Part shown: positions 1-64,000 of the stretch, one piece after another
Position numbering within the stretch: the first letter of the stretch is position 1
Layout of the letters: each line of letters starts with the position of its first letter
Assembly: GCA_029210875.1 (NCBI GenBank)
Contig: JARGFJ010000001.1
Location: 1-64,000 of the forward strand
Source of the DNA: Gammaproteobacteria bacterium
Lineage (GTDB): Bacteria; Pseudomonadota; Gammaproteobacteria; Nitrosococcales; Methylophagaceae
Reading direction: 5' to 3'
DNA: 64,000 bases
Position numbers and translations under genes: made by a program
The notes under the pieces: generated by a model
The model's input: only the letters and a program-made list of their open reading frames with translations
Told to the model about the DNA's origin: nothing
Databases searched by the model: none

Positions 1-77
1 TAAAAGGTCGTCATAATTGCCCAAGGGGGTCAATTTTACTACGGTGCTAGGGGGTCAGTTTTGCAGTGTTGGTGACA
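1..77. mobile_element. Possible terminal segment of an IS21-type insertion sequence
   Basis: Two tandem 25-nt units begin at 24 and 49, each opening AGGGGGTCA and followed by a TTTTRC core; the segment then closes with GGTGACA at 71-77. Repeated GGGTCA-TTTTAC units just inside a terminus ending in CA are what I remember of IS21-family ends, and the TAA at position 1 could close an istB-like frame lying to the left of the window. No transposase sequence is visible here, and the other end is absent, so family and boundary are inferred from pattern only. Confidence 0.35.
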
Positions 78-144
78 GTTGTAGCCGGAGCTGAGCATAC
101 TTGCTGCTGGTCAGTGGCTTTGGCTGATGTTTTGGTACATTAAC

Positions 145-600
145 TTAAACATGTATAGTCTGCTTTGTAGATTGCTTATCAACAACATGTGTATGATCTG
201 GCGTTGCTATATCCTGTAATGCTTGAAGTATATGGTGGCGGGTAATGGTGCCAACTAGACGATTATCTTTGACCACTGGATATCGTTTAAATGTGCCATT
301 TAAAAATAACTCTGCAACTTCAAGGATAGGTGCATCAACGTCAATTGTATCAACGCCTGTGGTCATAAATTCAGATACATGTCCACCGGCGCCATCTTGT
401 TGGTAGGCAGTATTTAAGGCTACTTGCATACAGTCTTTTTCAGATAAGAAACCAATCAGATTGCTATGTTGATCGATAACAGGAGCGCCTGAGAGGCCAA
501 ATTCTAGCATTTTATGAATTGCTCGTAATACATCCATGTCTGGCGTAAATGTTATCTTGGTCACGGCCATGTAATCTTTTACTTTTAATGATGCGAGCAT
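145..600 (-). CDS. CBS-domain pair protein
   Basis: This 151-residue cytosolic protein consists of two CBS motifs (about residues 8-60 and 75-130) and little else. CBS pairs usually bind adenine nucleotides and regulate a partner protein, so this is a stand-alone sensor module of unknown target. A strong GGGAG ribosome site lies just before the ATG. It is the last gene of the rightward-to-leftward nqr run, only 18 nt after nqrM, so co-transcription with the sodium pump is likely. Whether it regulates NQR is inference from position; no catalytic domain is fused to it. Confidence 0.85.
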   Translation of the reverse strand: MLASLKVKDYMAVTKITFTPDMDVLRAIHKMLEFGLSGAPVIDQHSNLIGFLSEKDCMQVALNTAYQQDGAGGHVSEFMTTGVDTIDVDAPILEVAELFLNGTFKRYPVVKDNRLVGTITRHHILQALQDIATPDHTHVVDKQSTKQTIHV

Positions 601-618
601 GTTTTTCTCCCATACTAT

Positions 619-819
619 TTAGTTATTATCGTTTTGTTTCCGTCTAGCACATTCTTGTTTTTCAGTCGCTGAACAAGCACCGCTACAACTTCCAGATAGG
701 CCTATTTGGTTCAAGCCGCCACAGCTACCTTTGATTGCTGGTCTACCTGCAATGACACCAATCGCCATGGCAATAATGGCGATAGCTATTATGATAAATG
801 TTGCTATGAAAACTGACAT
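619..819 (-). CDS. nqrM: NQR maturation protein NqrM
   Basis: A 66-residue protein with one N-terminal membrane helix (about residues 2-25) followed by a cysteine-rich tail containing GSCGGLNQIGL and further cysteines. This is the DUF539/NqrM pattern; NqrM is known to be needed for inserting the intramembrane iron centre held by NqrD and NqrE. The ATG at 819 overlaps the nqrF stop codon (TGATG), which fixes the start and shows translational coupling. A TTG one codon earlier is possible but unnecessary. Its place directly after nqrF is the standard arrangement. Confidence 0.9.
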   Translation of the reverse strand: MSVFIATFIIIAIAIIAMAIGVIAGRPAIKGSCGGLNQIGLSGSCSGACSATEKQECARRKQNDNN

Positions 820-2039
820 CAACCACCAAAGTCATCAAGGAAGATGCTGTCACGTTCAACACCAAGATCTTCGAGCATATTTATAACGGCTGAATTCATC
901 ATAGGTGGCCCACACATGTAATATTCACAATCTTCTGGGGCAGGATGATCTTTTAGATAATTATCCCGTAATACGTTATGTATAAAGCCGGTGTAGCCCT
1001 TCCAATTATCTTCTGGCATTGGATCAGAGAGTGCAACATGCCATTCGAAATTATCATTTTCAGCTTGAAGTGCATCAAAATCTTCGAAATAAAACATTTC
1101 GCGGACACTACGCGCACCGTACCAGAAGGATATTTTGCGCTTGCTATGTAAACGTCGTAATTGGTCAAAAATATGTGAGCGCATAGGTGCCATACCAGCA
1201 CCACCACCGATAAATACCATTTCTTTCTCGGTATTTTTGGCAAAGAATTCACCAAATGGTCCTGAAATAGTAACTTTATCACCTTCTTTTAAATTAAATA
1301 TGTACGATGACATTTGCCCAGGAGGTGTATCGTCATTAGTACCAGGAGGCGGAGAAGCGATGCGAACATTGAGCATGATGATGCCTTCTTCTAATGGATA
1401 GTTAGCCATAGAGTAGGCACGCACTACATCATTTTTTACGACTGATTTATAGCGCCACATATCGAAACGATCCCAATCTTCACGATATTCATCAGCTATA
1501 GCAAAGTCTTTGTATTCACTTATATGAGGTGGACATTCGATCTGAATAAATCCACCTGCTTTAAAGTCTACTTTTTCACCTGCGGGTAGCTCTAAAACAA
1601 GTTCCTTGATAAAGGTGGCTACATTATCATTAGAACGTACAGTACATTCCCATTTTTTTACACCAAATACCTCTTCAGGTACCTGGATCTTCATATCTTG
1701 TTTGACCGCAACTTGGCATGACAAACGATCACACTCAGCAGCTTCGCGTTTGGTAATGTGTGATTGTTCTGTTGGTAAGATAGAGCCGCCGCCTTCAAAC
1801 ACCTTAACTTTGCATTGACCACATGTGCCACCACCACCACAGGCTGATGAAACAAATAAATTTGCATCAGCTAAAGCGCCTAATAGTTTTCCGCCTGCAG
1901 AGGTTTTGACCACTTTCTCGTCATTGATGGTGATGGTTATGTCACCAGTAGATACTAATTTAGAGCGCGCACCAATGATCAAAAAAACCAATGCCATGAT
2001 AATGACTGTGAACAGCACAATGCCGAGTACGATTTCCAT
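819..2039 (-). CDS. nqrF: Na+-translocating NADH:quinone reductase subunit F
   Basis: NqrF takes electrons from NADH through FAD to a 2Fe-2S centre, the entry point of the sodium pump. The 406 residues show an N-terminal membrane helix (about 3-22), a plant-type ferredoxin domain with cysteines at 67, 73, 76 and 108, an FAD-binding RAYSMANYP motif and an NADH-binding [10 protein letters not shown] motif, and a C-terminal CGPPMMN segment. Length is typical. It overlaps nqrE by one base (TAATG) and nqrM by three. Confidence 0.97.
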
Positions 2040-2647
2040 TAAAGTTGAATCCCCGAGAATGCCATAAAACCGAGTGCCATAAGCCCTGCGGTAATAAATG
2101 TAATACCCAAGCCTTGTAGGCCATCTGGTACATCAGAATATTTTAGTTTTTCTCTAATACCTGCAATTGCAGTGATTGCCATGGCCCATCCTAAGCCGCT
2201 ACCCACACCATAGACTGCACTCTCAGCAAAGTTATAATCACGCTCAACCATAAATAAAGTTCCCCCTAAAATGGCACAATTCACAGTAATTAGAGGTAAG
2301 AAAATACCTAGGGCGTTATAAAGTGCTGGTGCATATTTATCCATTGCCATTTCAAGAATTTGTACCATCGCTGCAATGACACCGATATAACTGATCAAGC
2401 CTAAAAAGCTTAAATCAACATCAGGTAATCCAGCCCATGCTAATGCGCCGTCTTTTAATAGCAGTTGGTATATCAGATTATTTGCTGGAACAGTGATCGC
2501 CTGGACCATCACCACTGCGATACCTAGCCCTAGTGCTGTTTCAATCTTTTTAGATACAGCAAGGAATGTACACATTCCCAGAAAGAACGATAAGGCTAAA
2601 TTTTCAATAAAAATAGACTTAATAAAGAGGCTTAAATAATGTTCCAT
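2039..2647 (-). CDS. nqrE: Na+-translocating NADH:quinone reductase subunit E
   Basis: A 202-residue, very hydrophobic protein with about six membrane helices, homologous to NqrD and RnfA. The pair NqrD/NqrE holds the cysteine-ligated iron centre within the membrane; cysteines at about residues 26 and 120 fit that role. It abuts nqrD without a gap and overlaps nqrF by one base, so all three are translated as a coupled set. Confidence 0.96.
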
Positions 2648-3310
2648 TTATAGCACCTCCGTCCGATGAACCTGATGAATTTGATAATCAGCAGGCTCAA
2701 CCTGTTCTTTTTTGACACTACGGATCAGCCAGATCAGTAGACCTATAACGAAAAATGCACTTGGTGGTAATAACATTAGTCCATTTGGAATATACCAACC
2801 ACCTTCATTAGCGACTGGAATAATTTGATGACCAAATAATTTACCCGCACCAAGCAACTCACGAAAAAATGCTACGACAAGTAATATGAGACTGTAACCC
2901 AGACCATTACCAATCCCATCGAAGAAGCTCAATAATGGCGGGTTCTTCATAGCAAATGCTTCTGCACGGCCTAATACGATACAGTTAGTAATTATCAAAC
3001 CAACAAATACAGAGAGTTGTTTGCTTGCCTCATAAGCATAAGCCTTGAGAATTTGATCAACAACAATAACCAGTGATGCAATGATTGTCATTTGGACGAT
3101 AATACGAATACTGGAGGGAATATGATTTCGAATAGAACTGATAAAGGCGCTTGAAAATGCAGTTACTGTCGTTAGAGCAATACTCATAATAACAGCCGCC
3201 ATCATATTTGTAGTAACAGCTAAAGCTGAACAGACACCTAATACCTGTAACGTGATTGGATTGTTATCGATTAGCGGATCGATGACACTAGATTTTATTA
3301 CGTTAGCCAT
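2648..3310 (-). CDS. nqrD: Na+-translocating NADH:quinone reductase subunit D
   Basis: A 220-residue membrane protein with about six helices. It carries the family features [11 protein letters not shown] near residue 26 and [13 protein letters not shown] near residue 108; the cysteines in both help ligate the intramembrane iron shared with NqrE. It is three bases from the end of nqrC and directly adjacent to nqrE. The charged C-terminal tail is ordinary for this subunit. Confidence 0.96.
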
Positions 3311-3313
3311 TGT

Positions 3314-4135
3314 CTAATTTCCTACTTCTGAACGCATTTTTTTCAAATAAGGACCAAAAGCATTGTCACCTAGCCAGTAGTTAACTAAGTTTGAAACACC
3401 TTTACTGGTAAGTGATGCTCCCGATAGACCATCAACCTGATGTTCAGCATCTGCCATTTTATAATCAACATGGCCACGAACGACTTTGATTTTTAAGTTG
3501 CCATTTTCATCAAATGCTTTTTTACCTTGCCAGAGTTGACGCCATTTAGGATTATCAACTTCACCGCCTAATCCTGGCGTTTCAGCATGGGCATAAAAAC
3601 GCAGACCACTGATTGTGTTAAAGTCATTTTCGAACGAAATGAAACCATATAATGTGGACCATAAGCCATAGCCATGAATGGGTAAAACTACTTGTTTAAT
3701 CGCATTATCTTCTTTCAAAATATACACTTTAGCCAGTTTTGCTCTGCTACCGATATTGGCTATATCCTGTTCTTGGGTTAGTTTTATACTTTGTGCAGGA
3801 TCACCAGCGGCTTTACGTTGATCATAACTAGTAGCATCAATATCAGTTGCGTAGGCGCCTGTTTCAAGATCAACGAGCTGTATCTCAAATTGTTCAAAGG
3901 CTTTATCGAGATCAGCTTTATTGTTGAGCATGCCTGTTACCGCTAATATATTTTTCTTGATATCAGCCTGTTTATTTACAATTTGCTTGGATTTAAGCGC
4001 AATCGCAGCGGTTGAAACTAATACCGAACAAACCAGACATAACAGCGCTGCCACGATGATTGTTTTGGTAGGATTATCATTTGGCAAACTTAATATTTGG
4101 CCAATGATCCCTTGTTTTTGTGTGTTCTCTGTCAT
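3314..4135 (-). CDS. nqrC: Na+-translocating NADH:quinone reductase subunit C
   Basis: NqrC carries a covalently bound FMN on the periplasmic side. The 273-residue protein has one N-terminal membrane helix (about 25-48) and an FMN-binding domain. The flavinylation motif is visible as DGLSGASLTS near residue 238, with the threonine as the expected attachment site. It sits four bases after nqrB in the standard subunit order. Confidence 0.96.
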   Translation of the reverse strand: MTENTQKQGIIGQILSLPNDNPTKTIIVAALLCLVCSVLVSTAAIALKSKQIVNKQADIKKNILAVTGMLNNKADLDKAFEQFEIQLVDLETGAYATDIDATSYDQRKAAGDPAQSIKLTQEQDIANIGSRAKLAKVYILKEDNAIKQVVLPIHGYGLWSTLYGFISFENDFNTISGLRFYAHAETPGLGGEVDNPKWRQLWQGKKAFDENGNLKIKVVRGHVDYKMADAEHQVDGLSGASLTSKGVSNLVNYWLGDNAFGPYLKKMRSEVGN

Positions 4136-4139
4136 GGCA

Positions 4140-5348
4140 TTAACTTCGTTTTAGTCTGCGTTGAACATTGGCACGAACGACAAAATAGTCGATTAATGGT
4201 GCAAAAAGGTTGGCAAATAAGATGGCTAGCATAATACCTTCAGGAAATGCAGGATTAATCACACGAATCAGCACGGTCATAAACCCAATTAAAACGCCAT
4301 AAATCCAGCGACCTTTATTCGTCATCGATGCTGAAACAGGATCAGTTGCCATGAAAATCATGCCGAAAGCAAAGCCGCCCAGAGTTAAGTGCCAATACCA
4401 GGGCAAGGCAAACATCGGATTAGTATCACTACCAATTAAGTTAAACAGTAGTGAGGTTGCGACCATGCCAAAAAACACACCAAAAATGATGCGATAGGAG
4501 GCGATGCGAGTATAAAGTAGAAACGCTGCACCTAACAGACAGGCCAGGGTTGATGTTTCCCCTAACGAACCCTGCATAGCGCCGAGAAAGGTTTGTGACC
4601 ATGTGAAACCGGCATTGGTGATGGCTTCTAATCCGCCTGCCGCACCTAATGCTAATGGTGTGGCACCACTGAAGCCATCAATTGCCGTCCACACGGCATC
4701 ACCAGACATTTGAGCAGGATAGGCAAAGTATAAAAATGCACGACCAGTTAAGGCTGGATTAAGAAAGTTTTTACCTGTACCACCAAAGACTTCTTTACCT
4801 AAAACTACACCAAAAATAATCCCTAATGCGACTTGCCATAAAGGTGTTGACGGTGGCAGTATCAATGAATAAAGCATTGATGTAACCAGAAAACCTTCGT
4901 TTACTTCATGGTTACGAACGGCTGCAAACAGCACCTCAAACGTACCACCAGCAATTAAGGTAGTAAGATAAATGGGTAAGAAATACAGCAAGCCGTGAAA
5001 CATATTGGCAAATAGGCTATTCGGATCAAAACCTATTCCTAACACGTTGATCAAAGTGCCTCGCCAGCTATCAAGCTCAGTCATATTAAGTTGAGCCATT
5101 GCGGAATTGGCTTGATAGCCGGTATTCCAAAGCATCATCAGGATGACTGGAAATGTTGCTAAAACCACAAACGACATTATGCGTTTTAAATCAATCGCAT
5201 CGCGTACATGAGGTGAACCTCGTGTCGTATCTGCGGGTGAATACAGGAATGTATCAACCATTTCATAAACAGCGAAATACTTATGGTATGGGCCGCCTTT
5301 CTGGAATGACGGTTCTATCCGGTCAAGGAAACGTCGCAAACGCGCCAT
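4140..5348 (-). CDS. nqrB: Na+-translocating NADH:quinone reductase subunit B
   Basis: The 402-residue NqrB is the large membrane subunit, with a covalently bound FMN, riboflavin and part of the sodium path. The N-terminal cytosolic stretch is followed by about ten helices. The FMN attachment motif is [10 protein letters not shown] near residue 225. [16 protein letters not shown] segment is typical of the family. It is two bases after nqrA. Confidence 0.97.
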
Positions 5349-5350
5349 AT

Positions 5351-6703
<1,353 letters not shown>

Positions 6704-6811
6704 CTAATCGGAGACATTTTGATTGCCTTCGATCCCAACTCCTTTTTTCTAAGATGCACATAAGTATAAGGATTGTAGGCGCATATTGGAAGGCAATACA
6801 CTTTAATTTTT

Positions 6812-7957
6812 CTATGATTTTTCCAGCCAACGCCATCCAATTAGAAATGCAATCAAGCTTAGTATTGCCGCGAGGCTAAATGTGAAGGTCGGTCCTGGTG
6901 TTAACCAAAGATAGCCACTGAACAAACTGCCAATTGCACCACCAGTTCCGAAGCCTACGCTACTGTATAAAGCTTGCCCTCGACCTTGGTTTTTTCCGGT
7001 AAAGTGTTGATGAACCCAGGCTATTGCTGCTACATGAAATGTACCAAAACTTGCTGCATGTAAGATTTGGGCAAAAATCAGTAAGGGCAAACTATCGGGA
7101 TAAAAACCGATAATAAACCAGCGAGCAGAACCGAGTAATATACTGATAAGCAATACTTTCTTTATCCCAAGAGCGGGTAGCCACTGATGCATGAATAAAA
7201 ACACAATCACTTCAGCGATAACACCGATAGCCCATAACTGACCAATGAGGCTACGTTCGTAATGATGTTGCTCAAGATAGATGGTATAAAAGGTGTAAAA
7301 AGGACCATGACTGATTTGAACCAAAAAACAGATACTTAAAAAAGCAATGACTTCCGGTCGTTTTAATACTGTTAACAGTGTTGTGGTATTGAGTGTCATG
7401 TGGCGTGAGGATGATTCGGGCACACTGAGACTGACTAACCAAATTCCAGACATTGCAATTAACATTGCATAAGGAACAATATTGGCGTCAAAGTGTTCAA
7501 GTAATGTGCCTAAAACAGCGACGGTGACGATAAAACCTATTGAGCCCCATAGACGAATTTTGCTGTAATGATGGCTATGGTCACCGAGGTGTTGCAGGGT
7601 AGTGACCTCAAATTGAGGTAATGATGCATTCCAAAAGAAACTGAATATCAGCATGGTGCCGGCTATCCAAATATAGCTGTTATCGAATAATAAAGCTGAG
7701 AAGGCGATGACACCGCATAAGCTTGCAAAGCGTACAATTCGCATCCGCTGCCCATGGTGATCAGCAATCCAACCCCAAATATTGGGCGCAATGATGCGAG
7801 TCGCGAGTAATAGTGCTGTCAGTTCGCCGATTTCTTTTGCAGAAAACCCTTGCCACTGGAGATATAAGCCCCAATAAGGTACGAGTACACCTAAAGAAGC
7901 AAAATAACAGAAATAGAAACCGGACAAACGCCAATATGGGGTGTGTTTTAGCGGCAC
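6812..7957 (-). CDS. MFS transporter of the HcaT / phenylpropionate-permease-like type
   Basis: A 381-residue integral membrane protein with about twelve helices and the MFS_1-like signature at the start (YFASLGVLVPYWGLYLQW). The loop WIADHHGQRMR near residue 63 is the MFS motif between helices 2 and 3. The closest family I recognise is the 3-phenylpropionate permease-like (HcaT/YcaD-related) group, whose substrates are mostly unknown. It starts 12 nt after the aroC... side of the operon, immediately downstream of aroC on the same strand, with nqrA following after a 115-nt gap. The substrate cannot be read from sequence. Confidence 0.85.
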   Translation of the reverse strand: MPLKHTPYWRLSGFYFCYFASLGVLVPYWGLYLQWQGFSAKEIGELTALLLATRIIAPNIWGWIADHHGQRMRIVRFASLCGVIAFSALLFDNSYIWIAGTMLIFSFFWNASLPQFEVTTLQHLGDHSHHYSKIRLWGSIGFIVTVAVLGTLLEHFDANIVPYAMLIAMSGIWLVSLSVPESSSRHMTLNTTTLLTVLKRPEVIAFLSICFLVQISHGPFYTFYTIYLEQHHYERSLIGQLWAIGVIAEVIVFLFMHQWLPALGIKKVLLISILLGSARWFIIGFYPDSLPLLIFAQILHAASFGTFHVAAIAWVHQHFTGKNQGRGQALYSSVGFGTGGAIGSLFSGYLWLTPGPTFTFSLAAILSLIAFLIGWRWLEKS

Positions 7958-7969
7958 TCTAGATCTAAA

Positions 7970-9061
7970 TTATGCTTGTGCAGGTATAACGGGTGTATTG
8001 CTAACAACATCCATATTTTGTGCACGATGACGTAACATATGATCCATTAAGACGATAGCTAACATTGCTTCTGCTATTGGTGTTGCGCGTATACCAACAC
8101 AAGGATCGTGGCGGCCTTTGGTCACAACTTCAATCGGTTCACCACGGGTATTCACACTTTTACCGGGGATACTAAGACTGGATGTGGCTTTAAGTGCCAT
8201 ACTCACCAAAATATCTTGACCACTTGAAATACCGCCCAAAATACCGCCTGCATTATTGCTCAAAAAGCCTTCAGGAGTGATTTCATCACGATGTTCAGTA
8301 CCTTTTTGAGTGACTGAGTTAAAACCAGCGCCAATTTCAACACCTTTAACGGCATTGATGCTCATCATGGCATGTGCAATATCCGCATCAAGACGATCAA
8401 AGATAGGTTCTCCTAAGCCCGGTGGTACATTTCTAGCGATAACATTGATGCGAGCGCCAATAGAATCGCCTTTTAGACTTTGCATATAGTCCATTAGCGC
8501 TTGTTCTTTATCAGGATCAGGATTGAAAAAGGCACTTTGTTCTAGATGCGACCAATCAAGGTTTTCAATTGTTACAGGACCAAGTTGAGCTAAATATCCC
8601 TGAATTTCGATGTCGTATCGTTGGCGCAGATATTTTTTCGCGATACCGCCGGCAGCAACGCGCATGGCTGTTTCACGAGCAGAGGAGCGGCCACCGCCAC
8701 GATAGTCACGAAAACCATATTTCTGATGATAGGTGTAATCAGCATGAGCAGGGCGAAATTGTTCTGAAATATTGCCATAATCTTTTGAACGCTGATCAGT
8801 GTTTTCTATAATCATTCCAATTGGTGTACCAGTCGTTTTTCCCTCAAATACACCAGATAAAATTTTGACTTCATCGGCTTCACGGCGCTGGGTGACATAG
8901 CGCGTTTTGCCAGGTCTACGACGATCTAGATCACCTTGTAAATCTGTTTCGGTTAATTCGAGTCCTGGAGGACAGCCATCAACGATACAGCCGATCGACG
9001 TACCATGGCTTTCACCAAAAGAGGTGACTGTAAATAATTTTCCGAAACTGTTGCCTGACAT
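7970..9061 (-). CDS. aroC: Chorismate synthase
   Basis: AroC converts 5-enolpyruvylshikimate-3-phosphate to chorismate using reduced FMN. The 363-residue length is normal. Signatures visible are [14 protein letters not shown] near residue 16, the basic [19 protein letters not shown] near 46-65, [17 protein letters not shown] near 123, and the C-terminal [17 protein letters not shown]. It lies between mgtE upstream and the MFS gene downstream on the same strand; no functional link to either is evident. Confidence 0.97.
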
Positions 9062-9085
9062 AACGTAACCTAAGTAAAAATCTGA

Positions 9086-10441
9086 TTAAACAAGAAATAG
9101 AGTAGCAAATCCTAAGAAAGCCATAAAACCAACGACATCAGTTACCGTCGTTAATAGCACGCCACCTGATAATGCGGGATCGATACCAAAATGTCGTAAC
9201 ATCACTGGAATTGTAACGCCAGCCAGTGCTGCGGCAACTAAATTGATAATGATGGCGACGCCAATTAAGACACCGAGTTCGACATTGCTAAACCACAAAC
9301 TGGTCACAATTGCGATAGCTATAGCCCAAATCAATCCATTACTGGCACCTACTGCCAGTTCTTTGCGTAATAACCAATTTTGATTGCTTTTATTTAATTG
9401 ACCCAATGCCATAGATCGAATAACAAGCGTTAAGGTCTGGCTACCAGCAACCCCCCCCATACTGGCGACAATAGGCATTAAAACAGCCAAAGCGACTTGT
9501 TTTTCAATAGTGGTATCAAATAAGCCTATAACCCACGATGCTAGAAAAGCGGTTAATAAATTTACGCCTAACCATAATGAGCGGCGATGAACACTTTTTC
9601 TAACTGGAGCAAACGTATCTTCATCTTCACTCAAACCAGCCATACTTAACATGGAGTGTTCGGCTTCATCTCGAATAACGTCAACCACGTCATCGATGGT
9701 GATACGACCTAATAAACGATTGTTTTTATCGATAACGGGTGCTGAGATAAGGTCATGTTTTTCAAAGCGATGCGCAACATCACGATCTGGCATATTGGCA
9801 TTAATCGCTTCGATTTGATGCGACATGGTCTCAGTCACCGTTAAGGAGCGGCTACGACTGACTATTTGGGACAAAGCCAAAGTGCCTAGGTAATGATCTT
9901 CATGGTCAACAACATAAAGACTATCGGTATTTGTTGGAATCGTGCCCAGCATTCTTAAATACCGTAATACAACTTCCAAGGTGATATCTGAGCGAACGGT
10001 AATGACGTCGGTATTCATCAAACCACCGGCAGTATCTTCCTCATAGGCAAGAACTTGTTCGACACGACGTCGATGTTGGCCGTCCATGGTTTGCAAAACT
10101 TCGCGCATGATATGTTCAGGTAAGTCCTGCAAAATATCGGCAACATCATCGGCATCTAGATCTTCGGTGGCATTAACCAGGTCAGCAGTATCCATGTACT
10201 GAATAAGGTCGAGACGTACATCCTCACCGAGATAGGTTAATACATCACCACGAAGATCGGGGTTGATGATGGGCCAACATATTTTTCGCTCTACTGGCGG
10301 TAATGATTCAAGTAAATGAGCTGTTTCAGCTGGGTGAAGACTGGCTAATAGACGACGCATGCGCACATAACGACCGCTTTTCAGCGCTTCATTTAGCGTA
10401 TGTATGGGCTGATTAAGTACGTTGTGAGTTTGATCAGGCAT
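9086..10441 (-). CDS. mgtE: Magnesium channel MgtE
   Basis: The 451-residue protein has the MgtE order: an N-terminal helical domain (about 1-130) with the DLDADDVADILQDLP motif, two CBS domains (about 135-255), and five membrane helices from about residue 285. GVAGSQTLTLVIRSMALG is the pore-region signature. In MgtE the cytosolic domains sense Mg2+ and close the channel. Position downstream of the PTS genes after an 84-nt gap is a common arrangement in beta- and gammaproteobacteria. No Mg riboswitch is visible before it. Confidence 0.95.
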   Translation of the reverse strand: MPDQTHNVLNQPIHTLNEALKSGRYVRMRRLLASLHPAETAHLLESLPPVERKICWPIINPDLRGDVLTYLGEDVRLDLIQYMDTADLVNATEDLDADDVADILQDLPEHIMREVLQTMDGQHRRRVEQVLAYEEDTAGGLMNTDVITVRSDITLEVVLRYLRMLGTIPTNTDSLYVVDHEDHYLGTLALSQIVSRSRSLTVTETMSHQIEAINANMPDRDVAHRFEKHDLISAPVIDKNNRLLGRITIDDVVDVIRDEAEHSMLSMAGLSEDEDTFAPVRKSVHRRSLWLGVNLLTAFLASWVIGLFDTTIEKQVALAVLMPIVASMGGVAGSQTLTLVIRSMALGQLNKSNQNWLLRKELAVGASNGLIWAIAIAIVTSLWFSNVELGVLIGVAIIINLVAAALAGVTIPVMLRHFGIDPALSGGVLLTTVTDVVGFMAFLGFATLFLV

Positions 10442-10525
10442 CGTCAGTCCAATTTGGCTAATGAGTGAGAGGCGAAATTTACCGCACTATTTTAGCCTGC
10501 TTAAGGTCTGACTGGATAGGTTTTA

Positions 10526-12280
10526 TTAGAGTCCAATACGATGCGTATTATTGATTTTATCTAAAATTTTCTCAGCATCAAAAGGATTAGACATATTCAA
10601 GATCTGCAATGTATTTTCTGGTAGATTTTTTAAGTTAGATTCATTAATAATTTTCTTTACTTCAAGTACTGCATTGGGATGCATACTAAAAATTTCTAAT
10701 CCCATAGCAAGCAATAAGCGCGTAAAACGGGGGTCACTTGCCATTTCGCCACACATTGATACTGGAATATTCTGATGTTTACCCGCTTGCAATGTCATAA
10801 AAATCAGCCGTAACACAGCAGGATGTAACGGATCATAAAGATAGTTAACCTGATCATCAATACGATCAATGGCGAGGGTATATTGAATTAAGTCGTTGGT
10901 ACCAATCGATAGGAAATCTACCTCTTTGGCAAAGATCTCGGCACATACCGCACTGGCAGGTATTTCGATCATCACACCGATTTCGATATGACGGTCATAG
11001 TCTAAACCTTCGTTATCGAGTTCCTGTTTGCAGGACTCAAGTAATAATTTAGCTTGTGTCAACTCTTGCATTGTTGACACCATTGGAAACATGATTTTGA
11101 TTTTGCCAAAGGCAGAGGCGCGTAAAATTGCGCGCAGTTGAGTTCTAAAAATGTTGGGTTGTTTTAGACATAATCGAATTGCACGAAGCCCTAGAGCCGG
11201 GTTGGTTACGGTCTGACTTAAATTACGTCCACCATCAACCGTTTTATCTGCGCCCAAGTCAAAGGTACGAATGGTGACAGGCATATTGTTCATACTTTCA
11301 ACGACATCACGATAGGCAGATAGTTGTTCTTCTTCTTCTGGTGGGGCGCTGCGGTTCATGTATAAGAACTCAGTACGATAAAGACCTATACCTTCCGCAC
11401 CAGAGTTACTAATCGTTTTGATATCTTCTGGTAATTCCGCATTAACCAATAACTTGATTGCCTTATTATCTTGGGTCTGAGTTGGCTGAGATTTATAACG
11501 ACTTAGAGAGGCGATATGCTGTTTAAACGCAATCTGACGTTGTTGATATTCGGCAGTAATAGCGTCATCAGCACCAGCGATCAATGTGCCTGTTTCACCA
11601 TCAATAATCAGTAGTTCATTATCTTGAATATAGCGTCGAACTGACTCAATACCGACAATGGCTGGAATACCTAAACTTCGGGCTAAAATAGTAGTATGAG
11701 AAGTGGTACCGCCATGCTCGGTAACAAACGCAGCAATTTCCTGGTGCTGCATTAACACAGTATCAGCAGGGGTTAGATCTTCAGCAATAATGATATGGCC
11801 TTTTAACCGACCATCAGGAATTTCATGATCGGCTACATTTTCATCAGCCAAAATGCGATGAATACGGTTGACGACATGATCCACATCATCTTGACGTGTA
11901 CGTAGATAAGGATCATCCATTTCATTAAATACATTAATTAACGCATCACGCTGAAGTTGTAACGCCCATTCAGCGTTACATAAGCGTGAGCGTATCATTT
12001 CAATAGGGACTTGAGTTAATGAGGAATCATTGAGCATCAATAAGTAGGTATCAATAAATGACGCAACATCAGTCGGGGCATTGGCAGGAATATGTTGACG
12101 AATTGAACGTAGTTGTTGGCGTGCACCTTCAATTGCTGCTCGTAAGCGGTCAACTTCTTGCTCGACACTAAATTTGGGGATCAGATATTCACGAACATCA
12201 GGTTGGTTGTGAAATAAAATGTGTGCCTTGCCGATGGCAATACCACGAGAAACACCAATCCCTTGTAACTCAAGTGTCAT
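10526..12280 (-). CDS. ptsI: PTS enzyme I (phosphoenolpyruvate-protein phosphotransferase)
   Basis: Enzyme I autophosphorylates from PEP and passes phosphate to HPr. The 584 residues include an N-terminal swivelling domain with phospho-accepting His195 in GGTTSHTTILARS and a C-terminal PEP-binding TIM barrel with MCGEMASD. There is no GAF domain, so it is the PtsI-length form rather than PtsP of PTS-Ntr. It overlaps the HPr gene by four bases. With no EIIB or EIIC nearby, the chain probably serves regulation rather than sugar uptake; that is inference from the window only. Confidence 0.95.
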   Translation of the reverse strand: MTLELQGIGVSRGIAIGKAHILFHNQPDVREYLIPKFSVEQEVDRLRAAIEGARQQLRSIRQHIPANAPTDVASFIDTYLLMLNDSSLTQVPIEMIRSRLCNAEWALQLQRDALINVFNEMDDPYLRTRQDDVDHVVNRIHRILADENVADHEIPDGRLKGHIIIAEDLTPADTVLMQHQEIAAFVTEHGGTTSHTTILARSLGIPAIVGIESVRRYIQDNELLIIDGETGTLIAGADDAITAEYQQRQIAFKQHIASLSRYKSQPTQTQDNKAIKLLVNAELPEDIKTISNSGAEGIGLYRTEFLYMNRSAPPEEEEQLSAYRDVVESMNNMPVTIRTFDLGADKTVDGGRNLSQTVTNPALGLRAIRLCLKQPNIFRTQLRAILRASAFGKIKIMFPMVSTMQELTQAKLLLESCKQELDNEGLDYDRHIEIGVMIEIPASAVCAEIFAKEVDFLSIGTNDLIQYTLAIDRIDDQVNYLYDPLHPAVLRLIFMTLQAGKHQNIPVSMCGEMASDPRFTRLLLAMGLEIFSMHPNAVLEVKKIINESNLKNLPENTLQILNMSNPFDAEKILDKINNTHRIGL

Positions 12281-12546
12281 TCACCCTCTCCAAAAAAGTC
12301 ATTGATCAGGGTTTCAATTTCATTCATTGCTTGAGCGGCATCATCACCTTGTGCACAGACATGGATTTCAGTATCTTTAGCTGCAGCTAGCATCATTAAG
12401 CCCATGATGCTTTTTCCATTTACCGTACGACCATTGCGCGTTACCTGAATATCAACATTAAATTGTGATGATGTTGTTACGAATTTAGCAGCAGCACGAG
12501 CATGTAAGCCTAATTTATTGATAATAGTAAATGTTTTTTCAATCAT
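12277..12546 (-). CDS. ptsH: Phosphocarrier protein HPr
   Basis: An 89-residue HPr. His15 lies in the GLHARAA phosphorylation site and Ser46 in VNGKSIMGL, the site that HPr kinase modifies. Presence of both agrees with the HprK-like gene three genes upstream. It overlaps EIIA-Man upstream and enzyme I downstream by four bases each (ATGA), so all three are translationally coupled. Confidence 0.96.
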   Translation of the reverse strand: MIEKTFTIINKLGLHARAAAKFVTTSSQFNVDIQVTRNGRTVNGKSIMGLMMLAAAKDTEIHVCAQGDDAAQAMNEIETLINDFFGEGE

Positions 12547-12947
12547 GCTGTGTACCCACTGTGGTGGCAGCGAACAATGCCTTCCTGGCCACCGCTCAAC
12601 GCCTTTTCTTCCAGCTCATCCAAGGTTAGATTGGGGTAGTTGAGAACGCGAATCAACATGGGTAAATTTAAGCCAGAGACAACCCTAACATCTGACCGAT
12701 CCGATACTGCACAGGCTATATTGCTTGGTGTGGAGCCAAACATATCAGTCAATACTAAAATACCATTACCTTGATCCAATTCAGCTAATCCTTGTTTAAA
12801 TTTGAGTCTAACTTGATCGGGATTATCTTTTATTTCGATTGATATTACTTTAGCTGGCAGCGGACAACAGGTCAGCATTTGACGAGCCGTATTAATGAGC
12901 TCGGTACCAATATGGTTATGGGAAACAATGAGTATGCCAACAGCCAT
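12543..12947 (-). CDS. PTS EIIA component, mannose family
   Basis: A 134-residue single-domain EIIA-Man. The phosphoryl acceptor His10 is in LIVSHNHIG (family consensus is THG), and LTDMFGSTPSN near residue 66 is the family signature. No EIIB/EIIC mannose-type partners are present, so it is a stand-alone EIIA, as found in regulatory PTS loci of many proteobacteria. In the usual order rapZ lies between hprK and this gene; here only a 55-nt gap is present. Confidence 0.92.
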   Translation of the reverse strand: MAVGILIVSHNHIGTELINTARQMLTCCPLPAKVISIEIKDNPDQVRLKFKQGLAELDQGNGILVLTDMFGSTPSNIACAVSDRSDVRVVSGLNLPMLIRVLNYPNLTLDELEEKALSGGQEGIVRCHHSGYTA

Positions 12948-13002
12948 AGTTATGCTCTATCTAATTTACGATATAAGTTTAATGGCAACGCTTCTAGTTG
13001 AA

Positions 13003-13524
13003 TCATTGCATTACCATTTGTTTTCGTTGACGAGCGTGTAACGTCACTTCAGCATCTGTGGTTAATGATTGCATTTTTAACCATGTCGTTAAACGATGCA
13101 CAATCGATGCGGGTGAATTCAGGTCTAAACAGAGTGTTGGAAATGACTGGCCGCACACCAGGTATAAATCTGGTTTTACTGTAAGTGAGACCGCGTTGTT
13201 GCTGTGTTGCACCAGCTCAATAATATAATCTAGTTTCTGCTGGTGGCGATAGGCATCAGCCCCAAATAGTTCAGACACATTGATTAAACCCAAATCACGA
13301 CAATGTAGCAATCCAGCTAACATTTCTGGGCAACGAGCAATAACATTATTATCAGCAGCCAGGCTAAATTCAACACTATCATCAGCGATCAACTGATAGC
13401 CATGATGGAGTAACTCTAACGCTAAACTACTTTTCCCGATGTTTGGCTTCCCAATGATCAGTACACCTAAGTCATTAACACGCATCATAACGCCATGGTG
13501 GTTTTGTACTTGGTGGCAGGTCAT
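13003..13524 (-). CDS. hprK: Short HPr kinase/phosphorylase-like protein
   Basis: The 173 residues correspond only to the C-terminal catalytic half of classical HprK (about 310). Visible features are HHGV near residue 9, a Walker A GKPNIGKSS near 27 (the usual form is GDSGVGKS, so three positions differ), the catalytic LIADDSVEF near 45, and LGLINVSELFGADA near 78, which matches the family signature. It probably phosphorylates HPr at Ser46. Short HprK forms are best known from alphaproteobacteria. It lies five bases after ptsN. Activity is inferred; the altered P-loop leaves some doubt. Confidence 0.85.
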   Translation of the reverse strand: MTCHQVQNHHGVMMRVNDLGVLIIGKPNIGKSSLALELLHHGYQLIADDSVEFSLAADNNVIARCPEMLAGLLHCRDLGLINVSELFGADAYRHQQKLDYIIELVQHSNNAVSLTVKPDLYLVCGQSFPTLCLDLNSPASIVHRLTTWLKMQSLTTDAEVTLHARQRKQMVMQ

Positions 13525-13529
13525 GGGGG

Positions 13530-13994
13530 TTAGTCGTCGTCAATCGCAAGCAAAAGATCAAACAGGGATTCAGGATCTGTGGTTGAACGAATTGAGTCAC
13601 ATACTTTTTGATCCCTGAACTTTGTGACTAATCGTGACAGATTTTGAAGATGATGTTCATCGCCATCTTCAGGCACTAATAAACCAAAAATAATATCGAC
13701 AGGTTTATTATCTGGTGCATCGTAATTGATAGGTGTCTTCAAGGTTATCATTGCGGCTATAGTTTGAGAAATGCCAGGCATTCGGGCGTGGGGAATTGCC
13801 ACGCCCTTGCCCAGACCGGTACTGCCTAGTCGTTCTCGTTCCAATAAGCCTTGATATACAGCATCTGCTGTTATTGCCTCAGTATTTGCAGCGAGTAAAT
13901 GACTCATGATTTCAATAGCACGCTTCTTGCTTGAGCAAGAAGCATCTTGACAACGTATATTATCGGCACTGGCAAGTAATGAGGCAATTAACAT
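13530..13994 (-). CDS. ptsN: PTS-Ntr EIIA, nitrogen regulatory
   Basis: A 154-residue EIIA of the fructose/Ntr type with acceptor His69 in GKGVAIPHARMPG. PtsN phosphorylation state links carbon and nitrogen status to potassium transport and sigma-54 output in other proteobacteria. It lies 17 nt after hpf, in the conserved rpoN-hpf-ptsN order. The motif and length leave little doubt. Confidence 0.95.
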   Translation of the reverse strand: MLIASLLASADNIRCQDASCSSKKRAIEIMSHLLAANTEAITADAVYQGLLERERLGSTGLGKGVAIPHARMPGISQTIAAMITLKTPINYDAPDNKPVDIIFGLLVPEDGDEHHLQNLSRLVTKFRDQKVCDSIRSTTDPESLFDLLLAIDDD

Positions 13995-14011
13995 GATTCT
14001 ATATTCCAGTC

Positions 14012-14338
14012 TTATCCAGCATTATTTTTCATTTCAGCACCATTGGCTTGGTGGTGATTTTTAATTTTATCTTTATGTTTGATGATTTGACGATCAAGTT
14101 TTGCAACCAAATGTTCGATTGCAGTGTACATATTTTCGTTTTCATCCGAGGCAAATAAATCTGCACCACTAACGTGGACGGTCGCTTCTGCTTTTTGGCG
14201 TTGTTTCTCAACGTCTAACACAACATGAACATTGGTCATGTGATCAAAGTGGCGTGTTAATTTCTCAAATTTACTATTCACATGGTCACGGAGACTATCT
14301 GTGATTTCAATATGTTGTCCACTTAGGTTTAGTTGCAT
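14012..14338 (-). CDS. hpf: Ribosome hibernation promoting factor, short form
   Basis: This 108-residue protein has the HPF/YfiA fold sequence: MQLNLSGQHIEITDSLRDHV at the start and the basic KLDRQIIKHKDKIKNHH segment near residue 80. It lacks the C-terminal dimerisation domain of long HPF, so it would act with RMF-type partners to form inactive 100S ribosomes. A strong AGGAG site lies before the ATG. It follows rpoN after 33 nt. Confidence 0.95.
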   Translation of the reverse strand: MQLNLSGQHIEITDSLRDHVNSKFEKLTRHFDHMTNVHVVLDVEKQRQKAEATVHVSGADLFASDENENMYTAIEHLVAKLDRQIIKHKDKIKNHHQANGAEMKNNAG

Positions 14339-14371
14339 AATGCATTCTCCTATTTTAAATAATAGCTAGCG

Positions 14372-15820
14372 TTATACTAGCCGTTTCCGCTCATTTGAGG
14401 GCGGGATTGATAATGTTTCACGATATTTGGCTATTGTTCTGCGTGCGACATTGATACCCTGTTCACCAAGAATATCAGCGATTTTACTATCACTCAGTGG
14501 TTTTCTTGGATTTTCTGCCAAAACTAATTTTTTTATAATGGCGCGAATGGCTGTTGCTGAGCATTCGCCACCACTGTCCGTACTAACATGACTCGAGAAG
14601 AAGAATTTTAGTTCATAAATACCGCGTGGAGTATGCAAATATTTTCGAGTTGTGACGCGTGAAATAGTCGATTCATGCATTTCTACTGCTTCAGCAATAT
14701 CATGTAAAACAAGAGGGCGCATTGCTTCATCGCCATGCTCAAGAAAGCCAGTTTGGCGGTCAACAATGGCTTGCGTCACTTTTAATAAGGTTTCGTTACG
14801 ACTTTGTAAGCTTTTTAAAAACCAGCGTGCTTCTTGCAAGTTATTTTTCAAGTAAGTGTTTTCGGTACTATTATCAGCGCGTTTAATCAATTGAGCATAG
14901 TGTTCTGCAACCTGTAAACGTGGTGCATTATCGGGGTTTAATAATAACTGCCAACGACCATTAATTTTCTGTACATACACATCTGGCACGATATATTCAG
15001 TGGTGTCAACCTGAACCTGGCTACCTGGACGAGGATTTAGAAGTTGAATCAGTCGGACTAAATCGGTTAATTCTTCATCACTAATTTTTAACGCGCGTTT
15101 TATTTGTACGTAATCTCGTTTGGCCAATGCATCTAGATGATGCTCAACGAGCAGGGTTAGTAAACCTAGGTGAGGTGTACTTTTATCAAGTAATTTTAAT
15201 TGAATTAATAGGCACTCGCGAAGATCACGCGCTGCAACACCGACAGGATCAAAATGTTGAATTCGATGTAACACGGCTTCAATTTCATCAAGTTCAGCAG
15301 GATAGTCATCACCAAGACTTTGTTGAATATCGTCGAGTGATAGTTTGATATAACCATCATCTTCAATAGCGTCAATAATAACGGTTGCTATAGCTTGTTC
15401 CAGCTCAGAAAACGGTGTGAGTTGCATTTGCCATATCAAGTGCTGTTGCAGGCTATTACCGCTTTCATCTTCATTATCACGTTCGATACCGGAATCCATT
15501 TGCTGTGAATGCATAGTGACAGGTGCACTATCAAAAGTATCTTCCCACTGACTATCTGTGGGTAACTCATCGGGAATATCAGCATGTTCAAGTTGACTGA
15601 TATCTTGCCGAGTATCGTCTTTGGTATTCTTCTCTAGCGCTGGTGAATTAAGGTCATAGTCACTATTTTCTTCAACTTCCAGTAATGGATTTGTTTCCAG
15701 CGCTTCCTGAATTTCAGTTTGAAGTTCTATTGAGGAGAGTTGCAATAAGCGAATGGCTTGTTGCAATTGCGGCGTCATCGATAGGCTTTGACCTACACGG
15801 AGTTGAAGCGACGGTTTCAC
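14372..15820 (-). CDS. rpoN: RNA polymerase sigma-54 factor
   Basis: The 482-residue protein shows the glutamine-rich region I (SMTPQLQQAIRLLQLSS), an acidic region II, the core-binding domain, and the RpoN box ARRTIAKYRE near the C terminus that reads the -24 element. Sigma-54 works only with AAA+ activators; none is encoded in this window. Candidate target promoters with correct GG-N10-GC spacing lie in this window before flgH, fliC and a chemoreceptor gene. The lptB gene that often precedes rpoN is absent; a tungstate transporter gene lies upstream instead. Confidence 0.97.
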   Translation of the reverse strand: MKPSLQLRVGQSLSMTPQLQQAIRLLQLSSIELQTEIQEALETNPLLEVEENSDYDLNSPALEKNTKDDTRQDISQLEHADIPDELPTDSQWEDTFDSAPVTMHSQQMDSGIERDNEDESGNSLQQHLIWQMQLTPFSELEQAIATVIIDAIEDDGYIKLSLDDIQQSLGDDYPAELDEIEAVLHRIQHFDPVGVAARDLRECLLIQLKLLDKSTPHLGLLTLLVEHHLDALAKRDYVQIKRALKISDEELTDLVRLIQLLNPRPGSQVQVDTTEYIVPDVYVQKINGRWQLLLNPDNAPRLQVAEHYAQLIKRADNSTENTYLKNNLQEARWFLKSLQSRNETLLKVTQAIVDRQTGFLEHGDEAMRPLVLHDIAEAVEMHESTISRVTTRKYLHTPRGIYELKFFFSSHVSTDSGGECSATAIRAIIKKLVLAENPRKPLSDSKIADILGEQGINVARRTIAKYRETLSIPPSNERKRLV

Positions 15821-15915
15821 GATGGTTGACGATTAGATACGTTGTTCATGACTTTATGTTACCGCAAAGATTATGCCATTGCCTATAGGTAGACACATAA
15901 ATTTTGTTGGTTTAT

Positions 15916-16902
15916 CTAGAACACACTAACGGCCTGTGATTTGAAGCTTATCCAGATGTTTTGTCCCAACTCAAGTTTTAACTCTTGTAATGAGCTGTGG
16001 GTGATGATTGCGTGGAAACGTTCCTGGCAGTCAACGGTCACTCTAACTTCATTTGCCTCTTCTGCAATACTGATAATTCTTCCTTGAAACTGATTTCTCA
16101 TGCTGGATCTAATTGCTTGATGTGACACGATAATTTCATGGGGATCGATAGCAATATGACGACCTTTATGTTGCATTGAATTAGTGTGAATGTGCAATTT
16201 TCCGGTATCAAAAATAGCCTGTTTTAACGTGCCATCATAGACATTTATTAGTGGACTTTTTGTGGTTTTGCCATCAACAAGATTGATTACATCATCTGCT
16301 AAAGCCCGACCTTGTAAGCGATTATGTGTTGAAAAAATGACCGTTGTTTGTGTTTGATGAGCAAGCTGCGCAATAATCGTTTCCAATACCTGACTGTGAC
16401 TTTGGTCGAGGTGAGAGAATGGCTCGTCCAGCAATAAAATTTCTGGGTGATAACTGATGGCACGGGCAATGGCAGCACGTTTTAGTTCACCACCTGATAA
16501 GGTGCTGGCCGCTTGATTGACTAAGTGTGTTAGCCCAACTTGCTCTAAGGCCTCGGTGATTAAACGTGGATGCCTTTTAGTTTCAATGTTTTGTAGTTTT
16601 AGCGCCAGACGAATATTATCACTAACCGTACCTGATAATAAGAAAGGATGTTGACTGACATAACCTATTTTACAACGTTGAGCTGGTAACAAGGGTAGTG
16701 TTACTGGCATTCCACTTAGGAAAACCTTGCCCTCACTTGGTGTTTTAATGAAGGCTAATAGGTCGAGCAAGGTTGATTTACCAGCACCATTATCTCCAAA
16801 TAAGGCGATGCAATCTGATTTAGGCAAGATAAGAGAGGGGATATCAAGGATACAGTTTTGCTGGCGAAACACCTTGATATTGTGTAATTCATAGGCGGTC
16901 AT
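15916..16902 (-). CDS. tupC: Tungstate/molybdate-type ABC transporter ATPase
   Basis: A 328-residue ABC ATPase with Walker A GDNGAGKST near residue 36, signature LSGGELKRAA near 138, and Walker B ILLLDEPFSHLD near 158. After the ATPase core a C-terminal extension (about 265-328) resembles the TOBE/Mop oxyanion-binding domain, as in ModC and TupC. It overlaps the permease gene by four bases. The assignment to tungstate rests on the permease type; molybdate cannot be excluded. No solute-binding protein gene lies adjacent. Confidence 0.75.
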   Translation of the reverse strand: MTAYELHNIKVFRQQNCILDIPSLILPKSDCIALFGDNGAGKSTLLDLLAFIKTPSEGKVFLSGMPVTLPLLPAQRCKIGYVSQHPFLLSGTVSDNIRLALKLQNIETKRHPRLITEALEQVGLTHLVNQAASTLSGGELKRAAIARAISYHPEILLLDEPFSHLDQSHSQVLETIIAQLAHQTQTTVIFSTHNRLQGRALADDVINLVDGKTTKSPLINVYDGTLKQAIFDTGKLHIHTNSMQHKGRHIAIDPHEIIVSHQAIRSSMRNQFQGRIISIAEEANEVRVTVDCQERFHAIITHSSLQELKLELGQNIWISFKSQAVSVF

Positions 16903-17591
16903 GGTTGTGCTCTCTGTAACCAGGATAGCAAGAAGTTAATGCCAAACGCGATGAATAACAACAGTAAACCTAAGGCCAAACCAACTTCAAATTCGCCTTT
17001 GCTGGTTTCCAGAGCAATAGCGGTGGTCATGGTTCGAGTATAACCTTCAATATTTCCGCCCAACATCATGGCTGCACCGACTTCACCAATGGCACGACCA
17101 AACCCGGCGATCACGGCAGCTAAAATAGCAAAGCGACATTGTTTGATGACGTGAAAAAGTAATTGTCCAGGTTTGGCACCTAAACTAATTAAAGTGGGTA
17201 CCAAACGCGTATCGCTTGAGGTGACAGCGACTACAGTTAAATTCATCATGATCGGGAAAATTAATATCGCTTCTGCCATGATTACGGCTGTTGGCGTATA
17301 AAGTAATTGCAAATAGCCAAGCGGGCCTAAGCGACTAAACAAGCCATAGAGCAATAAGCCAATAACAACCGTTGGCAGGGCCATCAAGGTATTAAGCAGA
17401 TGCTGCAATAGGTGTTTGCCACGAAAGTCATGAAGCCCCATCAGTGTTCCAGCAGGCACAGCAGCTGTTGCTGCAATAATCGCAGCAACGATGGATATTG
17501 ATAAAGAGGTAATAACAATGTGATAAATGTCTTTATCAAATGACGTTATCAACGCTAGTGCTGTAGAAAGTGAATCAGCAAAATAGCTCAT
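16899..17591 (-). CDS. tupB: Tungstate-type ABC transporter permease
   Basis: A 230-residue permease with about five or six helices and the binding-protein-dependent permease loop GFGRAIGEVGAAMMLGGN near residue 160, where the EAA-type loop sits. The phrase TRTMTTAIALETSKGEF is typical of TupB. It lies 18 nt after metF on the same strand, so it may be co-transcribed with metF. The periplasmic TupA gene, normally first in such operons, is not here, so the transporter would need a binding protein encoded elsewhere. Confidence 0.78.
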   Translation of the reverse strand: MSYFADSLSTALALITSFDKDIYHIVITSLSISIVAAIIAATAAVPAGTLMGLHDFRGKHLLQHLLNTLMALPTVVIGLLLYGLFSRLGPLGYLQLLYTPTAVIMAEAILIFPIMMNLTVVAVTSSDTRLVPTLISLGAKPGQLLFHVIKQCRFAILAAVIAGFGRAIGEVGAAMMLGGNIEGYTRTMTTAIALETSKGEFEVGLALGLLLLFIAFGINFLLSWLQRAQP

Positions 17592-17609
17592 AAGACACTA
17601 TCGATGTAG

Positions 17610-18461
17610 TTAGCGGATAAGTCCAAGGCGTTGACAGATGGTCAATGTCGGATCAACACGATTCATCGTGTAAAAATGCAAACCAGGCACACCAACATCA
17701 ATCAACTTTTGAGTAAAATCAGTTAAAAAGTCCAAGGTAAAGGCTTGTAGTGATTCAGTATCATCATGAAATTCTTCTAAACGTTTACGTAACCAACGTG
17801 GAATTTCAGCACCACAGCCCTCTGAAAAACGGGCTAACTGAGAATAATTATTTATCGGCATAATGCCAGGAACAATAGGGATATCAATTTGATTTGCTTG
17901 GCAACGATCAACAAAATAGCGATAAGCATCAATATTATAAAAATATTGTGTTAAGGCGCTGTTGGCTCCCGCCTCGACTTTTCGTTTGAAGTTAAGCAAG
18001 TCAGCGTGTGCTGAGTTCGCTTGAGGATGAACTTCAGGATAGGTCGCCACTTCAATTGAGAAATGATCGCCTGTTTCCTTGCGAATAAATTCAACCAGTT
18101 CATTGGCATATCGAAAATCGCCAGGGTCACGCATTCCCGAGGGTAAATCACCACGTAGTGCGACTAAACGTCGAATGCCATTATCTTTATAAGTGGCAAG
18201 TATGTCGCGCAGACGTTCAGTTGTCGAACCGACACAAGATAGATGAGGAGCAGCATCAATGCCCGTTCTAGCTTGATCTTGTTGAATTTCGACGACGGCA
18301 TCTAAAGTATTTTCTTGTGTCGAACCGCCGGCACCAAAAGTAACCGAATAAAATTCCGATTTGAGGGGTATTAGGCGCTCACGTACGGCACGCATGTTTT
18401 CAATACCTTTATCGGTTTTAGGAGGGAAAAATTCGCAACTGATAGTGAGTTTATGTGACAT
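17610..18461 (-). CDS. metF: 5,10-methylenetetrahydrofolate reductase
   Basis: MetF reduces methylene-THF to methyl-THF, the methyl donor for methionine synthase. The 283 residues begin SHKLTISCEFFPPKTDKG, with catalytic Glu in EFFPPK, the FAD-binding region with GGSTQENT near residue 46 and HLSCVGST near 76, and LRGDLP near 106. The ATG lies only 22 nt after a strong intrinsic terminator that follows ahcY, and no good ribosome site precedes it, so expression seems to depend on terminator read-through or a promoter hidden in the terminator. Confidence 0.95.
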   Translation of the reverse strand: MSHKLTISCEFFPPKTDKGIENMRAVRERLIPLKSEFYSVTFGAGGSTQENTLDAVVEIQQDQARTGIDAAPHLSCVGSTTERLRDILATYKDNGIRRLVALRGDLPSGMRDPGDFRYANELVEFIRKETGDHFSIEVATYPEVHPQANSAHADLLNFKRKVEAGANSALTQYFYNIDAYRYFVDRCQANQIDIPIVPGIMPINNYSQLARFSEGCGAEIPRWLRKRLEEFHDDTESLQAFTLDFLTDFTQKLIDVGVPGLHFYTMNRVDPTLTICQRLGLIR

Positions 18462-18483
18462 GGTTCGACGTCTGTTTGTGTGT

Positions 18484-18510
18484 AAAAAAAGGGCTAACCT
18501 AGGTTAGCCC
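18484..18510 (-). terminator. Intrinsic terminator after ahcY
   Basis: On the minus strand GGGCTAAC-CTAG-GTTAGCCC forms an 8-bp perfect stem with a four-base loop, directly followed by a run of seven or eight T residues. It starts 14 nt after the ahcY stop and ends 22 nt before the metF ATG. The structure is textbook; the placement leaves almost no space for a metF promoter. Confidence 0.9.
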
Positions 18511-18523
18511 AGTAGTTAAGTTT

Positions 18524-19828
18524 CTAGTAACGATAGTGATCAGGCTTGTAAGGGCCTTCTTTACTTAGGCTTAAGTATTTTGCCTGCTCATCGGTAAGTT
18601 CTGTTAATTGAGCGCCAATTTTACCTAAATGTAATCGTGCTACTTTCTCGTCTAACGACTTAGGTAGAACATAGACTTCATTTTTGTAGTTATCGCTATT
18701 GTGCCACAATTCAATTTGAGCCATGACCTGGTTACTAAACGATGCTGACATAACAAAGCTGGGATGACCGGTTGCACAACCTAAGTTTACCAAGCGACCT
18801 TCTGCTAACAGAGTGATGCGTTTGCCATCAGGGAAGATAACCTGATCTACCTGCGGTTTAACATTTTCCCACTGATATTGGCGTAATGATGCCACATCAA
18901 TTTCAGAATCAAAGTGACCGATATTACAGACGATAGCTTCATTTTTCATCGCTTTCATATGGTCATGGGTGATCACGCGCACATTACCAGTCGTTGTAAC
19001 AAAGATATCACCTAAAGCAGCGGCATCATCCATATTGACGATACGGTAGCCTTCCATTGCTGCTTGTAGCGCACAAATTGGATCGATTTCTGTCACCATG
19101 ACAGTTGCGCCCATGCCACGGAATGCTTGTGCACAGCCTTTACCGACATCACCATAACCTAAAACGACACAGATTTTGCCGGCAATCATGACGTCAGTTG
19201 CACGTTTAATCCCGTCTAATAATGATTCACGGCAACCGTATAAATTGTCGAATTTTGATTTTGTAACTGAGTCATTGACGTTGATTGCTGGTACTTTTAA
19301 TGAGCCGTCTTTCATCATTTCATAGAGACGATGCACACCAGTGGTGGTTTCTTCCGATAAGCCTTTAACATCAGCTAATAATTCCGGATAGTCATCATGC
19401 ATGATTTGCGTTAAATCACCGCCATCATCCAAAATGAGATTTGGTCGCCAGCCGTTAGGACCAAAAATAGTTTGTTTAATACACCAGATAGCTTCTTGTT
19501 CTGTTTCACCTTTCCAAGCAAAAACAGGAATAGCTTGAGCGGCAATAGCCGCGGCAGCTTGATCTTGGGTTGAGAAGATATTGCATGATGACCAACGTAC
19601 TTCTGCGCCAAGTTCTATCAGTGTTTCAATTAACACGGCAGTTTGAATGGTCATATGTAAGCAACCGGCAATCCGTGCGCCAGCTAATGGTTTGTTGCCA
19701 GCATATTCTTCGCGAATTGCCATTAAGCCAGGCATTTCTGTTTCAGCAATTTTGATTTCTTTTTTGCCCCAGTCAGCCAGATTCATATCGGCGACTTTAT
19801 AGTCAGGCGTAAGGTTCTCAATGGTCAT
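18524..19828 (-). CDS. ahcY: S-adenosylhomocysteine hydrolase
   Basis: AhcY splits S-adenosylhomocysteine to adenosine and homocysteine, removing the inhibitor of methyltransferases. The 434 residues carry [13 protein letters not shown] and [16 protein letters not shown] near 183-212, the NAD-binding [14 protein letters not shown] near 224, and the conserved C-terminal PDHYRY. The bacterial 40-residue insertion of longer AhcY forms is not obvious at this length. It lies 102 nt downstream of metK, with a REP-like repeat between them, and ends at a strong terminator. Confidence 0.97.
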
Positions 19829-19861
19829 GTTTTTGTGTCCTTAAATATTTTGGTCGTTAAT

Positions 19862-19909
19862 CGTAGGTTGGACTTTAGTTCAACATGTTGGGTTGAAACC
19901 CAACCTACA
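19862..19909. repeat. REP-like inverted repeat pair between metK and ahcY
   Basis: Two facing units, GTAGGTTGGACTTTAGTT at 19863 and GGGTTGAAACCCAACC ending near 19906, form an outer inverted repeat GTAGGTTG / CAACCTAC. Related single units occur at 38273 and 42567. Such GTAGGTYGGGTTTCAACCC elements are scattered in many proteobacterial genomes. In the metK-ahcY transcript it would fold into a stable hairpin and might set the relative amounts of the two mRNAs. Confidence 0.8.
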
Positions 19910-19930
19910 ATTTGCGTAAATTTCTTGTAA

Positions 19931-21091
19931 TTAGATACCGGCAGCATCACGTAATGTATCTGCCAGGTCGGTTCTTTCCCAAGTGAACTCAGGATTTTCA
20001 CGACCAAAATGACCATAGGCCGCTGTGGCTTGATAAATTGGGCGAATAAGATCGAGCATGTTGACGAGTCCAACTGGGCGCAAGTCAAAATGGTCACGTA
20101 CCAATGCTTCTAATTTTTCTGAACTGATCTTGCCGGTGCCAAACGTTTCGATACTGATTGATGTCGGCTGGGCAACACCGATAGCATATGAAACCTGGAT
20201 TTCGCAACGATCAGCCAGACCGGCAGCAACAATATTTTTGGCAACATAACGTCCGGCATAGGCTGCACTGCGATCTACTTTTGATGGATCTTTACCTGAA
20301 AAAGCACCACCACCATGACGCGCCATACCGCCGTAGGTATCAACAATGATTTTACGACCGGTTAAGCCACAATCACCGACAGGACCGCCGATAATAAATT
20401 GACCTGTTGGGTTGATATGAAAAGCAGTGTCTTTCGTAATCCATTGTTCAGGTAATGTTGGTTTGATGATAACTTCCATCACCGCTTCTTTAATATCGGC
20501 TTGAGAAATATCAGGGTTATGTTGAGTAGATAAGACTACAGCATCGATACCAACCGGTTTACCATCTTCATAAACAAAGGTTATTTGGCTTTTGGCATCA
20601 GGACGAAGCCAGGGTAATGTGCCATTTTTACGCACTTCTGCTTGGCGTTTTACTAAACGATGAGCATAAGTAATGGCTGCGGGCATTAAAACGTCAGTTT
20701 CATTACTGGCATAACCAAACATTAAACCTTGGTCACCAGCACCCTGATCTTCAGGTTTATCACGATCAACACCCATTGCAATATCACTGGATTGTTTGCC
20801 AATCAACGACATGACGGCACAGGTCTGACCATCAAAACCGACTTCAGAACTGTTATAACCAATATCGGTAATGGTTTTGCGAACGACATCTTCTAAATCA
20901 ACCCAGGCTGAGGTGGTGATTTCACCAGCAACAATAGCCGCACCAGTTTTAATCAACGTTTCACACGCAACACGTGCATTAGGATCTTGGCGAAGAATTT
21001 CATCTAAAACCGCATCAGAAATCTGATCGGCAACTTTATCTGGATGGCCTTCTGAAACGGATTCAGAAGTAAAAATTGAACGGTTACTCAT
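19931..21091 (-). CDS. metK: S-adenosylmethionine synthetase
   Basis: MetK makes SAM from methionine and ATP. The 386 residues from [19 protein letters not shown] include the ATP-binding GHPDK, the methionine-site [12 protein letters not shown] near residue 116 and the P-loop-like [16 protein letters not shown] near 260. I chose the ATG at 21091 because a TGAGGC ribosome site lies nine bases before it; a TTG two codons upstream is the longer alternative. The gene lies behind an SAH riboswitch, upstream of ahcY and metF, giving a methyl-cycle operon. Confidence 0.97.
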
Positions 21092-21167
21092 AAACAATAT
21101 GCCTCATTACTTGAATGATGTAGTTAATGAGTGTTGGCGAAGATGATGATGTAGACTGCTCGGACAA

Positions 21168-21199
21168 CGCTCATTATTACTATTTGTAAATAATGAGCG
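21168..21199 (-). promoter_or_regulatory. Alternative hairpin, likely expression platform of the SAH riboswitch
   Basis: On the minus strand CGCTCATTATT (21199-21189) pairs perfectly with AATAATGAGCG (21178-21168), an 11-bp stem with a ten-base loop. Its first arm reuses CGCTC of the riboswitch pseudoknot strand (21195-21200). The hairpin and the pseudoknot therefore exclude one another. No T-run follows, so it is not a plain intrinsic terminator; how the switch is transmitted to translation or Rho is open. Confidence 0.7.
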
Positions 21200-21258
21200 C
21201 GGTTAAAAAATTATGTGAATAAGCCTAGCAGGAAAACCTGTTGCAGCGCTCCTTATTC
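21195..21258 (-). ncRNA. S-adenosylhomocysteine (SAH) riboswitch aptamer
   Basis: The minus-strand sequence has the SAH-aptamer core GGAGCGCTGCAAC, then a small CAGG-TTTT-CCTG hairpin, TAGGCTT, and AACCGCGCTCA. P1 is GAATAAG (21258-21252) with CTTATTC (21223-21217), seven perfect pairs. The pseudoknot is GAGCGC with GCGCTC (21200-21195). This agrees with the known SAH riboswitch layout, which turns genes on when SAH builds up. It starts about three bases after the predicted transcription start. Its first gene here is metK, followed by ahcY. Confidence 0.9.
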
Positions 21259-21267
21259 AGATTCGGA

Positions 21268-21296
21268 ATTCTAGTACTTTTGGGCATAAAAGACAA
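21268..21296 (-). promoter_or_regulatory. Sigma-70 promoter for metK-ahcY
   Basis: Minus strand -35 TTGTCT (21296-21291) and -10 TAGAAT (21273-21268) are separated by 17 bases. Predicted start is near 21261, just in front of the riboswitch P1 helix, which supports the call. Confidence 0.7.
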
Positions 21297-21307
21297 GATG
21301 TTAACAG

Positions 21308-22429
21308 CTAGTGAGTAGACAATAATGCTGGATTTTTTTCTGCGCTCTCTATCATTCTTTCCAAATTATTAATTACATCCATGCTCGCTATTTCCATAGT
21401 ATTTAAAGCAGTAAGGCTCTTGGCAATATCGTTACTATAAAATGCATCAAGTGCAATAGCGCCCTGTTCATGTACTGTTTGGTGAGGTGAAGCAATCTCA
21501 CGGTAACCTGGCAATTGAGAAAAACCATCGACACCTTCTCCTTCAAAATACCATTTACCAAGTCGACACTGTTTATGAGTAGATAGCTCGGCAGAACGTT
21601 TTTGGGATAAGCCCATCATGACCCGATAAATTTCAAATTTCCAAACGATATGATCAAGTTTGGCGATTTCTACAAAGCTGCGTAATGCTGAACCGGTAAT
21701 CGTTTTTTCCATATTTTTTGAGATACCAAGCATCTTATGCATGTCGGATACAACCGTCTCAACTCTGCCACCAAAAGCTGACGTGTCAGCGGTAACACCC
21801 TGCATTAAACTGCTGGCGCTTTCAGTTTCATGTTGGATATTTCCAACCAGTTCAGAGATCTGGGTGCTGGCTTCACGGGCGCGGGTAGCCAGTGTTCTAA
21901 CTTCATCAGCAACCACGGCAAATCCGCGACCATGTTCACCTGCGCGTGCCGCTTCTATGGCAGCATTCAAAGCCAATAAATTGGTTTGTTCAGAAATGTT
22001 ACTGATGGTTTCAACAAAGCCGCTGATTTTTTCAGCATTATCTTGCAGAGATTTAACCCGTGATGCCGATTGATCCATTTGACCGGTGATATTACTCAAA
22101 CCAGATGCGACAGCTTCAATGTGTTGTCTGACGTGAATTGATGTTTCTGCACCTTCAACTGCTGATGCCCGTTCTGAATTTAGAACGGTTGCCATCGTTC
22201 CCAAACTCTGATGAAACCCACCCAGACTTAAACCAAAGCTTTCAAGATTGGTGAATAATCTTGTTGTCCAATCATGTTGTAAATGCTGTTGTTCTGATTT
22301 TTGTTCAAGCGTGTTATATCGCTGTTGTAACTCCTGTTGTTGCTCGTTTAATGCCGTGATGGTGTTATCGCGATCTTTAAGCTGTTGTTGTAACGCAGCA
22401 ATGTCTTTTTTATAGTTCCAAAATGCCAT
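21308..22429 (-). CDS. Soluble chemoreceptor with C-terminal CZB domain
   Basis: The 373 residues contain no membrane helix. Order: glutamine-rich coiled coil (about 5-50), a shortened MCP signalling domain with the hairpin-tip sequence [34 protein letters not shown] near 142-176 (cited by its ends), and a chemoreceptor zinc-binding (CZB) domain from about 255 with [19 protein letters not shown] and [11 protein letters not shown] domains bind zinc through one Cys and three His and respond to hypochlorite or zinc in known cases. A sigma-54-type promoter lies upstream, which links it to motility. Confidence 0.88.
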
Positions 22430-22480
22430 GGAATTATCCTTGATTGAAAAATGACGTTATATAAATGATGTTGAGTTTTT

Positions 22481-22497
22481 AGCAGATATCATGCCAT
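22481..22497 (-). promoter_or_regulatory. Sigma-54 promoter before the CZB chemoreceptor
   Basis: Minus strand reads TGGCATGATATCTGCT: GG at 22495-22494 and GC at 22483-22482 with exactly ten bases between. Consensus is TGGCAC-N5-TTGC. Predicted start is near 22470, 41 bases before the ATG. No activator binding site was identified. Confidence 0.6.
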
Positions 22498-22507
22498 TAA
22501 CATAAGC

Positions 22508-23206
22508 TTATAACTCAAGACAATAGCCATTGATTTTAAGCCAATTGCGTGCAGAGCGATAGTCAGGCATATAGGTCTCGACCAAATGCCAAAAAGCAGC
22601 TGAATGGTTGTGGTGCTCGGTGTGGCAGAGCTCGTGAATGATCACATAATCAATTACATCAGGCGGTGCCATTAACAGCTTCCAGTTATAGTGAATATGG
22701 CCAGACAAGGTGCAACTACCCCAACGTGCCCGATAGGTTTTTACGGTTATTGATTGTGCTTGTAAGCCTGTTTGTTGTGAAAATTTGTCGCTACGTTCAG
22801 TCAGATAAGACTGTGCTTGCTGCTTGTACCAGGCAATAAAAGCGGCACGAATTGCCGTTTTTGTGATTTTATCTAATCGTGCGTGGCAAATTATGTTGTT
22901 GCCAGCTATCGAAATGTGTGGCTTTGACTGCGCGTTTTTAAACTGTAATGAATACGATTGACCAAATAACAGCACGGTTTCGCCATCAATAAACTGTCTT
23001 TCAAGCACGGGGTGTTGAGATTGTTGCTCAAGTTTTGCTTTGATCCACGATGATTTTTCGTCGATAAAATCGCGAGCAAAACTAAGTGGTAAGCGTGAGG
23101 GAATGCGAATTGTTACGCCCTGTTGTTCCACTTTTAATAACATGGTTTTTCGGCGATTAGTTTTGATTACTTGTACCGTGAATCCATCACCTTTAATTGT
23201 CTTCAT
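22508..23206 (-). CDS. YgjP-type M48/SprT-like metallopeptidase family protein
   Basis: A 232-residue cytosolic protein of the DUF45/YgjP family. The zinc motif HELCHTEHHNHSAAFW near residue 190 gives HExxH plus a downstream histidine; YRARWGSCTLSGHIHYNW before it is the family signature. Such proteins are predicted metal-dependent hydrolases, often found with restriction genes, but no such partner is present here. Catalytic activity is inferred from the motif. It lies downstream of nothing obvious and is divergent from dusA. Confidence 0.85.
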   Translation of the reverse strand: MKTIKGDGFTVQVIKTNRRKTMLLKVEQQGVTIRIPSRLPLSFARDFIDEKSSWIKAKLEQQSQHPVLERQFIDGETVLLFGQSYSLQFKNAQSKPHISIAGNNIICHARLDKITKTAIRAAFIAWYKQQAQSYLTERSDKFSQQTGLQAQSITVKTYRARWGSCTLSGHIHYNWKLLMAPPDVIDYVIIHELCHTEHHNHSAAFWHLVETYMPDYRSARNWLKINGYCLEL

Positions 23207-23287
23207 TTTAATTGATTTTAGTTTAAAACAAGTATTTTACGCTGGGATTTGAGAAAATGATGCACATTACTATTTTGTTGCGTTGCT

Positions 23288-24301
23288 ATGTCACCTTGTC
23301 ATTTTGATATTCACACTGCACATCGTTTATCTGTTGCCCCAATGCTCGATTGGACAGATAGAGATTGTCGCTATTTTCTCAGGCTTATTTCCAAACACAC
23401 CTTGCTTTACACCGAGATGGTGACGACTGGCGCTCTAATTCATGGACAGAGGCAACGATTTTTAGATCATGATGTCAGTGAGTTTCCGTTAGCGTTGCAG
23501 TTGGGTGGCTCTGATCCTGATGCCTTAGCGCTGTGTGCCAAATTAGGTGAGCAAGCGGGTTATTGTGAGATAAATCTTAATATTGGATGCCCAAGCGATC
23601 GCGTTCAGTCTGGACGTTTTGGTGCCTGTTTAATGGAATATCCCAAATTGGTGGCAGAAGGGATTATTGCCATGCAGTCTGAAGTGTCTATCCCTGTTAC
23701 GGTAAAAACACGCCTTGGTATTGATGAACTTGATAGCTATGCGTTTTTATATGACTTTATTGCTCAAATTACCCAAGCAGGGTGCAATATGGTTATTCTT
23801 CATGCTCGCAAAGCCTGGTTATCAGGCTTAAGCCCTAAAGAAAATCGAGATGTGCCGCCATTAGATTATCAACGCGTCTATGATATTAAACGTGATTTTC
23901 CTGAACTTCATGTCGATATAAATGGGGGTATTCACACCTTGGCACAAGCACAGGAACATTTAAACCATGTCGATGGGGTGATGATGGGCCGTGCCATTTA
24001 TCATGACCCCTATTTATTGGCAGAAGCTGACAGGCTGATCTTTAAGCAGCAAACAGCAACGCCATCTCGTCATCAGCTTATTCAGCAAATGTTGCCATAC
24101 ATCGAACAACGTATGGCACAAGGTCGACCTCTAAAATCGATTACCCGCCATCTGTTAGGTTTGTTTCAAGGTCAACCCGAAGCCAAGGCCTGGCGCCGTC
24201 ATTTAAGTGAAAACGCACATAAAAATGGTGCAGGGATTGACGTAGTGCAACACGCCTTGGATTTAGTTCCTGATCCCAGTGCCGCGATAGAGCAGGAATA
24301 G
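23288..24301 (+). CDS. dusA: tRNA-dihydrouridine(20/20a) synthase
   Basis: DusA reduces uridine 20/20a in the tRNA D-loop with FMN and NADPH. The 337 residues show [18 protein letters not shown] near residue 15, the active-site region [20 protein letters not shown] with the catalytic cysteine near 109, the FMN-site [16 protein letters not shown] near 178, and [12 protein letters not shown] near 232. The 3' end overlaps the convergent ABC permease gene by 39 bases. Confidence 0.95.
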
Positions 24302-25045
24302 CGCAAAACAGGTCAGTGCTGCGATGCAGCTTAGAATCATGGCAAATGCCGTTGTAACTGCAATATCTGAAATACCTAACATGCCATAACGAAAGGCATT
24401 AACCATATACAGAATTGGATTGGCTAAAGAAACATGTTGCCAAAAATCAGGCAATAAACTGATCGAGTAAAACACGCCACCGAGATAGGTTAGTGGCGTT
24501 AATATAAACGTTGGGATGATGGCAATTTCATCAAAACTACGAGCATAAATACCATTAATAAACCCACCCAAAGCGAACATCACGGCACTCAATATAACCA
24601 TGCTGAACGTAATAAAAAGATGCGCTATCGAGAGCTGGGTAAAAAACAGAGAGACCAATGTCACTATAAAACCGACACACAATCCTCGTGCCGTACCACC
24701 GGCAACATAGCCTGCCAGAATAAGATAATTTGGAATAGGCGCGACCAGCATTTCTTCAATATGATTCTGAAATTTTGAACTAAAAAAGGATGAGGCGACA
24801 TTGGCATAGGCATTGTTGATAACAGACATCATAATAATGCCGGGTGCAATATAGTCCATGTATCTAAAGCCATCCATCTCACCGATTCGCGTACCAATCA
24901 GATTGCCAAAAATAATGAAATAAAGTGTCATGGTAATGGCTGGTGGCAGTAATGTTTGTGGCCAAATACGGATAAAACGACGAACTTCACGGCTAAATAA
25001 GGTATGAAACGCTATCCAATGACGATAGTGAATACTGCTGTTCAT
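24263..25045 (-). CDS. yadH: ABC-2 type transporter permease, YadH-like
   Basis: A 260-residue permease with six predicted helices and the ABC-2 motif [20 protein letters not shown] near residue 49. The family (YadH, NodJ, DrrB-like) exports undefined substrates. It overlaps the ATPase gene by four bases, so the two make one exporter. The convergent 39-bp overlap with dusA means the last residues of both genes share DNA. Confidence 0.85.
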
Positions 25046-25965
25046 AACGTTGCCTCAGATTTTTCGACTAGACCCAGGAACAACTCTTCCAATCGATTGG
25101 CTTTATTTTTCATACTGCATACGTCAATATTTTGCTGCGTTAATGCGGTGAAAATGCTATTTAACCCCGTATCACGATCGATCTCAATTTCTATCGTAGT
25201 GTCATCGAGTTTTAGATAATCAGCAATGGTTAGTGTGAAGTCGTTGGGTAAAGCTGATTTAAGATAAAAAATAAATGTCTCTTTATGCAGCTTGTTTAGC
25301 AATGATTTCATATCTGTATTTTCAATAATATTACCGTGATCAATAATGGCGATGTTACGGCATAAATTCTCAGCTTCTTCGAGATAATGTGTCGTGAGAA
25401 TAATGGTTGTGCCTTGTTGGTTAATTTTAGTCAGGAATGCCCACATAGAACGTCTCAATTCAATATCAACACCAGCAGTCGGTTCGTCAAGAATAAGTAA
25501 TTGAGGGTTATGGACAAGGGCGCGAGCTATCATTAAACGTCGTTTCATGCCACCAGATAAGGCTCGTGCTGGCGTGTTACGTTTATCCCATAAACCTAAT
25601 TGATGTAGCAGTTCATCCGCTCGCGGTTCCGCCAGTTTTGCAGGAACGCCATAATAACCAGCCTGGGCAATCAGAATATGTTTTACTTGTTCAAAGCCAT
25701 TGAAATTAAACTCTTGGGGAACAAGCCCAATAAATGATTTCGCTCGTTCGGGGTCTTTTTCAAGATCGGTTCCAAAAATAGTAACTGAACCGGATGATTT
25801 GGTGACAAGCGAACTGATGACTCCAATGGTGGTTGATTTGCCAGCGCCATTGGGCCCTAATAACGCAAAAAAATCACCTTGATTGACATCGAGATCAATC
25901 CCTTTTAAAGCGGTGAGACCATTACGATAGGTTTTTGTCAGGTTTCGAATCGACAGTGCAGTCAC
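25042..25965 (-). CDS. yadG: ABC transporter ATPase, YadG-like
   Basis: Walker A GPNGAGKST, signature LSGGMKRRLMIARAL and Walker B LLILDEPTAGVD mark an ABC-2 export ATPase of about 307 residues. The C-terminal 80 residues are the usual variable domain. I prefer the GTG at 25965 (MTALSIRNLTKTY) because homologues begin there; a TTG at 25983 would add six residues. It is the ATPase for the adjacent permease. Confidence 0.88.
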   Translation of the reverse strand: MTALSIRNLTKTYRNGLTALKGIDLDVNQGDFFALLGPNGAGKSTTIGVISSLVTKSSGSVTIFGTDLEKDPERAKSFIGLVPQEFNFNGFEQVKHILIAQAGYYGVPAKLAEPRADELLHQLGLWDKRNTPARALSGGMKRRLMIARALVHNPQLLILDEPTAGVDIELRRSMWAFLTKINQQGTTIILTTHYLEEAENLCRNIAIIDHGNIIENTDMKSLLNKLHKETFIFYLKSALPNDFTLTIADYLKLDDTTIEIEIDRDTGLNSIFTALTQQNIDVCSMKNKANRLEELFLGLVEKSEATL

Positions 25966-26041
25966 GATTGTTATCACACGCAAAAATAAAGCGTTCTAGG
26001 TTATCATGCTACTCATCTTAATTAAATCTTATTAACTGCAT

Positions 26042-26710
26042 ATGATCACACCGCCGACGTCACAAAAAGAGTTATTAGCAAGATGTGGGCTATTAACAGG
26101 CAAGACGCTTGGTCAGGTTGCAGCACAACTCAAGTTACCAGTTCCTGACAATTTACAGCGACATAAAGGGTGGGTTGGGAGTTTATTAGAAAAAGCATTG
26201 GGTGCTGATGCTGGCAATTTGGCCGAACCAGACTTTGTCGCTTTGGGCATAGAAATGAAAACATTGCCTTTGAATGCAAATGGTCTTCCAAAAGAGTCAA
26301 CCTACGTTTGTACAGTAGCTATGCACCAAACAGGTGAGGTAAACTGGCAAGATAGTTGGGTCAGACGAAAGTTGGCTCATGTTTTGTGGGTGCCTGTCGA
26401 AGCTGATAATGCAATCCCACTGGCTGAACGTTATATTGGACAGGCCTGGTTGTGGCAGCCTACACCCTATCAAGAATCTTGCTTACAGCGTGATTGGGAA
26501 GAATTGATGGATCGTATTGTTCTGGGCGAGCAGGATGAAATCACGGGCTTAGAAGGTGAATATTTACAGCTAAGACCCAAAGCCGCACATAGTCGTATTG
26601 TTGCCAAAGGCATTTCTGACACGGGAACAATGCACAAGATAAACCCAAAAGGATTTTATCTTAGAACACAATTTACCCGACAATTATTGCAAAACAAGGA
26701 CAGCAATTAA
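26042..26710 (+). CDS. mutH: DNA mismatch repair endonuclease MutH
   Basis: MutH nicks the unmethylated strand at hemimethylated GATC. The 222 residues match the family throughout: HKGWVGSLLEKALGA near 37, then PDFVALGIEMKTLPL with catalytic Asp and the ExK pair near 62-72. Its presence implies Dam-directed repair in this organism, which is typical of a subset of gammaproteobacteria and so supports the taxonomic inference. It is divergent from the yadG-like gene. Confidence 0.95.
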   Translation: MITPPTSQKELLARCGLLTGKTLGQVAAQLKLPVPDNLQRHKGWVGSLLEKALGADAGNLAEPDFVALGIEMKTLPLNANGLPKESTYVCTVAMHQTGEVNWQDSWVRRKLAHVLWVPVEADNAIPLAERYIGQAWLWQPTPYQESCLQRDWEELMDRIVLGEQDEITGLEGEYLQLRPKAAHSRIVAKGISDTGTMHKINPKGFYLRTQFTRQLLQNKDSN

Positions 26711-26752
26711 GTCATCAACAAGGGACTGGCAATGTAACATTAGGCGAATTAT

Positions 26753-28060
26753 ATGCGTAAGTTAAATTCATTGGTCATAGACAATGATCCTGCTTTTCTA
26801 GAAATAGCTCGAAATTTATTAGAATCGGCTGGCTTTAGTGTCACGACATGTGAAACAGGTCAAGAAGCATTAGAACGGGCAAAAAATGAATCGTTCAGAT
26901 TAGTATGTTGTGGTCAAAACTTACCCGATATTCGTGGTTGTGAACTCTGCGGTCAACTTCGCTCGATAGTTGGCTGTGACTTTAGTTCAGTTATAGTGTT
27001 AACAGACGAAGATAACTCAAGAATACTTAAACAAGCCCTGCTTGCAGGCGCAACAGATATTTTCAGTAAAAACGATCTCGATGAACTGTCAACCTATATA
27101 CAGCGCTATGCGGACAGAGAACGCAGACAATTATCAGGGCGCGTTTTATTGATTGAAGATTCCCGTGTTGTACAAGAAATTGTAATCGACTTACTGACAG
27201 ATATGGGGCTGGATGTAGATGCCTATACCCATGCTGAAGGCGGTTGGGAAGCTTTTCAAAATGGGCACTATGATCTTGTTATCACGGATGTCATGCTGAA
27301 AGGTCTTATGAGTGGTATTTCTTTGGTTAGAAAGATACGCCGATTACACGGTGAGCATGGAAACGTTCCCATTCTAGCCACATCAGGCTTTGATAATATT
27401 TCTCGTAAGATTGAGCTTTTTCATCTTGGTGTAAACGATTACGTGGCAAAACCGGTGGTGCGAGAAGAGTTGCGTCAACGCGTGTTTAATCATGTCACCA
27501 GTTACCAAAAAATGTTGGAGTTGCGCTCACAACAAAACTCCTTATACAGTTTAGCCATGTTAGATGAACTTACTCAATTATTTAACCGTCATGCCTTACG
27601 AGAATTTTCTGGTAAATATTTTAGTGAAGCCTCACGATTTAATCGACCACTCACATTAGCGGTGGTTGATATCGACCATTTCAAGAAAATCAATGAAGTG
27701 GCAGGTCATACCAAAGCTGATCAGGTACTTGCAGAATTAGGTATGTGGTTTAAGCGCTTTGTCAGAGATGAGGATATGGTGGCACGATGGAGTGGTGATG
27801 AGTTTATCTTCTTATTGCCAAATTGTGATAGTGATACTGCTTTAGCTTTAATGACGCGATTACAAAAGCGACTTTCACAATTTAAGCCAGCCAATGTTTC
27901 TATAACTGTTAGCGTGGGTTTGGCAACAACCTCAAGCGAAGCACGGCATAACTTGAATGGCTTATTTGAATTAGCTGATCGCGCTATGTATCAAGCCAAA
28001 ATGGCAGGCCGTGATTGTATAAGAGTTTATGAAAGCGAGTCAGTCGGTTCAGAACTATAG
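26753..28060 (+). CDS. Response regulator with two receiver domains and GGDEF diguanylate cyclase
   Basis: Domain order in 435 residues: REC1 (about 4-118), REC2 (about 128-250), GGDEF (about 275-430). REC1 reads LVCCGQNLP where the phospho-Asp should be, so residue 54 is Gly and the domain should not be phosphorylated. REC2 keeps Asp179 in LVITDVML. The cyclase signature is SGDEF near 347, a tolerated variant, and RDED upstream of it fits the inhibitory c-di-GMP site RxxD. Its end overlaps the convergent prmB by 34 bases. The cognate kinase is not in the window. Confidence 0.9.
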   Translation: MRKLNSLVIDNDPAFLEIARNLLESAGFSVTTCETGQEALERAKNESFRLVCCGQNLPDIRGCELCGQLRSIVGCDFSSVIVLTDEDNSRILKQALLAGATDIFSKNDLDELSTYIQRYADRERRQLSGRVLLIEDSRVVQEIVIDLLTDMGLDVDAYTHAEGGWEAFQNGHYDLVITDVMLKGLMSGISLVRKIRRLHGEHGNVPILATSGFDNISRKIELFHLGVNDYVAKPVVREELRQRVFNHVTSYQKMLELRSQQNSLYSLAMLDELTQLFNRHALREFSGKYFSEASRFNRPLTLAVVDIDHFKKINEVAGHTKADQVLAELGMWFKRFVRDEDMVARWSGDEFIFLLPNCDSDTALALMTRLQKRLSQFKPANVSITVSVGLATTSSEARHNLNGLFELADRAMYQAKMAGRDCIRVYESESVGSEL

Positions 28061-28977
28061 CGTTCAGCAAACGCGAGGCATTGCTCATAATCAAGTGTAA
28101 AAATACCATGGCCACCATACTCAAAATCTAACCAGACAAATTCAATATCTGGCCAGCGTTCCATTACAGCAAGGTCACTATTGCCAACCTCAACAAATAG
28201 ATTGCCCTTCGGGGTCATAAACTTAGCCGCATGACATAAAATGTGTTCAACTAACGCGAGACCGTTATCTTCTGCCTCAAGTGCTGAAACAGGTTCATGA
28301 CGGTATTCCTCTGGTAGCGTTGCCATTTCATCAGCGCCTACATAAGGAGGGTTGCTGACAATTAAGTCATATTTTTGAGAGGTCAATGATGACCATACGT
28401 CTGATTGAATTGTATTAACACGCTCATTAAGCTTATGTTTATCAATGTTAATTTGTGCAACAGTTAAGGCATCAGAACTGATATCAATCGCATCCACTTT
28501 TGCTTCAGGAAAGGCTTCGGCACAAGCAATAGCAATGCATCCACCACCAGTACACAGATCTAGAATAGATGTCACATTATCTGGTTCGTGGACCCAAGGT
28601 AGAAAATTATCTTGGATGAGTTCTGCAAACGGTGAACGCGGAATTAATACACGTTCATCGACATAAAATGGCATGCCAGCAAACCAGGCTTCATGAGTTA
28701 GATAGGGTACGGGCACACGGTCAACAATACGACGATGGAGTAACTGTGCAATCGCTTCTTTTTCTGTACGAGTTAAGCGAGCATCTGCAAAAATTTCAGG
28801 GAACTCGGTTGCCGGAAGATGCAGACTATGGAGAATTAATTGTAATGCATCGTTAAAGGCATCAGCATTGCCATGACCATAAAACAATTCTGCAGCATTA
28901 AATTGTGACGTCGCCCAGCGCAAGACGTCGCGTAAGGTCTGCAGTTCATTGAGCACAGTTGTGTGCGTTGAAGTCAT
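28027..28977 (-). CDS. prmB: Ribosomal protein L3 N5-glutamine methyltransferase
   Basis: PrmB methylates the glutamine of protein L3 with SAM. The 316 residues include the SAM-binding ILDLCTGGGCIAIA near residue 142 and the catalytic VSNPPYVGADEM near 207; NPPY binds the target glutamine. The helical N-terminal half distinguishes PrmB from PrmC by length. It follows leuC by 12 bases on the same strand. Confidence 0.93.
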   Translation of the reverse strand: MTSTHTTVLNELQTLRDVLRWATSQFNAAELFYGHGNADAFNDALQLILHSLHLPATEFPEIFADARLTRTEKEAIAQLLHRRIVDRVPVPYLTHEAWFAGMPFYVDERVLIPRSPFAELIQDNFLPWVHEPDNVTSILDLCTGGGCIAIACAEAFPEAKVDAIDISSDALTVAQINIDKHKLNERVNTIQSDVWSSLTSQKYDLIVSNPPYVGADEMATLPEEYRHEPVSALEAEDNGLALVEHILCHAAKFMTPKGNLFVEVGNSDLAVMERWPDIEFVWLDFEYGGHGIFTLDYEQCLAFAERYSSEPTDSLS

Positions 28978-28989
28978 AGTGTCAAGCTG

Positions 28990-30396
28990 CTAATTACTAA
29001 TATCAACAAAATGACCAGCAATTGCCGCCGCCGCCGCCATTGCGGGGCTGACCAAATGAGTGCGACCACCTAAACCTTGGCGACCTTCAAAATTGCGATT
29101 GGATGTGGATGCACAATGTTCACCTGATTCCAGCCGATCAGCATTCATTGCCAAGCACATTGAACAACCTGGATCACGCCACTCAAAACCAGCTTCGATA
29201 AATACGTTATCCAAACCTTCTTGTTCAGCTTGTTGTTTGACCAAGCCTGACCCAGGAACAACCAAGGCTTGCTTTAAGGTGGATGCAACTTTACCGCCTT
29301 TAATTGCAGCTGCGGCTTGTCGTAAATCTTCTATACGAGAATTGGTACATGATCCAATAAAGACACGATCCAGTTGGATGTCAGTAATGGCCTGATCACC
29401 CTTTAAGCCCATATACGCCAGTGCTTTTTCCATGCCGTTGCGTTTAACAGGATCGGTTTCATTGGCAGGGTTGGGTACCCTGTCATCAACAGCCACCACC
29501 ATTTCAGGTGATGTACCCCAAGTAACCTGAGGTTTAATGTCAGCAGCATTTAGAGTAATTGTGTTATCAAAAACAGCACCGACATCACTGTGTAAGTCTT
29601 GCCATGCATCAACTGCTTTTTGCCAATTATCACCAGATGGCGCAAAAGGGCGACCTTTTAAATAGTTGATCGTGGTATCGTCAACAGCAATGATGCCAGC
29701 TCGTGCACCCGCTTCAATTGTCATATTGCATACAGTCATACGGCCTTCCATCGATAAAGCTGCAATTGCATCGCCAGCAAATTCAATGGTATAACCTGTT
29801 CCTCCAGCCGTTCCAAGCTTACCAATGATGGCCAAAACGATATCTTTAGCGGTGACACCATCACGGACTTGGCCATTGACCTGAACTAACATGTTTTTAG
29901 CTTTTTTCTGGATCAAACACTGTGTGGCTAATACATGTTCAACTTCAGATGTACCAATACCAAAAGCAAGTGCACCAAATGCACCATGGGTAGACGTATG
30001 TGAATCACCGCAAACTACGGTCATACCCGGTAAGGTCGCGCCTTGTTCAGGACCAACTACGTGAACAATACCTTGACGAATATCAGATAAATCAAACTCG
30101 GTTACACCAAAATCCTTGCAATTCTGGTCAAGCGTTTCAACTTGCAAACGTGAAATAGGATCTGCGATGCCTTGATCACGATTATTTGTAGGAACATTGT
30201 GATCCGGGGTTGCCAAGATAGAATCAAGACGATGTGGAGTGCGATTAGCCAGTCTTAATCCTTCAAATGCCTGGGGTGATGTAACCTCATGGACTAATTG
30301 ACGATCAATATAGAGAAGGGCTGTAATACCATCTTCATCGGTACGGACGATATGTTGTTCCCAAAGCTTGTCATAAAGTGTCTTAGCAGCAGTCAT
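28990..30396 (-). CDS. leuC: 3-isopropylmalate dehydratase large subunit
   Basis: LeuC, with LeuD, isomerises 2- to 3-isopropylmalate in leucine synthesis. The 468 residues match throughout: [30 protein letters not shown] near 132-160 (given by its ends GDSHT and LATQ), [14 protein letters not shown] near 345 and CSMCLAMN near 408, which supply the 4Fe-4S cysteines. LeuD, LeuB and LeuA are not adjacent: prmB follows and the RuMP genes precede. Confidence 0.96.
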
Positions 30397-30475
30397 GTCT
30401 GATCTTAGTGGTCTGATAAAAATGCCAATTATACAGTGAAGCTGAAGGATGCTCTATGTCATATTTTTAACAGGC

Positions 30476-30513
30476 AAAAAAAAACGAGTAGTCGCAAGGC
30501 TACTCGTTTTTGT
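30476..30513 (-). terminator. Intrinsic terminator after phi
   Basis: Minus strand AAAACGAGTAG and CTACTCGTTTT pair around the loop CCTTGCGA, followed by a run of T. It starts 18 nt after the phi stop and separates the hps-phi unit from leuC. The A-rich left flank makes it usable in both directions. Confidence 0.9.
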
Positions 30514-30530
30514 TTTTCTAGGAAAAGTGA

Positions 30531-31064
30531 TTATTCCATATTCGCGTGTCTATATCTCATTTCTTCTTCCGGAATACCTTTCTCATGGATAAGATGAGAA
30601 ACAATCGCTTCCAGGAAAATCAATGTAGATAATTCAAACATGGTTCCCATAGGCATGCCTTTTGTAGGGGCAAAGCTATCATCGTTACCAATTTGAATAG
30701 TTTGATCTGCTAAATCGCCAATCGTTGAGCTTGATTTTGAACAAATCAAAACTACTTTAGCGCCTTCAGATTTGGCTTTATTTGCAAATGAAACAAGTTG
30801 AGTCGTTTCACCAGAACCAGAGATAACGATTAACAAATCACCTTCACGGATACTTGGTGTGCTAATTTCACCTTGAATATAGACAGTATAACCACTATGC
30901 ATCAGTCTCATGCCTAGGAAGTTACCAACCAGTTTTGAGCGACCTGCACCTGTAATAAAGATGCGTTTGGCATCATCACACATTGAAACTAACGTAGTTT
31001 CGAGTGAATCATCAGTCACACCTAAGATGTTAGTGATTTTATTTAAGAGTAGATCACGATGCAT
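30531..31064 (-). CDS. phi: 6-phospho-3-hexuloisomerase
   Basis: PHI converts hexulose-6-phosphate to fructose-6-phosphate, the second RuMP step. The 177 residues are a single SIS sugar-isomerase domain: ITGAGRSKLVGNFLGMRLMHSG near 36 and LIVISGSGETTQLVSFANKA near 73 are the phosphosugar-binding motifs, and a conserved GMPMGTMFELSTLIFLE near 138. It lies 11 bases after hps on the same strand, the usual hps-phi pair. Confidence 0.95.
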   Translation of the reverse strand: MHRDLLLNKITNILGVTDDSLETTLVSMCDDAKRIFITGAGRSKLVGNFLGMRLMHSGYTVYIQGEISTPSIREGDLLIVISGSGETTQLVSFANKAKSEGAKVVLICSKSSSTIGDLADQTIQIGNDDSFAPTKGMPMGTMFELSTLIFLEAIVSHLIHEKGIPEEEMRYRHANME

Positions 31065-31075
31065 TGTTTTATTCC

Positions 31076-31711
31076 TTATGCTGCGTCAACTAAAGCACGT
31101 AATTCTTTAGCAGATTCTGCTGGAGAAGGAGCGCCATAGATAGCCGCGCCAACAACAACGATTGCAGCACCAGCTTGAACTGTGCTTTGGATAGTATCTT
31201 TGTTGATGCCACCAGCAACAGAAATTTTAACGTCTAAGCCTAAGCCAGCGATCAATTTAAGATCTTCAAAAGGTGTTTGACCTGCGGCTTGTGCATCAAG
31301 ACCAGTGTGAACACCGATGATTTGAGCACCGTTTGCAGCAGCAGCTTTAGCAACAGCAGCTTTATCTTCAACACCAATTAAATCGATTTGAGCTTCAGCG
31401 TTATTAGCGTTAGCAGCTTTGATAACACCGTTGATTGTAGCCATATCAGCAGCACCCAAAACTGTAGTGATATCACCACCAGCTTCGAAGAAAGGAGTTG
31501 CTTCGTATTCACCCGCATCCATTGTTTTAAGGTCAACAAGGATTTTTTTATCAGGGTGAGCAGCTTTTAATGCTTTAACAAGCTTAAGACCGTTGTATTT
31601 AATGCAAGGTGTTCCGATTTCTAGAATGTCAACATAAGGTGCAACTGCTTCTGCTAAAGCCATAGTTGCGTCGAAGTCTAGAGAATCTAGAGCCATTTGG
31701 ATTTCTGCCAT
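31076..31711 (-). CDS. hps: 3-hexulose-6-phosphate synthase, copy 1
   Basis: HPS condenses formaldehyde with ribulose-5-phosphate, the fixing step of the RuMP cycle. The 211-residue TIM barrel shows ALDSLDFDATMALAEAVAPY at the start, EIGTPCIKYNG, LVDLKTMDAGEYEA with the metal-binding acidic residues near 58-66, VHTGLDAQ near 135 and SVAGGINKDT. I chose the second ATG (31711): AGGAG lies seven bases before it, whereas it nearly touches the first ATG. By eye about 85% identical to the second copy at 33608. Confidence 0.95.
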   Translation of the reverse strand: MAEIQMALDSLDFDATMALAEAVAPYVDILEIGTPCIKYNGLKLVKALKAAHPDKKILVDLKTMDAGEYEATPFFEAGGDITTVLGAADMATINGVIKAANANNAEAQIDLIGVEDKAAVAKAAAANGAQIIGVHTGLDAQAAGQTPFEDLKLIAGLGLDVKISVAGGINKDTIQSTVQAGAAIVVVGAAIYGAPSPAESAKELRALVDAA

Positions 31712-31769
31712 GATCATACTCCTAAAGTATTTTATTTTATTATTTCACGTTCAATTACGCGGGTTTCGA

Positions 31770-31799
31770 ACTATAGTTCACAAATAAGCCTGGTGTCAA
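31770..31799 (-). promoter_or_regulatory. Strong sigma-70 promoter for hps-phi
   Basis: Minus strand -35 TTGACA (31799-31794), 18-base spacer, -10 TATAGT (31775-31770). The -35 is perfect and preceded by AAA, exactly as in the second hps promoter. Leader length to the ATG is about 55 bases. Confidence 0.75.
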
Positions 31800-31821
31800 T
31801 TTAGACCTAAGTGTGAAAATT

Positions 31822-31868
31822 TCAGCCCACCATCCGATTGTTTGGTAGCAGGCTGAGAATTTTTTGGT
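31822..31868 (-). terminator. Probable terminator after tal
   Basis: TCAGCC (near 31855) and GGCTGA (near 31822) form the base of an imperfect stem with T-rich sequence on both sides (AATTTT on the minus strand, TTTTTT on the plus strand). It lies between the tal stop and the hps promoter. The stem has internal mismatches, so efficiency is uncertain. Confidence 0.55.
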
Positions 31869-31887
31869 TTGAGCTAAAGCTTAAATA

Positions 31888-32871
31888 TTAAGCTTCGATT
31901 TCAGCTAGACGATTTGCTAATAACGCTTCAAGCGCTTCTAGTGCTTTTGCAAAACCATCAATACCTTCTGATAATTTTTCAGTCGCCATACGATCAGCGG
32001 CGTGCATCGCATCAAATGTTGCTTTATCCATATCGATTTTTTCAATATCAGATGCTGCCGCTTGTGCTGGAGATAATTTACGAACTAATTCGCCTTCTGT
32101 TGATTGTAATTCATCAAGCAAGCCAGGAGAAATTGTTAATAAATCAACACCAGCTAATTCTGTTATTTCACCAACGTTACGGAAGCTAGCGCCCATAACT
32201 TCGGTTTTATAACCAAATTTTTTGAAATAGTTATAAATTGCAGTTACAGAAACAACACCTGGATCTTCAGCTGGTTCGTATGAATCACGACCAGTATCTT
32301 TTTTGTACCAATCAAGAATACGACCTACGAAAGGTGAAATTAATTGAATGCCATTCTCAGCACACGCAATAGCTTGGTGAAGACCAAATACTAATGTTAA
32401 GTTGGTGTGAATGCCTTCTTGTTCAAGCACTTTAGCTGCTTGAATACCTTCCCAAGTTGCTGCAACTTTGATTAAGATACGGTCACGCGAAACACCAGCG
32501 GCTTCATACTGAGCAATCAAATCACGACCTTTTTCAATTGTCGCATCAGTGTCATAAGACAATCTGGCATCAACTTCAGTTGAAACACGTTGTGGCACGA
32601 TGTCCAGAATTTTCAGACCAAATGAAACAGCTAAACGATCGAATGCCAGCGTAACAACTTCTGAAGCAGGTGCATTCGCTCCGACAGTGGCACGAGCGCC
32701 TTTAAGTGTGTCATCAACGATGCTCTGATATTCAGGCATTTGAGCCGCAGCGGTGATTAAAGATGGATTTGTTGTTGCATCACGAGGTGTAAATTGTTGT
32801 ATTGCAGCAATATCACCAGTATCGGCAACAACAACTGTCATTTCTTTGAGTTGGTCTAGTAAATTTGCCAT
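31888..32871 (-). CDS. tal: Transaldolase
   Basis: Transaldolase moves a dihydroxyacetone unit between sugar phosphates and, in the RuMP cycle, helps regenerate ribulose-5-phosphate. The 327 residues are TalB-like: [15 protein letters not shown] near 29, [20 protein letters not shown] near 128 with the Schiff-base lysine, and [18 protein letters not shown] near 155. It sits 177 nt upstream of hps copy 1, separated by a terminator, so it is probably its own unit. Confidence 0.96.
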
Positions 32872-33026
32872 GTGTTAGATACCTTTTATTGTCAAAAATT
32901 AGTAAATCGTCAGTATATAGCTATTAGCTATTTCATCAGAAATTGAGTTATTCATAATTATCATTTTAACCATGGTTTTTTACAGCCTGATAGGTAAAAC
33001 GACAAATAAACCTTCGTAGCGCGTTG

Positions 33027-33326
33027 TTAGCCTTGGCGACGAATATATTTTTCTACACCAGTAAGTGGCTTGGCAGTTGCCTGATTTTGAATATAAGCTT
33101 CAACGCCAGTAACAGGTTTAAGCGCAGTCTGATTGCGGATGTATTTCTCAACGCCAGTTAATTGTTTTGCCGTTGCTGCGTGATTACGAATGTAACGTTC
33201 AACACCAGTCAGACCATCATTGCTTGCTGTTGATGCTGATGCCACGGCGGTGTTTTTATCAGAACCTGATGAAAACAAGCCACAAAAAAAGTCGCACATT
33301 GAAGCAAAAAAACCTTTTTCATTCAT
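33027..33326 (-). CDS. Small protein with four TGVEKYIRNQ repeats, function unknown
   Basis: I do not recognise a characterised family. The 99 residues have a hydrophobic N-terminal stretch with two cysteines (FFASMCDFFCGLF, 6-18), a Ser/Ala/Asp linker (19-38), then four tandem repeats beginning at residues 39, 56, 72 and 88. Each reads [LV]TGVE.YI[RQ]N followed by a short QATAKP-like linker, so the spacing is 16-17 residues. The repeats could form amphipathic helices. AGAGGTA stands before the ATG as ribosome site. It lies between tal and the second hps, in the same orientation. Codon use looks like its neighbours, so it is likely native. Confidence 0.8.
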   Translation of the reverse strand: MNEKGFFASMCDFFCGLFSSGSDKNTAVASASTASNDGLTGVERYIRNHAATAKQLTGVEKYIRNQTALKPVTGVEAYIQNQATAKPLTGVEKYIRRQG

Positions 33327-33552
33327 TAGAAATACCTCTAGTTTATTTATGTTTAATCTCTATCCGGCCAGAGATATTCTGGTTAAAAGGATAAGTTACT
33401 ATTATTAGCTTAGTTGTGGCAAGTCAAAACATCAATCTAACATCTTAAATGTGAGGATATATCTTTTAACTTTCCTGTGGCTGAGCTACCCAATAATTAT
33501 CATGAATAAGCTATGACCAATACGCTTGAAAGACAATGTCTATCCAAGAGTT

Positions 33553-33583
33553 AAAAAAAACGAGTGACCAAAAGGCCACTCGT
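33553..33583 (-). terminator. Intrinsic terminator after hps copy 2
   Basis: Minus strand ACGAGTGGCC-TTTT-GGTCACTCGT forms a ten-pair stem (one G-T), followed by eight T. It lies about 25 bases after the hps stop. Confidence 0.9.
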
Positions 33584-33607
33584 CATTTTTGAATGACTTA
33601 AATAGTC

Positions 33608-34249
33608 TTATGCTGCATCTACTAATGCGCGCAATTCTTTAGCAGATTCTGCTGGAGAAGGAGCGCCATAGATAGCTGCGCCAACAACAACGATAGTTGC
33701 GCCAGCTTGAATTGTGCTTTGGATAGTGTCTTTGTTGATACCACCAGCAACTGAGATGCGAACACCTAAGTTTAAGTCAGCAATTAATTTAAGATCAGCA
33801 AATGGTGTTTGACCCGCTGCTTGTGCATCAAGACCAGTGTGAACACCGATGATTTGCGCACCGTTTGCTGCTGCTTGAGTTGCACATGCTGCTTTATCTT
33901 TAACACTGATTAAGTCGATTTGAGCTTCAGCGTTGTTTGCGTTCGCTGCTTTAATAACACCGCCCATAGTAGCTTTGTCAGAAACACCTAATACTGTGCA
34001 GATATCTGCACCAGCTTCGTAGAAAGGCGTTGCTTCGTATTCACCAGCATCCATTGTTTTAAGGTCAACAAGGATTAATTTTTCTGGGAATTTTGCTTTT
34101 AATGCAGTTACAAGTTCAAGACCGTTGTACTTGATGCAAGGTGTACCGATTTCCAAGATATCAACATAAGGTGCTACTTGCTCTGCAAGTGCAATAGTTG
34201 CGTCGAAATCTAGAGAATCTAGAGCCATTTGGATAAGTGCTTTTGCCAT
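33608..34249 (-). CDS. hps: 3-hexulose-6-phosphate synthase, copy 2
   Basis: A second, complete HPS of 213 residues with every motif of the first copy (EIGTPCIKYNG, LVDLKTMDAGEYEA, VHTGLDAQ, SVAGGINKDT). The last 60 residues of the two copies are nearly identical, while most differences cluster in residues 45-130. It has its own promoter and terminator and no phi gene, so it is a monocistronic duplicate. AGGAG precedes the ATG by eight bases. Two hps genes probably raise formaldehyde-fixing capacity or allow separate control; which one is inference. Confidence 0.95.
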   Translation of the reverse strand: MAKALIQMALDSLDFDATIALAEQVAPYVDILEIGTPCIKYNGLELVTALKAKFPEKLILVDLKTMDAGEYEATPFYEAGADICTVLGVSDKATMGGVIKAANANNAEAQIDLISVKDKAACATQAAANGAQIIGVHTGLDAQAAGQTPFADLKLIADLNLGVRISVAGGINKDTIQSTIQAGATIVVVGAAIYGAPSPAESAKELRALVDAA

Positions 34250-34306
34250 GCTGACATGCTCCTAAAAGGTTGATTTAATTTGTTTACGCTAAAAATACGC
34301 TGTGAA

Positions 34307-34336
34307 AATATAAAGCAGATCATGGCTCTATGTCAA
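34307..34336 (-). promoter_or_regulatory. Sigma-70 promoter for hps copy 2
   Basis: Minus strand -35 TTGACA (34336-34331), 18-base spacer, -10 TATATT (34312-34307). The layout and the AAATTGACA context match the promoter of hps copy 1. Confidence 0.7.
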
Positions 34337-34472
34337 TTTTATTGCCCAAGCGTTACCTGTGGATGTTGATATAGGCTAGACAGCATCAATTAGAGTGTGC
34401 CAAGCTGGGGCGCTAAAAAAAGATACTAGCGACTTAATTATTACTTAACTTAAATGGCGGTAGCTCATAACC

Positions 34473-35306
34473 ATGACTGTTTTAGACGATTTTGACAGTT
34501 TTATTATTGATATGGATGGTGTGCTTTGGCATGGCAATAATCCGATAGATGGAATTATTGAATTTTTTGCTATGTTACGCCAGCTTCAAATTCCTTTTGT
34601 TTTAGCAACAAATAACGCAAGTCTGACCCAGCAACAGTATGTTGATAAATTGGCCAATATGGGAATTACTGTTGCTACAGATGAAATATTGACATCAAGT
34701 ATGGCAACAGCACGCTATTTAGTGACACATTTACCGCCAGAAATACGCCGTGCTTTTGTTATTGGCGAACAAGGTTTACGTCAACCTTTGCTTGATGCCG
34801 GTTTTTTTCTAACCGAGCTGTACCAAGTTAATCAGCCAGATAAAGGCATTTTTGATCAAGGGGCTGATATTGTTGTTTCGGGCCTAGATCGACAATTAAC
34901 ATGGGATAAATTAGCCACTGCAACGCTCAATATTAAAGCCGGTGCACACTTTTTTGCGACTAATGCCGATACTACTTTACCAACAGAACTGGGAGATGTT
35001 ATCGGCAATGGCGGCACAATTGCAGCCTTAGAAGCTGCAACAGGAGTCAAACCTATCAGTATTGGAAAACCGCAGCCTATTCTTTATCAACAAGCATTAG
35101 AATTATTGGGTTCAACACGAGAACGTACCATAGCGATTGGAGACCGGCTGGATACTGATATTTTGGGTGCAGTCAATGCCGGCATGCGCAGTGTTTTAGT
35201 GTTAACTGGAATATCGACTAGCGATGATATTGCTCGAGTGGAGTATCAACCCACATGGGTTATGGCTGATATAACAGAAATTACACAAACCTTAGCTAAG
35301 AATTAA
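34473..35306 (+). CDS. HAD-IIA family sugar phosphatase, NagD-like
   Basis: The 277 residues carry HAD motif I DMDGVLW near residue 13, motif II ATNNAS near 46, lysine in GKPQPILY near 196 and motif IV IGDRLDTDILGAVNAGM near 221, with the IIA cap between motifs II and III. NagD-type enzymes dephosphorylate sugar phosphates, nucleotides or phosphoglycolate; the substrate cannot be read here. It lies 18 bases before dhaK, so the pair is likely one operon, perhaps clearing or recycling phosphorylated sugars linked to the RuMP cycle. Confidence 0.88.
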   Translation: MTVLDDFDSFIIDMDGVLWHGNNPIDGIIEFFAMLRQLQIPFVLATNNASLTQQQYVDKLANMGITVATDEILTSSMATARYLVTHLPPEIRRAFVIGEQGLRQPLLDAGFFLTELYQVNQPDKGIFDQGADIVVSGLDRQLTWDKLATATLNIKAGAHFFATNADTTLPTELGDVIGNGGTIAALEAATGVKPISIGKPQPILYQQALELLGSTRERTIAIGDRLDTDILGAVNAGMRSVLVLTGISTSDDIARVEYQPTWVMADITEITQTLAKN

Positions 35307-35324
35307 AGTGGGGGAGAATTTACA

Positions 35325-36314
35325 ATGAAAAAAATAATTAATGGTGTTGACAGTTTATTAGAGGAAAGCCTTTCTGGTTTTGCAAAAGCACACAGCGATA
35401 TCATTCAACTTAACAGTGCGCCTCATTTTGTAAGTCGACGAAACGGTGGACAGCCGTCAAAGGTTGCCTTAGTTTCTGGTGGCGGTTCTGGTCATGAGCC
35501 ACTTCATACAGGTTTAGTAGGGATGGGTATGTTAGATGCAGCATGTCCAGGCCAAATATTTACCTCGCCCACACCTGATCAAATGATGGCAGCCGCTCAA
35601 GCGGTAGAAAATGGGGCCGGTGTTTTATTTATCGTTAAAAATTATGCTGGTGATGTCATGAACTTCGAGATTGCAGCAGAAATGCTCGAGTGTGAACATC
35701 AAACCGTTTTAGTGTGTGATGACGTTTCCCTAGACAAAGATCATAGTACAGGTCGTCGTGGTGTTGCGGGAACACTAATAGTTGAAAAGATTGTTGGTGC
35801 CGCAGCAGAAGCGGGGGCGAGTCTTCAACAATGCAAAGTCTTAGGTGATCGCGTTAATAATGCAACAGCCTCAATGGGGCTGGCTTTGACCAGTTGTACT
35901 GTACCAGCATTAGGTAAACCAACATTTGATATTGGATCGAATGAAATTGAGATGGGCGTTGGCATTCACGGTGAGCGAGGTCGTGAACCGATGGATCTTA
36001 CTAGCGCCACTGAAATGGTGGCGCATTTAGTTGCAGCCATAGATAAAGAATTACAACCGCAACAGGGGCAGAAAGTCTTATTGCATGTTAATGGTTTTGG
36101 TGGCACACCGCTGATGGAACTTTATTTAATCTATGATTTAGCAGCGCAATACTGGCAAGAAAAAGGCGTTGAAATCGTACGATCATTAGTCGGTAACTAC
36201 ACCACATCACTTGATATGGCGGGTGCGTCAGTTACGTTGACTTTATTAGATGTCGATATGCTGACGTATTGGGATGCCCCCGTTCACACTGCGAATTTAC
36301 GCTGGGGTTGTTAA
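35325..36314 (+). CDS. dhaK: Dihydroxyacetone kinase DhaK-domain protein, orphan
   Basis: The 329 residues equal one DhaK domain. GGGSGHEPLHTG near residue 51 is the glycine-rich site, and GIHGERGRE places the dihydroxyacetone-binding histidine at about 215. The end WDAPVHTANLRWG is the usual DhaK terminus, so it is not truncated. The ATP-binding DhaL domain and the PTS donor DhaM are absent from the window, so it cannot phosphorylate dihydroxyacetone by itself. GGGGGAG precedes the ATG. It follows the HAD phosphatase and ends 50 nt before the flgH promoter. Confidence 0.9.
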   Translation: MKKIINGVDSLLEESLSGFAKAHSDIIQLNSAPHFVSRRNGGQPSKVALVSGGGSGHEPLHTGLVGMGMLDAACPGQIFTSPTPDQMMAAAQAVENGAGVLFIVKNYAGDVMNFEIAAEMLECEHQTVLVCDDVSLDKDHSTGRRGVAGTLIVEKIVGAAAEAGASLQQCKVLGDRVNNATASMGLALTSCTVPALGKPTFDIGSNEIEMGVGIHGERGREPMDLTSATEMVAHLVAAIDKELQPQQGQKVLLHVNGFGGTPLMELYLIYDLAAQYWQEKGVEIVRSLVGNYTTSLDMAGASVTLTLLDVDMLTYWDAPVHTANLRWGC

Positions 36315-36363
36315 GTAACCTGAACACTGGATAATTAGTGTGCTTCGGGTTTTATGTTGGTTA

Positions 36364-36379
36364 TGGCACAAAATCTGCA
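36364..36379 (+). promoter_or_regulatory. Sigma-54 promoter before flgH
   Basis: TGGCACAAAATCTGCA gives GG at 36365 and GC at 36377 with ten bases between, only one base off the core consensus. Predicted start is about 36390, so the leader would be about 26 bases. Confidence 0.7.
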
Positions 36380-36411
36380 TTTCTCCAAATAACAATCGGT
36401 ATTTGGAGAAA
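36380..36411 (+). promoter_or_regulatory. Inverted repeat covering the flgH ribosome binding site
   Basis: TTTCTCCAAAT (36380-36390) and ATTTGGAGAAA (36401-36411) pair perfectly over 11 bases with a ten-base loop. The 3' arm contains the GGAG ribosome site (36405-36408) for the flgH ATG at 36416. A transcript starting at the sigma-54 start near 36390 would lack the 5' arm. Confidence 0.75.
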
Positions 36412-36415
36412 TATC

Positions 36416-37123
36416 ATGAAATTATTCGTTAAATTAGTTGCTTTAAGCAGCCTTGTTTTAGTTACGGGTTGTATGTCAAATACGGCAAAGCGTGATCCTG
36501 ACTATGCTGCAGTCAGGCCAGTTGCAGTGCCGCCTCAGGAGGTACAAGACGGTGCTATTTTTAATGCCGGAAATAATATCTCGCTGTTTGAAGATTATCG
36601 TGCTCGTCGTGTTGGCGATATTTTGACGGTTAAATTAGAAGAAAAAACCGATGCTGAAAAAGAAACTGAAACAACAATCAGCAAAAGTAATAGGAATAGC
36701 ATCACTAATCCAACAGTATTTGGTACTACCCCTCAATTTGATCTTCCTAGTCAATTACCGTTAGCCAGCACAAATAATAATAATTTGGCGTTTGAGCTGG
36801 GGTCATCAAGTGATTTTAGTGGGCAAGGTGATAGTGACCAAAGCAATGAATTAACGGGCAGTATCAGCGTGTCGGTGGTTGAAGTATTAGCTAATGGTAA
36901 TTTGATTATTCGAGGTGAAAAAATAATCGCTATTAATCAAGGTAACGAATATCTTCGTCTTGCAGGCATGATTAGTCCAAGAGACATTGATGCAGACAAT
37001 ACTATCTCATCAAAACGAATTGCTGATGCTCAAATTTCCTATATTGGCGACGGCCCGACTAATGATGCCAATGTTGTGGGGTGGCTAGGACGTTTCTTTT
37101 TAAGTGCGTTGATGCCATTCTAA
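36416..37123 (+). CDS. flgH: Flagellar L-ring protein FlgH
   Basis: FlgH is the outer-membrane lipoprotein ring around the flagellar rod. The 235 residues start [19 protein letters not shown], a lipoprotein signal with lipobox VTGC at 16-19. [19 protein letters not shown] near 65 and the C-terminal ISYIGDG...GWLGRFF are typical. The ATG at 36416 is chosen because it opens the signal peptide and has GGAG seven bases upstream; the frame is open 26 codons further but that stretch covers the promoter. It heads flgHIJKL. Confidence 0.95.
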
Positions 37124-37139
37124 TTTTAAGGTGAGTGAT

Positions 37140-38234
37140 ATGAAATTTAAACTAATTGTGATAACACTGGCCTTGTTGCTGACATCGACGCTGAGCTATG
37201 CCGAGCGGATTAAAGATTTGGCATCTATCGCTGGTGTTCGAAACAATCAACTGATTGGCTATGGCTTAGTGGTTGGACTCAATGGTACTGGCGATAAAAC
37301 TAAATTTACCGGTCAGAGTATTCGCAGTATGTTACGTGAAATGGGCGTAACACTGGCTCCAGGAATTGATCCCAAAAGTAAAAATGTGGCAGCCGTAATG
37401 GTGCATGCTGATTTACCTGCTTTTGCTAAACCTGGTCAAACAATTGACGTCACAGTGTCTTCTTTGGGCGATGCCAAGAGTTTACGTGGCGGTAGTTTGA
37501 TTATGACACCACTAAAAGGTGCGGATGGTCAGATCTATGCCATGGCACAGGGAAATTTAGTTGTTGGCGGCTTTGGCGCTGAAGCTGGTGATGGCTCACG
37601 CGTAACCGTCAATATACCCAGTGCTGGTCGTGTACCAAATGGTGCGACGGTTGAGCGTACAGTTGGTAACGCCTTTAATGTTGGTGATTATCTGATTTTG
37701 AATTTAAATCAACCTGATTTTACAACGGCAAGCCGCCTTACTGATTCTATCAATCACACCTTAGGTAAAGGCACGGCAAAATCAATGGATGCATCATCGA
37801 TTAAAGTCAATGCACCGCGTGACCCTAGCCAACGTGTACCGTTTTTATCATTGATCGAAAACCTGGAATTAAAGCCGGGTGAGGCTGCTGCCAAGATTAT
37901 TGTTAACTCTCGTACTGGCACAGTTGTCATTGGTCAACATGTTCGTGTCAGTCCGGCTGCCGTCACTCACGGTAACTTGTCCGTGACTATTTCTGCCAAT
38001 ACCGAAGTCAGTCAGCCTAATGCTTTATCACAGGGCGAAACCGTTATTGTGCCAAATTACGATATAGAGATAACAGAAGAAGACAGCAGAATGTTCAAGT
38101 TTGATCCGGGGGTTACCTTGGATGAAATTGTACGCGCAGTTAATCAGGTTGGTGCAGCGCCAGGTGATTTGGTCGCGATATTAGAGGCGCTAAAACAAGC
38201 GGGCGCTCTGACGGCTGATTTGGTGATCATTTAG
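37140..38234 (+). CDS. flgI: Flagellar P-ring protein FlgI
   Basis: FlgI forms the periplasmic ring in the peptidoglycan. The 364 residues begin with a Sec signal [21 protein letters not shown], cleaved before [21 protein letters not shown], the family signature; NGTGDKT and [24 protein letters not shown] follow. The ATG at 37140 starts the signal and has AAGGTGAG about eight bases before it, better than the GTG at 37131. Sixteen bases after flgH. Confidence 0.96.
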
Positions 38235-38272
38235 TCATGATGTGGCTTGCTTCTTTTGGAATAACATGTTAC

Positions 38273-38296
38273 GTAGGTCGAACTTCAATTCGACAA
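38273..38296. repeat. REP-like unit in the flgI-flgJ spacer
   Basis: GTAGGTCGAACTTCAATTCG followed by ACAA is a hairpin-forming unit (GTCGAA / TTCGAC) of the same family as the units at 19863 and 42567. It fills part of the spacer between flgI and flgJ and shows that the frame open upstream of flgJ here is not coding. Confidence 0.75.
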
Positions 38297-38313
38297 ATAA
38301 TGGCTATACAGAC

Positions 38314-39279
38314 ATGAGCCAAATTCAACATACAGCTTTAGATTTCAAAGGTCTTGCCGAACTTCGTCATTCTGCGACTGTTGATCAAAAAGATCAAGAC
38401 ACCTTGCGTCAAGTTGCAGGTCAGTTTGAGTCTTTGTTTGTCAATATGATGTTAAAGAGTATGCGTCAGGCAAAATTGGCAGAGGGTATTTTTGATAGTT
38501 CTCAAAGCGATACCTATAGAGAAATGGCCGATCAACAACTTGCTATTGATTTATCCTCTCGAGGTGGCATCGGTCTGCAAGAGGTGATCATGCGTCAATT
38601 AGGCGGTCAACTTGACTCGAAATTGGCGACCAACCCCCCGTTGGGTGGCGAGCCACAGTTTTATAATAGTGACACAGTCAAGGTTAGACCTGTATTAGAC
38701 AATAACGACACTGCTGATGTAGCTAAACAGATTATTTCAGATGCACCGATAAGCTCATCTCACAATAATGAGCCGCAATCTGAACTGAGCTTTGATTCGC
38801 CACAACAGTTTGTTGAAAAACTATGGCCAATGGCAAAACGCGCAGCAGATAAAATTGGTGTAACACCCGAGCTTATTTTGTCTCAAGCAGCCTTAGAAAC
38901 CGGCTGGGGTAAACACGTTATTAACAAAGCCAATGGCGAATCAAGTTTTAATTTGTTCAATATCAAAGCGGATAGTCGTTGGACCGGTGATAAGACCAGT
39001 GTGGGTACAGTTGAATATCACAATGGCGTAGCGATTAGACAACAAGCTCAATTTAGAAGCTATGAGTCTTATCAACACAGTTTTGATGATTACGTCAACT
39101 TCTTGCAAACACAGCCGCGTTATCAAAATGCATTAAAACAAACGGATAACCCTGAACAGTTTATCGAAGCGCTTCATAAATCTGGCTATGCGACTGATCC
39201 TGACTATGCCGATAAAATTAAACGCATTATGAACAGTGCTACATTGGCACAGTTCTCGCAACAGCCCAATTATTCATGA
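38314..39279 (+). CDS. flgJ: Flagellar rod-assembly protein and muramidase FlgJ
   Basis: The 321 residues combine an N-terminal rod-cap domain (LRQVAGQFESLFVNMMLKSMR near 32) and a C-terminal glucosaminidase domain from about 175, with SQAALETGWGKHVI carrying the catalytic Glu, NLFNIKADSRWTG, and FRSYESYQHSFDDYVNFL. It cuts peptidoglycan to let the rod pass. The ATG at 38314 gives the usual MSQIQ start; the longer frame runs through a REP-like repeat, so it is rejected. Confidence 0.94.
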   Translation: MSQIQHTALDFKGLAELRHSATVDQKDQDTLRQVAGQFESLFVNMMLKSMRQAKLAEGIFDSSQSDTYREMADQQLAIDLSSRGGIGLQEVIMRQLGGQLDSKLATNPPLGGEPQFYNSDTVKVRPVLDNNDTADVAKQIISDAPISSSHNNEPQSELSFDSPQQFVEKLWPMAKRAADKIGVTPELILSQAALETGWGKHVINKANGESSFNLFNIKADSRWTGDKTSVGTVEYHNGVAIRQQAQFRSYESYQHSFDDYVNFLQTQPRYQNALKQTDNPEQFIEALHKSGYATDPDYADKIKRIMNSATLAQFSQQPNYS

Positions 39280-39313
39280 TTATCGTCGAATTATTGACGG
39301 ATAGGGGCTAGAT

Positions 39314-41068
39314 ATGAGCATGTTAAACATCGGGACATCAGCGTTAACCACAGCGCAAGGTGCGTTATCGACAACAAGTCATAATATCAGTAACGTTAAT
39401 ACTGAAGGATTTAATCGCCAACGTGTTGAGCAAGATACACGCATCCCCAATTTTGAAGGCGGCTACTACATTGGTTCTGGTGTAGAAATATCAACTGTTG
39501 AGCGTTTATTTGATCAATTTCTAGCTGATCAAGTGCGTGTGTTTACATCACAACAACAACAACAAGATACGTTTTACACGTTTGCTCGGCAGGTTGATGA
39601 TTTATTAGGATCGCCCGAGTTATCGCTAAGTTCCGGTTTAGAAAGCTTTTTTGATTCTGTTCAAGAAGTGGCAAACGATCCAACATCGATTCCAGCACGA
39701 CAGGTCATGTTGACTGAGGCTGATACCTTGGCTAAACGTTTTAATACCTTGGATAGCCAATTAGATGCCTTTAATGATCAAGTTAATTTGAATTTAACGT
39801 CAGCAGTACAAAATGTAAATTTATTGGCACAAGGCATTTCCAACCTTAATGCGGCGATAGTGGAAGCAAAAGGTAATAGTGGGGCGCCACCCAATGATTT
39901 ACTTGATCAGCGTGATCAGTTAATTAACAAATTATCGAGTTATATTTCTGTTGATACCATCGAACAAGATAATGGAGCAATCAGTGTTTTTATAGGAACA
40001 GGTCAGGGCTTAGTCGTAGGTAACAGCGCAATTGCCTTAAAAATTACCACTGATCCAACAGACACCACTCGTAATGAAATTGGTTATGGCCCAAGTAACA
40101 TCAGTATCTCATCTCAGCTTACAGGTGGGTCTATTGGTGGATTATTATCTGTGCGTCAAAATGTTATTGACCCTGCTCGTGCAGAAATTGATGGTTTAGC
40201 AGCAGGTTTGATCGCGACTGTAAATGAACAACACAGTATTGGTATCACCTTGAGCGGGCAAGCCGGTGGCAACTTTTTTGAACCGTCAGATCCGCTTGCT
40301 GTTCCAGCACCCAATGCCGGTTCAATTCGTCTAGCTATTGTTGATCCTCAAGATATTGCTGTAGCGTTTCCTGTCACAACGACAACATCCAGTTCAAATT
40401 CAGGCACAGGCGTATTAGAGGTCTTATCTGTTGATGGATCTGATCCTGCTTTTAACCCATTAACGACATTAGCGACACCAGTTACATTTAGCTATAACAG
40501 CAGCACTGGCAATTACGATCTGACTTACGATGGTGGTACCGCCTCGATTAGTTATAATCCGGCAAGCGATAGTGGCAAAACAATTGATTTATCGACATTG
40601 ATATTTTCTGCGCCAGCAGCTACCGCACCACCATTAACCATTACCTTGTCAGGTGTGCCCGCTGATAGCGATAGTTTCACGCTGACCAATAGTGCTTCGG
40701 GCGGTTTCAAAGCTGTTGGTGATAATAGAAATGCCTTGGCCTTAGCTGAATTACAAATTAGCAAAACATTAACAGCACTTGACCCAATAACGGGCTTAGC
40801 TGTTGGAGGAACCCCAACACGTTCGTTTGGTGATGCCTATGGTATTTTGGTGGCAAATGTTGCAACCCGAACGCAACAAGCAGAAGTTGGCCAAAAAACC
40901 CAACAAGGTTTGCTTGATCAAACTAAACTCCGATATGACTCTGTTTCGGGGGTTAATCTGGATGAAGAAGCGGCCAACTTGATGAAGTTCCAACAAGCCT
41001 ATCAAGCTGCGTCACAAATTATTACCGTATCAAACACGGTCTTTAACGCACTCATCAATGCGATATAG
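39314..41068 (+). CDS. flgK: Flagellar hook-filament junction protein FlgK
   Basis: FlgK joins hook and filament. The 584 residues start MSMLNIGTSALTTAQGALST, with SHNISNVNTEGFNRQRVE near 22, and end with YDSVSGVNLDEEAANLMKFQQAYQAASQII, both typical (cited in part). An insert near residues 357-460 carries a beta-rich module (FSYNSSTGNYDLTYDGG, then TITLSGVPADSDSFTL) that occurs twice in FlgL. It lies 34 bases after flgJ. Confidence 0.94.
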   Translation: MSMLNIGTSALTTAQGALSTTSHNISNVNTEGFNRQRVEQDTRIPNFEGGYYIGSGVEISTVERLFDQFLADQVRVFTSQQQQQDTFYTFARQVDDLLGSPELSLSSGLESFFDSVQEVANDPTSIPARQVMLTEADTLAKRFNTLDSQLDAFNDQVNLNLTSAVQNVNLLAQGISNLNAAIVEAKGNSGAPPNDLLDQRDQLINKLSSYISVDTIEQDNGAISVFIGTGQGLVVGNSAIALKITTDPTDTTRNEIGYGPSNISISSQLTGGSIGGLLSVRQNVIDPARAEIDGLAAGLIATVNEQHSIGITLSGQAGGNFFEPSDPLAVPAPNAGSIRLAIVDPQDIAVAFPVTTTTSSSNSGTGVLEVLSVDGSDPAFNPLTTLATPVTFSYNSSTGNYDLTYDGGTASISYNPASDSGKTIDLSTLIFSAPAATAPPLTITLSGVPADSDSFTLTNSASGGFKAVGDNRNALALAELQISKTLTALDPITGLAVGGTPTRSFGDAYGILVANVATRTQQAEVGQKTQQGLLDQTKLRYDSVSGVNLDEEAANLMKFQQAYQAASQIITVSNTVFNALINAI

Positions 41069-41082
41069 CAAGGAGTAAGCGT

Positions 41083-42570
41083 ATGCGTATATCAACCAGC
41101 CAAATATTTGACCAAAACCTGACTGCCATGCTCAATCAGCAAAGTGATTTGAGCAAAACGCAATTACAAGTGTCTACCGGTAAAAAGATTTTAAATCCGT
41201 CAGATGATCCGGCTGCATCTGTTCAAATTCTCAATTTACAGCGTGAATTTTCCTTATCAGAACAATACATTGCCAACGCAACCAAAGCTGAAAATAAACA
41301 AGTGATTGAAGAAGGTGTGCTGCAAAGTGCCACTGATATGCTACAACGAATTCGTGAGTTAGCAGTGCAAGGTTTGAATGCAAGCAATACGCAATCAGAT
41401 AAAAAAGCAATAGCAACCGAGATTCAACAGCTTAATGAACAGCTTTTAGCTTTGGCTAATACCCGCGATTCGAATGGCGATTATTTATTCTCAGGTTTTC
41501 AGTCAAACACCCAACCTTATCAAACACTAGTCGGTGATTATCAGGGTGATGAAGGTCAACGTAATATTAAAATTGGTGCCGGTGTATTCATTGAAAGCAA
41601 TGATCCTGGTAATCAGGTGTTCGAAGCACCGTTGATTTCAACCACAATGACAACAACATTAGCACCTGTGGTGACAGATGCTTTAGGTGTTACAAGTACG
41701 GCTACTCTTTCAGTAGATAGTTACACAGGTGGGGCTAATACTTTTTCGGCGGTCAGTTTTACATATGACTTAGCTAACAATGAATATACGATTACTGATG
41801 GTACAACCACAGAGGTAGTGAGTTATGCAACGCCACCGTTAAATATTGATCTGGCAACACTTAATCCCGCTTTCCCACCTGCTACAGTGACATTAGCTGG
41901 TACGCCTGATGATACAGATCGCTTCACAATTGCTAATGGCACTGGCACCGGACAACTTTCAGTTAATGATATAACAGGTGTATCAGAAACCTTCCCACAA
42001 ATCAGTTTCACCTTTAATGACGCTGTGGTCGGACCACCTGCCATAGCTGCAAATTATGTCATCTCCGATAGCAATGGCAATACTGCCAGCGTTGATTATA
42101 GTGATGGTATGACGGTTAATTTAAGTTCACTTAACCCTGATTTTCCTCGACTGGAAATCAACTTATCTGGCTCACCTGCAGACGGTGATGTGTTGACCAT
42201 TGAAAAAAATGTGACAGAACCGAGCCAAACCTTATTCAAAACCATTAACAACTTTGCAAATGCATTAATCAATAATGCGGTAGGTGCAAATGACTCACCG
42301 AATAATGGCGATTTTTTGACTAATCTCAGTGCAGCGCTGACAAACATAGTTGATACCCGAGCCAAAGTAGGTGGACGACTCAATGCCATTGAACAACAAA
42401 ATCAAATCAATGATGGCTTATCCTTCAATATGGAAAAAACCTTATCAGAGCTACAAGACCTGGACTATGCCGAGGCCATTTCCAGGCTGTCACTTCAAAC
42501 AACAGGCTTGCAAGCTGCACAACAATCATTTGTGCGAGTTCAGGGTCTATCATTATTTAATTTTTTGTAG
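41083..42570 (+). CDS. flgL: Flagellar hook-filament junction protein FlgL
   Basis: The 495 residues begin MRISTSQIFDQNLTAMLNQQ, then STGKKILNPSDDPAASVQIL, and end in a helical stretch DLDYAEAISRLSLQTTGLQA, as in FlgL. At about 206-288 and 292-376 two copies of a beta-rich module (TYDLANNEYTITDG; TLAGTPDDTDRFTI; again INLSGSPADGDVLTI) lengthen it beyond the usual 300-400 residues. The TAG stop is the first part of a REP-like repeat, so the repeat appears to have set the gene's end. It is 14 bases after flgK. Confidence 0.94.
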   Translation: MRISTSQIFDQNLTAMLNQQSDLSKTQLQVSTGKKILNPSDDPAASVQILNLQREFSLSEQYIANATKAENKQVIEEGVLQSATDMLQRIRELAVQGLNASNTQSDKKAIATEIQQLNEQLLALANTRDSNGDYLFSGFQSNTQPYQTLVGDYQGDEGQRNIKIGAGVFIESNDPGNQVFEAPLISTTMTTTLAPVVTDALGVTSTATLSVDSYTGGANTFSAVSFTYDLANNEYTITDGTTTEVVSYATPPLNIDLATLNPAFPPATVTLAGTPDDTDRFTIANGTGTGQLSVNDITGVSETFPQISFTFNDAVVGPPAIAANYVISDSNGNTASVDYSDGMTVNLSSLNPDFPRLEINLSGSPADGDVLTIEKNVTEPSQTLFKTINNFANALINNAVGANDSPNNGDFLTNLSAALTNIVDTRAKVGGRLNAIEQQNQINDGLSFNMEKTLSELQDLDYAEAISRLSLQTTGLQAAQQSFVRVQGLSLFNFL

Positions 42571-42590
42571 GTCGGGTTTCAACCCGACAA
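42567..42590. repeat. REP-like unit supplying the flgL stop codon
   Basis: GTAGGTCGGGTTTCAACC followed by CGACAA forms a GTCGGGTT / AACCCGAC hairpin. The TAG at 42568-42570 is the flgL stop. Same family as 19863 and 38273. As the only hairpin between flgL and fliC it may also stop or protect the flgHIJKL transcript, though a T-run is lacking. Confidence 0.8.
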
Positions 42591-42654
42591 TCTGACTCGA
42601 CAAAACTCCGGGCGAATGGTTGCAACCAATTGATAATAATAAAAAATAAAAAAT

Positions 42655-42670
42655 TGGCGCAGCCATTGCT
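42655..42670 (+). promoter_or_regulatory. Sigma-54 promoter before fliC
   Basis: TTGGCGCAGCCATTGCT has GG at 42656 and GC at 42668 with ten bases between, and a TTGC -12 element. An A-rich tract of about 20 bases precedes it. Predicted start is near 42681, 78 bases before the ATG. No sigma-28 type promoter was evident in the same spacer. Confidence 0.7.
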
Positions 42671-42758
42671 AACTACTTATTACACGATGGCTGGCTGTCA
42701 AAAAATCAACACCAATGCCATTGAGTTTATTCTTTGATTTAGAAAAAGGAACAGAACA

Positions 42759-44561
42759 ATGGCTTCAGTAATTAATACAAATGTTGCATCATTAAATGCA
42801 CAACGAAATTTAACATCTTCACAATCTTCTCTTGCAACCTCATTGCAACGTTTATCATCTGGGTTACGCATTAACAGTGCCAAAGATGATGCGGCGGGTC
42901 TTGCGATTTCAGATCGTTTTACCACGCAAATCCGTGGTTTAAACCAGGCAGCACGTAATGCCAATGATGCGATTTCATTGTCACAAACGGCTGAAGGTGC
43001 ATTAGGTGAAATGACGTCAAATTTACAACGTATTCGTGAATTAGCAGTGCAATCAGCGAATGCAACCAACTCAGCATCAGATAGAGCAGCCTTGGATTTA
43101 GAGGTGCAACAACGAATAGCAGAGATTGACCGTATTGCCAGCCAAACCTCATTTAATGGTCAAAAAATTCTGGATGGTACCTTTGGTAATGCCGCGTTCC
43201 AGGTTGGTGCCAATGTCGGTGAGACTATCACCATTGATCTTGCTACAAGTATGCGTCCGGGCGATATCGGTAAAATGGCGGAAGTAACTTCTTCCGTTGA
43301 CTTAAACACAGTTGCCACGCCAAACGCGACAGCGGGTAGCTTTACAACAGCCGCCATTACAAACTTTAATTTTGCGACTGTAAATGCACAATCTGTTGCT
43401 TCAGGAGCGTATACGCAAGCTGCATCTACTACTGCAACGGATGCATTCCAATTCTCAATTGATGGTCAAATTGCATCTGATCGGGTCGTTGGTGATGCTA
43501 GCGCTGCTAATCTTGATACGGATATCGCTGCCTTTATAACTGCATCCGCAGGTGCTTATACGCAAACAGGTACTGTTGCCGCTGGCGACCTTCAGATAAC
43601 AAAAACAGATGGCACAAATTTGGTTTTGGCAACATCATTTTCTAATGCTGTTGGTTCTACAACGGCAGCAGTAGGCACCACATCTGGTGGCACATTTGCC
43701 GGAACAGGATTTATCGGCACAACTACTAGTGACACCTCTGCCAATAAAGTGATTACGGTTGATGGCGGTGCTAATATTACCCTTAATGGTGCTGATGAAG
43801 CTGCAAACGTAGCTTTATTACAAGCAGCATTAGATACACAAGCAGCAGGTACTTATACAGTATCTGGCGATGGTGCTGGCGTGTTAACGGTAGCGAATAT
43901 TGCCACTGGTGCATCAAGCACAGCACCGGTTATTGCTGGTACTAATGCGGCAACATTTACTACTGGTAGTACAAGCACTAATGGTGCTGATAGTCTGACT
44001 TTAACCATAGCAGCAGATGGTTTTGATATTCAACTGGGCGACTCAACAGCAGTGAGTGTGGCAGCAGGTAGTTACACTTCTGCACAACAAATTGTTGATG
44101 CAGTTAATACTGCACTTGCTGGTAATGCCACAGCACAATTAAATGATGACGGCACGATGTCTATCTTTTCAGATGAAAATGTCACCATTACCGGTACTGT
44201 TGGTTTGACAACCTTAGGTTTGGTTAATTTTACAGAAGCTACAGGTAGTTTGACAGGCGCTAATATTCTTGATGTAGCAGCGTCAAATGATATTATCCGT
44301 AGAACAGATTCAGCATTAACATCTATCAGTGATTTACGTAGTACCTTTGGTGCGATTCAAAATCGTTTTGAATCTACTATCACTAACTTAAACACGGCGG
44401 TTGAAAATTTAAGTGCATCACGTAGTCGTATTATGGATGCTGACTTTGCGGCAGAAACAGCGAACCTGACTCGTGCTCAAATCTTGCAACAAGCAGGTAC
44501 AGCGATGTTAGCGCAAGCTAATGCAATACCTCAAAACGTATTGAGTTTGTTACAAGGTTAG
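42759..44561 (+). CDS. fliC: Flagellin
   Basis: Filament subunit of 600 residues. The conserved N-terminal coiled coil ([15 protein letters not shown] to about 170, with [20 protein letters not shown]) and the C-terminal coil ([19 protein letters not shown] onwards, ending NVLSLLQG) enclose a long Ala/Thr/Gly-rich central domain, which is the exposed variable part. No signal peptide, as expected for type III export. AAAGGAACAG precedes the ATG. One flagellin gene is present in the window. Confidence 0.97.
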
Positions 44562-44581
44562 TTTGTTGGGTTGGCTTAGGT

Positions 44582-44657
44582 TTTATGAGCATATGGATGT
44601 CCAGTTGTCGCGTGAGCAAGATAGCAATCGGGCACTGAGACCATCCATGCTCATAAA
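44582..44657. repeat. Imperfect inverted repeat between fliC and galU
   Basis: TTTATGAGCATATGGATG (44582-44599) faces CATCCATGCTCATAAA (44642-44657) across a 42-base loop; the arms match apart from a two-base insertion. It lies in the convergent spacer of fliC and galU. No T-run follows on either strand, so a terminator role is weak; it may be a remnant of a mobile repeat. Confidence 0.5.
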
Positions 44658-44670
44658 TTCGAGCCTTATT

Positions 44671-45528
44671 TTACTTGGCTGATTTGTAGTAATGTTCAAA
44701 GTAATAATTAGTTGCTTCTACAAAGCCTTCAATACTGCCACAGTCAAAACGACGACCTTTGAATTTGACGGCTAATACTTGTCGATCTTGTGCCAGTAGT
44801 TTCAACGCATCGGTAATTTGCACTTCACCATTGCGTCCTGGTGGTGTGTTGCGTAGGTAGTGAAAAATTTCTGGGGTTAATATATAGCGACCAATGACAG
44901 CCATATTGGTTGGTGCATCTTCTGGTTTGGGTTTTTCTACCATGTCGGTTACTTGATAGATGCCGTCTGCTATTTCTTCACCAGCTATAACACCATAACT
45001 TTCGATATCTTCCATCGGCACTTCTTCAATGGCAATAATACTGCATTGATAACGTTTGTATAAGGCAGCTAATTGTCCTAATGCTCTTAACCCATTACTA
45101 TCGGTGGGTGCAGCACACAAGTCATCGGCAAGTATTACAGCAAAGGGTTCATTACCAATCATAGGTTCACCGGTTAAGATGGCATGACCCAAACCTAACA
45201 TTTCACGTTGACGCATAAAGACAAAATCACAGGAGTCCATAACTTTGCGAATATCATCGAGGTATTTTTCTTTAGATGTGCCTTTGATTTGATGTTCGAG
45301 TTCGTAGTTATTATCAAAATGGTCGCCAATGGCGCGTTTGCCTCGTCCGGTAATAAAGCCGATTTGAGTGATCCCCGCTTCTAATGCTTCTTCAACACCA
45401 TATTGGATCAATGGTTTATTGACGATGGGCAGCATTTCTTTGGGCATCGCTTTGGTTGCGGGTAAAAAACGGGTGCCATAGCCAGCGGCAGGAAATAGGC
45501 ATTTACGAATAACAGTGGCAGCGCTCAT
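44671..45528 (-). CDS. galU: UTP-glucose-1-phosphate uridylyltransferase
   Basis: GalU makes UDP-glucose for envelope and exopolysaccharide synthesis. The 285 residues have the nucleotide-binding FPAAGYGTRFLPATKAMPKEMLPIVNKP (cited by ends FPAAGYGTRFLP and MLPIVNKP) near 12-38, the VEEALEAGI segment and ILADDLCAAP near 130. It is convergent with fliC and begins a group of polysaccharide-related genes. Confidence 0.96.
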   Translation of the reverse strand: MSAATVIRKCLFPAAGYGTRFLPATKAMPKEMLPIVNKPLIQYGVEEALEAGITQIGFITGRGKRAIGDHFDNNYELEHQIKGTSKEKYLDDIRKVMDSCDFVFMRQREMLGLGHAILTGEPMIGNEPFAVILADDLCAAPTDSNGLRALGQLAALYKRYQCSIIAIEEVPMEDIESYGVIAGEEIADGIYQVTDMVEKPKPEDAPTNMAVIGRYILTPEIFHYLRNTPPGRNGEVQITDALKLLAQDRQVLAVKFKGRRFDCGSIEGFVEATNYYFEHYYKSAK

Positions 45529-45669
45529 CGGGTAACAACTCCTTTATATATCAACGAATGCATGTGAATTATGCCTTAACTGATACATTTTATCTTTGGA
45601 AATAATGAAGAAATAATTGTATTCAAGTCGTGCAACCTTGTATTTTGCATGATGACAGATCAACAGACC

Positions 45670-46758
45670 TTAGGATAGTTGACTTTGCAAACGCTGTAAA
45701 ATTGATTCACCTGCTTGGCGAAATACCTCCTGGCTGTATTGCGATAGTACTTTTTCTCGCGCGATCTGACCCATTTCAGCCAGTTTTTCAGGATGAGAGA
45801 GCGCATCAGCCAAGGCGTTTGCTAAGGCGTTGACATCATTAGGAGGAATTAACCAGCCACTTTTGCCTTGTTCAATTGAGTAAGGCATTTGTCCGACAGA
45901 TGTTGCTATAACGGGTAAGCCTGCTTGCATTGCTTCATGCATTGAGATACATAAACCTTCGAGGCGAGATGGCTGAAGATAGAGATGAAGCCCAGCAAGG
46001 TAGTTTAACGGTTGTTCGGTATAGCCGAGTAAGCACAGCTCTGAAATACCTTTTTGTTTAATCATGTTAGTGAGCATGTCATGATCACGACCATCACCTG
46101 CGATAGTTATTTCGATAGGTACTGGCGCTACAAAGCCGCGTTGTTTTAGTCGTGCTATAGCTTCAATCAAAATATCATAAGCCTTTTGCGAGTGTAATCG
46201 TCCGAGGCTCCCTATACGTAAAGTTTGACCTGCTTGCCATGGTGTTGCTTGAGGTGCGTCGGGATTTGCACAGAATAGTGGCCATGATGCCAGGCGTTCT
46301 GGCGGTACACCAAAGCGTTTTCCGGTGATAGCAGTAACCATATCTGAGTCACCAATCCACATAGCAGGGCGCTTGCGTAAGATATAAAAAGGTACGTAAC
46401 GACTAAATTTCAAAGCAGCATTATGTTGCCAGCATACGACGGGTATATTATCTCGCCAACCAAGTAAAAGACCCATGATGCTTGCACGAGCGACCGAGGT
46501 CCAGATCAATGTGGGTTTATACGTTGTGAGCTTATGATCTAGCCAACGAATTGCAGCTAAATGATCGCGGTTACCACCTTCACGAATATGAACTTCAAGA
46601 CCATCAGCGATCATTGCCGGTAGTGCTCGTCCATCGCGCCGTGTGAGTGCAAACACTTCAACGTGTGCACCAGCATTTCGTAGTACACGGGTTACAGCAG
46701 GAATGGGTAATGGGCCTCCACTACCTTCAAGTGAGCTGGTGATGTAGGCAATTTTCAT
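45670..46758 (-). CDS. Glycosyltransferase family 4 protein
   Basis: A GT-B fold retaining glycosyltransferase of about 362 residues. MKIAYITSSLEGSGGPLPI opens the donor-independent N-terminal domain; IGSLGRLHSQKAYDILIEA near 205 and the C-terminal E-x7-E segment PSRLEGLCISMHEAMQAG near 280 mark GT4. The likely start is the ATG at 46758, where homologues begin; the frame is open 25 codons further to a TTG. Acceptor and sugar are unknown. It probably adds sugars to lipopolysaccharide or exopolysaccharide. Confidence 0.82.
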   Translation of the reverse strand: MKIAYITSSLEGSGGPLPIPAVTRVLRNAGAHVEVFALTRRDGRALPAMIADGLEVHIREGGNRDHLAAIRWLDHKLTTYKPTLIWTSVARASIMGLLLGWRDNIPVVCWQHNAALKFSRYVPFYILRKRPAMWIGDSDMVTAITGKRFGVPPERLASWPLFCANPDAPQATPWQAGQTLRIGSLGRLHSQKAYDILIEAIARLKQRGFVAPVPIEITIAGDGRDHDMLTNMIKQKGISELCLLGYTEQPLNYLAGLHLYLQPSRLEGLCISMHEAMQAGLPVIATSVGQMPYSIEQGKSGWLIPPNDVNALANALADALSHPEKLAEMGQIAREKVLSQYSQEVFRQAGESILQRLQSQLS

Positions 46759-46872
46759 AAGATTAGGTAATGAAATAATAGCGTTATCTGCAAGATCAAG
46801 AGTCCTTATTTTGTCGGTAATATTAAGCGACAAAGTATACCTTATATTCTTTTTGAGCTTAAAATCATGGCG

Positions 46873-47745
46873 TTATTGCTTAAGAAATTTTTCTGTTAAA
46901 GCAGTGAGTCGAGATTCAATATCAGCAGGGATTTTGAAGGTATCTGAATAATAGTTTTGAGTTTTATTAAATTTTTTGGCGATCAATTCATCATGGAGAC
47001 TTCCCATCAAACCATTAATCGTACCAAGGTACTTTGATATCTGATTGTGGTATTGCATAGGGTAAAGGATCTTCAGGTTGTCATATAAAGCAACAAGACG
47101 ACTAATGACCTTTCGCATCTCGTGAAATTCTCTGCTGGTTATTTCGTCTTCAGTCAGTTTGGTGCGAATGAAATTAATTTCGTTGTTGATATGGTGTTGA
47201 AAGTTTTCAGGCATACTGGGCTTAAAGTTATCAATTTCTTTTACAACAAAATGATAAAAAGGATGTGTTAGAAAAAGCCGACTACGCATAGCAAAGCGAA
47301 TGATGGCATTGGTCTGTTTATTTCTAAACGCATCTTGCAAATAGCCTAAAGCTGCTGTTAACCAATGAAATTTTGTAGGATATTTATGGCGATGATCAAG
47401 TGTTTGGTAAGCAAAACGCAAATGCTTCATCTTGGCTCGAATATCTCTGAAAACAAGCTGTTGTTCCGCCGTCAAAGTCTGATCTGACAGGAGTTTGTTG
47501 ACCAAATTGATTAAACTATCCCGTTCTACCCCTTGTTGCCATAGTTGTCGACAAAGCGCATAACACTGCTTGAGTTGCTGTTGAGTATAATCAAGATGAA
47601 TCGAATCAGGTAAAACGGCGTCAGCGTGGATCTCATCATGTACTAACACTGCGGCAAAAAGATCGTCACATTGTTGAGCTGTAAAACTCGGAAAGTCGAC
47701 TTTTTTTGAGGCGTTAGCACTAGTGTGATTAGACTTTGAGTTCAT
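46873..47745 (-). CDS. CHAD-like helical domain protein
   Basis: The 290-residue all-helical protein shows CHAD hallmarks: FHEMRKVISRLVALYDNL near residue 210 (HxxRK) and LGTINGLMGSLHDELIAKK near 246. CHAD domains bind inorganic polyphosphate. No CYTH domain is fused. I start at the ATG 47745 (MNSKSNHTS) because the longer frame extends into a dispersed repeat upstream. The match is by pattern and is moderate; function beyond polyphosphate binding cannot be given. Confidence 0.6.
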   Translation of the reverse strand: MNSKSNHTSANASKKVDFPSFTAQQCDDLFAAVLVHDEIHADAVLPDSIHLDYTQQQLKQCYALCRQLWQQGVERDSLINLVNKLLSDQTLTAEQQLVFRDIRAKMKHLRFAYQTLDHRHKYPTKFHWLTAALGYLQDAFRNKQTNAIIRFAMRSRLFLTHPFYHFVVKEIDNFKPSMPENFQHHINNEINFIRTKLTEDEITSREFHEMRKVISRLVALYDNLKILYPMQYHNQISKYLGTINGLMGSLHDELIAKKFNKTQNYYSDTFKIPADIESRLTALTEKFLKQ

Positions 47746-48053
47746 TGGTGATCTTAGATTTCGCAAGCAGTGTAAATAATATGGTGGATGATTATACCCG
47801 TAATCATTGAACATGCGTGCTACAGTTGCCGAGAGCCTGTCCAACCATGGACCCAAGCAGCCCAACCCTTCGACTGTCTAATGAACTTAGAGCTTAGGGT
47901 GAGCGGAAATTTTTAGCAATATCTGCAAATCCAATGACCACGAGTATATGATGTTTTACCGTGGTAAAATGCTCTGTTGTAAATGTTAACAACAGCCCTA
48001 GCCATAATGCTTTGAGTCCATATTAACTCTTATTAATTAAACAGGATGACTTG
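47746..48053. other. 308-base gene-free spacer holding a MITE-like repeat
   Basis: Divergent spacer between the CHAD-like gene and the kinase-like gene. Half of it is the dispersed foldback repeat listed separately (47792-47947). The rest is AT-rich and must contain the kinase promoter; CAGGATGA at 48042 is its ribosome site. I see no other gene. Confidence 0.7.
47792..47947. mobile_element. Foldback MITE-like repeat, copy 1
   Basis: A 156-base element with imperfect terminal inverted repeats: left TATACCCGTAATCATTG, right (reversed) ATACTCGTGGTCATTGG. Its middle reads CCAACCATGGACCCAAGC and CCAACCCTTCGAC, then GGGTGAGCGGAAA. The same sequence in reverse orientation lies at 62547-62696. The two halves of each copy are also partly complementary. 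There is no coding capacity. Confidence 0.75.
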
Positions 48054-48776
48054 ATGTCGAGAAAACAACTGGCCCCATTAATCGCTATTATTGGCAGTGA
48101 CGGTTCGGGAAAATCTACGGTCGGTGAGCGACTCCGCACTGAAGTTGAAGCTTATGGTTCTGTAAAGACCGCTCATTTAGGAAAACAATCAGGCAATATT
48201 GCGCGATCACTTGCACGCATACCGTTGATTGGTAACTGGTTTGAAGGCATGATTGATCGTAAAACCAACAAATTTAAACAGTCGCAATCAAAAAATAAAA
48301 CACCCAGCGTATTTCCTTCGATGGTGATTTTTATGTTTACGTTACGACGCATGTGGCGTTTTTGGCGAATGCTGGCTTTGCGTCGTCACGGTTTTATCAT
48401 CATTACTGATCGCTATCCACAACTTGATATTCCCCGTGCTTTTGATGGTCCAAGCTTAGCGATTAATGCGCAAGGTAATTTTCTAGTGCGTTGGTTAGCA
48501 AAGTGTGAACATAAAGCATTTGAATGGATGACTGGTTATAAACCAGATCTCATCATACGGCTTAATGTTGATCTTGATACTGCCTGTGCGCGTAAGCCTG
48601 ATCATCAGCGAGCCTTATTACAAAATAAGATCGAGATTACGCCACAATTAAAATTTGAGGGTTCACCTATCGTAGAAATTGATAGTGCTCAATCGTTAGA
48701 TATCGTTGTAGAACAGGCGATGAAGGCTGTAGCAACAATATTGACCGAACGTGGATATACTGTTTCTAAGTCTTAA
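48054..48776 (+). CDS. Thymidylate-kinase-like P-loop protein
   Basis: The 240 residues begin with a P-loop IIGSDGSGKSTVGERL near 12 and contain a DRYPQLDIPRAFDGP lid/substrate segment near 124 and LIIRLNVDLDTACARKPDH near 171, the DXD-like and lid regions of dTMP kinase relatives. It is not the housekeeping Tmk: length and context differ, and it sits among polysaccharide genes, where such kinases of unknown substrate are often found. The ATG at 48054 follows CAGGATGACTTG. Substrate unknown. Confidence 0.7.
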   Translation: MSRKQLAPLIAIIGSDGSGKSTVGERLRTEVEAYGSVKTAHLGKQSGNIARSLARIPLIGNWFEGMIDRKTNKFKQSQSKNKTPSVFPSMVIFMFTLRRMWRFWRMLALRRHGFIIITDRYPQLDIPRAFDGPSLAINAQGNFLVRWLAKCEHKAFEWMTGYKPDLIIRLNVDLDTACARKPDHQRALLQNKIEITPQLKFEGSPIVEIDSAQSLDIVVEQAMKAVATILTERGYTVSKS

Positions 48777-49426
48777 AGTCCTAGTTTAGGCCAATAATAT
48801 TTTGCCAATAAATACCAAAATCTTAGCCATGCACTTGCAATTATCCAGCTTGCGAACACATCACTCGGCCAATGAACACCGAGTGCAATTCGTGATAAGC
48901 CGCTGGCAATAGATAATATAACAGCTACAAGATAGAGCATGCGACGAGATCTGGATGAAAGCAGCTGTGACAGCACAATTGCTACGGTAACGTAGAACAA
49001 GGTGCTGGTTAGGGTATGGTTGCTAGGGAAGCTTGGTGAGCTAACCTGATCCAGGTGTGAAACTAGTTGTGGCCTTGGTCGACCTACCCAATGCTTAATA
49101 AATGTTGATAGGACGACACCGCTTAACAAAACACCAAGCATGAATAAAACACTACGCCAGCGGCGAAGTAATAATAATGCTGCTATCGTTAGGCTGGCAA
49201 TGATAATGCGAGGTAGCGTATCACCCAGCCAGGTTAATGCTAGCCAAAAATGAGCGACCCATTCGGGACCTTTCAACACAGATAAATCGTTGCTATTTCG
49301 AAAAAATAGCAAAAGTGCTGGATCGAATATGGCGGGTCCAAAATGTGTTAATACTATTCCTGTGAAACTGGTCGCAATGACTACCAACATTAGTAGGCAT
49401 AAGGTTAGAGTCTGTTTATCTTTCAT
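48773..49426 (-). CDS. PAP2 superfamily membrane phosphatase
   Basis: A 217-residue membrane protein with about six helices. The three PAP2 motifs are complete: KHWVGRPRPQL near 107, PSFPSNHTLTS near 130, and SRIALGVHWPSDVFASW near 178 with catalytic histidines in the last two. These enzymes remove phosphate from undecaprenyl pyrophosphate or phosphatidic acid. The start is the ATG at 49426; a TTG eight codons upstream is less likely. Convergent with the kinase-like gene, with a four-base overlap. Confidence 0.85.
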   Translation of the reverse strand: MKDKQTLTLCLLMLVVIATSFTGIVLTHFGPAIFDPALLLFFRNSNDLSVLKGPEWVAHFWLALTWLGDTLPRIIIASLTIAALLLLRRWRSVLFMLGVLLSGVVLSTFIKHWVGRPRPQLVSHLDQVSSPSFPSNHTLTSTLFYVTVAIVLSQLLSSRSRRMLYLVAVILSIASGLSRIALGVHWPSDVFASWIIASAWLRFWYLLAKYYWPKLGL

Positions 49427-49608
49427 AGCAGGGGGGCGATGCGAGATCAACAGAGCTTGGTCTTTGTCGGTTATTTGTTTTGATCATGCTGTTTTAAAAT
49501 TCGTTGTTATGCACTCAGTTTATTGATTACTATTTGAAAAGAGGAGTAATATCTATTATCTAAGATATCAAAAATAGTGGTTTCCTATCTCGGTAAAGGA
49601 GTTTATAC

Positions 49609-50148
49609 ATGAAAAAACATTTAGTGTTGGGATGTTTACTGGCATTAGGAATATCACCAGTAGCCCATGCGGTCAGTAACAATACTTGGGAAGACATTAG
49701 TGATGTCGGATTGTACTCCTTGATAGGCTCCGCCTTGGTATTGCCAACTGCTCGCAGTGATTGGGACGGGCTACGCCAGGCGGGTTATAGTTTAGCTGCT
49801 GCGGAAGGTGTTGCGTTATTAGGAAAAGCGGCCGTAGACAGACAGCGTCCAGATAATAGCGATAATGACAGCTTTCCATCGGGTCATGCTTCTGTTGCAT
49901 TTGCATCAGCCACCACACTACATCTTCGTTATGGTTGGCAATATGGCTTACCAGCCTATGCTGTTGCCACACTGACGGCTACTGCTCGCGTTGAAGCTGA
50001 TAAACATCATTGGACTGATGTTATCGCGGGAGCTGCGATAGGTGGGATTAGTGGCTGGTTATTCACCGATGCCTTCGATGAAAATGTGCAATTAGTACCG
50101 TGGGCTGATAGTGATAGTGCTGGTATCACGACTGTCGCTAGATGGTGA
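49609..50148 (+). CDS. Secreted PAP2-type phosphatase
   Basis: The 179 residues start with a cleavable signal (MKKHLVLGCLLALGISPVAHA). PAP2 motifs are KAAVDRQRP near 73, SFPSGHASVAFAS near 88, and ARVEADKHHWTDV near 126 (R-x5-H-x3-D). It has fewer hydrophobic stretches than its divergent neighbour and may sit in the periplasm or outer membrane, as LpxE/PagP-region phosphatases do; lipid A or polyprenyl phosphates are plausible substrates, unproven. GTAAAGGAG stands before the ATG. Confidence 0.82.
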   Translation: MKKHLVLGCLLALGISPVAHAVSNNTWEDISDVGLYSLIGSALVLPTARSDWDGLRQAGYSLAAAEGVALLGKAAVDRQRPDNSDNDSFPSGHASVAFASATTLHLRYGWQYGLPAYAVATLTATARVEADKHHWTDVIAGAAIGGISGWLFTDAFDENVQLVPWADSDSAGITTVARW

Positions 50149-50201
50149 TATAACGATAGCTTGAATTAATACCCACCAATTTTCATGATCGCTAAAAGAC
50201 A

Positions 50202-51551
50202 TTATGATTTATCGTCATCCGATTCAGTTTGAGGTAATTTCCAGCCACCGCCTAAGGCTTTGATTAGTTTGACACCTGCGATCAAACGACGGCTTAATAG
50301 CGATAATGCACTACGCTCATTAGCCAGTGCGAAACCTTGAGCAATGATCAGTGACTGATAGTTAATGATGCCCGCTTTATACTGATTATTGTTTAGCGTA
50401 ACGACCTCATTTGCAGCGGCTATGACTTCAGCTTGCGCCTGTGCTGCATCAGCCAGCATGTTTAATGCGGCGAGATTATCTTCGACTTCACGAAAACTAT
50501 TGACGACGGTTTGTCGGTAATTAGCCACTGATTCATCGAATACTGCTGTGGCTCCAGTTTTTAAGCTTTCGACACCACCATTATCATAAAAAATACCATT
50601 TATTCTTGAGCCTCCAATTAATCCATGTGCAATGCTGGCACCGATACCCAATCCAAGTGAAGGATAGGCCGCCGCTTCCGCGACACCAATTTTTGCACTT
50701 GCAACCGCCATGCGTCGTTCTGCTGCAACAATATCAGGACGTCGTTCCAGGAGTTCGGTTGGTAATGTTGCTGGAATATGAGGTGGCGTTATTTCTGCAC
50801 TCATTTCAGTAAGTGAGAATTCGCTTGGAGCCTTACCAATCAACTGTGCAATAGTATGTTCCAGCTCAGCACGTTTAATTCGTGCTTCATGAATAAGTAC
50901 TTGTGTTGCGCCTAACTGTGCTTGTTCATGGGCTACATTACTTCGATCAGCAACACCTGAGTTATATTGATTGAGCGCTATTTCTAGTGATTGTTGGTAA
51001 GAGGAAGCGGTATTGTGCAATAACTGAAGATCGGCATCTTGCACACGAAGCATAAAATAAGTTTGTGCTAATTGTGCTTGTAATGACAATTTTATGGCTG
51101 CGATATCGGCTTGAGTTGCTTCAATATTGGCACCACTCGCTTCAATGCTACGTTTAATTCGTCCCCATAGATCAACTTCCCAGTTGACTAAAAATCCCAA
51201 ATCATTATTGCCGCCATAAATGAGTGATGTTGACTGTGCCGAGCGCTCTTTAGTATCTAATGCTTGTGCTTGTCGCAGCCGGGCTTCAACAGCTTGCAGT
51301 GAAAAATTTTGAGTCTCAATTTGCTGCATTAAACCATCTAAAACATCGTCTTGATAGATGTCCCACCAAGATTCAGTATTTAGGTTTGCACTATTTTCCT
51401 TTTCAGTACTATCGGGCGCTTCCTTATAACTGTTCGGAACATCGACACTTGGTTGAACATAATTAGGACCGACAACAGTACAGGCTGTATTAAGTGCCAT
51501 TATCATACTGATAACAACTAAAGAGCTAAGTTGACGAACGGAACGGGTCAT
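50202..51551 (-). CDS. Outer membrane efflux lipoprotein, NodT/OprM type
   Basis: TolC-like outer-membrane channel of about 449 residues. It starts MTRSVRQLSSLVVISMIMAL with lipobox NTAC near 24, then VGPNYVQPSVDVP, the NodT-family opening, and two outer-membrane efflux domains with LVNWEVDLWGRIKRSIEAS and RRPDIVAAERRMAVASAKIGVAEAAAYPSL near 300. The ATG at 51551 overlaps the RND stop by four bases; the longer frame lies inside that gene. It completes a tripartite pump. Confidence 0.92.
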   Translation of the reverse strand: MTRSVRQLSSLVVISMIMALNTACTVVGPNYVQPSVDVPNSYKEAPDSTEKENSANLNTESWWDIYQDDVLDGLMQQIETQNFSLQAVEARLRQAQALDTKERSAQSTSLIYGGNNDLGFLVNWEVDLWGRIKRSIEASGANIEATQADIAAIKLSLQAQLAQTYFMLRVQDADLQLLHNTASSYQQSLEIALNQYNSGVADRSNVAHEQAQLGATQVLIHEARIKRAELEHTIAQLIGKAPSEFSLTEMSAEITPPHIPATLPTELLERRPDIVAAERRMAVASAKIGVAEAAAYPSLGLGIGASIAHGLIGGSRINGIFYDNGGVESLKTGATAVFDESVANYRQTVVNSFREVEDNLAALNMLADAAQAQAEVIAAANEVVTLNNNQYKAGIINYQSLIIAQGFALANERSALSLLSRRLIAGVKLIKALGGGWKLPQTESDDDKS

Positions 51552-54500
51552 GATGTCGTATCCTTTGTGATAGATGTTGAATGGGTTACAGGCGCTAATG
51601 GTCGCCCTAAAAAGCCTTGAGTCCATTGACTAAAGCGATCGAGATATAAATACACTACCGGTGTCGTGTAAAGTGTTAACAGTTGACTCATAATTAAACC
51701 ACCACCAATGGCTATTCCTAATGGTTGGCGCATTTCAGCGCCATCACCGTGTCCTATTGCTAATGGTATGGCGGCTAATAATGCTGCCAGAGATGTCATT
51801 AAAATAGGGCGAAAACGTAATAAACTTGCCTCAAATATCGCCTCACGCGCATTGATTGCTGATTGGCGTTGTCTGATAAGTGCAAAATCGATCATCATAA
51901 TAGCATTCTTCATGACGATGCCAACTAACATGAAAATGCCAATCATAGCGATAACGCTAAACTCGGAGTTAAATAACATCAGTGCCACTAAAGCACCGAC
52001 ACCGGCAGAGGGCAGTGTTGAAAGAATCGTTAGTGGATGAATTAAACTTTCGTAAAGTATGCCAAGCACAATATAGAGCGCCAGTAACGCTGTAAGAAAT
52101 AGAATCGGTTGGTCATCTAACATCTGTTTGAACGCTTGGGCAGAACCTTGAAAACTGCCTCGTATTGACGATGGGATTGCCATATTATTCATGGCCCGAT
52201 TAATGGCATCTGTTGCTTGTGAAAGCGATACATTAGGGGCTCTGTTAAATGATATTGTTGTCGCCGGTAACATTGAATAATGATTGATAGCGAGTGCGGT
52301 TTCAGTTTGTTGATGGTTTGCTATCATTGTCAGAGGCACGTTTTCATTGTGTGAATTTTGAAGATAGAGTTTATCTAGCGCGTCAGCCGATTGAGCATAT
52401 TCTGGTGCAACGCCCATAATAACGCGATATTGATTTAATGGCTGGTACATGATCGAGGCGGTGCGTTGTGAAAATGCATTGTTGAGCAGGATGTCAATAT
52501 CTTTGACACGAAGACCATAACGCGCAATCGTATCACGATCGATGTTTATCGTACTTTGTAAGCCATTATTTTGGGTGTCAGTTTCAATGTCAGTTAATTC
52601 GGGAAGTGTCGCCAATGTTTGTCGAATACGAGGCTCCCACAGTCGTAGTGTTTCCAAATCATCTGCTTGCACGGTGAATTCATAAGAGGCTCGACTGCGA
52701 CGGCCACCCATACGAATATCTTGTACGGGTTTGAGAACGAGCGTTGCACCGGCAATATTACTTATCGGAGTGCGTAATCGTTCAATGATCTCAAGCGCAC
52801 TGATTTTTCTTTCGGACAGCGGTTTGAGCATGATAAATAATTCACCAATATTGCGACCTCCACCACCGGTATAACCCACTACATTTTTGACAGCAGGATC
52901 GGCATCGATAATATCTATATACGCCTTAAGTTTTTCTTGCATCAATGTGAATGAGGTCGATTGATCAGCCCAAATTGTGCCCGTTATTTGCCCAGTATCT
53001 TGTGGTGGAAAAAAGCCTTTTGGAATGATGATATAGAGGTAAACATTAAGACCAATAGTGACCAATAAAATCAGCATGGTAAATCGACTATGATCCAGCA
53101 CCCAATGCAAACTACGTCGGTAAAACCCGAGTAATGCGTCAAAGAAACGTTGACTCCATTGATAGAAGTAACCACGTTGGCGCTGTGTTGTGCTGGTGTT
53201 ATCTTTGAGTAATTGAGCACACAACATTGGTGCTGTCGACAGAGCAATCAACAGGGAAATTAAAATCGCGACGGCTAAGGTGACGGCAAATTCTCGGACA
53301 AACAGGCCGACATAACCACCCATTAATAACATTGGAATAAATACAGCAATAAGCACTAAGGTCATTGTTAATACCGTTGTACCAACTTGTTGGGCACCGA
53401 TCAATGCTGCTTGTTTAGATGACAGGCCTTTTTCGATATGACGACTGACATTTTCAATCACCACAATAGCATCATCGACCACAAAACCGACCACGATGGT
53501 GAGCGCCATTAATGAGAGGTTGTCCAGGCTGTAATTGAGTAGATACATGGCTGCAAATGTACCCAAAATCGATGTTGGTACTGCAATCATTGGCACTAGC
53601 GCAACGCGAAAACTGCGTAAAAAAAGTAATACTACAATGGTGACTAATATAATTGCAAATATCAGAGTGTAACCCGCATCACGCAATGATGCTCGAACCG
53701 TTGAGGTGCGTTCCATCATAATATTGACATCTATTGCTCCAGGTAATGAGGCGCGCAGTACAGGCAATTGCTGAGTAATACTGTCTATTGTTTCTATAAT
53801 GTTAGCGTCTGGTTCTCGTTTAATAATGACTAATACAGCTGGTTTGTCATTGGCTTGACCTGTGTGATAGCTATCTTCAACAGATTCGATAATATCAGCG
53901 ATATCCGATAATTGTACGGCAAGCCCAGTATTGCTATAACCGACGATAACAGGCATAAACTGCTCAGCATATTGTGCTTGGCCATTGGTGGCGATTTGCC
54001 ATTGTCGGTCGTCTTGCTCGACAACACCGCGAGGTAAATTAGAATTTGATGCGATGATCGCTTTTCGAACGTCCTCAAATTTAATGCCGTATTGATGTAA
54101 TGATTGTGGGTTAAGCTCGACACGTACAGCGGGTAGCGAACTGCCACCTATTTCAACTTCGCCTACGCCTTTTAACTGCGATAATTTTTGAGCAATGATC
54201 GTTGAGGCTGCATCATACATTTGTCCAGGCGTCATCGTATCTGATGTCAGGCTTAAAATAATGATTGGCGCATCAGATGGATTAACTTTGCGATAGCTGG
54301 GATAGGTCACCATGTTGTCTGGTAATTGATTTTGAGCTGCATTGAGGGCCGCTTGAACATCTCGTGCCGCACCGTTTATTTTGCGATCAAGGTCGAATTG
54401 CAATACTATTTTGCTTGTTCCAAGTCCACTAGTGGATGTCATTTCAGTGATGCCTGAGATACGACTTAATGCCCGCTCTAATGGCAACGTAACGGCTGAA

Positions 54501-54679
54501 GACATGGTTTCTGGACTGGCGCCAGGTAATACTGCCTGAACTTTTATTGTTGGGATATCTGCCTGTGGTAAGGGGGCAATAGGCAATAAATATAAGGCTA
54601 ATAACCCGACGAACATGATGCCAAGTGTAAGCAAAGTCGTGGCGACAGGACGATGAATAAATGGCGCCGAAAAATTCAT
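51548..54679 (-). CDS. mdtC: RND multidrug efflux transporter, MdtC-like
   Basis: The 1043-residue proton-driven inner-membrane transporter has twelve helices and two large periplasmic loops. [18 protein letters not shown] near 400 contains the paired Asp of the proton relay. [17 protein letters not shown] and [15 protein letters not shown] near 880-925 are HAE1 features. Paired with the next RND gene, as in MdtBC, which form a heterotrimer. Substrate range cannot be read. It lies 19 bases after the first RND gene. Confidence 0.92.
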   Translation of the reverse strand: MNFSAPFIHRPVATTLLTLGIMFVGLLALYLLPIAPLPQADIPTIKVQAVLPGASPETMSSAVTLPLERALSRISGITEMTSTSGLGTSKIVLQFDLDRKINGAARDVQAALNAAQNQLPDNMVTYPSYRKVNPSDAPIIILSLTSDTMTPGQMYDAASTIIAQKLSQLKGVGEVEIGGSSLPAVRVELNPQSLHQYGIKFEDVRKAIIASNSNLPRGVVEQDDRQWQIATNGQAQYAEQFMPVIVGYSNTGLAVQLSDIADIIESVEDSYHTGQANDKPAVLVIIKREPDANIIETIDSITQQLPVLRASLPGAIDVNIMMERTSTVRASLRDAGYTLIFAIILVTIVVLLFLRSFRVALVPMIAVPTSILGTFAAMYLLNYSLDNLSLMALTIVVGFVVDDAIVVIENVSRHIEKGLSSKQAALIGAQQVGTTVLTMTLVLIAVFIPMLLMGGYVGLFVREFAVTLAVAILISLLIALSTAPMLCAQLLKDNTSTTQRQRGYFYQWSQRFFDALLGFYRRSLHWVLDHSRFTMLILLVTIGLNVYLYIIIPKGFFPPQDTGQITGTIWADQSTSFTLMQEKLKAYIDIIDADPAVKNVVGYTGGGGRNIGELFIMLKPLSERKISALEIIERLRTPISNIAGATLVLKPVQDIRMGGRRSRASYEFTVQADDLETLRLWEPRIRQTLATLPELTDIETDTQNNGLQSTINIDRDTIARYGLRVKDIDILLNNAFSQRTASIMYQPLNQYRVIMGVAPEYAQSADALDKLYLQNSHNENVPLTMIANHQQTETALAINHYSMLPATTISFNRAPNVSLSQATDAINRAMNNMAIPSSIRGSFQGSAQAFKQMLDDQPILFLTALLALYIVLGILYESLIHPLTILSTLPSAGVGALVALMLFNSEFSVIAMIGIFMLVGIVMKNAIMMIDFALIRQRQSAINAREAIFEASLLRFRPILMTSLAALLAAIPLAIGHGDGAEMRQPLGIAIGGGLIMSQLLTLYTTPVVYLYLDRFSQWTQGFLGRPLAPVTHSTSITKDTTS

Positions 54680-54698
54680 AATGCCACTGTTTCCATTA

Positions 54699-57600
54699 TC
54701 AGCTGTTGGCTTGAGCTGAACGAGTTAGTCGTTCAAAAGCAAGATAGATAACGGGTGTTGTAAATAAGGTCAATAGCTGACTTACTACCAGTCCACCGAT
54801 TAATGTTATACCTAGCGGATGACGTAATTCAGAACCTGCACCCGAACCCAGGATAAGTGGCAATGCCGCTAATAATGCCGCCATCGTCGTCATCATGATT
54901 GGGCGAAAACGTTGCAGACAAGCTCGGAATATTGCCTCATTAGCCGTTAAGCCTTGTTGTCGTTGTGCATCCAAGGCAAAGTCAATCATCATGATCGCAT
55001 TTTTCATCACAATACCAATGAGTAGAATGATCCCAATGATTGAAATGACATTCAGTTCATTGCCAGTCAGCATCAGCGCAAGCAAAGCGCCAACGCCAGC
55101 TGATGGTAGGCTCGATAAAATAGTTATTGGATGAATATAACTTTCATACAGTATGCCTAGCACGATATAAACAGTGACGATAGCAGCAATAATTAGTAAC
55201 AATTGATTAGTTAGAGAGCGACTAAAAGCATCGGCTGAACCTTGAAATTTGAGTTGTGTATTCTCGGGTAGATTGATCTCGTTTTCAACGTTGTTGATCG
55301 AATTAATTGCATCACTCAGTGCATATCCAGGACTTAGATTAAATGAAATAGTGGCGGCAGGAAATTGACCAATGCGGGTAATGACGAGCGGTGCGCTTCG
55401 TTCCGTCACACGTGCAATTGAAGACAGCGGTATCTGTCTCGCGTATGTGGGTGCAGATGGATCGGTTGAGGGTGCCGTCATTGCAGTGATATAGATATTA
55501 TCTAATGCGGAGATACCGCCACGGAATTCAGGTTTGAGTTCAAGAATAATATAGTGCTGATTGGTTGATGAAAAAATCGTAGTGACTTTACGCTGACCAA
55601 AGGCGTTATAAAGTGTCGTGTCGATAGCTAACGGTGTGACACCTAATCGACTAGCCAGTGCACGATCAATTTCTATATAAGCTTGTAAACCATTTTGTTG
55701 TTGATCGCTGGTGACATCTGATAATGGTGTCTCATCCTGCAATCGCTGAATTAATTTAGGTACCCAGTCACGAAGGATATCTGGATCTGCACTTTCAAGC
55801 GACAGTTGATATTGGGTGCGACTGATTTGATGGTCGACAGTCAAATCTTGTACTGCTTGTAAATATAATTTGATGCCGATCAGATCTGTTGTAGCTGCCT
55901 GTAGGCGATCAATGACATCGATTGCACCCACATCACGCTGTGATAACGGTTTCAGGTTAATTAAAAAACGACCACTATTAAGCGTAGGATTACTGCTGTC
56001 AACGCCAATATACGATGACAGGCTTTCAACGGCTGGATCTTGCAAGATTATGTGAGCAAGCGCTTGTTGTCGTTCAGCCATGGCACTGAATGAAATGCTT
56101 TCTGGTGCTTGAGAAATTCCTTGAATGGCTGAGGTATCTTGTACAGGAAAGAAACCTTTTGGAATAATGATGTAAAGAAATATAGTCACTATCAGTGTTG
56201 ATATTGCGACGATAAGTGCCATCAATTGATGTTTTAGTACCCATTGCAAACTAGTAGCATAACTAGCAGTTAAGCGGCTAAAGAGGCTAGAGATATTGGC
56301 TGGGGCATCATTGTCTTTGTTCAGAAATCGCGCACACATCATCGGGGTTAATGTCAGTGAAACTACGGCTGAAATCAAGATGGCAACAGCGAGCGTGACT
56401 GCAAATTCGCGAAATAGCCGACCAATAATATCACCCATAAATAACAATGGAATAAGTACAGCAATCAGTGAAAAAGTGAGCGATATAATGGTAAAACCAA
56501 TTTGGTGTGAGCCTTTGATAGCCGCTTGCAGTGGTGATTCGCCTGCTTCGATGTGACGCATAATATTTTCGATCATGACGATAGCATCATCAACCACAAA
56601 TCCGGTCGCAATAATGAGTGCCATCAAAGTCAGATTATTAACTGAAAAACCGGCAAGATACATGATTGCAAAGGTGCCAATTAATGATAGAGGTACTGCA
56701 ATGCTGGGTATAATTGTCGCGGCAAATTTGCGTAAAAATAAGAAAATAATCATCACCACTAAGGCGATAGAAAAGAGCAGTTCAAATTGCACATCATGTA
56801 CTGATGCGCGAATGGATTGAGTGCGGTCTGTCAGAATCGATAGCTTAGCTGCTGGCGGTAAGGCAGAAGTCAGCTGTGGTAAGCGTTGTTTTATGCTATC
56901 GACGACAGCGATGACATTGGCATTAGGTTGACGCTGAATAGTGATAATTAATGCAGATGTTTCATTGACCCAGGCTGCCAGTCGTGAATTTTCAGCGCCA
57001 TTGCTGACCGTGGCGACATCCTTGATTCTGATCGGAGCCTGATTTCGATATGTAACGATGATATCGTTGATCTCTTGAGCTGACTTGAGTTGGCTGTTTG
57101 TATTAATAAGTGATGCTTGTTCGGGACCATCAAAGCCGCCGTTTGCCAGATTTGAATTGGCATCATTGACTGCAGAATTAATATCTTCCAATGATAATTT
57201 ATAAGCGGCAAGCATATTGGGATCAGCAGAAATTTTTATAGCTGGTCGTTGACCACCACTGATATTAACCACGCCTACACCGGATAGTTGTGATAGCTGG
57301 GTTGTAAGCCTTGTTTCTGCTAATTGTTGAAGTGCCGGTAGCGTTAAGGTGTCAGAGCTTAATGCCAATGTCATGATTGACGGATCAGCCGGATTGATTT
57401 TGTTATAAATAGGTAATTGAGGCAGATTTTTCGGCAATAAATTGATAGCGGCATTAATCGCTGCTTGCACGTCCTGCTCGGCAAGATCAAGCTCGCGTTC
57501 GAGTGAAAATTGTAAGGTAATGATAGAGGCACCAGCGGAGCTTGTTGAAGACATTTGGTCTAGGCCTGGAATCCGTCCAAATTGTCGTTCCAGAGGTGCT

Positions 57601-57791
57601 GTGATGGTTGAAGCAATACTATCCGGGCTGGCTCCAGGATATAAGGTAACCACCTGGATCATCGGATAATCAAATTTAGGGAGTGCCGATATTGGCAATA
57701 GTCGATAGGAAAATAAACCGATTAGTAATATCGCTGCCATAAATAACGACGTTGCGACTGGTCGAAGTATAAAAATACGAGAAATAGTCAT
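54699..57791 (-). CDS. mdtB: RND multidrug efflux transporter, MdtB-like
   Basis: The 1030-residue first RND subunit has the same architecture as its partner: start [40 protein letters not shown] near 50, proton-relay [18 protein letters not shown] near 398, and [19 protein letters not shown] near 925. The two RND genes are clearly paralogous to one another. It is separated from the membrane fusion gene by 92 bases of AT-rich spacer with no obvious terminator. Confidence 0.92.
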
Positions 57792-57883
57792 AAAGTAAAC
57801 ACTCGTTTAGCCAATTGTTTAAGCATAGGGTTGCTTGAAATTAACATACATACTGGCTATATCCTGATAAGTTTGGTTAGCAG

Positions 57884-59068
57884 TTAACGTTTATGAGTAT
57901 TGTTATCATGACGTGCAATGAGTTTAATTTTTGCACCTTCTCGTAGCCGGTCAGCACCTTGAATGACCAGCTTATCGCCAATATCGACTCCAGATTCAAT
58001 TGAGGTAACCTTGCCTTGTGATCTACGAATTTTAACTGGAGCGACTGATACGGTAAGATCTTGATTCACTCGATAGACAAACTTGCCTGGTGAACCGTGC
58101 TGAATAGCTGCTGTCGGGATAAGAATTGCTTGTGGATCAGTGTCGACAGTAAGTTTTACATTAACGAATTGATTGGCAAAGAGGGCACTGTCAGGGTTGG
58201 CGAATTCGGCTTTGACTTTAATCGTGCCGGTAGTTGAGTCAATTTGGTTATCTGTCGCAACAAGACGACCTTCTGCGATCTTATTTTTTAAGGCACGATC
58301 ATACAGTTCAACAATGTCCGTTTGTTTCGCCTTCAATAAGGTGATTATCCGTGGCAAATCATCCTCAGGAATCGGGAAAATAACGCTGATGGGATCTAAT
58401 TGAGTGATGCTTACAATTCCCATTACATCAGATGTACGGACAATGTTTCCAGCATCAACTTGACGAAAACCGACGCGACCACTGATTGGTGCCTTGATCT
58501 GAGCATATTTTAATTGAATTTTTGCCGCCGTTACTTGCCCCTGATCTGCTTGTACAGCGGCTTGATATTGATGCACTAACGATTGTTTTGATTCGACCAA
58601 TTGCAATGATATTGAATCTTGTTTTAGTAGTTTACGATAACGTGCTAAATCGTTTATGGCCGTATTGAGTAGTGTTTGGTCACTGGCTAACTGACCTGTA
58701 GCAAGATCCAATTGGATTTGAAAAGGAACAGGATCAATTTCAGCTAAAAGATCACCCGCCTTAACTATTTGTCCTTCTTTAAAACTAATCGTCATCAGTT
58801 GACCGTCAACTCGGCTTCGAACATCAACAGTATTTAGAGGAGTGACAACCCCTAAACCATAGAGATATGTTTTGAATTCATCCTTGTAGACTTCGGCAAC
58901 TACGACGGGTGCTGCATCATTGTCAGTCATATCGCCTGTGTCGGCTGGCGTTGCTTTGTTTTGGGTAGACGGCAACGGCAGCCAATTTTTTTGAAACGAT
59001 ACCGGCACTAAGACGATGATCGTTAAAATCACCAGTTTGAAGATCCAACTTATTGGTTTTGATGCCAT
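57884..59068 (-). CDS. mdtA: RND pump periplasmic adaptor (membrane fusion protein), MdtA-like
   Basis: The 394-residue adaptor has one N-terminal helix (about 9-26, no lipobox), then a beta-barrel/lipoyl fold: VRSRVDGQLMTISFKEGQIVKAGDLLAEIDP near 84 and LKYAQIKAPISGRVGFRQVDAGN near 187 (cited in part), with a helical hairpin between. It bridges the RND pumps and the outer-membrane channel. First gene of the four-gene efflux operon. No regulator gene lies beside it. Confidence 0.92.
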   Translation of the reverse strand: MASKPISWIFKLVILTIIVLVPVSFQKNWLPLPSTQNKATPADTGDMTDNDAAPVVVAEVYKDEFKTYLYGLGVVTPLNTVDVRSRVDGQLMTISFKEGQIVKAGDLLAEIDPVPFQIQLDLATGQLASDQTLLNTAINDLARYRKLLKQDSISLQLVESKQSLVHQYQAAVQADQGQVTAAKIQLKYAQIKAPISGRVGFRQVDAGNIVRTSDVMGIVSITQLDPISVIFPIPEDDLPRIITLLKAKQTDIVELYDRALKNKIAEGRLVATDNQIDSTTGTIKVKAEFANPDSALFANQFVNVKLTVDTDPQAILIPTAAIQHGSPGKFVYRVNQDLTVSVAPVKIRRSQGKVTSIESGVDIGDKLVIQGADRLREGAKIKLIARHDNNTHKR

Positions 59069-59163
59069 GAGTTCAGTACTTACATAGAAAATTTCAAAGT
59101 CAAATTATCACACATTTGCTATCCCTTTGCAGAATATAGCAATAGGCGCCAGTTTGATCGCTA

Positions 59164-60333
59164 CTACTCTGTTAGTTCACGTTCGAAAATACGATAACGT
59201 TTATACGCGTCACCACCAATTGATTCGATAATATTTCGCATTCCAGCATTGTTTTCTAATATCCAGGATAATTCGATTTTTTCGGCACCAAGTTGATGTA
59301 ATTCTTTTCTAACTGCATCAATGACTAAAAATGCCAATCCTGGACCTAAACGCGTATTTTGGAATTTTTGTTTAACGCCCATTAGCGGTACTCGTGCTGA
59401 TTTAGGAAAACGTAGCTTGAGGCGCCATAACAGTTTTATCAAACCAAATGGGAATAGTTTGCCTTTAAGATCCCTGATCGCTTCGTTAATGTTGGGCAGC
59501 GCGACAATAAATGCCACTGCCTCACCGTCCACTTCAGCAATCTGAATTAACTGTTGGGGGATCAAAAAGCGAAGTGTTTGCCCCAATTCGTGAAATTCGG
59601 CTTCGGTAAATGGCACAAATCCCCAGTTTTCAGCCCAGGCATCATTAAATATTTCACGCAACATTGCGATTTCTTCGTTAAAGCGTTTTAGATTAATAGG
59701 TCTAACATCTACGCGACGTGCAGATTTAGCCAGCATACGTTGCATAATCGCTGGCGCTTCAAAATCAGGTGCAATCATATAGGCGAGGGTATCTGTGACT
59801 TTTTGATAGCCGGATTGCTCGATTAATGTGCCGTAATAGGGCAAGGCATGCCCCATCATGAATACGGGAGGGGTATCAAAACCATCGATCAATACACCTG
59901 TTTCTTCATTAATGGAAAGATTAAACGGTCCTCGAACACGTTTGATGCCACGCCCTTGCAGCCATTGTTCAGCTGTTTGTATTAATGCTGAAAATGTCGC
60001 TGGATTATTTTCTGCATCCAACATACCAAAAAAACCTGTTGCGTCGTTATAACGCTGCAGATGTAGCTCATCAATTTGAGCACTAATTCGACCGACGGCT
60101 TGATTGCCACGCCACGCGATCCATGCTTGCCATTGTGCATGCTGAAAGTATGGATTTTGCTTAGTGGAAAGATGAAGTTTACGCTCTAGTTGAAGCGCTT
60201 GAACCCAGACAGGATCATCTTTAAAAATGAATTCAGGAATACCAATGAATTGAATTAAATCAGCTTTTGTCAATACAGGTGTTATTCGCAATGCGCTTGA
60301 TTGGTGCTGTGAGTGATTCATTGTTTTTCTCAT
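59164..60333 (-). CDS. GNAT-fold acyltransferase, candidate bacterial ceramide synthase
   Basis: The 389 residues match the YghO-like family of large GNAT-related acyltransferases: FIGIPEFIFKDDPVWVQALQLERK near 30, RVRGPFNLSINEETGVLIDGF near 135, AWAENWGFVPFTEAEF near 228 and the GNAT-like C-terminal ELSWILENN. The family includes, as I recall, the Caulobacter N-acyltransferase needed for ceramide synthesis. It is divergent from the ligase-SDR-ACP-oxoamine synthase genes, which supports that role. Two ATG starts are possible (60333, 60321). Assignment of function is inference from family and neighbours. Confidence 0.65.
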   Translation of the reverse strand: MRKTMNHSQHQSSALRITPVLTKADLIQFIGIPEFIFKDDPVWVQALQLERKLHLSTKQNPYFQHAQWQAWIAWRGNQAVGRISAQIDELHLQRYNDATGFFGMLDAENNPATFSALIQTAEQWLQGRGIKRVRGPFNLSINEETGVLIDGFDTPPVFMMGHALPYYGTLIEQSGYQKVTDTLAYMIAPDFEAPAIMQRMLAKSARRVDVRPINLKRFNEEIAMLREIFNDAWAENWGFVPFTEAEFHELGQTLRFLIPQQLIQIAEVDGEAVAFIVALPNINEAIRDLKGKLFPFGLIKLLWRLKLRFPKSARVPLMGVKQKFQNTRLGPGLAFLVIDAVRKELHQLGAEKIELSWILENNAGMRNIIESIGGDAYKRYRIFERELTE

Positions 60334-60439
60334 TCAGAATAGTGAGCATAGGCTATGACTGAAACTATAAAATAATACAGAATATAATGTTTTTTTTAAT
60401 AGACGCGTTAGGCGCTACAAATTAAGATCTGACAGTGTG

Positions 60440-60467
60440 TTGTTGATTTGTATCGGTGTTATATAAT
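60440..60467 (+). promoter_or_regulatory. Candidate promoter for the ligase-SDR-ACP operon
   Basis: TTGTTG at 60440 and TATAAT at 60462 are separated by 16 bases. The -10 is perfect. The leader is about 60 bases. It lies in the 200-base divergent spacer that must also hold the promoter of the acyltransferase gene on the other strand. Confidence 0.45.
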
Positions 60468-60533
60468 TTGGTATATTACATAGTTATGACAAGCTACGCA
60501 TCGTGTATGTAATATTTATTGTTAGGAACAAAT

Positions 60534-62333
60534 TTGAACCAGATACTAGAGAATGAACCAACACTGTTGGCAACACCAACAAAAAACACTTTGCCTTTAC
60601 GTCTTGCTGACTTCTCTACTTTAGCAGAGGCGTTGGATTATGCGGCACAAGGTGAAACTGGAGCAAATTTTTATTCAGGTAAAGGTGAGCTGACCGAGGT
60701 TGTTCCATACCGGTTACTTCGTGTTCAAGCTATTAGTCTAGGTAAACGATTGCTTTCTTTGTCATTGAAACGAGGTGCGCGAATAGCAATTGTTGCTGAG
60801 ACTAATGCTTATTTTTTACGTTTCTTTTTTGCCTGCCAATATGCTGGAATGATACCGGTTGCATTGCCCGCTGTGATCAATATCGGTGGCCATCAAGCCT
60901 ATGTTGAAAAATTACGTGGTTTGCTAAAGGGCTGTGATGCTTCAGTAGCGATAGCATCAAACCAGTTTTATTCTTTTTTGACTGAAGCCGCTGAGGGATT
61001 AGGACTCGCTTTTGTCGGAACGCCTGATGCATTTGATGCATTGCCAGAACAAAATAGTGAATTACAGCCCAGTGCCCCAAATGAAACAGCTTATTTGCAA
61101 TTCACATCAGGTAGCACCGGTTTTCCACGCGGAGTGGTCATTACAGAGCAAACTGTGATGGCAAATCTTGCGGCAACTGTCGCTCATGGTATCAGCATGA
61201 ATGAGAATGATCGTTGTGTCTCGTGGCTACCGTTTTATCATGACATGGGTCTAGTCGGCTGTATGCTTGCACTTATTGCGAGTCAACGATCTATTGATTA
61301 TCTTGATACCCGTGAATTTGCAATGCGTCCTCGCCGTTGGCTTGAAATTCTAACCAAAACTAAGGCAAGTATTGCCTTTTGTCCTCCCTTTGGCTATGAC
61401 CTATGTAGACGACGTATTCGCCCTGATGATGTTGCTAATTATGATTTAAGTGCCTGGCGAATTGCTGGTGTTGGTGCTGAACCTATTCGTTACGAAGTAC
61501 TTGATGAATTTGCTAAATTATTAGCGCCTGCGGGCTTTGATTCAAAGGCATTTGTACCTTGCTATGGTATGGCAGAAACGTCATTAGCGTTGAGTTTTTC
61601 ACCACTAGGACACGGTGTTGTGGTGGATTGGATTGATACTGATGCCTTGTCTGGTGAATTATTGGCAAAGCCTGTTGAAGCGTATCAGGGTAATAGTTTT
61701 GTCAGATGCGGCACCATATTACCTGAGCATGAAGTAAAAATTACTGACGACGACGATAATGAATTAGCTGAACGGCATATTGGCCAGATCAAAGTTCGAG
61801 GCCCCAGTGTGATGTCAGGTTATTTTAGATTAACCGAACAAACACAACAGGTATTGTCAGCTGATGGTTGGTTGGATACGGGTGATTTAGGTTATTTGGT
61901 TGATGGCAATATTGTTGTTACAGGACGTTGTAAAGATATGTTGATCATTAATGGTCGTAATATTTGGCCACAAGATATTGAACATATTGTCGAGCGACAG
62001 CCTGAACTGAAAGCCTTGGGCGCTTCAGCATTTAGTGTGACGGATGCAGATAATAGAGAGATTGCGATTGTAGTTGTTCAATGCAACCTAAGTGATTCAG
62101 AAGAGCGTAGCTTATTAGAGCAGCGTCTACATCGTGAAATTTTTGAGGCATTAGGCATTACGTGTGTGATTGAGTTTGTGCCCAGGCAAACAATTCCTCG
62201 CACGTCTTCAGGTAAGTTATCACGCTCAGCAACGCGAGAAGGTTATCTGCGTAGACGAGATAATGAAAATCGTATTGATACTGCGCAAACATCAGTAGAT
62301 GGAAATGTCACTTTGATGTCGTCAATAAACTGA
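60534..62333 (+). CDS. Fatty acyl-AMP ligase / acyl-ACP synthetase
   Basis: An ANL-superfamily enzyme of 599 residues that activates a fatty acid as acyl-AMP and passes it to an ACP. The ATP site is LQFTSGSTGFPRGVV near 190, with SWLPFYHDMGLVGCM near 232 typical of FAAL rather than CoA ligases, CYGMAETSLALSF near 343, DTGDLGYLVDGNI near 447 and the hinge-lysine region PRTSSGKLSRSATREGYL near 570. I choose TTG at 60534 since AGGA stands six bases before it. Likely partner is the ACP at 63660. Confidence 0.88.
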   Translation: MNQILENEPTLLATPTKNTLPLRLADFSTLAEALDYAAQGETGANFYSGKGELTEVVPYRLLRVQAISLGKRLLSLSLKRGARIAIVAETNAYFLRFFFACQYAGMIPVALPAVINIGGHQAYVEKLRGLLKGCDASVAIASNQFYSFLTEAAEGLGLAFVGTPDAFDALPEQNSELQPSAPNETAYLQFTSGSTGFPRGVVITEQTVMANLAATVAHGISMNENDRCVSWLPFYHDMGLVGCMLALIASQRSIDYLDTREFAMRPRRWLEILTKTKASIAFCPPFGYDLCRRRIRPDDVANYDLSAWRIAGVGAEPIRYEVLDEFAKLLAPAGFDSKAFVPCYGMAETSLALSFSPLGHGVVVDWIDTDALSGELLAKPVEAYQGNSFVRCGTILPEHEVKITDDDDNELAERHIGQIKVRGPSVMSGYFRLTEQTQQVLSADGWLDTGDLGYLVDGNIVVTGRCKDMLIINGRNIWPQDIEHIVERQPELKALGASAFSVTDADNREIAIVVVQCNLSDSEERSLLEQRLHREIFEALGITCVIEFVPRQTIPRTSSGKLSRSATREGYLRRRDNENRIDTAQTSVDGNVTLMSSIN

Positions 62334-62418
62334 TGCAAAACACGGGCGAGTACTCGGATATATCTACTAAAAATAGTCGTTCTATACCATGACACTTCAA
62401 TCTGAAGACAATCATCTT

Positions 62419-62504
62419 TTGTCATCCTTGCGAATGTGGGGATCTATCTATGGGCAGTGAAACTAGTCGCTATCATTGGATCTCGGCTTTTGCGGGAATG
62501 ACGG
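62419..62504. repeat. GTCATTCC-type inverted repeat element
   Basis: GTCATCCTTGCGAATGTGG near 62420 faces GGCTTTTGCGGGAATGAC ending near 62502. The arms match roughly as inverted copies of the widespread GTCATTCCCGC-type element seen in many proteobacteria. The loop is about 40 bases. Not coding. Confidence 0.55.
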
Positions 62505-62533
62505 GCTCAAGTAATTTAACCGCAAATCCAACA

Positions 62534-62561
62534 ATGACCACGGGTATATACCCGTGGTCAT
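62534..62561. repeat. 28-base perfect palindrome
   Basis: ATGACCACGGGTAT at 62534-62547 is followed directly by its exact reverse complement at 62548-62561, with no spacer. The right half is also the start of the MITE-like copy 2. It looks like the junction of two element ends. Confidence 0.85.
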
Positions 62562-62696
62562 CGAAGATGCAGATAGTGCCAAAAGTTTCCGTTCACCCTC
62601 AGCGTGTCGAAGGGTTAGCTTGCTTGGGTTCATGGTTCGACAAGCTCACCACGAACGGTAAAAGTAGCAAGCATCTTCAAGTTGATCGGGGATATA
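62547..62696. mobile_element. Foldback MITE-like repeat, copy 2
   Basis: Left end TATACCCGTGGTCATCGAAG and right end (reversed) TATATCCCCGATCAACTTGA with GAAGATGC in both arms. Inner segments CCGTTCACCCTCAGCG and CCGTTCGTGGTGAGC continue the inverted symmetry, so the whole 150 bases can fold back. It is the reverse-orientation relative of copy 1 at 47792. It contributes the GGGGAT just before the SDR start codon. Confidence 0.75.
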
Positions 62697-62702
62697 AGCA
62701 CT

Positions 62703-63650
62703 ATGTCTGGTGAGATAGCGTTGACTGGAGCAACCGGATTTATTGGGAGTAGATTGCTTCTAAAATTGAGCAATGCTGGCTGGCAAGTACGCGCTCTTTA
62801 TCGAGCTAAAAAAGGACGAGAGCCTATCAACCTACCCAATGTGACATGGATCACTGGTGATTTAGATGATGATGTCGCGCTTGCAAAGTTAATTGAAGGA
62901 ACGGAAGCCGTTGTTCATTGTGCCGGTGTGGTAAGAGGTGCAAAACGAGCTGATTTTGACAAGGTGAATGAAGAAGGGGCTTTTCGTGTGGCTCAAGTTG
63001 CAGCAAAGCAAGCAAATTCACCACGTTTTTTATTAATATCGTCACTCGCAGCTCGTGAGCCAGAATTATCACATTATTCAGGCAGTAAGTGGCGCGGTGA
63101 GAACGCAGTAAAATCTGCGGCTAAAAATTTACGCTGGACAGTGCTGCGTCCACCAGCAGTCTTTGGTCCTGGTGACCGGGAATTATTACCCTTATTTCAA
63201 AGTATGGCTAAAGGCTTTGCGCCTATACCAGCAGGAAAAAACAGACGATTTTCGATGATTTATGTCGATGATTTAGCAATGGCTGTTATACATTGGTTAG
63301 CGGCAGAAAGTGGTTACGGTCAAACGTTTGAATTGGATGACGGATATGACGGTGGTTATGACTGGGATACTATATTGGCAATCGGTGCTAAAGTATTGAG
63401 AAATGGCTCAGAAGTACGTCGAATACCAATACCAATTACCCTATTAGGGCTATTGGCACGAACTAATATAGTTGCCGCAAAATTATTTAATTATGCACCA
63501 ATGTTGAGCCCGGGAAAGATTCGGGAAATTACTCATTCTGACTGGGTGAGTGATAAAAATAGCTTTACGACGATTACCGATTGGCAGCCAATGTTCGATT
63601 TTGAACGAGGGCTTATGGTTATTTTCGATAAAAATAATGCGAAATTATGA
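62703..63650 (+). CDS. NAD-dependent epimerase/dehydratase family SDR, candidate ceramide reductase
   Basis: The 315 residues form an extended SDR: dinucleotide motif LTGATGFIGSRLLLKL near 7, the catalytic YSGSK (YxxxK) near 124, and TVLRPPAVFGPGDREL near 146. In bacterial ceramide synthesis a family member (CerR) reduces the oxidised ceramide precursor; context here supports that. The ATG at 62703 starts the conserved fold; a TTG at 62682 is in the repeat. Nine bases before the ACP gene. Confidence 0.8.
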   Translation: MSGEIALTGATGFIGSRLLLKLSNAGWQVRALYRAKKGREPINLPNVTWITGDLDDDVALAKLIEGTEAVVHCAGVVRGAKRADFDKVNEEGAFRVAQVAAKQANSPRFLLISSLAAREPELSHYSGSKWRGENAVKSAAKNLRWTVLRPPAVFGPGDRELLPLFQSMAKGFAPIPAGKNRRFSMIYVDDLAMAVIHWLAAESGYGQTFELDDGYDGGYDWDTILAIGAKVLRNGSEVRRIPIPITLLGLLARTNIVAAKLFNYAPMLSPGKIREITHSDWVSDKNSFTTITDWQPMFDFERGLMVIFDKNNAKL

Positions 63651-63659
63651 GGAATTTTG

Positions 63660-63908
63660 ATGACTGATTATCAACAAATTATACCTGTCCTATATACAGA
63701 GTTGGCAGCTATAACAAAGGCGACAGTTGCTATTGATGAAAATACTGAATTAACAGGTGATTTGAAATTAGACTCACTGCAAATGATGGAATTGCTGTTA
63801 ATCATCGAGGACCATTTTGATATCTCTGTACCCGTAAATGTGTTGTCTGATGTTAAGACAATCAAGGATTTTGCATTACAGATTGAAAACCTTATACGGT
63901 GTGAATAA
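63660..63908 (+). CDS. Dedicated acyl carrier protein
   Basis: An 82-residue ACP with the phosphopantetheine serine in LKLDSLQMMELLLIIEDHF near residue 38. It differs from housekeeping AcpP (DSLDTVELVM) and lies between SDR and oxoamine synthase genes, so it is a specialised carrier for this pathway. The ATG at 63660 follows GAGGAATTTTG. It overlaps the next gene by one base (TAATG). Confidence 0.88.
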   Translation: MTDYQQIIPVLYTELAAITKATVAIDENTELTGDLKLDSLQMMELLLIIEDHFDISVPVNVLSDVKTIKDFALQIENLIRCE

Positions 63909-64000
63909 TGAGTATTTTTAGCAAATTTGATGCTTTGGCAGCGAATCGACGTGATCTGGAGACAATTGGGATTAATCCATTTGATGTTCAGATAGAAACA
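63908..64000 (+). CDS. spt: 5' end of a pyridoxal-phosphate alpha-oxoamine synthase, likely serine palmitoyltransferase
   Basis: Only 31 codons are in the window: it starts MSIFSKFDALAANRRDLE and continues GINPFDVQIET. The opening, followed by a NPF.V segment, is typical of AOS enzymes (serine palmitoyltransferase, KBL, BioF), which join an acyl thioester to an amino acid. Coupling by one base to a dedicated ACP points to the ACP-dependent serine palmitoyltransferase form. The PLP lysine lies beyond the edge, so the call rests on N-terminal pattern and neighbours. Confidence 0.6.
   Translation, partial: MSIFSKFDALAANRRDLETIGINPFDVQIET

Follow-up and report, generated by a model that had tools for sequence, protein, structure and literature searches.

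A SAH riboswitch ahead of metK in Methylophagaceae, a probable translational ON switch of the metK-ahcY transcript

Introduction

The window analysed here, a 64,000-nucleotide stretch from a gammaproteobacterium of the family Methylophagaceae, carries an element of the SAH riboswitch class (Rfam RF01057), reportedly described by Wang et al. in 2008, and the gene that follows it is metK, encoding SAM synthetase, rather than ahcY. This position raises the question of what a sensor of SAH does in front of a gene for SAM synthesis. In the searched text of the survey by Leyn et al. (2014; PMC4239095), which covers about 200 proteobacterial genomes, SAH riboswitches always precede ahcY, the listed targets are ahcY, metF, metH and a few taxon-specific genes, metK is explicitly left uncontrolled, and Methylophaga is not mentioned. 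The literature that we searched, an incomplete set that did not include the 2008 paper, held no earlier report of a SAH riboswitch ahead of metK.

Results

A cmscan search of the window against 4227 families placed RF01057 on the minus strand at 21260..21188 (56.6 bits, E = 9.3e-8; the gathering cut-off of this family is 37 bits), along the full length of the model (1-78), and this Infernal result confirmed the class proposed in an initial annotation made from the letters. At gathering cut-offs RF01057 was the only family matched in the window, and none of the SAM families, RF01727 and RF01724 included, was found. It was also the sole RF01057 match in the 2.44-Mb genome (E = 8.3e-10), and none of 14 control genomes was positive. 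The parts named at the outset are all present on the minus strand: a 7-bp P1 (UGAAUAA, 21259-21253, with UUAUUCA, 21222-21216), the P2 hairpin (CAGG/CCUG), and an H-type pseudoknot in which GAGCGC (21246..21251) pairs with GCGCUC (21200-21195). The latter strand, followed by the tail AUUAUU, is the switch strand (P). The interval first assigned to the riboswitch, 21168-21261, encloses the aptamer (21188-21260) but extends into an arm of a downstream hairpin (AAUAAUGAGCG, 21178-21168).

The structure is supported by comparison of 43 distinct aptamers of the window's family, in which 97.7% of the cells kept pairing, whereas sliding the helix partners as a control reduced this value to 29-46%. 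Changes on both sides were observed in five pairs that represent all three helices; the one within the pseudoknot, at its third pair, is A-U in 36 aptamers and G-C in seven. The conserved core is present (GGAGCGCUGCAAC, AGGC, and AAC ahead of the pseudoknot strand) and is the same as in 135 ahcY-leader aptamers, save for CUAGGC in place of CCAGGC and a variable base preceding the pseudoknot strand. CUAGGC occurs in 44/48 metK-leader aptamers versus 7/135 ahcY-leader ones, most of which have CCAGGC, and the pseudoknot A-U pair replaces G-C in 39 of the 48, the window's own being G-C. Because most family members carry these two changes, affinity may differ from that of the ahcY-leader aptamers; judged from the sequences, the changes possibly reflect a re-tuned affinity, or ancestry alone. 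The element does not represent a new class but belongs to a known one, in which its main target is new and its expression platform is its own; its ligand is presumably SAH.

On the minus strand, the aptamer is followed by metK, as initially stated, and then by ahcY, which has no aptamer of its own, and metF. The products are a methionine adenosyltransferase of 386 aa (19931..21091, ATG at 21091; TIGR01034, 624.5 bits), an adenosylhomocysteinase of 434 aa (18524..19828; TIGR00936, 654.4 bits) and a methylenetetrahydrofolate reductase of 283 aa (17610..18461; TIGR00676, 319.6 bits), all above curated cut-offs. A promoter-like pair, TTGTCT and TAGAAT separated by 17 nt (21268..21296, minus strand), ends 7 nt ahead of P1; consensus matches are no more frequent in this region than in shuffles, and a single match is worth little. 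A −10-like hexamer lies upstream of P1 in 46/46 relatives, most often at 6-12 nt, and CTTG(T) further upstream is common to most of them. Given these shared elements, the transcript most likely starts at the aptamer, with a putative start at or beside P1.

Cotranscription of metK and ahcY appears probable, although the coupling of ahcY is not certain because the gap between the two genes is 102 nt in the window; this spacing is 23-36 nt in genus g3 of the same family. Between ahcY and metF we found a terminator-like hairpin, GGGCUAACCUAGGUUAGCCC, followed by seven T (18491..18510, minus strand). Most of the family relatives read have a similar hairpin, mostly with a T run of at least five, and it is absent in L042 and in L226, deposited as 'Piscirickettsiaceae bacterium CSMAG_555'. 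The coupling of the whole methyl cycle that had been proposed must be qualified accordingly: metF would be only partly coupled, since this hairpin splits it from ahcY, and is probably reached by read-through only. As the metF start lies within about 30 nt, the hairpin resembles an attenuator, not a full stop. Directly past metF lie ABC permease and ATPase genes (15916-17591, minus strand), nearest to tungstate/molybdate transporters and below the curated TupB and TupC cut-offs.

The survey of related genomes suggested at the outset showed that this order is the rule of the family. The sample comprised 57 genomes, 50 of them with a readable metK leader, and the aptamer lies directly ahead of metK in 48 of these 50. 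First-pass matches were obtained in 46 genomes, in all of which the order is aptamer, metK, ahcY, so that metK, not ahcY, comes first in the window and in 46/46 detected members. Six of the 11 genomes without a first-pass match had some metK sequence: G008 and G009 looked negative and revealed the aptamer on re-check, the aptamer is absent from G003 (a 1.1-Mb genome) and G022, which do have metK, and the two remaining ones, with partial metK only, fall outside the 50 readable leaders. In the G022 locus (L307), the sequence ahead of metK ends in a metallopeptidase-like gene, which in the window lies farther upstream, and the chemotaxis-protein gene and the riboswitch are apparently missing between them. 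Other members of the order had no SAH riboswitch.

Outside the family, the surroundings of SAH riboswitches were read in 171 further genomes, sampled across the class and the phylum. The usual order was metK, aptamer, ahcY (121 loci), in which metK is near but outside the control of the switch because the aptamer sits between the two genes. At 45 loci ahcY came first with no metK seen upstream, and a few aptamers preceded metH. Only 6/171 genomes had an aptamer ahead of metK, and this rarity, together with the exclusion of metK in the published survey (PMC4239095), bears out the view that the metK-first order is unusual. In four of these six, metK and ahcY each have an aptamer ahead of them: L106 (160-242 and 1440-1529, respectively), L107 (2001-2077 and 3273-3362) and L108 (2301-2379 and 3613-3712), which belong to one family, and L109 (5073-5001 and 3666-3584), which belongs to another. 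The other two, L117 and L118, are of L109's family and have a single aptamer, ahead of metK. A single aptamer ahead of metK is also found in the MAG 'Methylococcaceae bacterium UBA975' (L261). The two aptamers of L109 are 78% identical, no closer than a rather old copy would give. Tandem aptamers suggested by a regular expression in L094, L150, L223, L230 and L301 were false and were removed by the covariance-model search. In three genomes of one family (L110, 4001-4077 and 1851-2062; L113; L115), a SAH riboswitch lies about 2 kb from a cobalamin riboswitch on the opposite strand, and in L110 the SAH aptamer precedes metH.

Downstream of the aptamer, two helices compete in the metK leader. In the hairpin H1 (21168..21199, minus strand), CGCUCAUUAUU (21199-21189) pairs with the arm at 21178-21168 and captures the pseudoknot strand; across the family its upstream arm consists of this strand and its tail, GCGYUCAUUAUU. 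Its mean energy in 42 distinct leaders was −13.3 kcal/mol, versus −5.0 kcal/mol with shuffled partners. In the alternative helix X (21125..21176, minus strand), UAAUGAGCGUUG (21176-21165) pairs with CAACACUCAUUA (21136-21125). The strands of X pair with their own partners at a mean of −15.0 kcal/mol, versus −11.3 kcal/mol when partners were swapped between genomes, and 0/5000 permutations were as good, which indicates that the two strands changed together. X also exists in a second, CAGGU-type sequence (CAGGUAACUGAUAGU with ACUAUCAUUACCU), present in 24/24 distinct leaders of this type at −34 to −46 from the start codon. H1 and X are mutually exclusive, as one arm is common to both. The Shine-Dalgarno strand GUAAUGAGG (21102..21110, minus strand) includes UAAUGAG, complementary to CUCAUUA (21131-21125) of helix X. 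As a general sequestrator of the Shine-Dalgarno sequence the helix-X segment was rejected, its pairing being no better than chance across the family. No intrinsic-terminator-like site was seen in the metK leader.

Constrained two-state folding predicted that, among 42 leaders, 20 gain openness at the Shine-Dalgarno sequence on the change from H1 to X and five lose it (Wilcoxon p = 0.005, a value that, like the one below, overstates independence because the leaders are related). In the window, the predicted unpaired fraction rose from 0.08 to 0.35 for the Shine-Dalgarno sequence and from 0.04 to 0.43 for the start codon. When the pseudoknot strand alone was blocked in equilibrium folding, the window's Shine-Dalgarno value went from 0.09 to 0.40, and to 0.22 with the arm blocked too; family-wide, this block had no consistent effect (13 up and 10 down of 46, p = 0.27). 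One other metK-first family shows complementarity between the pseudoknot strand (GCGCUCAGUCAU) and the start region of metK (AUGACUGAGGCG), which again fits an ON control of translation.

We take the window's family to be methanol-using bacteria. The window itself encodes two 3-hexulose-6-phosphate synthases (31076-31717 and 33608-34249) and a transaldolase (31888-32871), all on the minus strand, which point to the ribulose-monophosphate pathway. No hexulose-phosphate synthase above the cut-off was found in the two other metK-first families or in the MAG UBA975, and among the metK-first genomes outside the window's family a PQQ alcohol dehydrogenase above the cut-off occurred only in G125 and G399. 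Methylotrophy, the reason first offered for the metK-first order, was rejected as its cause, since the order also exists in genomes without ribulose-monophosphate genes and in ones with neither hexulose-phosphate synthase nor methanol dehydrogenase above the cut-off.

Discussion

Our preferred reading, with a probability of about 0.74, is that the SAH riboswitch heads the metK-ahcY transcript and, when SAH is bound, switches on the translation of metK. This is the best reading because of the two-state folding, the start-codon complementarity in another family and the leader's lack of a terminator; the ON direction proposed initially, in which SAH raises expression, stands as far as the logic of the sequence goes, and the opening of the metK ribosome site is suggested by the folding models. 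When SAH is high, the aptamer would fold and its pseudoknot would hold GCGCUC, so that H1 could not form and its freed arm would pair about 40 nt ahead of the start codon as helix X, upon which the metK ribosome site would open. When SAH is low, H1 would form, X would be lost and the ribosome site would be more closed. Being in the metK transcript, ahcY would probably be raised along with metK, and metF, behind the terminator-like hairpin, would receive part of the signal only.

A different mode of switching, at the level of transcription (through a Rho site that is uncovered or masked, for instance) or in the OFF direction, would be in keeping with the long, weakly structured stretches of the leader and with the lack of a consistent opening of the ribosome site when only the pseudoknot strand was blocked. 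We consider it unlikely, as the leader has no intrinsic-terminator-like site, the two-state folding favours opening, and the switch strand of another family could pair with the metK start codon. It could also be that the aptamer now reads SAM, or both SAM and SAH, so that SAM would turn metK down or up. The classic role of metK as a target of SAM-sensing RNAs, the SAM/SAH riboswitches that precede it in Rhodobacterales (PMC2864571) and the family-specific base change near the core would all agree with such a shift of ligand; yet the other single-stranded core positions are the canonical ones of ahcY leaders, the changed base also occurs in seven of the 135 ahcY-leader aptamers, RF01057 is the sole match with no SAM family beside it, and ahcY lies in the same unit as metK, which together make the shift highly improbable.

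The riboswitch could, on the other hand, serve mainly ahcY, metK being a passenger after an old rearrangement and its regulation having little physiological meaning. Since the order metK, riboswitch, ahcY is usual elsewhere, little change would be needed to bring the aptamer across metK, and in genus g3 ahcY follows close behind metK. This explanation seems distinctly unlikely to us, because the order has been retained in nearly all readable family leaders, the ribosome site adjoining the switch is that of metK, and each of the two genes has retained its own aptamer in four genomes outside the family, which suggests that control of metK was selected in its own right there. The simplest path would lead from an aptamer between metK and ahcY, through a copy placed ahead of metK, to the loss of the inner aptamer. 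A broader reading, to which we give even odds, is that aptamers were moved or copied from ahcY leaders to metK leaders in at least three lineages, making SAH an inducer of SAM synthesis through a purpose-built platform of pseudoknot strand and anti-strand, possibly with a re-tuned threshold. The arrangement aptamer-metK-aptamer-ahcY would be the intermediate of such transfers.

Compared with published RF01057 regulons (PMC4239095), the window has in common P1, P2, the pseudoknot, the core, the pathway, and ahcY and metF nearby, and it differs by having metK first and ahcY without its own aptamer. Because Leyn et al. deny control of metK (PMC4239095), the family is a genuine exception to their generalisation. 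SAH-responsive control of metK is not new as such: the core regulon of SahR, found in alpha-, delta- and some gammaproteobacteria, includes metK, and control there joins metK with ahcY and metF, as it would here (PMC4239095). SahR, however, is a DNA-binding protein regulator of other lineages, whereas the window has a leader RNA. Two RNAs invite comparison as well. The SAM/SAH riboswitch RF01727, which binds the two compounds equally and is presumed to answer to SAM, is also a sensor directly upstream of metK, in Rhodobacterales, and the SAM-Chlorobi motif RF01724, for which preliminary tests saw no binding of SAM or SAH, also leads operons of metK and ahcY (PMC2864571); RF01727 is a different RNA family and RF01724 an unrelated RNA, both unmatched in the window.

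The survey assigned the SAH control of metK to the protein SahR, and here an RNA is placed for that job, throughout one family and in scattered members of others. Three arrangements are now laid out, namely metK-switch-ahcY, switch-metK-switch-ahcY and switch-metK-ahcY. SAH inhibits methyltransferases by competing with SAM, and raising MetK and AhcY together would therefore bring the SAM:SAH ratio back through both of its terms, by making more SAM and by removing SAH, which offers a plainer rationale than methylotrophy. If this is true, these cells would raise SAM synthesis in response to the by-product of methylation, not to a shortage of SAM.
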